Positions 1 to 64,000 of a stretch of DNA of 64,000 nt are shown here, in pieces. The notes under the pieces were generated by a model. That model ran no database searches. It had not been told where the DNA came from and was given only the letters and a program-made list of their open reading frames with translations. Origin of the DNA: Rhizophagus irregularis. Its lineage: Eukaryota; Glomeromycota; Glomeromycetes; Glomerales; Glomeraceae. The DNA lies in the NCBI RefSeq assembly GCF_026210795.1, contig NC_089446.1, positions 496,001-560,000 on the forward strand. Direction: 5' to 3'. Both the position numbers and the translations under genes were made by a program. The first letter of the stretch is position 1. The number at the start of each line of letters is the position of its first letter.

Positions 1-960
1 CGGGAAAAAGGCAACTATCGTGGTGCCACAGCATCAATCCGATCACTGATCCAAATCTAAATGGTTTAAGAATATGGTTTGGAAAAAAAAAATAACAATG
101 AAGAAAATTGAAAAAAAAGTGAAAAATAAAATGTGGGGGAAAAGAAAAAGGATAAGAAGGAATCCGTAAAAAAAATAAGTACCGAAAAAAATTCTGAAAA
201 AAAAGAATAATCTGGTCCAAAAAAACTGAAAAAAAAAATTTTAAAATAAATTAATAATACGGTCTAAAAAAAAAGACCGAAAAAAATAATAATATAAAAA
301 ATCGGTCTTAAAAAACTAATAAAAAAAAATTTTCAGTTTGGAAAAAAAACAATAAATTCTCGGGTTGGAAAAAAAACCAACCCGAAAAAAAGGAAAAAAA
401 AAGGAAAAGAAAAAGGAAAAAGGTTCGAAAGAGAAAAGAAGAACTTAAAAAAAAAGAAAGAACTGAAAGTAAAAGATCGATTCAAGGAAAAAAAAGAAAA
501 TTAAAAAAAAAAGGAAACTGAAAGAATTCAATTCGGCTCGAAAGAAAAGATAAAAATTTAAAAATAGGTTAAAAAAAAATGAAAAAAATAAATTGAAAAA
601 ATCGGTCTAATAATCCGATTAAATTTCATTAACCGGAATTGGATTAGATTTAACAATATGACAAGCTATAAAGAATACCGATCAGCAAAATTAATTTATA
701 CAGGTTAATCTAAACGTAACGGTTACACACCAATTTTTTTAGTATATTAACAAGAAATTGCCATTCGATTTATTCAAAGAATGAAAAAAATAAGAAAGAG
801 AAAAAAAATGAAAAATTTTTTAAAAAAGAAAAAAAGGAAAAGAAAAGGTCTTTCGAAAGATAAATAATGAAATTTGAAAAAAAGAAAGAACCAGAGTAAA
901 AGATTGGTTCAAAAAAAAAATTAAAATTAAAAAAAGGTAAACTAAAAAATTTACTCAAGC
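1..960. repeat. A/G-rich low-complexity DNA
   Basis: The plus strand is almost entirely A with scattered G (runs such as GAAAAAAAAG) and occasional short phrases like TCGGTCT. The Phe-rich frames on the minus strand follow from the poly-A composition and are not genes. I see no gene here. Confidence 0.8.
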
Positions 961-1061
961 AAAATCGTAGATGATCTTTCCGCACATGTTGCAGCGGGCT
1001 ACGCCACCGAGGCGCAGAAAATCTTATCGATGGTTAAAAACATAACAAAGAAGCCTGCCAA

Positions 1062-1403
1062 AATGATTTTACCACAATTAATGTTTCCATTAAAGCTCTC
1101 CAAAATGAAATGATTCGACTTGACGTTATGTTATGCGAAACCGAAAGGCTGGCCAATCAGAAACTTTAAGCCAATCACATGCAAATTCATCTGGAAGTTC
1201 TGGTTCAAAGTTAATGTTTTAACACGTCTTTTCTATACCAAATTGCCGATTATGTCGTGCGATATGAACACTATCGGCTGTATAAAGTTAATCTACAAGA
1301 AATTAAAATTCTTGTTGCTATAGATTTTGGAACGACTCATTCGAGTTTTGCTTATATGCGTAAAGAAAATTCGGAAAATATCGTAATAAACTCTAGTTGG
1401 TAA
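1062..1403 (+). pseudogene. Broken Hsp70-like gene, N-terminal part fused to helical region
   Basis: One frame runs from about 1062 to 1403 with only two in-frame TAA stops. The first two thirds read like a charged helical segment (for example INVSIKALQNEMIRLDVML). The last part is the phosphate-1 loop of the Hsp70/actin ATPase fold (VAIDFGTTHSSFAY). It ends at NSSW beside GTAAAT, the same exon end and donor as in the paralogue at 12530. A piece upstream (about 985-1060) reads AHVAAGYATEAQK in another frame, suggesting one more frameshift. The homologous second exon follows, scrambled, at 1449-1620. Hsp70-like assignment is clear from the paralogues in this window. The upstream partner is not recognised. 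Confidence 0.75.
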
Positions 1404-1448
1404 ATTGATATTTTTCTTTTTAGTAAAATAATTAATTAATTAAAAGAC

Positions 1449-1620
1449 CAGGGCGTTAAGGTAGTTATAACTTGAGTATAGGATTCATTATATTTAAGTA
1501 CTGTAGGAGTTTTATAAGTTGGATAATTTAGAAGAACGTTCTCGTTTAATTAAATTGTTTAAATTACATCTATTTAATTTAAGAAAAAAGGAACTATCTC
1601 CACATTACAAATATGACTAA
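1449..1620 (+). pseudogene. Scrambled second exon of the Hsp70-like pseudogene
   Basis: CCAGGGCGT (the PGR of WPGREGV) follows an AATTAAAAG acceptor as in the paralogue at 12460. About 50 bases (1465-1514) then match the paralogue in inverted orientation. After that the forward match resumes as LDNLEERSRLIKLFKLHLFN. With the join TGA-CCA and the inversion, no functional product is possible. Confidence 0.65.
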
Positions 1621-1918
1621 AGTTTTGGAAATAATTTGGTCTGATTATTGCAGATTAATTTTATTAGCCAAAGATGATTTATTATGTCACACTTTACTTG
1701 TCTATAGACTTTAATATATGCACATCAATCCAAGGTTATATCAATTATAGGCAAGAAAAGAAAATCCTAAACTGATTTATAAGCATAGTGCAATCTTTTT
1801 CCAAACATAACCAATCTAGATCTTGATTAGAGTTATATTATTAAAGCCAGTGCTTCGCTCAAGATTTCTTAATCGTATCCAACTTGATCCATCTTATAGT
1901 GAAGGTCAACCATTCTAT

Positions 1919-2215
1919 CACTAAAATCGCAAATAGAGATGCAATAAATGATATTGGTTATGGCGAAAATGCTAACTGTAAATTATTCTGTACTTACCTG
2001 ATTGGCGTAAATATTATCTTTAGTAAAATAAGTCTGCAAATGATATGATAAGCGCACAATACACACTCTTGGCAACCGATCATGAACCACAACTCTTGAA
2101 AGAGCTATGGGATAACAGTAGTTCTTCAGAATGATCAGTCAGCGCATCGTCTTCCATTATGCAAGCCACAGCAGGTGCCCCTATAGGAATAACAGTAGTT
2201 TTTGACCAACCCTGC
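1919..2215 (+). repeat. Tandem repeat unit, copy 1
   Basis: It starts at ACTAAAATCGCAAA and ends at GACCAACCCTGC. The same unit recurs at 3478-3783 and in shortened form at 3804-3907. It contains two phrases ending ATAACAGTAGTT (2112 and 2189), each just after a small hairpin. The solo LTR lies between this copy and the next. Confidence 0.8.
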
Positions 2216-3453
2216 TGAGATCCCCCAATTCCCCCTGTCATCAATTTACAAGGTTGCCACATCGAACGGGCATTCTCATGGTCGAACGAACGAATGAGCG
2301 AACAAACAAACGAACGAACGAGCAATCAAACGAACAAACACGTGATCAAAACATAATTAACGAACAACAACATCAGCGAACAACGTACAACAACATTCTT
2401 GGTTCATAAAATAAATAGCGTTAGTAATACAAAACATTAAACGATATAAAATAAAATATACTTCTCTTTCCTCAAATTATATCCACTTTTACCTTTAATT
2501 TCAAACTTCGATAGCTCTCGCTACGAATTATCACTTTTCAAAACATATATTTAATTCTTCTTAAATTTTCATTAATTAAAATTAATTAATCAAACATTAA
2601 TTAAAGTTTAGGGCGAACCTATTACCTTTAATTAATATTAAACTTCATTAACAAATAATTAAACGAAACTTATATTTTATTGAGTTCTGTGGATGCGAAC
2701 TGTGGAATTACTTTGAATTCCGTTCTCTATATATACAATTGTTATGCTACTTTCTATTCTATCTATATACTATCTTTTATGTTCTTTACATATTATCTTT
2801 GAACTATCTTTCTAATATACTATCTATATTTTAGATACGCTATCTTTTAATATGCTATCCTATATATTATTTTATATATTATCTTTTCTATTATTCAAAT
2901 ATTACATCGTAAAGAAATAATTTATAACCCATCTTTTATGGCTGTGCTATCTTTTCTTTAAAATAATCTTTCAAATATTATGTCGTAAAGATATAATTCA
3001 TCTTTTGTGGCTGTGTTATCTTTTATATATGTTCTTTTTAATATGTTATCTTTTATATTCCATCTTTATGCCATCTTTTCATATTATCTTCTATATTATT
3101 TTATGTTCTCCAATCTTTCCGACATTATTTTATATATTCTTTTAATCCACTTTATGTGTTTCGCTCATAATCTACCTTTTGTGGCTTATAATTATTCTTT
3201 CTTGTCGTTCTCATTGTTAAAGATCGCTAAGCCGCAAATGATCGACTCTATTTATCCTATTGGTTCTTTGTCAATCATCCAATAAATATTACATCATGTA
3301 GATCATTACTCTTCTTAAATGTTTATCCTTTTCGGCTAATTATTTATCCATCCACACCAATCCACGATTAATTTGTTTGTTCTTAATACTTGATAATTAC
3401 ATTTGGCGGTTGAATTTTATCATCTTTTCGTGCTTGATATTCGGCCGTTTACA
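2216..3453. mobile_element. Solo LTR of an LTR retrotransposon
   Basis: 1238 bp bounded by TG (TGAGATCC) and CA (CGTTTACA) and flanked by the 4-bp direct repeat CTGC (2212-2215 and 3454-3457). An uninterrupted site is preserved near 3783 (CCCTGCCCATGACC), which confirms the ends. An inverted, longer copy lies at 53485-56683. Read on the minus strand it begins TGTAAACGG and carries a TATATATAGAG box near 2728-2738 that could be the LTR promoter. It contains GAAC/GAACGAAC microsatellite and ATCTTTTATAT-type repeats. No internal region is present, so this is the product of LTR-LTR recombination. Confidence 0.85.
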
Positions 3454-3477
3454 CTGCCCATAACCTACATATGGGGC

Positions 3478-3783
3478 CACTAAAATCGCAAAGAGAAATA
3501 TAATAAATGATATTGGTTATGACGAAAATGCTAACTAAATTATTCTTACTTAACCTGATTAATAAAATAAGTCTGCAAATGATTTGATAGCTTGATTGAC
3601 AAGTTGACAGGTGATTGAGCGCATGATACACACTCTTGGCAACCGATCATGAACCACAACTCTTGAAAGAGCTATGGGATAACAGTAGTTCTTCAGAATG
3701 AATCGGTCAGCGCATCGTCTTCCATTACGCAAGTTATGGCAGGTGCCCCTATAAGAATAACAGTAGTTTTTGACCAACCCTGC
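3478..3783 (+). repeat. Tandem repeat unit, copy 2
   Basis: Nearly the same sequence as 1919-2215, with a slightly longer middle (GATTGACAAGTTGACAGG). It keeps both ATAACAGTAGTT phrases and the CCACAACTC..GAG..TGG hairpin. Confidence 0.8.
3620..3766 (+). ncRNA. Possible H/ACA-like structured RNA
   Basis: A hairpin CCA-CAA-CTCTT-GAA-AGAG-CTA-TGG is followed by ATAACA, which fits the H-box pattern ANANNA. A second small hairpin follows and then AATAACAGTA with a T run, which fits an ACA box three bases before the end. The fourth, diverged copy (4045-4815) keeps both phrases while hairpin bases change together (CTCTT..AGAG to CTC..GAG; CCT..AGG to CTTC..GAAG). This is a pattern match by eye; no guide target was identified. 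Confidence 0.25.
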
Positions 3784-3803
3784 CCATGACCTACATATGG
3801 GGC

Positions 3804-3907
3804 CACTAAAATTGCAAAAGAGAGATGTAATAAATGATATAGGTTATGACGAAAATGCCACGGCAGGTGCCCCTATAGGAATAACAGTAGTTTTTGACCA
3901 ACCCTAC
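3804..3907 (+). repeat. Tandem repeat unit, copy 3 (internally deleted)
   Basis: It starts like copies 1 and 2 (CACTAAAATTGC), then jumps from GAAAATGC to CGGCAGGTGCCCC. The first hairpin is lost and only the second ATAACAGTAGTT phrase remains. Confidence 0.75.
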
Positions 3908-4044
3908 CCATGACCTACATATGGGGTCAAGTAATCCTTTTGCTGGGATATTCAATAAAAGCAAGCATCAGCACAAAGTTAGGTAGTACAATTAAGACTT
4001 TATTTTAAGATACTTACAAGGCACTAAAGGAAAAACTTGCATTT

Positions 4045-4815
4045 CCGGGTACGCACTCACAGTATAACTCTTAACAACCAAGTGTGAGCCACATAGAGGT
4101 TGGAACCGGTTAAACTTAACCGGTTAATTAACCAGTTAAAACGGTTAACCGGTTAAAACATTTGTTAACCGGTTAAAAAACAATTTTTAACCGGTTAAAT
4201 TAACCAGTTAAATTAACCGGTTAAATTAATCGGTTAAATTAATCGGTTAAATTAACCGGTTAAATTAATCGGTTAAATTAACCGGTTAAATTAATCGGTT
4301 AAATTAACCGGTTAAAATGCGTAATTCTGGCCAAATTTACAGTGCCGGCCAGAATTATAAATCACGGGACTTCGGATAAAAGTTTAGCCACCAGGTAAGA
4401 CCAGGTGGTGGAAATTTTTGTGTTATATAAAATTCATAATGCGGGCCGAAATTCATAGTGCCAGCCGGACAATTTTGGCCTGAATTTCGTCTTTCAGCTA
4501 GAGTTTCGTTTCGATAGTTAGAGTTTTGGTCTGGCCTAATTTTGGCCGATATTTGATGCTAATCCTGGCCAAATTTTAATTCTGACTAGGATTGAGTTTT
4601 AACCGGTTAATTAACCGGTTAAAGGTTTGGTTAACCGGTTATTAACCGGTTAAGACTTTTTGGACCGGTTCCAACCTCTAGAGCCACAACTCAAGAGCTA
4701 TGGGATAACAGTAGTTTTTCAGAACACTCAATAGTTATACTGTCTTCTGTGAGAGAATCTGGTTACAAACGTGCCTTCTGATGAAGAATAACAGTAGTTT
4801 TTGTCCGCTTATGCC
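4045..4815 (+). repeat. Diverged fourth repeat copy, interrupted by a hAT-like element
   Basis: CACTCACAGTATAACTCTTAACAACC up to 4093 and GAGCCACAACTCAAGAGC from 4681 join across one copy of the 8-bp duplication GAGCCACA. The joined unit keeps GGGATAACAGTAGTT (from 4703) and AATAACAGTAGTTTTTG (about 4787) but is otherwise diverged from copies 1-3. Confidence 0.65.
4094..4680. mobile_element. hAT-like non-autonomous element M1 (AACCGGTTAA array)
   Basis: 587 bp with ends TAGAGGTTGGAACCGG and CCGGTTCCAACCTCTA as inverted repeats, flanked by the 8-bp duplication GAGCCACA (4086-4093, 4681-4688). TAGAG fits the YARNG start known for hAT elements. Both subterminal regions are arrays of the palindrome TTAACCGGTTAA, dense at 4107-4315 and 4594-4650. 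The core (TGGCCAAATTT, GGCCGAAATTC) is non-coding. Confidence 0.85.
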
Positions 4816-5503
4816 AGACTACATCTCACAGGATACGTTCTATTTTACAAAAATAAAGGGAAAAAATTTAGTACACCCAATAGACAATCTGCTTGGTAGT
4901 TGTTAATGATCTTGGTTTCCTGAGTCTTCATCCGGTAAGATGTGCATACTGTTGCTGTAAGATTTTTTCTTTTTTGGTATTGCACCATTCGGAACAGGTT
5001 TCTCCTAAAATTCTATTACAGAATCAACGTTAGCGATGTTAAGAATATTTCATCATAGATATGATTAACATTAGACTAATATGCCAGAAACGGGATTACA
5101 GAAAATATTTTATTAAAGCTCAAGAACATGAGGAAATGAAAACGCGAAACTAAAAAATGCAATTAGTACTTACAAGCTGGAGATGCAAATAGTATCGTGT
5201 AAATCCAAAGCAAGCCGTAAGCTTTCATACATAATAATGCACATAATACTTTTTGTAGGTTTTTTTCAAAGTCTGAGAAGAAGAAAAAGCCTGAGAAAGA
5301 AGAAAAAGTCCGAGAAGAAGAAAACGATTATCAATACAAGTTTCCATTGAGCCAATAAATTATCAACATGTTTGTGTCGCGGTTTCGTGATTGTGTACGC
5401 GGTTTTATATGATCACGTTAAATTTATTCAGTAAGATCGACATCGTGCATAGCACAAAACGCACGTGACCTCTTATTCTGGACTCTTATTGCGACTGCGA
5501 GAC
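4816..5503. other. Intergenic, no gene seen
   Basis: AT-rich sequence with a short purine-rich imperfect repeat (GAGAAGAAGAAAAAGCC type) near 5270-5325. I see no open frame or recognisable element. Confidence 0.5.
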
Positions 5504-5521
5504 AATAATGGATCAATAGAT

Positions 5522-5766
5522 TACCGCCATCCATTTAATGATCGTGGCGTGGCGCGCGCTTGATAATTCTCTTTAGATATTGATCTGTCTTCTATTTCAT
5601 TATAATCTAGACTTGTTTTATTTCTAATGTAAACCCGTTAAACTTTTTTTATTTTTTCTTTTTTTAGTGCTGGTTCTTCTTTTCTTGTTCTTAGTGCTAG
5701 TAGAAGCGTAGTTTTAATGTAACAGACAACATTCACTCCTTTTTTAGAAATAAAGTAACTAAAATA
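5522..5766 (+). mobile_element. Small retroposon with 18-bp target duplication
   Basis: 245 bp flanked by identical copies of AATAATGGATCAATAGAT (5504-5521 and 5767-5784). The right end is A-rich (AAATAAAGTAACTAAAATAA), including an AATAAA-like signal. The left part is GC-richer (GTGGCGTGGCGCGCGC). There are no inverted ends. This is the signature of an RNA copied by LINE machinery, either a SINE or a retroposed transcript end. The parent gene is not identifiable here. Confidence 0.65.
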
Positions 5767-5784
5767 AATAATGGATCAATAGAT

Positions 5785-7210
5785 CAACTGAAAAATTAGG
5801 TATGAAAGGGTTTGCAAATGAGACTATTTTAGTTTATTGAGATCAAAAGTTATCTTCCTCGTATGAGTTTATAAACTTAAAGTGAATGGATTTTCTAAAC
5901 ATAATACTGTATTTATATTTTTGTCACAGTCAGTTATTTCATACTATCTTTAATGTATTTTTTTTCTTTTTTTCCTTATTTATTATTACGTCGTATTATG
6001 GGATTTTTTTATAAAATTTATCTAATTATTTAATCTTTTTTACCTTAGACGCTATTTAAGTGAAATTTAGTATAAGAAACTATACTTGAGATGAACAAAT
6101 CTAATTGAAATTTAACTTAAAACAAAATATTTTGATTCTTTATCAACTTAGATTATTTACCTTGTACAAAACTTTCTAAAATTTTTAAAAGACGAACGTG
6201 AATTAAATATTGTCGTGATCACGTGATTGATAGTCAATTGTGGCTTTCAACCTTTGAGATTTTGTGATCTCGTATTACATGACACACATTACTCATATTC
6301 AGTTTTTTTTTTTGATCATCACCTTGCGGATCATCACTTTGAAAACGGAAATAATGAAATTTACGCTTTTTTTAATAAATATTAAATAGGTCACATTTTT
6401 TTATTTGCCAAAAAAAATATATATAAGTTATTCATTTACTTTTTTTAAAAAAAACTCATTTAAACGAAAAATTTTAAAGTATGATTGTAAATATAACAAC
6501 AATTATGTATATGCTTTCATTTATCTGATGAAAGTATTAATAATGGTATCTTACAAAAAGGCTCAGCTATTCCTTGTATTGATGATGAAAATGTATTTAT
6601 AGTAAATCTAAATATAGACAAAAAATATTCTTGCTTAGAACAGATAGCATTACAACCACTTTCTATTTCATAAAAACAAACATATAATATATAGGTATAA
6701 TAAAATAATTAAATTTAAAACCAAAATATGTTTGTACTACTTAATTTGTTGTACATATATATACAACACAACTGATTATATTTGAAGGCTACCCCTTGGG
6801 CTGCCATGATGGTAAAAGTCTGGTCCTTACTACTAAAATGTTAAACTCGAGAGATAAATTAAAATTACAAAGATCGTCATATTATTTGATATCAAATAAA
6901 AAAAAGAATTCAAGACAAATTAGTCGTAATTCCAAAGGTTATAGTATTATGTAAGTTCGGTAGCCTTCAAAATGTAACCTGGATAAATTGTGATCCTAAA
7001 TAATTAATTTGAGTGGTTATATTTTATTTATTGATTTTTATTTTGATTACGGATAGGTGATGTTCATGTGAAGTATGTTACATTTTAGAATTTGTGAAAC
7101 CATTTTTTTGATATAAAGTTGCCGCTCACGCTAAAATAAGTTAAATTTTGGAATTTAAATTTCTTATTTCAATAAAAAAAAAAAGAACTTGTTAAAATTT
7201 AAATAACATC
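5785..7210. other. Intergenic region upstream of the Hsp70-like gene
   Basis: About 1.4 kb of AT-rich DNA with poly-T and poly-A runs. The short open frame at 6405-6602 has no recognisable motif and looks like chance. No strong TATA box was found close to the ATG at 7211. Confidence 0.45.
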
Positions 7211-9878
7211 ATGACTAATGAATGCTCAAATTCCGAAAATTTATTTCCTGCTGATAATCAACATGAAGTTGTCGAAAAACTTGAAATTGGTTTCAAAAGA
7301 TTAAATAATAAATTTATAAATTTATTAGAAGAAAATCAAAGAATTAAACAACACAATAATAATCTTCAAGAAGAAAATCAAGAAATCCTATATATTAATT
7401 CGGAATTAAATGAAAAATATCAAGAAATCTTACGTACTAATTCGGAATTAAATGAAAAAAATCAAGAAATTTCACGTACTAATTTAGAATTAAATAAAAA
7501 AAATCAGGAAATCTTACGTAATAACTCAAATTTAATTAAAGAAAATGAAAATGTTTTACGTATTAATAATGATTTAAAAGAAAAACTTCAAAAGATAGAT
7601 GAACAATTTGAAAAACTTCAACAGGATTTAAATTTAGAGAAACAAAAAAATAAAGAAATTCAACGTCTTGAAATAGTTTCTCAAAATTTAGAAAAAAATT
7701 TAAAAATATTGGAAGTAGATGAAATTGATATCAATACTATTAATGCTTTTAAAGAGAACAACGAACAAGAAAATTGTAATATTGACAATAGTCCAACAAC
7801 CTTCGCTTTAAATGATAGTAAAAGTATGTGGTAATGAACTTTTTAAAAAATTTTATTAATACTGATTAAACGAATTAATGCTTTTTATGTAATTTAAAGG
7901 TTTGGAGAAAGATATTGTGAAACACATTAAAATCGTGGTTGGATTAGACTTCGGAACAAATTATTCTGGATTCTCTTATTGCCATGTTGCTAATAAACAA
8001 AATATAATTTCAAATTATGTATGGCCTGGGTTTGGGGTAGCTGGCGTGTATAAAACAAATACAGTTCTTCAATATGATAATGAATATAATAATGTGTTGT
8101 GCTGGGGTGCTGAAGCTTTAAGAGTAAGACCAAAACGAAAAAATAGAAAACAAAATAGTCAACCCGTTGAATTGTTCAAATTACACCTGGGTTACTTGCC
8201 AGATAATTTAAAACCAAAACTTCCAATTAATTACAAAAAGGCTATTACTGACTATCTTAGAGAAATCGGAAAGGTATGAATTATAATTCCAAATTTCCAA
8301 TATTATTTTAATTTTAATTTTAAATTTCTACTTATTTTAATAATTTTAATACTAATTTTTAGTTAATTAAAGAAAATATTAGATGCAAGTGGCATGGAAT
8401 TAAATACTCTAAAAACGTATTGTTAGTACTTACAATTCCTGCAGAATATTCAGAAATAGAAAAGGCTATTATGAGAGAATGCGTATTTGAGGCAGCCCTC
8501 ATTAAAAATATGGACTCAGAAAAACTGCAATTTACTACAGAGTGTAAGTGGGTTTTAAAAAATAAAGCTTTTATTAATTTAATGTAATTGATTTTTCTTT
8601 ACTTACAGCTGAAGCCGCTGCATTATATTGTTTAAAAAACGAATTAAAATATGAAATAGGAGGCAAGTTTTGATTATTAATTATTTTAATTTAAAAGATA
8701 TTCAAGTAATTTTTCATTCATATCTTTTAGAAGCATTTATGTTTGTTGACTGTGGTGAGTATACTACAGATTTGACTACTCATAAGTTAGTCAGAAATGA
8801 TCCATTGTATATAGATAAAGCTACAGTACACATTAGAGACTTCTGTGGAAGTAGATTGATTAATGAAGAATTTATTAAATTTTTATGTGAAAGACTTGGA
8901 ACTTGTGCTATAGATCTATTGAAAGAAAATAATTATAGTCATTTACAATATATGATCCAAGTTTTCCGTGAACGTATAATGGAACCCTTTACAGGTGATA
9001 ATATGGAGTTTCAAAATGTACTAGACATTGATGAAGTATCTCCAAATTTGCCACAGTATGTCAGTGAAGAAACTAGGGAAATCATGAAAGAAAATGAGTG
9101 GTTGATTGACATTAAATATAATGACATAAAAAAAATGTTTGATCCGGTTGTTGATAGAATTATTCGTTTAATATATATACAACTTTCAAATAATAAAGAA
9201 AATTGTTCAACAATATTTTTAACTGGGAATTTTTGTGAAAACAAATATTTACAGAATAGAATAAAAGAAGAATTTAGTCATCATGTGAATAATATTTCAG
9301 TTCCCGATTACCCAGAAGCAGCAGTTGCACGTGGAGGTGTAATTTATGGATTATCCATTATATCAACTATTTTGGATGATGTTGAATTTGACATTTTAAA
9401 ACCTGCTATTTCTCCGAGAGTCCTTAAATATACTTATGGAATTAAATATAACTGGAAAGGTAGTGAGGATCCTACTCATGGTGGCAAAAATTGTAGATTT
9501 AAAACTTTGGTCAAACGAGGCACTGAAATTACATTTGATCAAACTTTTTCCTTTAATTTTAAACCCGAATCTAAGACAAGTGAAAGTTTTGCAATTTACT
9601 ATACACAAAAGTACAATATTGAGTACTGTGATGAACCAGGAATGACACTACTTGGGAAATTAAATATTGACCTTCCAGGTAAATCTCAACTATTTATATA
9701 ATGAAAATATATAAATTATAATTAACTTTTTTTGTAATCATTATTAGACGTACATCTTGATAATAGAAGGATTGATTTCGGGCTAACCTTTGGTCAATAT
9801 GAAATTATTGCATCTACAAGGAATGAAAATAGACAAAAACATGAGATTACTTTTTGTTATCCAAATGATGATTTTTGA
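7211..9878 (+). CDS. Hsp70-like ATPase with N-terminal coiled coil
   Basis: Six exons fit in frame: 7211-7823, 7900-8273, 8363-8543, 8609-8662, 8731-9678 and 9748-9878, giving about 766 residues. Introns start GT except the fourth, which is GCAAGT...TTTTAG. Residues 20-180 are a coiled coil built from 14-residue repeats (LNEKNQEILRTNSE type). After the first intron comes a divergent Hsp70/actin-fold ATPase: phosphate-1 loop GLDFGTNYSGFSY, then PVELFKLHLG, TIPAEYSE, the phosphate-2 loop FVDCGEYTTDLTT and the adenosine-loop region FLTGNFCENKYLQNRI. The usual GGGT of phosphate 2 is GEYT, so ATP turnover may differ. The substrate-binding domain of true Hsp70 is absent, as is usual in this expanded fungal family. 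Its role is unknown. It converges with the related minus-strand gene at 10435-12636. Confidence 0.8.
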
Positions 9879-10434
9879 TTTTATAAAGAGTTAAATTATA
9901 AATTTTACCTTATTTATATAATGTATAAAAACTAATTTTTAGGTAGTTTTATTCATTTATTTTATATATAATATGCATTAAAATTGTAAAAAATTTAGTT
10001 TTTTTAAACTGGAATAAATATAAATATATAATATGGTAAAGGTGAATTTTACCCGAGGTGAATTTCCCTCTGGTGAATTTCCTTCTGGTAAGTGCTACAA
10101 TTCACTTATATATATAATAATATACATACTAGTAATATATATATAGTACGGTATATCTGGTATTATAAATTATTTAAAAAAAAACGTATATTTTGCGTGG
10201 CATCCATTTCTTTATTTTTATGAGATTATATCGTAGTACTAAATTTTATGATGTCGATCATAGAAGTTTTGATTTGAATATGAGATTTAATTATCTGAAC
10301 ATAAAAAATCATAAGGTAAATATTTGTTGGTGCAACATAAGATATCACAGTGATATTCGGAATGTAAATAATTGTTATATAATTTATTAGTATAATATGG
10401 GATGTTATATAATAATAATAATAATTAACAAATA
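9879..10434. other. Convergent intergenic region with short tandem repeat
   Basis: This separates the 3' ends of two Hsp70-like genes. Positions 10041-10089 hold three copies of a 15-base repeat (GGTGAATTTCCCTCT type), followed by a TATATA-rich stretch. I see no gene. Confidence 0.5.
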
Positions 10435-12636
10435 TTAATAACTTATATTATTAAATAAAGTTTCATATTTCCAACCAGTTTTATCATCAACTTCTTGAGC
10501 AACAACCTTAATTGTTATATTACTAAAAAATAAAGTAATCGAAATAGCACTGTTTTTAATTGTACTGGGCGTACTAATCTTCAATGTACCAATTAAATTT
10601 ACCCCAGGAGAATCACAATATTTTACATCATGTTCATCTGTAATAAATAAATCTATACTATTTCGTGAAATGAAATTTGAACTAAAAATAATTGAGATTC
10701 CTGTATCAATTGGAATTTCATTCCCTTGTTTAGCTATTTGTAAAAAAATATTAATCATTCCATCTGAAAGTTTACGTTCAATTGGATCACTAGGATTCCA
10801 TTTGCGAGTAGCTTTGATTCCTAAAAGAGATAAAATAGGAGTTTATCTTACTGTATTTTTTAATTAATTAGTTTACAACTTACCATATGTCTTTTCAAAA
10901 ACACGCGATGAAATTGTTTTTATTTTATTTAAATTATCTAGCTCGTCTAGTATCAATCCATATTGTATAGATTTTACGAATTTGTAATAAATAATTAGTT
11001 AATAAACTTACAGCCATTACTAATATTAAACTATCTTAACGCGCTTATACCATAAATACGATGAACAGAAGAAGTCTCATCTGACAAGTCGTGAGTAGGT
11101 TTAACGTTTAATCCATATATTATAGCACCTCTAATGACTGCTGCTATTGGTAAAGCAGGTACTGCAATAATCGAAACTCGATCTTTAAAGGCTTCTCTTA
11201 CTCTACTCAAAAGATAAGGTGATTCGCTAAATTTGCCTACTAAAAATATTGCACGGCATTGTTCCTTAACATCATTTAATTGACCATCAATCAATTTTAT
11301 GATTCTATCTACAACTGGATCAAACATCCCTTTCACTGATTCAAAATCAAGTTTTACAATCCATCCAACTTCTTCCATTTGTTCTTTAAATTCTCCCGTA
11401 ACATATTGCGGTAAACTAGGACAATAATGTTGCAAATTAAACTTGTATGTCCTAAAACATTCACGATCCTCGTTAAATTTAAATCTAATCCGAGTAGAAA
11501 AAAATCGTTTAATCAAATACTGTACTTGTCCATATTTACATTGTTTTAATTTTTCTAATGCTTGAATTCCAACTTTATGCTCAAGAAAGTGTAAAAATTC
11601 CTTATCAACAAATGTAAAACCACATAGATCGCCGACACGTTTAGTAATCTCATTTAATCGGTTATTTTTAAGAAATTTTCGCGTTATAATATCGACTGTA
11701 TCATCACCACAATCTGCAACTAGGAAAGAATCTTAATTTTTTAAAAAAAGTATATAACAGATAAGTAATCTATAAAAACAATTATTATAATTTTTTTTTT
11801 ACATAAAAAAATCCACTACCTCCATAATGAAGATTATGCCCCTTAACACTTAGGCAATATAAAGCAATTGCATCCGCTGTAACAAAGAAAAAATTAGTTC
11901 ACCGTCCTAATCCAATGACATAACATAATTAATCATTATACACACGTTCAGTAGTAAACTCAAGATGTGTAGAGTTTAATGTAGTCAAGAGACCAGCTTT
12001 ATATGCACATTCGCGCATGACAGTTGTATTATGGGGTGGCTTCAATTAATATTATTAAAGAATTTAATTATTAGTTGTAAAATAAATAACTACTAATGAC
12101 CTATCTTGTACGATATACCCATTCAGCAGGAATGGTTAGAATTAAACCAACATGCTGCGGAAAACTAATTGTCAGCCACCTTCTTTCTAGTGTACTTTTA
12201 ATCAATATCTGCATTTGAGTTAAATAATCTATGATTGCTTTCCTGTAATTTAATTGCGGAGGTAACCAAGGTTTTTGATCTTCTCTTAAATTAGATAGAT
12301 GTAATTTAAACAGTTCAATTGGACGAGAACGCTTATTTAAATCATCAACCGTATCATCCAGTTCATCATATAGTGCCAAGTCACCCAATTTATAACTTGA
12401 GTATAAGTTTTATTATATTCAAGTGCAGTAGGAATTTTAAAAACACCTTCACGCCCTGGCCTTTTAATTAATTATTTTACTAAAAACACTCGTCAAAAAA
12501 AAAGTAAAAAAAAAAAATATTTAATTTACCAAGTAGAGTTCACTACAATAGTTTCCGGATTTTTTATATGCACATAGGCAAAACTCGAATGAGTCATTCC
12601 GAAATCTATAAGGATTCTAATTTTTTGCAGATCCAT
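10435..12636 (-). pseudogene. Hsp70-like gene, probably broken
   Basis: Exons by homology to the gene at 7211: 12636-12530 (start MDLQKIRILIDFGMTHSSFAY), 12460 to about 12110, a short exon around 12030-11955, a short exon around 11880-11815, 11719 to about 11050, and 10820-10435. Family landmarks are RPGREGVFKIP, PIELFKLHLSNL, TTEPDAIALYC across an intron, DCGDDTVDI (phosphate 2), FDPVVDRIIKL, FLVGKFSESPYL, YGIKATRKW and the C-terminal beta-rich part. One base is missing near 12388 (VINW shifts to LGDLALYDELDD), which breaks the frame. The intron at 11040-10820 contains a second version of the preceding exon end. It may still be transcribed; frame loss makes a full protein unlikely. Confidence 0.65.
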
Positions 12637-13388
12637 TTTTTTTTATCCAATTTTGACTTTAAAATTGATTCAAATATCATAAGATATTATTGCATAGAAG
12701 ATATGAGCGGAAAATTTTTTAATGGAAGCGGTTTAGCGACATATATATATGAAACATTGTCACACAAACTTGTGCTACATGCTAGGTGTTCATATCGCAC
12801 GACATGAATCTGGCAATTTGGTAAAGAAAAAAAAATGATATTGTTTGATATAAAATAATTTTTCAATAAGGGCAATTATAAAGTAACGATAACGGATAAG
12901 TTGTAATTCATTTTTAACTTTAAACATATCAAATGTCCGCCAAGAGACCTATTTTGCAACAGACCCTTTGCTGTATTTCGGCTGTAGTTGTAGCAGGTGA
13001 TTATTACACAAGCAGATCGGTAAAAAAATTTCCTTTTGCAACAAGCTTACCGAATATTTGGAAAATAGAAAATAATTTGGCAGTGAATTCTATATCGAAT
13101 GTAGGATAAAATTCAATTTTTCTAGCGAATTCAAATTAAAACTATAATATACAGTAAATACATTACAGGCTTTTTATTTTTCTTTTTTTATTTTGTTTTT
13201 TACCTTTACTCCTTTTACTACGCCACAATGGATCTAAAAATAGAGTTTGCAAAAGGGTGTCATGTTTTCAAAACTGTAAAGAATTTCTAAACGAAAAGGG
13301 TGTTTCCCTTATGAAAGGAGATTAGGAGAAATGAGAAATTAAATATAAATCCTTGTATTAAACTTCGCCTTTCTTGATTTTAATTTAG
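12637..13388. other. Intergenic, no gene seen
   Basis: The upstream side of the minus-strand Hsp70-like gene: AT-rich, with no clear promoter element and no recognisable coding. Confidence 0.4.
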
Positions 13389-13507
13389 AAAAAGATGGAT
13401 CGTTAAAGAAAATTATGAAATTGAAATACTCATCACATCACATAATTACATCCATCTCAGAGGGTGATGGATATTCATGGGTTTGCCGGGACAAGAATCA
13501 AAAGAAG
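13389..13507 (+). pseudogene. Possible orphan exon
   Basis: An open stretch of 39 codons (KDGSLKKIMKLKYSSHHIITSI..., ending GYSWVCRDKNQKK) lies exactly between an acceptor-like TTTTAATTTAG and a donor GTAAGATG, with balanced amino-acid use. I could not find convincing flanking exons. It may be a relic or one exon of an unrecognised gene. Confidence 0.25.
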
Positions 13508-15560
13508 GTAAGATGTAATTCATTTTAATATATTACAAATTATATATGTAAGGTAAATATTATTTTTGCATTATAAGTAGAACGAAATGAGAATTATCCA
13601 TTAGGTTCATTTTATAAAAGAAAATCTGTAAATATATTTTGCTTGGAGTCTGAAAGACATATTTTATCCACGATTGTGACGCAAGATGCCAAGATGACAA
13701 CCACGATTTGGATAATAACCGTTATTTAAAAAATGTCTTCTTTTTTAAAGCTGTTTTGACGAGCTAAGGACAAAAGCAATAATTGTTAGCAGAGCAAGAA
13801 CAGGCAACGTTTGATTTGATTTTAATGACGAGCTTGATAAATTGAAGGTTTATTAAAGCAATTCCGAGTTCTGGACTTCTGGTGTATATGTATGTATATG
13901 ACAAAATTTTGATATTTATTATATTTGATTGAATATTATGTTTTAATACTAGGTATTTATTTTAAACAAGCGATTAGCTAACTCGTAAATATCTATGAAT
14001 AAAGAATACCTTTTCTAATAAATATATATAATTTTTATAAATTTACTATAAATATACTGCGAAAAAAATACAATTAAAATGTATATCTACTACATAATTA
14101 ATTTTATTGCAATATATATATACTCTTTATTTACTTTATTTGGAATATTCGTTCAATACAGATTTTATATATAATGTTAGCCTACATTATATTAATTATG
14201 AAATAATTTTTAAAATTTTTACACACTACAATTTCACATATTTCAATAAAAGTAAATGCCAATCATTTCTATTTTCTTTGATTACTAATATTATTTGATT
14301 GATTGAAGGTCCCTGAAGGGGTCGTTTCAAGTGGGTTGTTTTTATTTATTTTTTTTATCTATTTAATTTAATTCTTTTTTTTATAACTGGCAGTTTTAAG
14401 ACCTATTTTTTTAATTTGTTTCTTAATTTTTTTTATCATTTCCAATAAATGTTACATTTATTTTATTTTTTTAAAACGGTTCTTTTTTTTAAAAAATACT
14501 TTTTTATAAATTTTTTTTAAATGTCTTTTTTTAAAACATTTTTTTTTTTTAAACGGTTCCATTATTAATTCCATAATAGTAGTATACAGAACTTTTTATT
14601 TTTTTTTTTGTTTAGTAAATTTTTTTTTAACGATTGAATTTTATATGCTGATTTTTTTAGCAATAAATCTCTTAAGTTCTATGAAAGATTTTTTTTGTAA
14701 TAAATTTTACCTTTTTTTTAATGATCTACATAACGAAATTTAGTCTCCATATAGGTGATTTTGGTTGTGTTATGTGAGAACGATATAATATTTATACTGT
14801 ATGTTCTTGAGAAAATAAAATTTTATCGTTAATTGTTAAATCGAGTTCTGCCCAACGAGAGCAACGAACATTTTTAGAAAAATTTAACATATATCGGTAT
14901 ATCTACTGTATATCTCATCTTGGGGCCATGTGATTGACCGCAGCAGATCGCTAAAGTATAACGAGAATTACTATTTTTTCAGTTCTTGTAAATTAGGAAC
15001 TTTATTAAATATTTTTTTTTGGTTCTTATAAACCGGGGAATTTATTTATAATTAGGTACCTTTTTTTTCGGTTTTTTATAAACCTGAAATTTATTTACTG
15101 AATACAATTTTTTTTTAATATATAAAGGTTTTGACGTTATCTCAATCTCAAATTTTTATTGGTTTAAAATTTTTTATTATAAAAATCAAAATCTGCACGC
15201 CGCATCAAATTAAATATGAGAACCAATTTCTTAACTTTATATCGACTATTAAAAATTTTTTGAATTTAAATTTTAAAATAGAAAACTAAAGAAGGTTCTC
15301 ATATCCAAAATCTTATTTTAACCCTATATTCTAGATCTTAGATTTATCTTTTAATCTGATTCAATAATTCTATCAAATATTTAACAAAATTTCAATTTTT
15401 ACCAACCATTTCTTATAATCTGTATATATTAAAGTTTGAGAAATGTAAATAGGATAGTATTTATTTTGTGGATTTAAATTGAAATCCCAAATGATTTTCG
15501 CCCTAAATTTGTTAAAGGCCCTCTTAATATTTTCAAAAAAAAACCAATTAAAATATGATT
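13508..15560. other. AT-rich non-coding DNA
   Basis: Long poly-T-rich stretch (14330-14720 especially) and mixed AT-rich sequence. I see no supported gene. Confidence 0.5.
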
Positions 15561-15626
15561 ATCAAGATCTTAGACTAGAATCGAACTAGTCAAAGCATAG
15601 ACATGCTCTCCACCAGGATAAGATTT
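15561..15626 (-). tRNA. tRNA-like fossil
   Basis: Read on the minus strand, ATCTTA pairs with TAAGAT as an acceptor-like stem. CTGGTGGAGAGC resembles a D-arm/A box. ACTAG-TTCGATT-CTAGT makes a proper T-arm with a B-box core. The region expected to be the anticodon arm is only GCAT-GTCT-ATGC, with no 7-base loop, and the total length is about 62 bases. It is therefore not a working tRNA; it may be a tRNA pseudogene or a SINE head. Confidence 0.3.
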
Positions 15627-15906
15627 AAAAAAAAATTCTGTTTGCTTAATCTTTTAAACATATAGGAGAAAGAAAAGAAACAGAAAAAGAAGAGAAACAC
15701 CTTAAAATATGGAAGAACTCTAGAGATATGACCTCAAACACCAATCGGCAAACTCAGAGGGATGCTATGGCTGACCAGCCGGGAGACAGGGGCATATGCT
15801 ATGGGTTTATCACGTTTCCAATAAACCAAGGTCGTCTACAGTCACATTATGTATATTATATTATACAATGGTCTAGAAAGTTCAACCATCTTCATTATAC
15901 TGGTGA
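15627..15906. other. No gene supported
   Basis: A 62-codon open frame at 15728-15916 (MTSNTNRQTQRDAMADQ...) has no recognisable motif. It runs into the tandem array, so I do not call it. Confidence 0.4.
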
Positions 15907-16220
15907 CCAGATGTAAAACCTAGACATCACCAGAAATAATGGGCGTTTTTACTAATAAAACTGCAAAACAAACTCCTTTTGTACGAGAGAGATACCTCGT
16001 TACGTGTGACGACCAGATGTAAAACCTAGACATCGTCAGGAAATGGGCGTTTTTACTAATAAAACTGCAAAACAAACTCCTTTTGTACGAGAGAGATACC
16101 TCGTTACGTGTGACGACCAGATGTAAAACCTAGACATCGTCAGGAAATGGGCGTTTTTACTAATAAAACTGCAAAACAAACTCTTTTTGTACGAGAGAGA
16201 TACCTCGTTATAAAAAAAGA
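15907..16220. repeat. Tandem array, about 104-bp unit x3
   Basis: Units start at CCAGATGTAAAACC at 15907, 16013 and 16117. Each contains ATGGGCGTTTTTAC and GAGAGATACCTCGTTAC. The last two are almost identical, so the expansion is recent. Confidence 0.9.
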
Positions 16221-16440
16221 GACCTCGTTGTAAAAAAAAGAGACCTCGTGAGACCTCGTAAAAAAAAAGAGACCTCATTATAAAAGAAAATGTCATTATA
16301 AATGTAAAAGACAGATATTTAAATGTAAAAAACGTCGTTATAGAAGTTAAAATATATAAAATGTCGTTATAAAAGTTAAAATATAAAAAACGTCTTAAAA
16401 AAAATATAAAAAACGTCGTTAAAAAAAAAAAGTGCAAAAA
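16205..16440. repeat. Degenerate short tandem repeats
   Basis: Several copies of AGAGACCTCGTTGTAAAAAAA-like units (16205-16285) pass into repeats of about 35 bases of the type AAACGTCGTTATAAAAGTTAAAATAT (16310-16435). This is non-coding. Confidence 0.7.
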
Positions 16441-18340
16441 GTGGTTTATTTATAAAAAAAAAATAATCAGTGGGTTGGTTATACACAAAATAAAAGGAAC
16501 GTAATACGCTGATTTTATATTTGGACAGATTGATTGGATTGGATTGGATTGATTGATTTAATTAAAGGAGTATTTGGCTGATCCGCAGGACTGGCCTTCA
16601 ATTGTATGTTGCGTAACAATTTTTACGTAACTATTATAAAAAGTTATTCAAAATATGAGTAACTCAGAGACGTATCGGTCGTATCGCGCAATTTATCAAA
16701 TATCAATATCAGCAATTGCATCATGCACTTTTAAATAATATACGAAAAAATGATTACAATAAGCGTAATAAAGGTCTAATACTTCAATTTTAAGTATGTG
16801 TTAGAAATTACTAGTTAGTTGTTTAACAAAGTAACGCGCGGGTTACGCCTATGTTTAAAAATTAATAATTGTCATTGCGTAACAAATTATATGTGGTTTA
16901 GGCGGTAGTATGTTCTTGTGTATCTGTTACGGTATTTGCTTTATCGCTTTTTAGGTATGAAACTTTAACCGGTATCAGGTATGCTTTCGATCTTACTAAA
17001 CTTTTTTTTTAATTTAATTACCTAATTGTTTTATTTTCCGGGGGGTTTTTTTTTTCAAACCAAAAAAAAAAATTGATTTTAATTGATTTTTAAAATCAAA
17101 ATATTTTTTTTTTTAATTTTCTTTAAAATATTTTATTTTTTCAAGTTAAATTTTTTTTTTGCTTATTAATTATTAATTTATTAATCGTTCTTCGTTGTAT
17201 TTATTTATTTTCAACCAACACTAATTGAATGACAAAAAATTTGGTTCAGACATTAAATAAATAACTATTCTTTTAACTCTTTTTATATTTAGGCAAATTA
17301 CTTATTCTTAAATGATTTTTTAATTCACCCAAATCTTTTTACATATACTAGTTGATCAATTGATTTCACCGACGAAACACAAAGCAGTGATCGACCAAAG
17401 AATGAAAATTCCATCTTAAGGGAAATTGAAATACGGAAAAATTTGAAAGGGATATAACAAAGAAAGAATTAGAGAATTAAAAATTTTTAGAATCATTAAT
17501 ATTTTAGCAAAATTTGAAACAACGAAATTAAAAAAAAAAACAAGAAAAAAGAAGTTGAAGATCAATAAAAGCGAATTTTTTTTAAAAAGAAAATGTTTGT
17601 ATGTGAATAATTTAATTTTTATATCTTTTATTTTATTTAATAATTGTATTACAGCAAAATTCAAAATATACGGGACACTTGAGAAATTTGATTGTCAGGC
17701 GGGTAGCCGGGTTACTCGGCAGTAGGTTATTTATTAGAAAAGTATAAATAAACCCGTGACATGAGTATAATCATAAAAAACCTGTTATGACTTATGAAAT
17801 AAATTAGCCTTTTTTATACTATCTTATTTTAGCGATTTTTGAACACAATATCCATAATTTTTTTTATTTTTTTTCTTAATGATCTACAGCTAAATATCGA
17901 AATATTATAATTATTATTGTAGTACTATAAATTCATGAAAGAGTCATAAACTTGATTGTATTTTTTTTTTATAAAAAAAATTCCCTTTCTTTTTCTTCTT
18001 TTTTTCTTTGTTTACATATCATGCGTGCGGAGTTTTCTCACTGATGAAAGAATTTATTTCTTTTTTTAAGTGTCTCATGATTTATTTATTTATATTAATA
18101 ATTAAAAATAAAAAATAATAAAGAATTTTATATTCCATTAATAATAAGAAGATGATAAGAATATTCCAAAATTAATTTTTTTTAAAAAAAATTATAATAT
18201 TGTACTATGTTTTACGAATGTAATATCAAACTTTTATTTGGCGATGACTTTCCTATTAAGGATAAAGACAATTCATATTGAAAGATTGCCAATTTCGTAA
18301 CGTTACAAAAACTTGAAATTTTCGCCGATCTATCATTGAA
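16441..18340. other. Intergenic, AT-rich, no gene seen
   Basis: It includes a short GATTG microsatellite near 16530-16555 and many T and A runs. The open frame at 17416-17664 (minus) is low-complexity Phe/Leu and is not supported. Confidence 0.5.
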
Positions 18341-18348
18341 TATAAAAG
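18341..18348 (+). promoter_or_regulatory. TATA box of the kinase-Sel1 gene
   Basis: TATAAAAG lies 70 bases before the ATG at 18411, with a short A-rich leader (AATAAATAAATAAAAAC) directly before the start. Position and context fit a fungal core promoter. Its downstream gene is now cut by a transposon 70 bases into the coding region. Confidence 0.6.
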
Positions 18349-18480
18349 AATACTCCAATACGTCCAACTTACTCGTTCAACTTTAAACCAGAAAATAAAT
18401 AAATAAAAACATGCCAACTAACACCTTAAAAGATTCAAATCATTATATCGATTGGTTAGAGAGGTCAATTGCCGATGAAC

Positions 18481-21400
18481 CGGTATTATTTAAATAGTTA
18501 CGGTATCATCGATTGACACTGTTACGGTATGATCATTTTTTTACCGGTATGAAGATCCATTTGTGCATCATACTGTACTTACACCTTTGGTTGTATAATA
18601 TTAATACAACCAAAGTTACAGGTACGGTACAAACTGCCATACAAATATCGTACCTGTATTGTAAATATTGTAAACCGCAGTAATACAACAAAAAATAAAC
18701 ATGTTGAAAAGTCTAAAAGGAAAAATGAAATTAAAATCTATGTAAAAATTAATAAAAAAGATTTCGATTTGTATAAACAATTGCTAATTTATGTATTAAT
18801 TATTTTTATTTACATTTATTTTACAATATATTGTTACATTAATTATTTTGATTTTAATAATTATTATTCTTCAACTGTAGCATATTGAAATTTGAAATAT
18901 TTTTTTTTAAAAAAAGCTCTACATATTATATTATACATATTAAATCTTATACAAATTTTTGGCAAATTAATAATATTTTTAGCAAAGTAATAATAGCATA
19001 TTTCATTAATTATTATTTAATTCCATTTCCAACTTTTTAATCTGCAACTCTTTTAATTTTAGATCAATTTCATTCTGTTTGAGTTGCATTTTCCTCTCTT
19101 CTAATGCGATCTTGCGCTCTTCAATTTCCATTTCAGTGTCGTCATCATCATAATCAATCTTTGCCTTTTTTGAAGCGCGTTGCTTTCCTTTACTGGTTGT
19201 TCTTTTGGATAGTTTTTTAACTATTTTTTTTATAACATTAAAACATGATAATACCCATCATAAATAGCAATCAAATCACAAAGTTTATTACTTTACCTGA
19301 TCTTTTATTAGCTTGCATTTTTTTACCAAAGTCACTTTTATCTTTACTAGACATAGGAATGCCTGTTTGTTGATGTATTTTTATTCTTTTATAGATGCAC
19401 TCATCATGTTCCCATCCCCTAAATATAAAAAATAAAATAGGTATCAAATTATTTATTATATAATTATGCAGATAGTAAAAAATTACCTTAGAATTGCAAT
19501 TTTTAATTTCAATGATTTGCCTGTTCGATTAATCATTGCATGAGCACTTTCAGCAATATTAGTATCAAATGGTGTTGTCTGCCAATCTTCATATGACATT
19601 AAGGAATAATGATATGTTAATGAACCCAGAACCCATGGTTTCTGATAATATTCTAGCCAATCTAAAAAAAATAAATTGACATAAATTAATATAATTAATA
19701 CGATTGATAATCTAATAAAGCAAAACATTATATACTTACTTTGTATACCATCTTCATTACGCATTTTAATTTGTCCAAATATTTGATTAATTTCTTCAGA
19801 AGAATTTGCTTTAAGAATTTCAAGCATATCATGTTTTGTATCTGCACAATAAGGGTAATGGTCAACATTTCTATAAAATTATAAAATTATTAGCAAAAGT
19901 TTTATTATTAATTTAAAAAATATAAAAATCTTACCTTTTATAATGGATACGACATGATTTAAATACATATTGTAAATGTTCTTTAGCTTTTCGTGTAGGA
20001 TCCATTTTTTTCATAGCCTTTCCTAATCCAAGGGCTTGGGCTTGATCTAAATCAGCTAAAACACAAACCCAACCATCACCATGTATATGCCGAAAATGGG
20101 CAGGCTTATTAGATAATTTTTCAACTATTTCAAAAAAGGCTTCAAACATTCTTTGATATGCCTCTTTAGTTGCAATATTAGTAAAAATTCTACAAAATGT
20201 TATAACTATAAAGAATGCATTTAAATTAATTAAGAATTATTAATAAATCAAATTGAAAAATTAAAATTGTTAACTTACTAGTCCTAGATTTTTCTTCATA
20301 TGCATTAAACTCTAATTCATTAATGTCACCATAAACACGTTTAAATGAAAGATCAACTTCGAAATATTTAAATTCAATGCATTTTGCTGCTTGTTCATTA
20401 GTCATACATAAAATCATTATATGACCATCATTAAAAAAACCTAAAAATATATATTAAATTATTTTATATTATGTGTAAAGTAAATAATAAATATATTAAT
20501 AACATTTTTACTTACTAATTTTTTGGATATAATTCTTTATTTCTTGAGTATTTTGATAAAAATCATATACCACTCCAAGAATCCCTTGACCATGTGGATG
20601 TTGCTGATTATGAACACGTGCAATTAAATATCGAAGCTTGTCAATATTATTGAGAGAAGCATGGATTTCAGCTACCATTTCTGTTCCAAATACACTTTTA
20701 AGCAAATGACCTTATTAAAAAAAAAAAAGTTAATAATAAGAAAATTTATAATGATATAGCATAATAAAATAAGTTAAACTAACCTGACACTAACTGCTGT
20801 GCAGTTATATCTATAAGTTGTTCTTTAGAATTTTCAATTAGTTTCCTCAACTCTGATTTAATACAAGTAGGAGTCTTAGATAAAGGTGGTGGTGGATGTG
20901 TATGAATTCCTTTAGATATCAAGATTACAAAAGGAAATCTTTGCAAATTTAAAGGTGTAAGCATCTTGAATTCAACTGAACAAGGAAGTCATTTTAATTC
21001 AAGTTTTTGAGTTAAGCCCTGAAAAAGATGGACTGATTCTAATAAAAAAGTCATTAATTTTTTAATAAATACAATTATATTAAAAAAAAAGTGGAATTTA
21101 TTTACCACAATATTTCTTATGACAACCTGTAGGGTACAACATATTGCAATTTGTATCATCCTATATAAATTAAATAAATAAAAAACAGTTCATAAATTAG
21201 TAAAGTTATAAATTATTATATATTAATAAAAAAGTAATGAAGATGCATACTTCCTGATCTAAAATTTTTCCCTGATTTGCAAAAAGTGACTTTAAAAGAT
21301 TAATATCTACACCAGCCTTAATTTGCAAAGACATATGACCTTTTTCATTTGGTTTCCATTTATCACATCCTATGAATTCACTCCATTGATTTGTAGTATG

Positions 21401-22575
21401 AACTAAATAGTGTTTAATTTTAGCTTTACCACCACAAGTAAAAGTATTATTTGGATAAGGACATCGGGTTTTTATTGCTGTTAAGTATTCCCTAAAAGAA
21501 AGTAAAGATTATTAAAAAATGCATTATAAAATTATAATTTGAGACTATTATAACTTACGTTTGAGTAAGTACTCTTGTAATCCTATTTTCTGGAGTATTA
21601 TTATAACCATCTTCACAGATAAATGGATTGGTTTCAAGATCTACCTTAGTATGTGATGCTTCCAAGATATTTGGACCAGCTAATTGACAAGTTTTAATGC
21701 CTCCGCAATGTTTTATTGCCTTTTTAACCTGGACCCATTTTTTATTTTCTGGATCATCCATATCTTTACCAAAAAATGGACATCCAACGTTAGGAGAACC
21801 ACCGCTGCCATCACAGAGTGAGTATTGGATCTATTTTTTTAAAAAAAAGTGTTAATTTTTGGTAAAACATCTTTATATCAAAAATTACTTACATCACGAA
21901 ATGCTGCCTTAGGATCCTCCCAGTTTTCAATGTGATAAATATACGCAACTCCTTCTTCTGATGTTTCTGGATATTCAATAGGAACTAGAGAGTGTCTTAC
22001 ATCATTGATTTTAGTATCCCTTGTAAATACTGCTATTTCAGATTCTGTATCATCTTCTGCATTTAAGTTGGTTTCGGCTGTCTAAATAAAAATGTATTTA
22101 TTATTTACATCTATTACAATTTTTTTATATAATAATAATTTAATATTAATTAAACTTACAAATGGATCAAAGTTCAATGGCTCATCAAATTCATCTAAAT
22201 TTATATATTCATATGGTGTAGACATTTTATTAAAAATTAAGAAAAAATGATAAAAAATAATAAGGTTAATAAGTTGAGAAAAAATTAAGGACGAAGGAAG
22301 AAGAAAAAGTTTAAATCAGCAAAATCATTATCGAGATTTAATAAATCTGATCATTTTTGGTACTAAATCTGCAGAAATGTTTCACAAATCAAATAAGAGC
22401 TAAGAGTACAGGTATTATTTGATAAATATGATTAACAATACCTAGAGGTTTGAAATTTTCCATTGTATATCAGTATGATCAGTATGATTAGCATAATTTT
22501 GTATCGTACCTATATCTTATCAATCGTACCTTACCTATCATATAATATAGTACCGTAACTAAATACTATATACTC
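18481..22575. mobile_element. Mutator-like element, 4.1 kb, with transposase gene
   Basis: It is flanked by the 9-bp direct repeat CCGATGAAC (18472-18480 and 22576-22584), inside codon 24 of the kinase gene. The terminal 25 bases of the two ends are imperfect inverted repeats: 17 of 25 match, including AGTTACGGTA. Subterminal regions at both ends are rich in GGTA/TACC motifs. A 9-bp duplication is the hallmark of the Mutator superfamily. The single gene inside (22225 to 19006, minus) is transposase-like. Confidence 0.85.
19006..22225 (-). CDS. Mutator-like transposase, disabled by one stop
   Basis: Thirteen exons, each with a GT donor and AG acceptor: 22225-22160, 22081-21893, 21830-21559, 21491-21251, 21160-21106, 21038-20784, 20710-20516, 20440-20279, 20189-19935, 19870-19740, 19661-19487, 19418-19297, 19220-19006. 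The N-terminal half has Cys/His-rich stretches (TRCPYPNNTFTCGG, GCDKW, CNMLYPTGCHKKYC) that look like DNA-binding zinc modules, then HTHPPP. The core has three acidic positions expected of a DDE RNase H-like fold: FEVDLSF, HGDGWVCVLADLDQ and TNIAESAHAMINR. The C-terminus is a basic patch plus a charged coiled coil. An in-frame TGA at 20989-20991 breaks exon 6, and the joint of exons 8 and 9 is one base out of phase. The element is therefore probably no longer autonomous. MULE assignment rests on the 9-bp duplication and the DDE layout. Confidence 0.7.
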
Positions 22576-25013
22576 CCGATGAACATATCAAATATTATAA
22601 ATATTCAGACTTTAAAAATATTCGACCAATAGGAATTGGTTCTTATGGAGAAGTCAATCGTGCTAATTGGAAAAATACTGAACACTTTTACGCTTTGAAG
22701 TCTTTTAGTAATGATAAACAGACTCTTGAAGAAATCATAAAAGAGGTATTTATTTAAATATATATGAATTAATTAAATTAATGGTAATTTATAATACTTT
22801 ATATAATACGTCGCAGTTAAAGTTACACAGAAGTGTAGATGATCATGGAAATATCATAAGATTGTATGGAATCACAAAAATAGAAACCGGCAAGTATTAA
22901 GAGAATTTAAATTAAATTTAATAAATTTATTTACACTTTTCTGGTTTCTTATTATTTAAAATATTTATTATTTAGCAGTTCCAACTCAACAGATAAAAAA
23001 TTATTCATTAGTCTTGGAATATGCCAATGGCGGTACACTAAATACTTATTTAGGCAAAAACTTTAATGATCTGGATTGGGACGATAAATCTCGTTTAGCA
23101 TTACAACTGGCAGATGCTGTAGGGTTTTTACATGATAATGATATTGTTCATCATGATCTGGTAAGTGGTAATATTTGAAAATAATTATTACCTCTAATTG
23201 ATACGTGTTAAATGATTAATGAGAATTTTTTTTTGTACAATTAGTACTCTGGAAATATACTTATACATCAGAACAGTATTAAATTAACAGACTTTGGGTT
23301 ATCAAAAAAAGTTACTGAAGCATCAAGTATCACATCGAAAATACAGGGTGTAATACCCTACGTGGAGCCGAAGAAACTCAATGATGAAAATTATAAATTA
23401 AATAAAAAGTCAGATGTGTATAGCATTGGAGTTTTATTGTGGCAAATTTCAAGTGGACATGAAGCATTTGAAGATATTGAACAAGACGTTAGTTTTATTT
23501 TATCTTTAATAAAAGGTAAAAGGGAAAAAATTATTGATGGAACTCCTGTTAAATATAGTAAATTATACACAGGTAATAAATTAAATAAAATGATTAACAT
23601 GTTTATATTATAAGCATCATTGATATTAATTTCTTTACTGATTGGTTAGAATGTTGGAAATATGAATCAAATGAACGTCCAAATATGCACGAAGTTATTT
23701 TGACGCTCAAAAAAATCATTTCTCCTGAAATTATTGTTGATAGTCTCAATGAACTAAATGAAGACAATAAAAGTACTTATTCATCGGAAAAATACGGATC
23801 AATTTCAAAAACAAGCAAAGAGACTGTAGATATAAATGATGATCTGGATATTAACAACAGTTTAATATTGAGTACTATTTCACATATTGCATCGTTAGAA
23901 AATAGTAATATATATGAAAGTAAGTTAAGTTCGCAAAATTGTATGGATGTGGTGGAATTTGAAAATACTAGTTCATCTAACAAGTCAGACACGTTAGACC
24001 AAATATCAGTAGATATGAATGAGTCAATATCTGTTGCAATGGCTAATAATTTAATTGAATATATAATTACAAAACACGATAGTGGAATTACCTTAGACGA
24101 TCAAATTCAACTACTAATTATTAAGAAAATATTACAATCTGATCAAAATTTTAATTATCTATCAGATACTTTGGATCAACAACTACTTATTAAAAGAATA
24201 TGGCAACCGAATCAAAATTTTAATAATCTTATAGATTGGTTATCAAGTAATAAAGACGTATTAATTTATGGATGGCTACTTGGATTATTTTATTATTATA
24301 ATATCGGTGTTGATGAAAAAGAAGATTATAGCATTAAATCATTTGAACTGTTTTCAAAAGCAGCGAATAATAATTATTCGATTGCACAAGTTTATCTCGC
24401 TAAATGTTATTACGATGGATATGGAACAACCTTAGATCATCTTTTGGCCCATAAATACTATCAAGAATCAGCAAAAAATGGAAGTATTATTGGGCAATTT
24501 TATTTAGGAAATTTTTATGAATCTGTAAATAATGAAAAAGAATCGGTTTATTGGTATAAAAAAGCTACTAAAAGTGGTAATACAATTGCAAAACTTCATC
24601 TTGCGAATTGCTATAGATTAGGAAAAGGAACTGAAAAAGATGAAATCAAAGCATTTCAATATTATGAAACCTTACCCTGTAAAAAATACATTCCAGAATA
24701 TTTCCGTTATATATCCATAATTATGCTCGTAAATCCGTAAATGTTCAGTGTGCCGCAACTGTTGAGAAAATAATCCGTGATTTTATTTGTAGAAATGGAT
24801 TTTAAACGGATCCAAAATTTCATTATTAAATAACTAAAAATTTATCAAGCAATTTTTTACATAATTAACGAAAAATGGAATTTAACCGGATTTAAGATTA
24901 CATATTATTAAATAACTGTCAACCTACTTATTACAAATATATATTGAAAATATGTAAATTACAAACATATATATTATTACAAACACAATAAAATACGCAA
25001 ATTTCATAAAAAA

Positions 25014-28000
25014 TTATCGAAATTTAATCTGATTTTCTCGGTCAATAATGTAAAACTCATTGTTTGACATCTTAAGAAATCCGACATTTCTACAAATTGC
25101 ACTTACATTAATTACTTCAAAAGCACCATGATCTCGAAACTTTAATGGCCCATGTCCAGAAGGATGAGGATTTCGTACCCATTGCACATATGCTAGCATA
25201 GACCAGTCACTGTTGTATTGATGCGAAAAAAAATATTGTACTTCTCCAAAGAATTCACGCTCTTCCAAAATAACAGGTGCATTTGGGCGATGTGCATTTC
25301 GGTCAACTAGAAGCTTCGCCTAAATAAAGAAAATTAGTAATATTAAAATATTAAAAGTATTAAAAATGATGATATATATACACATACAGCAATGCAGTAA
25401 TTTGTGCGTGCCACATCACCCTTGCGATTTGACAATTTTGAATTAATTGTTAAATCATTTTTGGTTTGAAGTTTTCCATATTTTTGAATGGAATTTGTAA
25501 TTAACTTAAATGAAATATATTAGAAGATTAAAGGTTCTTTTAGAATAAAATTTAAACAGTAGGAAATGTGCTTACTGAAAGTTGATTTGCATTTCTGTTT
25601 AATGCTGTCACATAATAGGCTCTTAAGCGCTGGATCTCAGTTCTATTCATGCAATATTTGCGTGATAGTGAATATAGCACTTCTTCAGCACCGTCAGTAG
25701 TAAAATAATTGTTTTCTGAGTAATTTAATGTTTTTTTTGAATTTTTACTAATGAGCCTTTGATATATATTAGGTTTATATTGAAGATGTGAAAACTGGGT
25801 CCACATTGTAATTTGATTTTGGAGGTTTGTATAAGGATGTTGTGTAGAACGAACCAAAGGCAATAGCATTCCACATAGCCTTTCCATGGGATACTGCCAG
25901 GTTGCCCATGCAGGCCCAGTATTATATATTGAATCAGCAATATGTAATAGATAATGGTAGGAAATGAGCGCTGCTGGAAGTCGTGCAGAATTATTCTGAA
26001 TATATTCTCTATTAAATGTTAAATATATAATTTAATGTCAAAGTTACGGATAAATGGATATGAAAGCATACAGTACTTTTCATAATACGTGATAAATTCA
26101 CAAAATAACCTTCTAATTTCTGTTAATTCTTCCATACTGATAATATGTTTAAGGCAAAGCTTTGTTGCATGTACGAATTTTGCCCATCCATTTAAATGCC
26201 TAAATAAATTTAGCAAAATCTATCTATTAAATAACATCAAAAAATAATGTGCTTTTATCACTTACAAATTAAAACATTACCTTTCTGGAAGATAGCTTTG
26301 TAAAAGTGGAAGTGAATATAATACCACCCAATTCATCCAGTCTTCTGCCTTAAATCCAGCTGAATGTTGCTGAATATTAATAGGTGGACGACCAAAATCA
26401 AATGGCATATTTTTTCGATTTTTTTCCATTGTTTTTCCTATTTCTGTCCAATCTTTATTAGGAATGATATAATTAGAATCAAAGTCTTGATCATCTTTGA
26501 AAAAAATGCCAGACCAATGCCGAAGCATTGCTGGTGCAACATTTTCAAACAACCCATGCATAATATCAACAGGAAAAGATACAGGAAATCTAATTGAGTT
26601 TAATTCAAATAAGATGCTGCGGCCATTTACCCCTGTAAATATAAACAAGTAAGAATTGTTTATATGAATTTGCTAAATGTATTTAAAATAAATGTACCTC
26701 GATCTTGTATTTCACGTTTACGTGATGATCCAGATGCATTTTTTACAACAGTAACATCACGTATATAATCTTCATGTGTTCTCAGCGGAAGGTTTTCAGA
26801 ATTATACTGACATCCTGACATATTCATTGGAGGTTTAAGTGGAAAATATACATGTCGATTTCCTTGACAATATATTCCACGAATAGAGCAAAATCGGCAT
26901 GCTTTATATGAATTATGTCCTGTTGTATACATCACTTTGGAAAGTGCTGGGATATCACCAGAAATACTTAAAATGTGTGCATGGAGTGTAAAGGTATTTT
27001 CTGTTAAACCATCAATACATTGAATACCTTCTGTATTGTTATTATGAAATAAAAATTAATATATTATATTAAATACATTATAATAAAAATAAGTATGCAA
27101 AACCTTGCAACTGCTTTAATTCATCGATTAGTGGCTGTAGAAAAGAGTTAAAGTTTTTTGGTGCTTTTGGTCCTGGAATAAGTGCAGAAACCATTAAATT
27201 TTCTCGCTTAACACGTATATTAGGTGGTAAGTTTGCATTTATAAAGAGTATAACCCAACAATCATCTCTTTTTTGACGAAAAATTTGATATCCATCAATT
27301 GATGCCATTAGAGCTATATCCTGACAGTCTGAAAAGAAACCAGATGTGGCTAAAGTTTTGTATTGAAGGCCATCAAATACATCACCTATCTGATTACCAA
27401 GAGTATATTCATAAGTAGAAGTATAATTATATCTGTAACGAAGAATTTCTGCACGAGTTTTATCTTTATATTGGGTCTGAAATGAATCAATAAGTGACCA
27501 ATAAGCAGCTTTTTTTCGAGATATTTGAGATTCTTCATCAACTTTATAACGTGGCTCTTTACATTCTGGACAAATATTTTTGTTAATAAGCTCGCCTGTG
27601 AATGCCACACATGAATTTATACAACAATCTACAAGAGTTGGTTTTAATGACATAAAATTTCCAAGAAACTTTCGAAGTTTGTAAAGTGTAATTCCAGGAA
27701 TTTCAAAAACTTTAAGAATTTCGTTAAATGCAGCTTCTGAAATATTGTGTTTATCTTTAATTTGAAGAAGCTGTAAACCTTTAATTAAGTTTTCTGAATA
27801 ATTATTAGAATTTATGCAAAATTTAAAATAAATTCATAATGTTTATTTACTGTAGCCTACCAAAATCTTCACATTCAATATTTTCATTTCCTTCCCCATT
27901 ATTATTATATTCTTCATCTTCATCTTCATTTTCGCCATTATTGTATTCATCAGTTTCACTATCATAAATGTGTTCTTCTTCAATATTATTATCATTCTCT

Positions 28001-28278
28001 TCTTCACTATCCACTATTTCAATCTGCTGATCATTTATATTATTCTCTTCATTGCTATAATCTTGATCTTCTAGAATATTATTATTAGGTGATAATGTCA
28101 TTGGAATAGTTTGAGAAATAGAAGTAGCTAGGCATCGCTGTGATGCAGGTATATTTTCTGAGTTGATCCAAGTTTTTTTCTGTTTTGTCACATGTTTTGC
28201 ACGAGTTGACTTACTAACTAATTTACCTAACCCACTTGTTTCTTGAAGACACCAAATACAAGTGCATAAAACAGCCAT
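25014..28278 (-). CDS. Plavaka/CACTA transposase (TNP2-like)
   Basis: Eight exons join in frame: 28278-27861, 27793-27104, 27030-26698, 26632-26281, 26199 to about 26085, 26008-25576, 25504-25388 and 25319-25014. The N-terminus has CTCIWCLQETSGLGKLVS with a downstream His, a Cys/His module found at the start of these transposases, followed by an Asp/Glu-rich linker. Then come CCINSCVAFTG...CPECKEPRY, the first acid in LMASIDGYQIF, the family signature SALIPGPKAPKNFNSFL, a zinc-like CRFCSIRGIYC, and the second acid in FPVDIMHGLFENV. YPMERLCGMLLPLVRS is conserved with the second copy at 40971-41396. The donor after 27104 (GTTTTG) is atypical. No stop interrupts the frame, so the protein may be functional and the element may be active. 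Confidence 0.82.
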
Positions 28279-28548
28279 ATTAAAAATGTATAAATTTTGA
28301 CAAGATTTACTAGACTGTATAATATAATACTCAAATTTTTCATATTATTACCTTAGATCATATTTAAGCTTTTATATACTTTATTTGTGTCGATCAAATT
28401 TCAGAAACTTTATTAATTAAAACGCGTAAACGCGTAAATAAATTAAACTCGTATAAATCCACTATTTAAACTTTATAAATAAGCTCTTCAACTCTTTTTT
28501 CTTTAATTTTTTTCTATTTAATATTTCACGAAATTCTTTAAATTTACC

Positions 28549-29925
28549 ATGTCCCAAAATAATATACAAATTGATAAACTTACTTGTGAGCAGCGTCAAC
28601 AGTTCTTTCTTGCTCTATTTAATAATGAACCATCTCTCCTTAATGTACTAAATACTGAGCAACGACAGAAATTATATACAGCACTGATGACAATTGACCC
28701 CTCACTTAAATCTCTAAATGCACATAGCACTATATATGGGACTACAAATGAACAAGCATGTTTTAAATTATTTTTACAAATATTTCGTAATTGTTGTAAT
28801 TGTTGTGTAGTAGTAATACATGTATTTGTTTCAGTTTCCAAAAGGATCAGCAATGAATCCAATCAAGATTCAGGAATTTAAACAAATTAAAAATGATTTT
28901 CAATGGCACGAACTTTTGAAGTTAGATAAAGATCAATATTTAAATTTTCGAGTAAATACAGTATATTATTACTTGTTTATTAGTAATGCACCAGTTGTCT
29001 GATTCAAATTAATTTATTACAGAATGATCTTCGAAATAGAGCAGCTTCCAGGCTTTCACGTGGTGAATCAGTATCTCGTCAGCAAAAAGGAAAAGTAGAA
29101 GAAGTTATTAGGGATGTAAGTATTTAATAATTAAATTTATATTTGCAGAAAGTAAATAAACTAAAAATTCATTATTATTGTAGTTTAAAGAAGCAAACCC
29201 AACATTTCCAGTCTCTGAGGCTGATTTTATCCTTCGAGAATGGCTTGCTTTATATTGTAATAGCATGGGTAAGTGTAAATTTGCCAAATTAAGTATAAAC
29301 TTTATTTTTTTTTAAAAAAAAAAAATTTATTTTACAGTTGACCAGGCGAAAAAAAAGAAAATTGCCGAAGCAAAGAAGCATGGTCTTCCACCACCACCAC
29401 CAAAAAGAAAAAATGTCCAACCTCCTAAAAAGCATAATAGTATGGATAATAATAGAACAACAACAACTGAAAGCTCACAAGATTCTGAGAGTACTTCAAA
29501 TAATTTATATAGTGTCTCACAGTTTTAGATCGATCGACAAGTACAATAATATTATTTTCAAAATAGGAGTTACTCCACCATCTTCTACTTCGTCTACTGA
29601 TGCACCACTTGCAATAACTCCACAAGTTAACGCTCCTACTGCAACTGAAACAATGGTTTTCACTTTCTCTACCAATGAATCAAATGCTCCAGTTGTAACT
29701 AATATATCATCTACCTCCGAAGTCAATATTCCAGCTACAACTGAATTTGCTGTAGAAACTCCTGGTATTTTGGCAAGACATTTTATTTTCTCAACAAATT
29801 TATTGTACTCATGCATTATTCAATTTGCAGGTAAAAAAGGTAGAGGTAAAAGAAAAAAAGAAGTTTCCCAACAGAAACAAACATCAACTAGACAAACACG
29901 ATCCAGTAAGAAATCTAAACAGTAG
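28549..29925 (+). CDS. Second gene of the Plavaka element, unknown function
   Basis: Several exons are visible: 28549 to about 28785 (MSQNNIQIDKLTCEQRQQFF, then a LNVLNTEQRQKLYTAL echo), about 28840-28953 (MNPIKIQEFKQIKNDFQWHEL), 29023 to about 29116 (NDLRNRAASRLSRGESVS), about 29183-29270 (FKEANPTFPVSEADFILREW), 29339-29528 and about 29567-29925. The last parts are Pro/Lys-rich and Ser/Thr/Pro/Ala-rich and end with KKGRGKRKK and TRQTRSSKKSKQ, which look like nuclear-targeting tails. The first intron phase is unsettled. Accessory genes that bind the element ends (TnpA-like) are known in CACTA elements. A similar job here is a guess from position, size and basic tail. Confidence 0.55.
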
Positions 29926-29999
29926 AGTTGGAGTTATACAATGTAACCATTGTTTGGTTAATAAATTAATAAGTAATTGGTATACTAAAGTATTAGTGT

Positions 30000-30450
30000 T
30001 TTAACCGAATTTTATCCATTTCATTATAATAGGTTTTCGGCGCTTTATCTGGATTTTATCCATCTGAAAAATTTTCAGTGCTTTATCCGAATTTTATCCA
30101 TTAATTATTGTAATAAAATTTCAGCATTTTATCCGAATTTTATCCATTTTATTATTGTAATAAAATTTCAGCATTTTATCCGAATTTTATCCATTTTATT
30201 ATTAAATAAAATTTCAGCATTTTATCCGTGTTTATCCATTTTATTAATAAGTAAATTTCCAGTGTTTTATCCGAATTTTATCCATTTTATTAATAAGTAA
30301 ATTTCCAGTGTTTTATCCAAATTTTATCCATTTTATTATTAAGCAAATTTATTTTTTTTTTATCCGTTTTATTTTAATAAATTTTCAGTATTTTATCCAT
30401 TTTACTAATTTAAATAATTCAGTAAAGTTTTAGTAATTTATCCGAAACTT
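30000..30450. repeat. Subterminal repeats of the Plavaka element
   Basis: About eight units of roughly 45-55 bases share TTTATCCGAATTTTATCCATTTTATTA and TTTCAGCATTTTATCC. Such subterminal arrays bind the element's own proteins in characterised CACTA elements. Confidence 0.75.
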
Positions 30451-32273
30451 ATCCATTTATTAATCGATGAATTTTCAATTATTTATCAGTTTATCATCAG
30501 TTTATTATCAGTTTTATTAATTAAACGATTTTATTTTTTTAACAGTAAAGTTTCCATATTAATTCCGTGAATATGAGACCTTTATGGAAAAAAAATGGAA
30601 ACTCTTGTTTATTAATGTAAACGGAATAAAAACGGAATTAAAAACGGAGTAATTTTTTTTACAGGGTTAGCTAACAAAGAAATTGTAGATGCTCAACTTA
30701 AACTTGGTGATTGTTTTTATAATGGAATTGGAACCAAATTGGATATAACACAGGCAAAATATTGGTATGAAAAAGCAGCAAATAATGGAAGTATTATAGC
30801 AAAAAATAATCTTAAAGATTATTACAATGAAAAAATAAGATTTGAAATAGACAAACATAAGAAAATTAAGTTTTACTATAAAATGATATTCTCAATAAAA
30901 AGATTAACCCAATTTGGATTGTACCATATTAATAAAATATTTTTAAAGACAAATTATGATAAATCGGTTTATTATTTGCAGAAAGCAGCAGAAAATGGAT
31001 GTAAGTTTGCACAATTTAATTTAGGTGGATGTTATCAATTAGGGCATGGTGTAAGAAAAGATATAAGAAAAGCATTTGAATTATATAAGAAATCAGCTAA
31101 ACAAGAATACATAAATGCACAATCTCAACTTATTTATTGTTATGAATATGGATTAGGAACTGAAATAAATAGAGTAAAAGCATTGGAATTAGTTAAAATA
31201 ATGGCTGAGAAGGGATTTAAACATGCACAATATTTATTAGGTTTACATTACATAACCGGAGAAGGGGTTGATAAAGATGAAATAAAGGCATTTAAATTAT
31301 TTGAAAAACTTGCTAAAGAAAGTAAAAAATGTCAGTCTAATAATAATAAGATTAATGAGCAAAAAGATTTTGAGTATTTTAAAATCTTAATGAAGTATGT
31401 GAATTCAAACTCATTATACCAACTTGGATATTGTTATGATAAAGGAGTTGGTACAGAACTTAATTTAACAAAAGCATTTGAATTATATAAAACAGCAGCT
31501 GAGAAAGGGCATAATGTTGCACAAAATGTATTGGGATATTCTTACGAGAATGGTATAAGAATAGAAAAAGATTTAAAACAAGCTATTTATTGGTATAGCA
31601 AGGCAGCAGGCAATGGATATGACAAAGCACAATATAATTTAGGCAGATGTTATAAAAATGGAAATGGTGTTGAAAAAGATGAAAAAAAGGCATTTGAGTA
31701 TTATATGAAATCAGCTGAACAAGGTTATTTAAATGCTCAATTTCAACTTGGATATTGTTACGATATAGGAGTTGGAACAGAAATTAATATAACAAAAGCA
31801 TTTGAATTATACAAAATAGCAGCTGAAAAAGGTTATAGCATGGCACAAAATAATTTAGGAAACTTATATGAGCATGGTAAAGGTACAAAAAAGGATTTGA
31901 AACAAGCTGTTTATTGGTATAACAAGGCAGCAGAAAATGGAAATGAAATAGCACAATATAATTTAGATAGATACTATCAAAACCCTATAAAAACGTTTTG
32001 TTTATAAATTATACATAAAATAGTTACATAATGTTCAATGTGTTTATTATTCGCTCATAAATTAGCCATATTTTTAAAATTGCATTTTTTAAAATACTTA
32101 AAATGTCCGATAAATGTTTTGATACGTGTATAAATAATGGAGAGTTTTTACAAATATACAAAATATATCCAATAAATGTACATTTAAACAAATCATAAAA
32201 TTGTAATTTGCAATTTATACAATATTTGTACAGCATTTATATAAACTTAAACGTACAAAATATGTGCAGAATA

Positions 32274-32413
32274 GTGTTATTAAACCAAGTAGCCAAACTA
32301 TTATTATAACGATCAATGAATTACTTCTCATAAGTTAGGTTCACTTATGAGGTTCTGATTATAATAATCATGTTTCATTCGCAGAATCTAACCAGTGATC
32401 AGCCTAATAACAC
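32274..32413. repeat. 140-bp hairpin element
   Basis: Ends GTGTTATTA and TAATAACAC are inverted. Inside, ATTATTATAA pairs with TTATAATAAT, and CTCATAAGT pairs with ACTTATGAG around a 7-base loop. The whole stretch can fold back. No target duplication was recognised. Confidence 0.45.
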
Positions 32414-34072
32414 TTTCTTTACTCCCACCAATCTTTTCACAATTTTTTGATATTGTTTAATTAATATATTTTATAATATAATAATTATGTAGGATTAATA
32501 ATTGTCTAAAATTTCTCCAAACTCTTTATCTACTATATAATATATTCCATTAAGATTAAAAAATCCTACACAATGATCAATTGCAAAGGCATCAATAAAT
32601 TCATGTGCACCATACTTTGAGAATGACAAAAGTCCTACATTATCTTCTCTAATATTCCACCCCATTCAACCGATCAACAAAGGTTCTAACCTTACATTTC
32701 ATGTCTCAAGTGTCTAGGTTATATCCTTCGTGGTCCACCTATGGTTTTAACCCATGTCCGTGATATACTTTGACTTGTCATGCTGTGTCATAAAAACAAA
32801 TCATGCTAATTAATTTAATCCAATAATATATTATTATACTCACTTATAGTTATATACGGACATTTATGTCTGTGATATTTGTTAATAATGCTCCTTGTCA
32901 GATATGGCTGTGATATTTGTTGTCAATTGCTCATGATGATACTCCTTGTCAGGTATGGACATTTATGTCTGTGATATTTGTTGATGATGCTCCTTGTCAG
33001 ATATGACCGTGATATTTGTTGTCAATTGCTCATAATGATGCTCCTTGTCAGGTACGGACATTTATGTCCGTGATATTTGTTGATGATGCTTCTTGTCAGA
33101 TATGGCCGTGATATTTGTTGTCAATTGCTCATGATGATACCCCTTGTCAGGTACGGACATTTATGTCCGTGATATTTGTTGATGATGCTCCTTGTCATAT
33201 ACGACCATGATATTTGTTGTCAATTGCTCATGATGTTACTACTTGTCAGGTATGGACATTTATGTCTGTGATATTTGTTGATGACGCTCCTTGTCAGATA
33301 TGACCGTGATATTTGTTGTCAATTGCTCATAATGATGCTCCTTGTCAGGTACGGACATTTATGTCCGTAATATTTGTTGATGATGCTCCTTGTCAGATAT
33401 GGCTGTGATATTTGTTGTCAATTGCTCATGATGATACCCTTGTCAGGTACGGACATTTATGTCCGTGATATTTGTTGATGATGCTCTTTGTCATATATGA
33501 CCATGATATTTGTTGTCAATTGCTCATGATGATACTACTTGTCAGGTACGGACATTTATGTCTGTGATATTTGTTGATGATGCTCCTTGTCAGATACGAC
33601 CATGATATTTGTTGTCAATTGCTTATGATGATACTCCTTATCAGGTACGGACATTTATGTCCGTGATATTTTTTAATGATGCTTCTTGTCATATACGACC
33701 ATGATATTTGTTGTCAATTGCTCATGATGTTACTACTTGTCAGGTATGGACATTTATGTCTGTGATATTTATAATAACCTTTGTCAAGCACAGACATTTA
33801 TGTCCGTGATAACCTTTGTCAAGCACAGACATTATGTCCATGATATTTGTGATAACCTTTGTCAAGCACAGACATTTATGTCCATGATATTTGTGATAAC
33901 CTTTATCAAGCACAGACATTTATATATGTCTGTGATATTTGTGATAACCTTTGTCAAGACAGTCCATGATTTTTGTTATACTTATGATAATCTTTGTCAA
34001 ACACAGACATTTATGTTCATAATATTTATTATACTTATCTTTCGTCTTATGATAACCTTTATCAAGCACAGA

Positions 34073-35315
34073 CAGCGCGGAAAATCCATTATAATTTAAC
34101 CAGTTTTTCCGGTAAATTTCTGATAAAACTGGTAAAATCTTATAATCCCGGAATTGTTCCGGTCGTGGCGTAGCAGATTTCCGGAATATTTTGTAAATAC
34201 CGGAAATTTCATTTAATAAATTTATATCGCAAAAAAGTTTTTATCTTTAATTTTATTATTTATTATTTCAGTAGTTTATTACAATATGATTATTTAAAGC
34301 CAGTATATCTTTTCTGGTTACTCCATAGCATAGCGAACATGCTTTATATCACTTTGATGATCATTTGCCGATCACAAGTTTCATTTTATTAAAAAATGAT
34401 TAAATTATGAAAAAGTGCAAGGCAAAGTAAATGCCTAAATAAGAAAAAAATAAAACATGCCACCTTTTATTGTTGTATAACTTTAAATTAAATAATTTAT
34501 ATAATTTTTAATTTTTATATGCAAAATTATTAATATGTGATAATTTGAAGTTTCGGGATAAAAATTGAAGGCCGAAGCCGAATACGCAAAGCCGAAACTT
34601 GAAATTTTGCATGAACATTCCTTTTATTATATATAATCTGTAAAAAAAATAATGCAAGGTTTCGACCTATAATGCAGGTTTTTTGCTTATAGAGAAATTA
34701 GCCAATTATTTGTTATTAATATATTTCTAATAAAAAAGATTATTTACATCATTAAAGATAATGAAAAACTTTTAGTTGAAGATGAAGATGATAATAGTTT
34801 AAGTGAAGATAATAATGATGAGAATATTGAAAATAATTTAGAAATAATAGAAAGTAATATAGATAATCTGTTTGAAATATTATACTAAACATGGTTAAAT
34901 TATTAGTACTATAATATAATTATTAGTATTTGTATTAATTTTTATGTTTTATATAAATTTTTAATTAAAATTAAAATTTTGTGAAGTTATTTGTAAATTT
35001 TAAACATTTATTATATTTATTATTGTGTAAAATTGATCTGTCACGACATTTGTATTATGTGATAAGATCAAATAAATGATCAGCAAATGATCGGCAAATT
35101 AGTGATAAAATAGAGATGTTTGCTATGCTTTACTCCATATTGTATATGCACGAATAAAAAAAAAGAAAAGATTATTATATATTGTGTAATACCATCTAAA
35201 ACTGGAATTTTTTTTTAATTCCATAATTCCATACCGGTTGAAAAAATAAATTTCCAGAATTTTTATATTTAACCGGAATTTTTCTGAAATTTTTCCAAGG
35301 TTTTTTTCCGCGCTG
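34073..35315. mobile_element. hAT-like non-autonomous element M6, with nested MITE
   Basis: Ends CAGCGCGGAAAA and TTTTTCCGCGCTG, flanked by AGCACAGA (34065-34072, 35316-35323), inside the left arm of the foldback element. CAGCG fits YARNG. The right arm has no counterpart insertion, so it arrived after the palindrome formed. Subterminal sequence contains CCGGAAT/ATTCCGG-like motifs (TTTCCGGAATATT, AACCGGAATTTTT). Its middle is taken by MITE copy A. Confidence 0.82.
34327..35129. mobile_element. Mutator-like MITE, copy A
   Basis: 803 bp with ends AGCATAGCGAACATG and its inverted, slightly diverged partner ending CTATGCT, flanked by the perfect 9-bp duplication TTACTCCAT (34318-34326, 35130-35138). 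Inside, 34740-34888 reads as an acidic tail (LVEDEDDNSLSEDNNDENI) ending in TAA. This is possibly the last remnant of an ancestral transposase. Confidence 0.82.
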
Positions 35316-38300
35316 AGCACAGACATTTATGTCCATGATTTTTGTTATACTTATAATAATCTTTGTAAAGCACAGACATTTATGTCTGTAATATTTATTA
35401 TGCTTATCCTTTGTCTTATGATAGATAACCTTTGTCAAGCATAAACATTATTTATGTCCATGATTTTTGATTTTTTGCACCCATCCATCCAGTATTTTAA
35501 TTATAAATAAGACAATTTTATAATTTTTGACTGCATATTCATTTACCAACTTCATTAATAAATATTTTATATCACCTTATAACTATAAAAAAGGCAATTT
35601 TTTTTCAAGTTTTACACATTAATTTGGCCAGGTTTAAAATAATTTTGCACAGCAAAATTTGTCAGAATTATTTGGCCAGAATTATAATATAGATATAAAT
35701 GTCCAGTTTGCAAATTTGGCCAGAATTATAAAATGGACATAAATGTCTGGTTTGCAAATTTGACTAGAATTATAAAAATGAACAGTTTTTGTAAATTTGG
35801 CCGGCATTATGAATATAGATATTTTAATCCTTATAGAAAGTTTTTGTGCTAAATTTATACCAAATGGACTCAGTTTAAAATTAGCTCAAATTTATGCAAA
35901 AAAATAATCCAAATTTAGTTTATAAGGTAACTTATCATAATCCAGTGATCATAGAAAAATAAATTATAGCTTGTTAGCTTTGTCTCATCAAGATAAGTTA
36001 AATGGTTAAATAGTGGTTTCTATCATCAATAGATGGGAAGTTATTGAATGCATTTAGAATTATTTAAGAATACAAAAAAATTCTTTCAAAAAAATGTTAA
36101 TATCTTATTATTTATTATTAATCCTAAAGGTATAAATCCACCATTTAATACATCTCAATACAATCCAATAAGCTGTATACTATCTTTTTACAATCACTTA
36201 ATGGCAAGTCAATGCAATTTAACTTTTAGCAATTTGGTATATTTAACCAAAAAAAAATTATTTTTATTGTATCTAGATAATCATTAAAAATTAGACATAT
36301 AAAAAGATATTTATATTGTTTTTATTATTTATTTGACATATGAAAGTATATATGTGATATCATGTTTTATAAACATTATATGAAAATTTTGTAAAAATTT
36401 ATAATTGATATGATAATTTACCAATTACTATAATTTTATTATTAAGTTTACTTTAATATAATATATTTATATTACATTATAAATTTATAGTAAAGAAAAT
36501 GTATAAAACTTTACCAATTATTATAATTTATTATTTTAATTGCTATAAAGTTTATTTATATTATTATATAAGTCAGTATATCTATGAAAGTTATATAAAC
36601 ATATTTGTTTAATGCAATTTAACATTTAAAAATAATTTGTTTTTATTTATTAATATTAAATATAAATTACTTAAAAATTGCCAGAATATTAGATCCTTTA
36701 ATTATTTTTTAAAAATTATCTATTAAATAAAATATTGATTTTTTTTTGTTTTTTATTTACTCTTTTTATTAGATCTAAAAATTGTCAAAATATTTAATTA
36801 TTAATACATTATATATGCATAAAAGTTATATAAACCTATTTAATGTAATTTAACAATTAACATTGATTTTATTTTGATTTTATTTATTTTTTTATTTAAT
36901 TCAAATTATTTTAAAAATTGTTAAAAAATTAAATGACTTGGCTCTTTTAATTATTAATATATTACATTTCTATTAGAAGTTAAATAAACATACCTATTTA
37001 ATGTAATTAGTATTTATAAATTATTTATTTATTTATTATTAAACACAATTTATTTTAAATATTGTTAGAAGAATTTTTCTATCATCAGGGTGATCACTAG
37101 TAACTGAAATTATGATGATTGAAGTTAGAAATTGGATCAACAAAATTATTTATTAAAAAAAAAAATTTGGGATTTACGAAAAAATGTACTAATAACATTT
37201 CTGTAACAATTACTGCAATATTTGCAAATCTAATTTTAATAATTTTGTTGATCCAATTTCTAACAATATTTAAAATAATTTGTATCTAATAATAAATAAA
37301 TAAATAAAAACAGAACAAAAATTAAGTTTTATATTAATAAGATAATTTTTAAATACTAAATTACATTAAATAGGTATGTTTATCTAACTTCCATAAATAT
37401 TTAATATACAAATAATTAAAAAAATCAAATCATTTAATTTTCTAATAATTTTTAAAATAAATTATAGTATCTAATTAGAAAAAAAAATAAAATCAAAAAA
37501 AAAATCAATGGCCTATTGATAAATAATTTTTTAATTGCTAAATTACATTAAATAGGTATGTTTATATAACTTCTATGCATATGTAATGTACTAATAATTA
37601 AAGAATCTAATTTTTTAACAATTTTAGAATAATTTGCATCTAATAAAAGAGGGAGATAAAATGAAAAAATTAATATTTTATTTAATAAATAATTTTAAAT
37701 ACTAAATTATATTAAATACTAATATGTTTATGTAACTTCTATATATTTTAATTTACTATTTAATTGAATTAAATATTAGATATATTTATGTAATTACTAC
37801 ATATATTTAATATACTAATGACTAATCATTAAAAGATCCAATTTTCTGACAATTTTTAAATAATTGGCATCTAATAGTAAAAAAAATAAAAAATTAAAAA
37901 ATCAATATTTTTTTCAATAAACCAATTTTTAAATTCTAAATTCAAAACAAATAGTATATCTTTACTATAACTTATATAATAGTATATGTAATGAATTGAA
38001 TAATTAATTGTTGAATTATATTAAAAAATCTTTATAGTAATTAAAATAATAAATTATAATAATTGATATAATATAATTTATAAGTTTATTTATATATCTT
38101 CCTTATAAATTCTTAATGTGATATATATATGTTAACTTCCATAAATATGTAATGTATTATTTTATAACAATTAAAAATGAATTATAGTAATTGTTAATAT
38201 TATATCAATTATAAATTTTGTAAATTTTCTTTACAAAATTTACATAATATTTATAAAACACAATGTTTATATATCTTTATATTTCAAATAAATAATAAAA

Positions 38301-40570
38301 TAATATCTAGTATATCTTTTTTATTGAATATATTGAATATCAAAATACAATAAAAAAAAATGTCTATTATTTGGTTAAATACACTAAAATGCTAAAAGCT
38401 AACTTGGCATTAAGTAATTACAGAAAGATAAAATATAACTTGTTGGATTATTTTTTGAGATATCTTAAATGGTGGTAGTTTCATATCTTTAGAATTAATA
38501 AATAATAAGATATTAACATTATTTATTGAAAGAATTTTTTATATTCTTAAATGCTAATAACTTTTTATTTAATGATAAGGCTACACAAATTCAAATTTTC
38601 AGTTTACTTCATCCAGCTGGGTCACTTTTTCAAATTTCAATAAAAAAAAGTTAATATATAAAAAATTTATCATGTGATCAGGACGTAATTTTATTGGCAG
38701 GTAAGTTTATCATGCGGCTGAGAACTTCTAGAGCAAAAATAAATTCCTCCTTTCTAAAAGTCAACCAATCAAATGTCACAATTATATATATAAACTTTTT
38801 TTACTAATAAACAATAAACCTGGGTCTCTGGGTTGATTTTAAATTTCAATGTTACGTGAACCGAAAAATTGAATTTGTGTGGCCTAATAGAAATATGAAA
38901 TTGCCACATTACCACCATTTAATATATCTTAATAAGATAAAGCTAACAAGCTATAATTTATTTATTTATGATCACTGGATGATTAGTTAAAATATTTATG
39001 TTCATAATGCTGGCCAAATTTACAAAATGTACATAAATGTCTGTTTTTATAATTCTGGTCAAATTTGCAAACCAGACTTTATGTCCATTTTATAATTCTG
39101 GCCAAATAATTTTGGCCAAATTTTGCTGTGCAAAATTATTTTGAACCTGGTCAAATTAATGTGTAAACTTGAAAAAAAATTGCCTTTTTTATAGTTATAA
39201 GGTGATATAAAATATTTATTAATAAAGTTGGTAAATGAATATGCAGTCAAAAATTATAAAATTGCCTTATTTATAATTAAAATACTTGGTTACTTTTATT
39301 CTTAATTTTAATTTTATTGGTAATATAATATCTAATGTTTGATCAGACTGGCCTGGAGCTGGAAGTATCATTCATAGAATATTTGTGATTATTATGTAAT
39401 CCAAATATATTCTAATAAAATGGTACATGATTCAACATTTAAAAAAAAAAATAAAAATAATTAAAATACTGGATGGTGGGTGCAAAAAATCAAAAATCAT
39501 GGATATAAATAATGTCTGTGTTTGACAAAGGTTATTATAAGACAAAGGATAAGCATAATAAATATTACAGACATAAATGTCTGTGCTTTACAAAGATTAT
39601 CATAAATATAACAAAAATCATAGACATAAATGTCTGTGCTTGACAAAGGTTATCACAAATATCATGGACATAAATGTCTGTGCTTGACAAAGGATATCAC
39701 AAATATCATGGACATAAATGTCTGTGCTTGACAAAGGTTATCATAAATATCACAGACATAAATGTCCGTACCTGACAAGTAGTATCATCATGAGCAATTG
39801 ACAACAAATATCATGGTCATATCTGACAAGGAGCATCATTAACAAATGTCACGAACATAAATGTCCGTATCTGACAAGTAGTATCATCATGAGCAATTGA
39901 CAACAAATATCATGGTCGTATATGACAAGGAGCATTATCAACAAATATTACGGACATAAATGTCCGTACCTGACAAGAGGTATCATCATGAGCAATTGAC
40001 AACAAATATCATGGTCGTATATGACAAGGAGCATCATCAATAAATATCACGGACATAAATGTCTGTACCTGATAAGGGGTATCATCATGAGCAATTGACA
40101 ACAAATATCATGGCCATATCTGACAAGGAGCATCATCAACAAATATCACAGACATGAATGTCCGTACCTGACAAGGAGCATCATTATGAGCAATTGACAA
40201 CAAATATCATGGTCGTATTTGACAAGGAGCATCATCAACAAATATCACAGACATAAATGTCCGTACCTGACAAGGAGTATCATCATAAGCAATTGACAAC
40301 AAATATCATGGTCGTATATGACAAGGAGCATCATCAACAAATATCACGGACATAAATGTCCGTATATGACTATAAGTGAGTATAATAATATATTGTTGGA
40401 TTAAATTAATTAGCATGATTAGTTTCTATGACACAGCATGACAAGTCAAAGTATATCACGAACATGAGTTAAAACCATGGGCAGACCACGAAGGATATAA
40501 CCTAGACACTTGAGATATGAAATGTAAGGTTAGAACCTTTGTCGATCGGTTGAATGGGGTGTAATATTCG

Positions 40571-40725
40571 TGGTCCAATGAATATATGCAAGCATATGAA
40601 CTTTTCCTTCAAATTCATATGTTAAATAATATTCAATATTCCCGTAAAATTTTTGTAATATAAATTCAGGAGGTCTTTTTAGATAAGCTGCCCATTTATC
40701 TACTTCCATGATAGCCTATCAATAA
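40571..40725 (-). other. Exon fragment of second Plavaka transposase, right of the foldback element
   Basis: Reads IMEVDKWAAYLKRPPEF and then LAYIHWTTNI up to the insertion point. It is listed separately because the rest of this exon lies 7.9 kb to the left. It is part of the pseudogene at 32495-41934. Confidence 0.65.
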
Positions 40726-42206
40726 TATTTTATTAATATTTAATTAAAAAAGAATTACATTTGTTTATAAATACATACCAAAACTGAATAATTAGTTCGA
40801 GCCCAATCTTTATTCTTTTTAATCCATTTTGAGCCAATGAAATGTCCATCCTTTGTAAGTAAACGTCCAAATTTTGTACCATACATTGAAAGGTTCTATA
40901 ATAGCAGTTAAAATGTTAAATATTACCTATTTATTTATTAAAATAAAATAAAATAATACTATGCCTTAACTTAAGTCTGTAATTTTTAACATTATAATAA
41001 ACAGAAAAATGCTCTTTAATTTTTTTTAATTCTAATTGACTGAGTTTATAATTTACTGATGGATAATAAAACTCTTCATTAACACCATCTTGAGAAAATA
41101 CATTCCTTTTTTCATTCTTATTAATCTGTTGAGAAGAAAAAATTTTTGTATGAATAGTTTGATAAAATTGTAAATAATTGAATAGTTCCCAAATATAAAT
41201 ATTATTGATAATATTTTTATAAGGGTGGAATCTTGATCGGGCTAAAGGAACAAGCATTCCACATACTCGTTCCATGGGAAACTGCCAAGTAGCCAAGCAT
41301 GGGCCAGTATTTTCAATACTATCAGCTGTGTGTAGTATATTGTGAAAACACAGCTTCATAGTACTAATACGTTCTTCTTTACCACAATAATACTCTCTAA
41401 TAAAAAAAATTTTTTTTAGTAAAAAGATATTATAAAATTACATTAAATAATATATTTACATACCTTTCATAATAGATATAAAAAGAATAAAACAAAAATC
41501 AAATATTTTTTATATCTTGTGATGTTAACACTAATTTATTACACAAACGTACAGCTTTAACAAAATTAGCCCATCCTTCATAGTTTCTTATTGGCATTCT
41601 ATCTTTTAGAAGAGGTAAAGAATATAATGTAATCCATGTAAACCATTCTTCAGCCTTATATCCATTATAATAAAGTACTATATTGCGTGGTGGGCGTCCC
41701 AAATAAGCTGGAATTGTTTTCCGAACATTATTCATATTATTCCCAATTTCATTCCATATAGCTTTGTCAAGAACATAATCTTTATTATCTTCATAACCCT
41801 TTTGAAAGAAATTTCCAGTCCAAAGCTTGAATATATAACCAGCTATATTTTCATATATAAGGTGCATGAAATCAAGTGGAAAAGAATTTGGAAAATTTGT
41901 TGCATCTAAATCAAATAATACACTATGCCCTTTCCTATTATTTAAAAATGAATAATTAAAGAAGATTTTAATAAATGTATATATATAACAATCTCTAAGT
42001 ATACTCTATAGTCACTCCCGTTATAGTCACATTCTACTATATAGTCACACCAGTTGAATGTTCAAAATACTTTATTATTAAAAACTATCCTATATAGTCA
42101 CAATCTATCTATAGTCACTATCACACCTATCCTCAAAAATCTTATATTAAAAAGAACTGTTTATAATCACAGTTACTGTATATAAAGAATATATTAAATA
42201 ACTTGG

Positions 42207-42800
42207 CATCTAATAATCGTACAGAGATGTATCATAGCTTGTTAGAATTGTCTCACTGAGATGAATCGAATGGTGGTATTTTATCCTTTTGCGATCACTG
42301 GCTGATGAGTTATTCAACAAAATGTTAAACATCGGCATTATAATATTTCTTGATTTACGTTTACTGCGCCATTTAACATTTTGCTAAATTTCTCGGTACC
42401 TAGTGATTGTAAAAAGACGATTTATAGCTCGTTGGAATCGCTTCATCGAGACGAATCGAATGGTGGTAAGCTCATCTCTCTGTGATCAATATTGACGGAG
42501 TTATTACTTAAAAACCATTTAATATTTTTTAATTTCGGAAATTGATCTAGTGATTGGATTTCGATGTATTTTATACCATTAGATTCGTCTCATTAAGACG
42601 AATCGAATGGTAGTAAGATCGTCTTTCTAGGATCAATTTTGGCAGAGTTATTACACAAAAACCATTAATATTTTTTTAATTTCGGAAATTAATCTAGTGA
42701 TTGGATTTCGACGTATTTTATACCATTAGAACCGTCTCATCAAGACGAATCGAATGGCGGTAAGATCATCTCTCTACGATTAATATTGGCGAAGTTACGA
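42207..42800. repeat. Tandem array inside the mariner-like element
   Basis: GACGAATCGAATGGTGGTAAG-type phrases at about 42260, 42452, 42596 and 42743, each preceded by GTCTCATCGA and followed by a variant of ATCTCTCTGTGATCAATATTGG. The last two units are most alike. Confidence 0.75.
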
Positions 42801-43061
42801 TATAATAAAGTTTTAAGTATAATTCTGGCTAAAATTATGTTAATTTTTGGCCGGAATTATGATATACAAATATAAGAAATTTTTTATATAGTCACATCTC
42901 TTCATAATCACCAAATATGAGGATCATCGCAACTCTTTCCTGAATTTTTGAAAATACTAATAAAATTTATTTTTGAAATTTTCGTTCAAAAATTTCTAAG
43001 TGCTCGTTCAAAATATACTAATACTTCCACAGTTGCTTTCCTCTTTACTGAGCTTTATACT

Positions 43062-44885
43062 ATGTCTACACCTCCAGCTCCCTCTGTTATTAACCCGGAT
43101 ATTCCACCACCACCGCGTCCTATTGCTTCTGCTCCCTCTGGAGACCGACCTTTGTCTCCCACTAGTACCGCTGGCGCGCCTAACAAACGTTCACGCGTTG
43201 TCTCTGATGACGCTATGAATGTTGATATAACTTCACCTTCTGCTTCAGCTCCCAACCTTATCTCTACCGCTCCCTCTGGCCTTCCTGTCAACAAAGTCCA
43301 AGTAATTACCTCCTCTCAAAACACTATCACTTCGGTTGAAACTGTTGACGCTTCTATCCATGCTCCCTCCAATATTGATGGCAAAGGCAAAGCTGTTGCC
43401 TTTGATATCCCAGAACGCCAGCCTTCTCCCGATGGTAACGCTGCTGCTATCAAATCCGCACCCTCTCGTTATCATGCTGCGGCCTATCTACGCGACGCGC
43501 CTGACGCGTTCAAAGCTAAATTTACCACCAATCGTTCCATGTGTGACGAAGTGGATTGTTCACTCTCCCGATATCCTTCCTATGGAGCCCGCGCACGTTG
43601 TGATGGATCAGGCGATAACAAAAAGATCCTTGTCTTCTTTAATGATCAGCATGATTATACCGATTGTGTCAGCTCTCCACGTGCAGATCTCCTTAATTTA
43701 GTCTTTACTCATTATTCCCCTGCAGATGCCAAACTCAATGACGAAGCGAAATCTTTGTTTGTTACTGACATTCCCCTTTTCCTCAACGAGACGCAAGTCC
43801 GCCAGGCATTTTCCCGATATGGCACTGTGATTAAATGCAAACTCACCCCTAAAAAACATTACTACAATGGTCATATCCAATTTTCCTCCGCGGATGCAAT
43901 TACCCAATTCAACGATATTTGGGCGATCATTTGCCTTGGTAATTCTTTACGTGTCTGCCCGGCATCCTTTTCGAAATCCCAACGTGACAGCCGCAGAGAA
44001 CATGTCGCTATCCTTGCCGGCATTCCAAAAAATATTAAAGAGGCCGACCTTCTTGATATTGCTAGCCAAGTTAATGCCAAAGCCCTTAACGTCCCACTAT
44101 CTATTAACTCTTACAAGCCCAAACCCTACGCATACTTGAACTTTTCTTCATTTGATACTCTCGAGGCTGCGAAAGAAATGACCGTAGCTTTCCGCGGCAA
44201 AGGTTTAACTTGGCACCCTCCTAACGAAGCTCACACTTTATGTCATGTCTGCGGACATTCGGGTTGCTCTCCTTCTGTATGTAGCCCTCGCCCTACACGA
44301 AAAGTGGATGATCGCCTTAACAAACTTTACTCTCGCTTCAATGCTGGCCCTAGACGAGGCCGACAGGACTCACGACAATCACGTGACAATTCTAATTCCC
44401 GATCAAGATCGCGTTCTAATTCTCGATCTCGCAATAATAATTCCTCTTCATCCCGCTCTAACAACAGCAATAATAATTCTAACACTTCTCGTCCTAATAC
44501 TCCTCGAAGTAGTAACCGGACTAACAATAATAATAATAATCCCAGGAACAATGAAAATTCTTCCGGACTTACTCAACCTCCGCACAAACCTCATCCTATT
44601 ATTTCCACAACACCTACTTCTTCATCTGAAAATCCTGCCCCTACGCTTCCTCAACATATTATTGATGAATTAAAGGCGCAGATTAAAGAGATCGCTAACA
44701 CCCTCCATACTCTTGAGGAAACTGTCTCTTGGATGAATGATACTCTCACATCCCATGAATATAGGCTATCTGAGCTTGAATCAGCAATGAATTATGACAA
44801 CCCTGGTGACTCTGATTTGTATCCGCCTCGTGATGATCATGAAAATCAAGATCATTCTTATAATAATGGATGGTTCAACTCATGA
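43062..44885 (+). CDS. LINE ORF1, RNA-binding protein
   Basis: 607 residues from the first ATG in frame (MSTPPAPSVINPDIPPPP); the open frame extends further upstream without an ATG. It starts with a Pro/Ser-rich leader. About residues 230-300 form an RRM (RNP2 SLFVTDIPLF, RNP1 YYNGHIQF). A second RRM-like stretch follows at about 312-375 (HVAILAGIPKN, PYAYLNF). About 393-406 is a Cys cluster CHVCGHSGCSPSVC. Then comes an SR/Asn-rich tract and a C-terminal helical segment (LKAQIKEIANTLHTLEETVSW). It would coat LINE RNA as the chaperone of the retrotransposition particle. The stop overlaps downstream starts. Confidence 0.8.
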   Translation: MSTPPAPSVINPDIPPPPRPIASAPSGDRPLSPTSTAGAPNKRSRVVSDDAMNVDITSPSASAPNLISTAPSGLPVNKVQVITSSQNTITSVETVDASIHAPSNIDGKGKAVAFDIPERQPSPDGNAAAIKSAPSRYHAAAYLRDAPDAFKAKFTTNRSMCDEVDCSLSRYPSYGARARCDGSGDNKKILVFFNDQHDYTDCVSSPRADLLNLVFTHYSPADAKLNDEAKSLFVTDIPLFLNETQVRQAFSRYGTVIKCKLTPKKHYYNGHIQFSSADAITQFNDIWAIICLGNSLRVCPASFSKSQRDSRREHVAILAGIPKNIKEADLLDIASQVNAKALNVPLSINSYKPKPYAYLNFSSFDTLEAAKEMTVAFRGKGLTWHPPNEAHTLCHVCGHSGCSPSVCSPRPTRKVDDRLNKLYSRFNAGPRRGRQDSRQSRDNSNSRSRSRSNSRSRNNNSSSSRSNNSNNNSNTSRPNTPRSSNRTNNNNNNPRNNENSSGLTQPPHKPHPIISTTPTSSSENPAPTLPQHIIDELKAQIKEIANTLHTLEETVSWMNDTLTSHEYRLSELESAMNYDNPGDSDLYPPRDDHENQDHSYNNGWFNS

Positions 44886-45174
44886 CACAAATTCTGGATT
44901 CAACCTTCCTCCCCATACTTCCTCTTCTCTTATGGACGTTTCTCCTGATGCTTCCTTCTCAGCTTTGGATCCTAACTCCGTCCTATCAAAACGACATGTC
45001 CCCTTACCTGTCTCCCGACCTACCAATATCACCCCCGACGCTAACACTTCTTGTTTACAATCAGAAATTTTTAATGTTACTACTACACAAAAGAATCTTT
45101 CTGCCCAACTTGGTTCAATTATGGAAAAATTGGACTCCTTCTCTCCTTCAAAACCCTTCCCTTCCAATGATTGA
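44866..45174 (+). CDS. Small overlapping LINE ORF (1b)
   Basis: 102 codons in the third frame, from ATG 17 bases before the end of ORF1 to TGA at 45172-45174. The protein (MDGSTHDTNSGFNLPPHTSS... QLGSIMEKLDSFSPSKP) has normal composition and a short C-terminal helix. The same stretch in the ORF2 frame is Leu-rich and unlike protein. It ends across ATG of ORF2 (ATGATTGA). It may be a separate product, or the tail of ORF1 displaced by a frameshift. Confidence 0.5.
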   Translation: MDGSTHDTNSGFNLPPHTSSSLMDVSPDASFSALDPNSVLSKRHVPLPVSRPTNITPDANTSCLQSEIFNVTTTQKNLSAQLGSIMEKLDSFSPSKPFPSND

Positions 45175-48100
45175 ACACCAATTTATATCGGGTGCATCAC
45201 AGGGATTTCACCCCCCTAATAGTGCGATTCCTGATAATAATAGTTCTAATAATCCCTCTTCCCCTTCTTTTTCTTCCCCTCTTATTAACTTTGGACAAAT
45301 CAATGTTAATGGTTTGTGCTCTCCGGTTAGACAATTACATTTGCTTAATTATTTTCTCCATTCTTCTTTTGGCGTTTTATCTTTAAATGATACTCGTCTT
45401 ACTTTCTCTGGTGCTAAATTTATTTATCAAAATGAACATTCCCTATATAATTTTAAGTCCTATTGGGCTCCCTCCCCTTCTAATTCACGGCCTCATGACG
45501 GTGTTGGTCTTTTACTTCGTCATCCTTTACATAAACATGTTCAGAAGATTGATCCTTGGAAAGGTCGTTTATTAAAACTAGATCTTTTTTTTCATCAAAC
45601 AAAAATTTCTATTATTTCTGTTTATATTCCTCCTTATCATTCTATTCATTACAAAGAACGTGATGCTATTTTTGCCCAACTTAATTTATGGCTTGATAAA
45701 GCCCGCTCCAATAACTATCACGTTGTCATCCTTGGTGATTTTAATGCAGATGAAATTTCACATTCACATCTTCCTCAACATCATTTAAAAATTTTACGAT
45801 CACTTTCTTCTCGATATTTTACGGATCATCAATCCCATATCTCTTCAATTTCAGGTCCTAGTCCTACCTTTTATTATCAGAATGGTTCTTCAAGACTTGA
45901 TTATATTTGGTCATCCCCTGGATTTCCTGCTCCTGGTCTTTTCTCTCAAGTTGAAACTTGTCCTAAGCTGAATGATAATCAATTTACTGATCACCGTGTA
46001 CTTATAACGGCCTTTGACTTTAGCTCATGTTTCGCTATTTTATCCAAAGCTCGATTAAAGCAGAAAAGTGAACAACGTACCATCTTTCTTTACAAGAACT
46101 TGAAAGAAAATACTTGGGACAAATTTTCCAATGAAGTAAACTCACGTCTTGAGTTATATTTGACCACACACCACCCTTCAGTATCTTCACTTTCAGCTCT
46201 TTCATTGGACAAACTCTGGCATGCTCTTAAACGTTCTATTCTTGGTGGTGCCATTGATTCTCTACCATTCCAACATGTATCCAATACTCATCACCATAAA
46301 TATTCTCCAGAACTTACAATGCTTATTGTTATCAACAAATTTTTGGATAGATTATTGTTCAAATTGACCACTTCTAGGTCTAGTCGTCCTGCTCAAATTT
46401 CACAAATGATTAATTCTTTACCTACACAATTAACTCTCCTTAAATCTCTTTTAAAAGATTATACTATACCTTCTTATAGTACGACACCAATTCCCACTTT
46501 TGTCAAATTTTTGCGTTCACAAAAAGCTTTGGTCTCTGCTTATCTTTCCACGCAATTTCATCAACATCGTGTGGATTCCATTGAATATTATACTGCTCTT
46601 AGAGATGAACATTTCTCTACGTCTCCGGGTTCCTTTATTTCTTCAGCCCTATCAGTGGAACATCGTTCTATCGTTCTTGATAGAGTTTTAGTTGTTATTG
46701 ACTCCAAACCCACATTACTTACTGATCCTTCAGATATCAAACAAGCTGCTATCAAACATTTCCAATCGGTTGTTACTCCTCCTTTGGTCCAGTATTCTTC
46801 TACGGATTCATTTCCTTTACGTTGGCAAAGAGCATACACTCCTCTTTCTGATATTGATTCGACATTATATAATTCGGTCATATCTCCTATTCTGGAAGAT
46901 GAATGGAAGAACACTCTCAATTCTATGCCTAATAATAAAGCCTCTGGTCCTTCCAAGATCTCTTATGAGATGCTCAAACATTTAACTGGCGAAGCTTTCA
47001 ATTTATCCCTTGTCTTAGCTAACACCTGTCTGATTCATGGTGATATTCCTGCTGATTGGCGTGAAGCGCTTGTTTATCCCATTCCAAAGCTTCATGAATT
47101 TGACGCCCAATTAAAGAATACGCGACCTATCACTTTATTGGAAACAGTACGAAAATGTGTGGTTAAGGTCGTTACAACTCGACTTTCAAAAATCCTAGCC
47201 GACAATCAAATACTCCAAGGTGGTAATTTTGCTGGATTACCAGGCGGTTCCACTGACATCCCTATTAAGATGCTTGATGCGATTATTCATCAACAACATT
47301 TTGACAAAACTGATGACCAAGAATTATGGATTGTTTCTCAGGACATTTCTAAGGCCTTTGACTCAATTGATTTAAACATGCTTAGACTAGCTCTCATCCG
47401 TCTGCATATACCGTCTTTGTTGATTAAATTTATCATCAACCTTTTTACAAGACGTAATAATAAAATCATTACCCATTATGGTGATACTTCTGGATATAGA
47501 GTTAGAATTGGTATTGACCAGGGTGAAATTATTTCTCCATTATTATGGGTTATTTACTTGGATCCTTTGCTTACCACACTTAATCGAGAAGCTTGTGATC
47601 CTTTTATTTTGAAATCTTCTGCATTATTGAATTATTCTCCAATTGAATATGAACAACATAATCTTCCTGTTTCGCATATTACATTTATGGACGACTCCAC
47701 TTTGATTGCTTCATCTAAACGAGGAATTGAAGATCGCCTTTCCATTACTGCTGAATTTTATACTTTAAATAATACTCAAGCAAATTCAGCTAAATATATC
47801 CTTCTTTCTTCTGAACAATTTTCTCAAACTATTGTGTTTGATTTATTTCCATCTTCTTTAATTACAACTCCTACCCTTACTTTAAAGGCATTAGCCTTAT
47901 CTACATCTTTTCGATTTTTAGGTGTTTGGTTTAATCTTTCGGCTTCTTCTCGTTTTGTTCACAACCAAACTGTTTCCATGGTCAAAGATATGGCTGCTTT
48001 ACTTAGTCCTAAAAAGCTTTTGGCACAACACGTGGCCTATCTTTATAATATTGTTTTACTTCCGAGGCTAGAATTTCGCCTACAATCCACATTATTTGCT

Positions 48101-50646
48101 GAATCCACCATTAATCGCATGGTTTCTCCAATGCTTTCTCTTATTCGTCAGAAGGCTGGTTTGGCCTCAGTCACTCCTCTCTCTGCGCTTTTCACATTGT
48201 TGCCGTTCTCTATCCAACAAGCGTTTGGTCGATTTCTATCATCTCATGTGGCTTCATGGCAAAGAATTTTTTCTCACCCTTCATATAAGCTTTTTGCCAA
48301 CTATATGATTACCTATCTCCAAGGATTTTTGGATTGTGATGCCTGTCCCTCTACTATTGATTTGGAACCATGGTCCCATACCTTTTCCCTACGAACACAT
48401 TCTTTGTTCAATTCTTTATTGTTCTCTTTTCGATTGAATATCACGTGGTCTTTATTGTTCTGACCTCCGAGGAAAGATTTACGACCGGCGATTCCACTCC
48501 GGTCTATTTTACCAAAAGATTTATTTACTTCCATGAAAAATGTTCGGAAAAATTTCTGTACTCGTTATCTAGCTCAACTGATTACACCATGTGGCTCTCG
48601 ACTTCTCTCATGGAAAGATTTACGCTTTCTTAAACGAGTATCGAACAAAGGATCTGTGCCTGCTTGGTTTAATTATTTGTTTAATCTCATTGTTATTCCT
48701 AATTCACCTTCTTTTTTTATTTTACAACAATTTAGAATTCCTAGTTCTCATACTGTAGCTTCTATTTCCTTTATAGACATTAGTCGAAATTATTGGTTTA
48801 ACCCTCAATGGGCTATTTCTTTTAATCGTAATACTAATTCCTTTCTTGTTGGCCGTGTGATTACTACCTATCCTGCTCCACGAAATGAAGCTCTTATTTC
48901 ACATTGGATTGCGAGTTCGATTGATGATTTGCTTTCTGAATTTACTGCATGCCAAGGATGTGCCTCTGCTATCTCACGATCCTCTACTTCTAAGACCTTA
49001 CTAAACGATGTCCTTCTGAAGGATGTTTTTCTTATGTTCCGTTATCAAGTTTGATCCGTTATCCTACGAAACCTCGTACTTATATACATGCGGATACTCG
49101 CTCGGTTTCACTTTCTGCCTCGTTAGGCTATGCCAAATCTCTCTTACTTTTTCATCTTTTTGCTCCAGTTCGATTACCTTTTACGAGTAATCAAACGTCT
49201 AGGATCTCTGATATCCAACTTCCTTCTTCGGTGTCTACACTTTATATTGATGGCTCCTTCCTTTTTTCTTCTAGTCATCCGATACCTTCGATGGCTTATG
49301 CATGGACTGCCATAGATCCTGATGGATTTATTTTGGAATCCCATTATAATATTATTTCTTCCATCTTTCCTTCTGCTTTACGTTCAGAAGTGTTTGCTTT
49401 ATTACATGGATTGGACTCCCTCCCTTGGAATTCTAAGATTACTGTCGCCACTGATTGTGCTCAATTACTTTCTTTATGGTCTTTATATGTGGCTGCTCCT
49501 TTTATTCCCCGAATGCTTAAAGAATCTAACCACCTTTTGTGGTCCTCCATACGCACTATTATGTTGCAAAAGAATCTGGACGTTACCTTGATCAAGGTTC
49601 CTGCTCATGCTGATGACCCTTTGAATAATCATGTGGATGTATTAGCCAAAGCCGCTCATACTGACTCACATCTTTCTTCTTGTCCACCATCGGAATTGAT
49701 GGCTCCTTGCATTTTACAATTTAATTCCTTACCTGTGGATATGAATATCCGGAAATTTATTAGAGATATCTTTGACGCTAAAAGTCTTTTAACTCTTGCT
49801 GTATTACCAAGATTTAATTCCTATTCTTCAACTTCTGATATTGATTGGGCTTGCACCAAATTTTGTCTCAATAACAATAAGCAATTTGCTTCTCATCGGA
49901 ATGGTCGTTCCGAATTTTGTGGTTTCCGTATCAAATTACTTTTAGATATGCTTCCAACGCTTACAACGCTTCAGAGACGAAAGCCTCATCTTTATAATCC
50001 AAGTTGGCTTTGTCCTCAATGTAACTCTTTTCCTGAGACTTTAGACCACTTGTGGACTTGTCCTTATATCTTACCAGAATTTAGCCCTTTAAATACTTTT
50101 AAAACACTTCTATTGGCTCTTCGGACTAATTATCTTGACAAATTTCTTTCCGCGTCATCTTTAATATCTTTACCGGACTCTTTTGCTGCTGAATTTATGG
50201 CTCTTGATTGTTGGAATTGTGACCCTCCTTCAATTTCTTGCCTGAGACTCGCACGAGGACTTATACCGATATCGCTTACAGAATTTCTTGGAAATCATTT
50301 CTCTCCACTTACCATATGGTCTATCTTAGATACACCTTTGCACGACTTTCATTTTGACCTTTATGTCCAAATCTGGTTGTGCCGTTCCATTTTCTTTCAT
50401 CATTGGGAATTAGCTCAAGGAATTACAAAAAAAATGAAATCGTCAGCTCTTGGGCCTTCTTCTATTCTTTGTCCTTCCTCTCACATTCCTCTTGACTCTT
50501 TGACACCTTCCTTGGCGACAGCTTCCTTGGATTCCTGGGTTTCTTGGGTTTCCTCTTCTATAATCCGTGGGGGATCTTGGATTTCACATTTGGATTTTTG
50601 GCGCCGCTTAACAGTTCAGCCTCTACTTAGGATTTCTTTTCGGTAA
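45167..50646 (+). pseudogene. LINE ORF2: APE endonuclease, reverse transcriptase, RNase H
   Basis: The open frame reaches back to 44870, but coding-like sequence starts near MIEHQFISG at 45167. The APE endonuclease has FGQINVNGL, VILGDFNADE, SRLDYIWSS and FTDHRVLI. The reverse transcriptase has QDISKAFDSIDLNM (motif A), GIDQGEIISPLLW (B) and ITFMDDSTLI (C, catalytic DD). RNase H has LYIDGSF, SEVFALLHGL, ATDCAQL and KVPAHADDPLNNHVD, so all four acids are present. A CPQCNSFPETLDHLWTC zinc motif follows. An in-frame TGA at 48461-48463 and a frameshift around 49030 separate reverse transcriptase from RNase H. This domain order is that of fungal Tad/I-type LINEs. Without repair of both lesions the enzyme would lack RNase H. 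Confidence 0.85.
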
Positions 50647-50928
50647 CGGATTGGATCTTAGGACATGCTGGATAGTTGACTCACACTGGCCTTCGGGTAA
50701 AGATGGGGTATGCGTTTCTGTAATAGTTTAGTTTTTCTTTACTTAATTTTATTTTGTTTAGATTTCTTTACTTGTATGAATCGTGAAGCTAGTTTTTTTA
50801 TTTTTTATGTTTATTTTCTATATTTGATATTTGTAATATTGTTCGATTTGTTTATTGTACTTTTCGTTTAAAAATTAATAATAAAAGATAAAGTCATAAG
50901 ACTGTTTGCTCATAATCACCAAATATGG

Positions 50929-52068
50929 GGATTTCCTGTCCGGGTGGTCACTCTATGATACCGCTTGGGGTCAGTAATGGCTAGATGGTCATCCTAGATG
51001 GTAAAACTGAGGGTGCAATGTCTTAGTGGTAGTTTGACCTTCTGTTAGATCATAGACCAACCAAGGTGTTCGTGCACAGACAGATAGCTTGGTGATTGGG
51101 TTCGATTCCCTTCTCTGATGGGCCCTGGTTGGTGATTCCTGGTGGTTGATACCCACCATAAGGGATGATCCTGGGTAACACCTACAAGCTTACTATCCAG
51201 GTGGTCACTACAAAGTATACCATTTGGGGATTACAACTGTACTATCGGTGGTGGGTAATCGCGGGCTGTAGTGGCCTTTGAGTGAAACCTGTTACCTAAT
51301 ATGGGGGACCATTAAAGCAGGGTAGAATCACGTGACTTTCGAAATTTTTCTTTTTTTTAAATAAAACTCTTTATTATATATAAAACCTTCCAAATAAACA
51401 TATACTAAGTGCATTTTGACCTGTTCTGCAAGTTTACTTAGAGCACAAAATGAGGTTTAGAACACCGTTTTCGATTTATTCAACTTTTTCAATTTCGTTA
51501 AAATTGATCTATCCTTTTTTGGGTATGATCGGCAAAATTCGTTTGCTCATATGTAAAGTCGAAAACATTGTTCAAAATCCACTTTTTCTCCCTAAGTAAA
51601 CTTGTGGAGCAGGCCGAAATACACTTATTTAATGATTTTCAAGTTCACTTTAATTTTAGTTTATAAAAAATTTATCAAATCATAATAATTTTAAATCACG
51701 TGATTCTACCCCGCTTTAACGGGCCCCCTAATATGGTGGTATGGAAGGGGTCTAGATGTTTGAAGGTTATCTGACGAAAGTCCTCCGTGATAGTAGTAGT
51801 GGTGAGGGATTTATAATAGTAGCCATTACAGTATCATGCAACGGATTAAAGGATGAGTAGGGTGGTGTTCAGCAAATTTGAAGGCCATCAGGTCCCTGGG
51901 ATAAGTCCTTACGTTTCGGTTGTGGTATTGAATTGTCCCTGTTAAAAAGGTGGCGGGGATGGTTACATCATGGCTTAGTGAGGATGATGCAATGAACGAC
52001 CTACCTCCATAGCCTTCAATAGAGGGTGTGAAAAGTAGTGGCCACTAAACTTACAAAACACTTGTAAA
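50929..52068 (+). mobile_element. SINE-like retroposon with tRNA-type promoter
   Basis: Flanked by 17-bp direct repeats ATAATCACCAAATATGG (50912-50928 and 52069-52085). Near the left end is an A-box-like TGTCTTAGTGG (51019-51029) and a strong B box GGTTCGATTCC (51099-51109), the internal RNA polymerase III promoter of tRNA-derived SINEs. About 708 bp without the nested 426-bp MITE. It is GC-richer than its surroundings and has no open frame. Confidence 0.65.
51303..51728. mobile_element. 426-bp MITE nested in the SINE
   Basis: The terminal 33 bases are inverted repeats with three mismatches (GGGGGACCATTAAAGC at the left; GCTTTAACGGGCCCCC at the right). They are flanked by the 6-bp duplication TAATAT and include TCACGTGA at the inner edge. 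The interior is AT-rich and non-coding. Superfamily not assigned. Confidence 0.75.
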
Positions 52069-52123
52069 ATAATCACCAAATATGGACTGTCCCAAATGTG
52101 TGACTATAAAGAGAGTTGACTGT

Positions 52124-52918
52124 AGCATAGCGAACATCTCTATTTTATCACAAATTTGCCGATCATTTGCTGATCATTTATTTGATCTTATCACATAATA
52201 CATATGTCGTGACAGATCAATTTTACACAATAATAAATATAATAAGTGTTTAAAATTTACAAATAACTTCACAGAATTTTAATTTTATTAAAAATTTATA
52301 TAAAACATAAAAATTAATACAAATACTAATAATTATATTAATAATTTAACCCATGTTTAGTATAATATTTCAAACAGATTATCTATATTACTTACTATTA
52401 TTTCTAAATTATTTTCAATATTCTCATCATTATTATCTTCACTTAAACTATTATCATCTTCATCTTCAACTAAAAGTTTTTCATTATCTTTAATGATATA
52501 AATAATCTTTTTTATTAGAAATATATTAATAACAAATAATTGGCTAATTTCTCTATAAGCAAAAAACCTGCATTATGGGTCAAAACCTTGCATTATTTTT
52601 TTTACAGATTATATATAATAAAAGGAATGTTCATGCAAAATTTCAAGTTTCGGCTTTGCGTATTCGGCTTCGGCCTTCAATTTTTATCCCGAAACTTCAA
52701 ATTATCACATATTAATAATTTTGCATATAAAAATTAAAAATTATATAAATTATTTAATTTAAAGTTATACAACAATAAAAGGTGGCATATTTTATTTTTT
52801 TCCTATTTAGGCATTTACTTTGCCTTGCACTTTTTCATAATTTAATCATTTTTTAATAAAATGAAACTTGTGATCGGCAAATGATCGTCAAAGTGATATA
52901 AAGCATGTTCGCTATGCT
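52124..52918. mobile_element. Mutator-like MITE, copy B
   Basis: 795 bp, inverted relative to copy A (34327-35129) and alike over its whole length. It is flanked by the perfect 9-bp duplication GTTGACTGT (52115-52123, 52919-52927). The same acidic-tail remnant is present on the minus strand around 52360-52510. Confidence 0.85.
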
Positions 52919-52933
52919 GTTGACTGTAGTATA

Positions 52934-53484
52934 TATGTAAACTTAAGGTTGGCCAAAGTTGGTACAAATGGCTAAAATCGACAATTTTCAGATCTTAATT
53001 CTGGCAGAAATTTTCTTAATTCTGGTTGAATTTATAATGCCAGCCCAAATTACATTAAAATCAAAATTTTCAGGTCAAAGGTAACACCATATTTATGCAA
53101 TGTAACATTTTTTCCAACAATAGTAAACATGTTCATTCAAGGTTTGAAAAATATTTTTAAACCTTTTAAAAGTCAAAAACTTCACTTTATTCGGTTACAT
53201 CTGGCCAAAGAAAGTAGTCAATTATATGGTTATTTTAATACAACAAACTAATAAAAATTAAGAAAATTTATTTAACCTTATTCTTTTGCTTATTTTTTTT
53301 AAATATTCAATAAATATCTTTTATTTTAATGCTACTTTAGATACTTTTTATATATATAAAAAAATATTTTACTTATTCATATTATACTATTTGTATTTAT
53401 GACTTAACAAAGTAAATAGACCTAATAGTCAATAAGAATTTTTCTATGAATAAATAATTTTTGTTTTATTTTCTTGTTAAACGA
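52934..53484. other. No gene seen
   Basis: AT-rich DNA between the mariner-like element and the LTR. It contains TTAATTCTGGCAGAAATT-like phrases similar to other elements here, but no definable boundaries. Confidence 0.4.
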
Positions 53485-53708
53485 TGTAAACAGTTGAATA
53501 TTAAGCGTGAATAAATAATATACCAAATAGACAAATGTGAACGTCAAGTACTAAGTACAAACGAACTAATCTTGAATCAGCGTGAATAGATAAATGATTA
53601 GCTGAAAAAGATAAACATTTAGGAAAAGGAATGATCTACATGATGTAATATTTATTGAATGATTAACAAGAAACCAATAGATTAAGTAGGAAGTTGATCA
53701 ATTGCGAC

Positions 53709-54118
53709 TAGAGCTCCGAACGAGTCGAGTCGAGTTAAAATTATAAAAATATAAACTCGACTCGATTCGAGTCGAGTTGGCCCGTCAAACCGAATCGAGT
53801 CGAGTCGAATTAAATCACGTGATTTTATCGGCTATGCCGATCATTTCCTTTTTTTGGAGATAGCCGTTCCACAAAATTCCATTTTTGTAATTTTCAAAAA
53901 ATTTTCGTCTCGGATTTTGTGTAACTTAATTTCCAAAAAAGGAAATTCCATAAATTTGGCCGGAATTATGTTTAATTCGGCTTAACTTGACTCAACTCGA
54001 TTTTATTAAATTATTAACTCGACTCGAATCGATTCGATTTAATTGTAATTTTCAACTTGACTTAACTCGACTCAACTCGACCAATTCGCGAGTTAACTCG
54101 ACTCGTTTCAGAGCACTA
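53709..54118. mobile_element. hAT-like element M2 (GACTCGAGTC array)
   Basis: 410 bp, ends TAGAGCTCCGAACGAG and CTCGTTTCAGAGCACTA, with the 8-bp duplication ATTGCGAC (53701-53708, 54119-54126). Subterminal arrays of ACTCGAGTCGAGTT-like palindromes. The core contains ATCACGTGAT and TCGGCTATGCCGA. Confidence 0.82.
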
Positions 54119-54765
54119 ATTGCGACTTAGCAACCAGTTTATTGAGTTCAACAATAAGAACAATTAGAAGGAATAATTATAAGCCACAAAAGATAAATTA
54201 TAAGGAAAACATATAAAATGGGAGAATAGCGGATTAAAGGAACATGCATGATGAAAATACATAAAAACAATAATATGAAAAGATAATATAAAAGATAATA
54301 TAAAAGATAATACGAAAAGATATAAGCCACAAAAAATGAAACATAAAAGATAACATATAACATATTAAAAGATAGATAGCATATTAAAAGATAGCATATT
54401 AAAAGATAGTATATTAAAAGATAGTATATTAAAAGATAGCGTATTGAAAATAGTATATTAAAAAGATAGCATATTATTAGAAAGATAACATATAAAAAGA
54501 ACATAAAAAATAGTATATATTAGAATAGAAAATATAAGAAAGTTTGTTTAAATAGAGAGCGGAATTCAAAGTAATTCTATACCATAGAATTTATTGATTT
54601 CTCATCCACAATGTAATTTAGAATAGTTGAATTTAATTATTTGTTAATAAAGTATAACATTAATTAAAGGTAATAGGTTCACCCTAAACTTTAATTAATG
54701 TTCGCTTAATTAATCTTAATTGAATAAAATGATAATTATAAGATGAATTAAAATATACACTTTTG

Positions 54766-56294
54766 TAGTGCTCTACACGAGCCAAGCTGGCTCATGAGCT
54801 GGCTCAAGCTTTTCAAGCTGAGCCAAGCCCAGCCATGATTAAATTGGCTTGGTGGCTCACGAGCCAGCTTGGAAGAGCTTGAGCCAGTTATCAGGCTCAG
54901 CTCAAAAAGCTCGAGCCTGTAACAGACTTGGCTCAAAAAGATCGAGCCTGTAACAGACTTGGCTCAAAAAGCTCGAGCCTGTAACAGACTTGGCTCAAAA
55001 AGCTCGAGCCTGTAACAGACTTGGCTCAAAAAGCTCAAGCTGGCTCATGAGCCAAACGAGCTATTATACAAAAAACGTTGCAAAACGTTTTTATATAATA
55101 ATGCATGCATAAACGAAACGTTTTCGCAACTTTTTTCCATTGTTTATTAAAGAATGTTGCGAAAACGTTTATTTAAGTTTTTACATGTAAAATTAAAAAA
55201 AAAATGCCAGAACTAATGATTCCGGCATTTTTACATGTAAAATTGAAAAAAAAACGCTGGAACTAATGATTCCGGCGTTTTTACATGTAAAATTGAAAAA
55301 AAATGCCGGAACTAATGATTCCGGCATTTTTACATGTAAAATTGAAAAAAAAATGCCAGAACTAATAGTTTTGGCATTTTTACATGTAAAATCAAAAAAA
55401 ACGCCAGAACTAATGATTCCGGCATTTTTATATGTAAAATTGAAAAAAAACGCTGAAACTAATGGTTTCGGCGTTTTTACATGTAAAATCAAAAAGAAAA
55501 ACGCCGGAACTAATTATTCTGGCATTTTTACATGTACAATCGAAAAAAAACGCCGAAACTATCTGTTTCGGCGTTTTTACATGTAAAATTAAAAGAAATA
55601 CGCCAAAACTATCAGTTTCGGCGTTTTTACATGTAAAACTAAAAAGAAATATGCTGGAACCAATTATTTCAGAGCTTTACATGTAAAATCGAAAAAAAAT
55701 GCCGAAACTATCAGTTTCGGCATTTTTACATGTAAAACCAAAAGGAAATACGCTGGAACCAATTATTCCGGCGCTTTTACATGTAAAATCAAAAAAAAAT
55801 GCTGAAACTATCAGTTTCGGCGTTTTTACATTTAAAATCAAAAGAAAAATGCTGAAACTATCAGTTTCAGCGTTTTTACATGTAAAACCAAAAGGAAATA
55901 CGCCAGAACCAATTATTCCAGCGCTTTTACATGTAAAATTGAAAAAAACTGCCGAAACAATCAGTTTCAGCGTTTTTACATGTAAAATCAAAAGGAAAAA
56001 CACTGAAATAAATAGTTTCAGCGTTTTATATAAATATAAAAGTAAAAAACGTTTTGCAATGTTTTTTTAATAATTTAAAGTAAAAACGTTGCGAAAATGT
56101 TTTTATGATAAAGCTCGAGCCAGCTCGAGCCCAGCTTGGCTCAAGCCAGGATTTTCATGGCTCAGCTTTGCTCGAACTGAGTTGAGCCAAAATTTTTTGT
56201 GGCTCAGCTCATTTCAGGCTTGGCTTGGTGCAAATCTTCAAGCCAAGCCAAGCCAGACTGTAGCTCGGCTCGAGCCGGCTCATGTAGAGCACTA
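54766..56294. mobile_element. hAT-like element M3 (GGCTCGAGCC array)
   Basis: 1529 bp, ends TAGTGCTCTACACGAGCC and GGCTCATGTAGAGCACTA, with the 8-bp duplication CACTTTTG (54758-54765, 56295-56302). Subterminal arrays of GGCTCGAGCC/GGCTCAAAAAGCTCGAGCC lie at both ends. The core 55170-56030 is about 15 tandem hairpin units of around 58 bases, flanked by ACGTTGCGAAAACG motifs. The ends fit YARNG. Confidence 0.87.
55170..56030. repeat. Tandem hairpin array inside M3
   Basis: Units read TTTTACATGTAAAATT, then AAAAATGCCGGAACT, AATGATTCCGGCATTTTT. ATGCCGGAA pairs with TTCCGGCAT and ACATGT is itself a palindrome. Stem bases vary between units (GCCGAAAC with GTTTCGGC), keeping pairing. Open frames across it (FTCKNAG and FLHVKSK repeats) are artefacts of the period. 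Confidence 0.85.
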
Positions 56295-57362
56295 CACTTT
56301 TGTAAAGAGAATTATCGAAATATTAAAGTTGTAATAAATAAAATATTTCATAGCGAGAGCTATCGAAGTTTGGAAATTAAAGGTAAAGTGAGTAAAAATT
56401 GAGGAAAATTTAGAGAAGTTAAATTTAATTTTATATCGCTCGATGTTTTATATTACTAATGCTATTTATGTTGTAAACCAAGAATGTTGTCATTGTATGT
56501 TGTCGTTATATGTTGTTGTATGTTGTTCGTTGATTATGTTGTTTGTTAATTATACCGTTGATTATTTGCTTGTTCATTTGTTTAATTGTTCATTCATTCG
56601 TTTATTCGTTTGTTCGACCATGAGAATGCCTATTTGATGTGGCAACTCTGTAAATTGATGACAGAGGGAATAGGGGGATTTCATATGGTGCATGCTCACA
56701 AGAAAGGAAATGATCATCATCACATGATTATTATTATAATGAATATGAAAATTTAATTTTGTTAGTAAGTCACTGATAGGTATTATTAATCAATATTTTA
56801 TTTGAGAATTTATTTTTAGATTTTAGGTTTTAACGAGTTCAAAAGGAACCAATAAATCAATAAGGATTTAATTGAGTCAAAAACTTGAAAAGGTAAAAGA
56901 TTGAAGTTTGAAGTTGTGCAAATAATCATTTAATCGATAGAAAGCACAAGAACATTTCTTTTGGAAATAAAGTACCTGAGAAATTTTATAAGGAGATGTG
57001 AAAATGAAAGATGAATTTTGAAATAAAGATTAATAATGGGAGAATACCAATGTATTATCTGGGGTTCATCTGTGTCGTATGGGTTACGTCTGAGTTTGAA
57101 TTTTGGATAAATGCTCGAAATTGGAAAATTTTTATTCTTCGATATTAAGGATTATAACGTATGGGTTATGTCAAATCTGGATACCCAGCTCAATAATGCG
57201 CAAATTGCTTTGGGGACAGGGAATAAAGATTGTAAAGACACCTATTATCAAGAAATATTGAAAGAATAAAATAGGACAAACCTGAAAACTGTCATGCTTT
57301 TATTTCAATGTGAGGTATCTCCAACGGGTAAAAGATAGAGATAAGCTCAGTATAGGTTCACC

Positions 57363-58683
57363 TAGAGCTCCGAATGGGTCAGGTCAAGTCAGGTAATTGA
57401 CTTGACCCGACCCAAGGCAAGTCATGAATTTGGTGACCCGACCCGAATATCACGGGTCAGTTCAGATACCCGACCTGACCCATTGACCCGATATATTTTG
57501 GGTCAAAAAAACGTTTCAGCACTTTTTATTACGCCAAAACGTCTTTTTTTTTGTTTCTTCTAATGAAAAATGTCAGACCTGACGTTTTTAAATTAAAGAA
57601 ATAATTTTTTTTTGTTTCTTTTAATAAAAAATGTCAGGTTCGAGGTTTTTTAATTAAAGAAACATTTTCTTTTTGTTTCTTTTGTTTCTTTTAATAAAAC
57701 ATGTCAGGTTCGACGTTTTTTAATTAAAGAAACTTTTTTTTGTTTCTTTTAATGAAAAAATGTCAAACCCAATGTTTTTTAATTAAAGAAACATTTTTTT
57801 TGTTTCTTTTAATGAAAAAATGTCAAACCCGACGTTTTTAATTTAAGAAACATTTTTTTTTGTTTCTTTTAATGAAAAAATATCAAACCTGACGTTTTTT
57901 AATTAAAGAAACATTTTTTTTGTTTCTTTTAATGAAAAAACGTCAAACCCGACGTTTTTTAATTAAAGAAACATTTTTTTTGTTTCTTTTAATGAAAAAA
58001 CGTTAAACCCGACGTTTTTTAATTAAAGAAACATTTTTTTGTTTCTTTTAATGAAAAAACGTCAAACCCGACGTTTTTTAATTAAAGAAACATTTTTTTT
58101 GTTTCTTTTAATGAAAAAACGTCAAACCCGACGTTTTTTAATTAAAGAAACATTTTTTTTGTTTCTTTTAATGAAAAAACATCAAACCCGACGTTTTTAA
58201 TTTAAGAAACATTTTTTTTGTTTCTTTTAATGAAAAAACATCAAACCTGACATTTTTTAATTAAAGAAATGATTTTTTTTTGTTTCTTTTAATAAAAAAT
58301 GTCAGGTAAGATGTTTTTTAATTAAAGAAACAATTTTTTTTGTTTCTTTTAATAAAAAACGTCAGGTTCGACGTTTTTTAATAAAGAAACATTTTTTTTT
58401 TGTTTCTTTAATTGAACCTGATGTTTTTAATAAAAAAAGACGTTTTTGTAATTATTTTTAATGAAAAAACGTCAGATTCAGGTCAGTTTGGCATTTTTTT
58501 ATATATATAAAATGCTGAAACGTCTTATTTTTGACCGAAATATGTCAGGTCAATGGGTCAGGTCAGGTACCCGACTGTGACTGACCCGACCCGAGGTTGG
58601 GTCATTAAATCTGCTACCCGACCTGAATTTTTTGGGTCAACCCGTCGGGTCACCTGATCCATCGGGTCAAATTCGGAGCTCTA
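57363..58683. mobile_element. hAT-like element M4 (GGGTCAGGTC array)
   Basis: 1321 bp, ends TAGAGCTCCGAATGGG and AATTCGGAGCTCTA, with the 8-bp duplication GGTTCACC (57355-57362, 58684-58691). Subterminal arrays of GGTCAGGTC/GACCCGACCC. The core is about 15 units of around 59 bases. Confidence 0.87.
57520..58440. repeat. Tandem hairpin array inside M4
   Basis: Each unit of about 59 bases has AAAAAACGTCAAACCC, GACGTTTTTT and then AATTAAAGAAACAT with TGTTTCTTTTAAT. This makes two nested inverted repeats per unit. The central units (57880-58150) are nearly identical. Confidence 0.85.
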
Positions 58684-58944
58684 GGTTCACCAATTTGAGG
58701 AAAGATAAGTTGGTTTAGACGAGTTTTATGGATAGCAGATGACTTTTGAAACTGGATTTCAGAAGGTTAGTTTCACCCGTTAAGAAACAAGTTGGCTAAT
58801 GAAATAAAAATAGAAGGAGAATTAAATAGAAGGATATTTACACATTAACGAGCCGTATAATGAACATTACGTGCAGTATTTAATAATAGAGTAAAGTCCA
58901 AAAAGAAGATAAAATAAAACAATAGATGTGAATAAAAACATTGA

Positions 58945-59055
58945 AGGACATTTTATGTATTCGAAAAGAAGGACATTTTATGCATTTAAAAAGAAGGACA
59001 TTTTGTGTATTTGAAAAGAAGGACATTTATCTGAAAAGAAAGACATTTTGTGTAT
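58945..59055. repeat. Short tandem repeat, about 29 bp x4-5
   Basis: GAAGGACATTTTATGTATTCGAAAA-type units. Non-coding. Confidence 0.7.
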
Positions 59056-59128
59056 TATAAATTAATTTACATAATGATATAGAATATATAATAAGGAGGA
59101 TTTATGTGTATGCACAGGTTGAAATGCT

Positions 59129-59296
59129 AAAAATCGGCAAAAAAAATGGCGCGAAAAGCAGTGGCTATTCTTGGCTATTCTTGGCTATTCTTGGCTGTTT
59201 TTGGCTATTTACGAATTAACCTATACTATTTGTAAATAGTTTATACAAATTTGCGAATAGTTTATGCGATTTGCGCCATTTTTTTTGCCTATTTTT
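59129..59296. mobile_element. 168-bp MITE-like inverted repeat
   Basis: AAAAATCGGCAAAAAAAATGGCGC at the left mirrors GCGCCATTTTTTTTGCCTATTTTT at the right (one mismatch). Inside is TTGGCTATTCT repeated four times (59160-59200). No target duplication was recognised. Confidence 0.55.
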
Positions 59297-60190
59297 GATC
59301 ATTTGACGTGTGATGATAAAAAGGACTGAAAATTCACGGACTTTAAAAGTTATGAAAATTTTGAAGTTTGTGATATGTGAAATTATGAATATTGATGATA
59401 AAAGATGAATTTTAGAATGCGCAGTAAAAACCTCTCCAGTCTGAGGAGATCTTGAACTTAGAATAATTTTTGAAATTTTGAGGCGCAGTAGAAATTAATA
59501 GTGAAATATAGTATAGTAAATATATGAAATTGAAAGATGGAATTTAAGGATTGAAAGAAGTAATCTATTTGAAGATAAAAGAAATAATTTAAAGAAAATA
59601 TAGGATGAATGTGATATTCAGATAATAGAAGGGAGTATAATTAGAACGATAGAAATGGAATTTACAAAATACGTGTCTGAGATAGAATTTTATGATAATA
59701 TTAAGAAAGAGAATAGATAGAAGAATTAAGTCAGTTAGCGAAAATATTATGAAAAAGAAAGATTACATATGTTAGATATGTAAAAAGAAAGGACATTATA
59801 GTAAAGAATGTTTGGAGGGTTAGAAATAAAAATAATAAGAATGAAATATATATATAAAAGGAGGTGAAATTTTAAATTAAGATTCTGGATGAACAATTAC
59901 AACAATGAAATGGTACGAAACTTGGAGGGTTGATTATGAAAATTACAAATTAAGACATGATGAAAATATTGGAAATGTGGATATAGATGAATTAAGAGGA
60001 GAAAATATAACATGTGAAATATGTTATCTGATAAAAGATACACCAGAAGTTTTCAAGAAATTTTGGAAAATATTGCATAAATTTGAATATACAATAAGGG
60101 ATTATAATGCAGAAACTATAAGAGCATTATTAAATTTGTTAAATATTGACAGTGAAGAAAGAAATAATTATACAAAAGGAAAGACTAGAG

Positions 60191-61222
60191 TAGAGCTCCG
60201 AACAGGTCAGCCAAATTCAGGTAACCTGACCTGACCTGACCTGAAATTCAGGTCAGGTATGAGATTTTTGAAAAAAATTCAGGTCAGGTATGAAGATTGA
60301 CCTGACCTGATTGACCTGTTGACCTGAAACTATTGATTCTACTATATAATAAAAGTGAGTTGCAGTATTGCGATTCACTTTTTTATATTGATTTTATATA
60401 ATAAAAGTGAGTTGCGATATTGCGATTCACTTTTTTATATAGATTCTATATAAAAAAAGTGAGTTGCGGTATTGCGATTCACTTTTTTATATTGATTCTA
60501 TATAATAAAAGTGAGTTGCGATATTGCGATTCACTTTTTTATATTGATTTTATATAATAAAAGTGAGTTGCGATATTGCGATTCACTTTTTTATATTAAT
60601 TCTATATAAAAAAAGTGAATTGCAATATCGCGATTCACTTTTTTATATTAATTTTATATAATAAAAGTGAGTTGAAATATTGCGATTCACTTTTTTATAT
60701 TGATTTTATATAATAAAAGTGAGTTGCGATATCGCAACTCACTTTTTTTATATTAATTCTATATAAAAAAAGTGAATTGCAGTATTGGGATTCACTTTTT
60801 TATATGATTTTAATATAAAAATGTTGATTTCGAGAAAAAATGTTGCGAAAACGTCGGTTTTTTCATAATATTATATTAAAAAAATGTTTCGTAACGTTTT
60901 TTTTCGATATTTCAATAATAACGTTGCGAAAACATTTTTTTCATAATGTTATATTAAAAAAAACGTTTTGCAATATTTTTTTTCAATATTTTAATAAAAA
61001 ACGTTGCAAAAACGTTTTTTTTCATAATATTATATTAAAAAAAAAGTTTTGTACCATTTTTTTTCAATACTTTAATAAAAATAGTCCTGAAATTTTTCAG
61101 GTTTCAGGTCAGGTCAGGTCAAACAGACAACCTGATATAACCTGACCTGACCTGACCTGAAAAAAAATTTCAGGTCAGGTGTATCAATTAACCTGACCTG
61201 ACCTGACCCATTCGGAACTCTA
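60191..61222. mobile_element. hAT-like element M5 (AGGTCAGGTC array)
   Basis: 1032 bp, ends TAGAGCTCCGAACAGG and CATTCGGAACTCTA, with the 8-bp duplication GACTAGAG (60183-60190, 61223-61230). Subterminal CAGGTCAGGT/ACCTGACCTG arrays. The core is a hairpin array and ACGTTGCGAAAACG motifs as in M3. Its end sequence is shared with M4 and M2. Confidence 0.88.
60340..60810. repeat. Tandem hairpin array inside M5
   Basis: About eight units of around 57 bases: AAAAGTGAGTTGCGATATT and GCGATTCACTTTTTTATAT. GTGARTYGC pairs with GCRAYTCAC in each unit, and sequence changes keep pairing. Confidence 0.85.
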
Positions 61223-61670
61223 GACTAGAGATGCATTGGATGTAATAGTTGAATCGATAAGATACTTGAAACAACCAATATTAAGAAAGAAAGGATTAAA
61301 GATAATAATAATAGTAATCGTGAGAGATTGTATAGAAAATAATAAAGAAGATGAAACGATGGACAGGTTACATTCTAGAAGATTGGGATGTGAATATAAG
61401 ATTTGGGGAATTTTATAAATGGCATAAAGAAGCTATATCAGATTTGATAGAATGTAAAGATAGCACTATTAGAAGATACAAAAATATATTATATGAAGAA
61501 GCTGAGTTAAAAGAAGACAAGTCAATAGAAAAGATAGAAGCATTCAAACAAAAGATTAAATTAATGTTACACACAATGTACATAAAAGATTCTAAACATG
61601 GTTGGGGAGTTACGAAAGAAATAATTGAAAAAGTTTATGATAAGATTAGGGGTTTGAACAATTAAATACT

Positions 61671-62454
61671 TTGCTGAAACCTCTAATTTTTTTAAAATAT
61701 TTTTACAATATAGTTATATAATAGTATGATATAATAACAATATTAAAACAATAAAAATAAAGATAATCTAAAAAACGGTGTCAAAATAAAATGCTTAAAC
61801 AACATAAAAACAACATGATAAAAAGAATAATGAAAAAAAATTATTATTTTATGTGAATTGCAATACTAATACAATACTAATATAATACTAATACAATACT
61901 TTTGTAAATACGTTATTTATAAAATATTGTAAAAATATATACAATATCTTTATAATATTATTTTATGATATTTTTTTTTGTCTGTCCAATTTTTTCTCAA
62001 GATCTCACAGATCACAGATCAGTCACGAATAGTATTATAAAAATAATTATCGTATGGGGCTATGGGCATTATGCGATCTTTTTTTTAAAAAAATCAACCG
62101 CTTCCATATTTTTTTTTTAACTTTGTAAATTGTGGCAAATTCGGTATAATTAATCTTGGAGGCAAAACATTATTACTTGGACAAAAAAAAATGGAATAAA
62201 AACTTTATTAATTTGAACCAATAAGTTAAAAGTCATTAAAGTTATTAATAAATTTACAAATTTATATTAATGAACTTTTCTTTATTACAAACGATCTTTG
62301 ATACACAAAGTGCGAAAAAAAATTTATTTTATGGAGTATCCTGTAAAAATGTTGTTGTTCTGTGTTTTAAATTCCAAGGTACGTAATGAATGAATTTGTT
62401 TATTTCCATATTTTTTTCCGTGAATGTATCATTTTCATTAAAAATTTTTTATAG
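61671..62454. other. Intergenic, no gene seen
   Basis: AT-rich. It includes a short AATACTAATACAATACTAATA repeat at 61865-61905. Confidence 0.5.
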
Positions 62455-62967
62455 AGTGGTGACCGCAATTGCGATTTATCTTTGTGAAAATTATAATTCT
62501 GAAGAAAAATTACCAAAGAATGATCTTAAATTGAGAAGTCAAGTTATTCAAGTTATTCAATGGGTAAATATTTTTTTATTCGCACAAAAAATTTGATTAA
62601 AATGAGAAATGAACTATGGGCTTCTAATGAATGGAGAACCAAGATTCATATGAATCTTGGTTTTATTTATTTTTTTTATTATTATGGAACGGTTTACTAA
62701 CCGTTCCTTTCTTTTTTTATAGATTCAGTGTCTCAGAAAGGCTTCTGAAGAATGGAAAAATCTAAAGTTTCGTAAGTATGAGTACGAATCTTTTGGGTTT
62801 TTTTTTATTTTTTAATATTATGAGAATGTGTAAAAAATATAAATTTCCCTTCATAAAAAATTTTTATTACATAAATAAGATTCTAATACTGTAATTGAGC
62901 GTTCTATATTGAAAAGCATTTGGAAGTGAAAGAATAAGGTGGCTCGTCTTGAAGATTCCGAAGACTA
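62455..62967 (+). CDS. Possible small multi-exon gene, unknown
   Basis: Exon-like blocks: 62455-62563 (TAIAIYLCENYNSEEKLPKN..., before GTAAAT), 62723-62771 (IQCLRKASEEWKNLKF, between TTTTTTTATAG and GTAAGTATG) and about 62939-62967 (VARLEDSED-stop). Blocks 1 and 2 join in frame. No start is assigned and no family is recognised. The first intron contains two perfect palindromes. It may be a relic. Confidence 0.35.
62637..62707. repeat. Two palindromes within a putative intron
   Basis: 62637-62662 is a perfect 26-bp palindrome centred on CATATG (arm AACCAAGATTCAT). 62686-62707 is GGAACGGTT-TACT-AACCGTTCC. Both could form hairpins in RNA. Confidence 0.8.
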
Positions 62968-63440
62968 ATTAATTTGATTAAAGTAGAAATTCGATTCATT
63001 TGTTTTTCATTTTATTTTTCTGTAATACTAAAATTTTTTATTTATTTATTAATACTTAAGAAAAACTAAAATTGGATTTGCATTTTTACAATAAAATGTC
63101 GCAACTAGCAATAAAAATATTATTTTTACTATTCTACTCTAAAATATATTACATTATTATTTACATTAAATTTTACATTAAAATATAAAAACATTTCCTA
63201 TTTACTGTATTAAAAATAAACCAAAAATACTTTCTAGCGTATTATGGGAAGAATCAGCAATAAAACAACATAATATAGAGTTAATAGAATTGATCTATAA
63301 CAAAATATTCGAAAACCCGAATAATAATATTCACTTATTATCACTGTAATGTAAAAATATGCCACATTCAACCCAAAATATGTTTTTTAAAAAGAAATAC
63401 AACGTTTGATGTCTTAATAATGAAGCTGTGAGGGGGAAAC

Positions 63441-64000
63441 AGTCTAATAATCAAAACTAAAATCCATCTCATTTGGCTGTTGAATTTCAACGCCATTGTT
63501 CTCACATGCTTGTTTGATACTTTATGCTGAAGACATTTTAAATTGCTTGTATCTGTTATCCGCTTCATTATATGAGATTATTTCATTACTTACTACAATT
63601 TTGAGCCAGATTTCGAAATTAGTACATCTGTTGATCGTACTGGTAAAAAAACAAGGCGTAAGGGTGTCAATAGCATCTAGCATGTTCCACTTAGTTCCAA
63701 TGGCGTTTAGAACTCTTTCGATGCGAAATCCTCGTTGTAAATTTAATGTCAAATCCTTTTCATTTAATCATCCATCACTCCTCTTTAAAATTTTTTTTGT
63801 AACTTGTGATTTAATGGTTTGACCTTGTTTACGAGGTTTTAATGCACAAAGTAATTCCAATGTTCTGTAAGATTGCACCATGGAAACAAGGAACCTGAGC
63901 TGATATCTTCGAGCAACTTCTTGAGAAATTGAGTCCTTTATCAAACTATTGATTGAATGCCAAACGTGAGCTGATAAACTATTAATAGCTGCTTTCAACA
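63441..64000 (-). pseudogene. Partial degraded coding region, unknown, runs off the window
   Basis: One minus-strand frame from the window edge reads AAINSLSAHVWHSINSLI..., LNLQRGFRIERVLNAIGTKW..., then ACENNGVEIQQPNEMDFSFDY and TAG at 63441. In-frame stops lie at 63768-63770 and about 63522. Amino-acid use looks genuine, but no family is recognised. The start is outside the window. Confidence 0.4.

Follow-up and report, generated by a model that had tools for sequence, protein, structure and literature searches.

A kinase–Sel1 gene of Rhizophagus irregularis, probably broken by two young DNA transposons and a rearranged 3′ end, and the transposon–host hybrid models deposited from it

Introduction

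In arbuscular mycorrhizal fungi, kinase genes and Sel1 genes of high copy number form strain-specific accessory sets, and Mutator-like elements are found near genes of highly expanded families, as stated in passages of one study (PMC8647823). Expanded genes, for example those for Sel1 and protein kinase proteins, may harbour (partial) transposable element (TE) insertions, according to a passage of a second study that cites Dallaire et al., 2021 (PMC11075540). Target duplications of 2–5 bp are reported for the CACTA/EnSpm clade in the relevant part of a third (PMC12730594).

The locus described here lies in a 64-kb stretch of the R. irregularis genome (positions 496001–560000 of contig C18; hereafter the window), and genome-wide searches covered a single assembly of 146.7 Mb in 32 contigs. 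As summarized below, the locus very probably represents one kinase–Sel1 gene, long constrained, that was recently hit three times, by two transposons and by a rearrangement that replaced its tail.

Structure of the interrupted gene

When the two elements are removed, seven coding blocks on the plus strand (18411–18480, 22585–22745, 22817–22889, 22976–23160, 23245–23572, 23650–24674 and 30670–32007) add up to 3180 nt, or 1060 codons including the stop, and their translation yields 1059 amino acids with one terminal stop. The host introns, also on the plus strand, are 22746–22816 (71 nt), 22890–22975 (86 nt, GC–AG), 23161–23244 (84 nt) and 23573–23649 (77 nt). Host exon 1, which is single and unbroken in both paralogues described below, starts at 18411–18480 with codons 1–23 and the first base of codon 24, and the last nine of these bases are the first copy of the target CCGATGAAC (18472–18480). 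Element 1 (18481–22575) thus sits after coding base 70, and the second copy of the 9-bp target follows it at 22576–22584. From the remainder of exon 1 as far as the point where the last exon is broken, the host sequence (22585–24674) encodes the kinase domain, a linker and the first Sel1 repeats, and is collinear with the paralogues. This segment ends in the first copy of a 3-bp target, TTA (24672–24674), the second copy of which (30667–30669) lies beyond element 2 (24675–30666). The last host exon then resumes with further Sel1 repeats (30670–31983) and is 86% identical to both paralogues up to 31981. Element 2 lies between codons 614 and 615. An earlier, sequence-only reading of this DNA had proposed that seven blocks of 3180 bases read as 1060 codons free of stops and frameshifts once the elements are set aside, that codon 24 is completed across the first site and that codon 614 ends at the second; all of these figures were reproduced, and the join is exact.

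Profile searches against Pfam matched Pkinase (PF00069) on 23245–23613 and Sel1 (PF08238) in the 3′ host exon (E 2.1e-94). The gene therefore has the architecture of the kinase–Sel1 family, with Sel1 repeats placed after a protein kinase domain within a single collinear gene.

Among the matches listed, the nearest genomic relatives are two paralogues at C8:3314900–3324800 (86% identity) and C8:2729000–2738900 (82–86%). Each contains each target site once, without an insert, and has the same order of exons and introns as the window gene. In R. diaphanus, the protein C1646_758914 (P0001) is unbroken across both sites; it is 84% identical to the window gene in the protein search and 0.886 identical over 1003 aligned positions. 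A small tree, built from six proteins, places the two together (support 0.986), and on this basis the R. diaphanus protein is the probable orthologue. A more distant R. irregularis protein, P0007 (81%), spans both sites uninterrupted, the partial R. irregularis protein P0226 (87%, with 49% of the 3′ query covered) spans the second site uninterrupted, and P0002 (75%), which corresponds to the second paralogue, is likewise uninterrupted. Because the two paralogues and the R. diaphanus protein cross both sites without a break, the blocks belong to one gene. The alternative that they derive from different genes, for which a paralogue alignment had been named as the decisive check, is ruled out by the collinear paralogues and by the R. 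diaphanus protein.

The near-identical paralogues presumed in the sequence-only reading were not found, the closest among the matches listed being 82–86% identical. That reading had also offered, as an alternative to two recent insertions, an allele whose intact form would still segregate; in this one assembly, a second near-identical copy was absent from the best candidates and matches listed for queries drawn from exon 6, from the upstream flank and from the 3′ block. Similarly, no near-identical unbroken protein of another R. irregularis isolate appeared in the best 120 of 363, 903 and 4427 matches, which is weak evidence.

The two transposons

Element 1 is a DNA transposon of 4095 bp with likely genes on the minus strand. 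Its inverted ends are imperfect: counted by eye, the left end shares 17 of its first 25 positions with the reverse-complemented right end. CCGATGAAC flanks it on both sides as a 9-bp duplication. Mutator-like elements (MULE) produce a target duplication of about 9 bp. Five copies of element 1 have both ends located: the duplication is exact in three of them (the window, C16 and C20), and 7 of 9 bases agree in C6 and 2 of 9 in C27. The copies on C28 and C15, whose matches do not include a complete end, were kept outside this count. Neither the open pieces of element 1 nor an approximate hand-joined reading of 674 amino acids matched a MULE or other transposase profile. Element 1 is tentatively Mutator-like, as designated earlier, by its 9-bp duplication and imperfect inverted ends. 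Among the flanking frames of five sister copies, a helicase-like frame encloses the C16 copy, as judged by eye. Splicing of element 1 as an intron appears unlikely, as the acceptors inspected by eye near its right end run into an in-frame TAA.

Element 2 is a DNA transposon of 5992 bp with the ends CCCTGTAAAA...TTTTACAGGG and a transposase of the Tnp2 type (CACTA/EnSpm), the coding region of which occupies open pieces on the minus strand (25552–27833). The Tnp2 profile (PF02992) matched one open piece with E 5.2e-14 and the hand-joined pieces with E 3.8e-23. On the plus strand, a second gene of seven exons (28549–29905) is joined to the host Sel1 half in a 666-aa model that is discussed below. 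The 3-bp duplication, TTA on both sides in the window, is exact in all three near-identical copies, the window included (TTA, CTT and TAG), and in all three relatives for which both ends could be placed (C21, TGT; C4, TTT; C24, TAT); three further relatives with only one end located were left out of this count. The termini are CCCTGTAA..TTACAGGG, not the CAC..GTG of CACTA elements. The element is grouped with the CACTA/EnSpm type on account of its Tnp2 transposase and short duplication, CAC..GTG ends being missing. By eye, some 950 bases separate its copy on C21 from a lipase-like frame.

The sequence-only reading had called this element Plavaka. Pfam holds a Plavaka model, which was absent among the Pfam matches at E up to 10; these comprised only Tnp2 and weak others. 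The domain match, to Tnp2/CACTA, does not back the label. The ends differ as well, being unlike the Plavaka termini TGT..ACA or CATCA..TGATG that a passage of PMC12730594 gives for other fungi. Because Plavaka is placed within CACTA/CMC/EnSpm in a passage of PMC11075540, the label is close but unproved.

The terminal pattern CCCTGTAAAAA occurs at 794 sites genome-wide, against 139 for the reversed pattern. Five other CCCTGTAAAAA end pairs, picked by eye among the first 100 of the 794 places, included none with an exact 3-bp duplication, so the pattern alone does not mark such insertions, and it was dropped as a genome-wide mark of the element-2 type.

Timing of the insertions

Across its 5992 bp, element 2 shows 7 substitutions and one 2-bp gap relative to its sister on C21, and element 1 shows 26 substitutions and 21 gap columns relative to its sister on C16. 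These identities bound the insertion ages only if the copies escaped homogenisation. Over 1025 codons compared pairwise, dN/dS between the window gene and the paralogues is 0.30 and 0.33, against 0.29 between the paralogues themselves, and none of these codons is a stop. Counted only at positions that are identical between the two paralogues, unique residue changes number 32 in the window gene and 31 in R. diaphanus. Neither dN/dS nor the unique changes show any sign of long relaxed constraint. The dN/dS of about 0.3, the 32 versus 31 changes and the few substitutions that separate element 2 from its sister point together to recent hits after long constraint. This agrees with the two recent insertions proposed in the sequence-only reading; the two are separate events, sister divergence is low for both elements, and the frame is kept. 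A random substitution creates a stop with a probability of 0.071, and 40 unconstrained substitutions would leave the frame without one with P 0.053; a clean frame is thus the expected outcome of young insertions and no additional surprise. A clean frame and past constraint are also compatible with a gene that is still expressed in some form.

Loss of the 3′ end

The gene had also been described as otherwise perfectly in frame. The frame is indeed kept over both insertions, but the 3′ end is lost. DNA homology to both paralogues stops at 31981, and that to R. diaphanus reaches 31983; at the break, DRYYQN is followed by KSKEF in R. diaphanus, whereas the window gene continues with PIKTFCL and a stop. 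Because family homology ends at 31981–31983, the stop and the seven codons before it (31984–32007, plus strand) are borrowed from unrelated repeat DNA. The repeat segment joined to the broken end (31985–32618, plus strand) matches C18:4115086–4115715 along 634 bp at 97% identity; the sequence on the left side of the latter copy is unmatched in the 64-kb window. The reading frame of the first paralogue goes 3455 nt beyond the break, and the R. diaphanus model, itself partial, also continues past this point. Measured by the first paralogue, about 1150 codons are missing. Movement of the tail to another place within the window was examined and rejected: in a search that excluded matches inside 30600–32010, the paralogue tail was unmatched except for Sel1 repeats at 24.2–24.7 kb and a 69-bp stretch at 17066.

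Deposited hybrid gene models

Two deposited models of R. irregularis proteins are drawn from the broken gene. The exon chain of OCT59_009756 (P0015, 585 aa) is reproduced letter for letter by the window. Its first coding exon of 7 nt (22475–22481, plus strand; ATGATCA|GTATGA) lies inside the end of element 1 and is joined to an acceptor at 22608/22609; the model later reads through the donor of element 2 and stops within the left end of that element. The kinase frame after element 1 has no host start, and the next Met, by eye, is that of an RPNM motif past the catalytic core. The exon preceding the GC–AG intron is replaced in this model by one of 10 nt, apparently through an error of prediction.

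The second model, P0220, is a "Sel1 repeat protein" from DAOM 181602=DAOM 197198; it is 666 aa long, and 666 of 666 residues are encoded at the locus. Seven plus-strand exons of element 2 are followed by a 759-nt intron (29906–30664, plus strand) and then, in frame, by host Sel1 codons. The donor of this intron is CCA|GTAAGA, and the right terminal repeat of the element supplies its acceptor, TTTTACAG|GG. Its length is unusual because the other seven introns of the model measure 58–76 nt. Near the end of the model, a further intron of 71 nt within the Sel1 repeats shortens the frame, which also looks like a prediction error. The sequence-only reading had suggested that the 3′ Sel1 frame might be expressed on its own; this model refines the idea, in that the Sel1 half is fused to the second gene of element 2.

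Both proteins probably derive from the annotations of PMC10234402 and PMC6123716. As described in parts of those papers, the former was fed by RNA-seq through BRAKER2 and then long reads, and the latter by RNA-seq through AUGUSTUS with intron hints. Titles and abstract openings in the open-licence literature yielded no paper that deals with splicing at such element ends in R. irregularis.

Alternative explanations

The hybrid models raise the question of gene fission, in which the halves would be expressed as two transposon–host hybrid genes. The kinase half would start in element 1 and stop in the left end of element 2, and the Sel1 half would be spliced behind the second gene of element 2, with the right terminal repeat serving as a ready-made acceptor. 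The letter-for-letter encoding of both models at the locus argues for such a fission, as does the RNA-seq used in the annotations from which they presumably come (PMC10234402; PMC6123716, in the parts cited above). The 10-nt exon of OCT59_009756 and the additional intron that cuts the Sel1 frame short in the 666-aa model speak against it, and fission is considered unlikely. Considerably less credible is the removal of element 2 as a whole as an intron. A GT–AG interval of 5986 nt (24679–30664) with the ends CCCT|GT...AG|GG and the donor CCCT|GTAAAA would permit it, and the resulting junction, E-T-L-P-W-L-A-N-K, contains no stop; because 9 nt remain after removal, the 3-bp duplication included, the frame would be kept wherever element 2 inserts. 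However, the four host introns are only 71–86 nt long, OCT59_009756 passes the donor and reads on to a stop, and four of the five element-2 relatives with a located left end start with CCCTATAA, which lacks the donor, CCCCGTAA in the fifth alone keeping the GT. The absence of exact duplications from the five other CCCTGTAAAAA end pairs weighs in the same direction, and element 1 would still interrupt the 5′ part. As one mapping step in PMC10234402 limited introns to 3000 nt, according to the part of that paper concerned, a 6-kb intron could escape annotation, and its absence there is weak evidence.

An assembly error, with the gene whole and the elements misplaced, is highly improbable. Nothing beyond the general risk in repeats favours it; the target duplications are exact, copies of the elements elsewhere share the same ends, and deposited models that lie on separate contigs contain the two junctions of element 2, the left in P0015 and the right in P0220. 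The left junction of element 1 has no comparable second witness.

The preferred explanation remains one gene with three recent lesions. According to this model, the gene was under purifying selection until recently. A 4.1-kb cut-and-paste transposon inserted after coding base 70, and a CACTA-type transposon of 6.0 kb separated codon 614 from codon 615; a rearrangement exchanged the last 1150 or so codons for unrelated repeat DNA. In the deposited models, a start codon, a stop and a splice acceptor at the transposon ends serve to draw two putative hybrid genes from the halves. The original full-length protein is probably no longer made, and the locus would be a newborn pseudogene. Against this status, the kinase part can be read from the ATG in element 1 and the Sel1 half as a fusion.

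Comparison with known systems

The locus offers base-level, age-bounded evidence of a kinase–Sel1 gene broken by young DNA transposons, and transposon–host hybrids drawn from the broken gene are among the deposited proteins. If the right terminal repeat serves as an acceptor in RNA, new chimeric proteins could arise from it in a simple way; if this is general, young CCCTGTAA..TTACAGGG elements would fuse their second gene to any adjoining exon.

With respect to element 1, the duplication of about 9 bp and the terminal inverted repeats, imperfect here, are common to it and to MULE. Element 2 resembles CACTA/EnSpm (CMC) elements in its Tnp2 transposase (PF02992), inverted ends and 3-bp target duplication, and differs from them in its termini, which are not CAC..GTG. 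A second gene beside the transposase is usual in CACTA/EnSpm elements. Plavaka, as characterized in part of PMC12730594, shares an EnSpm-related transposase and duplications of 2–3 bp with element 2, although its termini are unlike those of element 2. Introners, in the passages of PMC9860276 that describe them, are similarly transposon-like, their ends can hold splice sites and some families generate target duplications; however, their median lengths are 30–654 nt, as against 6 kb for element 2.

Because TE insertions into such families are already in print (PMC11075540, in the passage cited above), the locus is a fresh example of a known phenomenon. Compared with the cases in the cited passages of PMC11075540 and PMC8647823, the insertion sites, duplications, age bounds, third lesion and hybrid models are resolved here for one gene. 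What is new is that a deposited model of 666 aa fuses the second gene of element 2 in frame to the Sel1 half of its host.

Kinase-Sel1 gene models

In three deposited models of the kinase-Sel1 family, namely P0015 (OCT59_009756 of R. irregularis, encoded in the window), P0001 (C1646_758914 of R. diaphanus) and P0007 (R. irregularis), a short KPA-type stretch (in the region of window 22746-22975) replaces the exon that precedes the GC-AG intron, and about two dozen kinase residues are lost by this reading, which among the three was mapped to DNA for P0015 only. The same residues are retained in P0002, the model of the second paralogue (C8:2729000-2738900). The KPA-type stretch in the deposited models is likely to be a systematic annotation error.

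The reading frame of the second paralogue shifts near its 3′ end (approximately 5563-5594 of that locus, reverse strand), and therefore this gene, like that in the window, may be damaged or early-ending.

Flanking repeats and element copies

The upstream flank of the window gene contains a short repeat (17617-17775) with numerous copies across the genome, which frequently occur as closely spaced inverted pairs. Immediately 3′ of the broken 3′ end of the gene lies another large element (32651-40568). It has long inverted ends as well as direct repeats of 99 bp in subterminal position, and similar end pairs are present on several contigs.

A copy of the first, Mutator-like element at C16:68000-75200, which by eye lies within a helicase-like reading frame, has a perfect 9-bp duplication and carries its own insert of approximately 0.9 kb. 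A near-identical copy of the second, Tnp2-type element is apparently in three pieces across 45 kb (C3:711009-756278), which suggests nested insertions.
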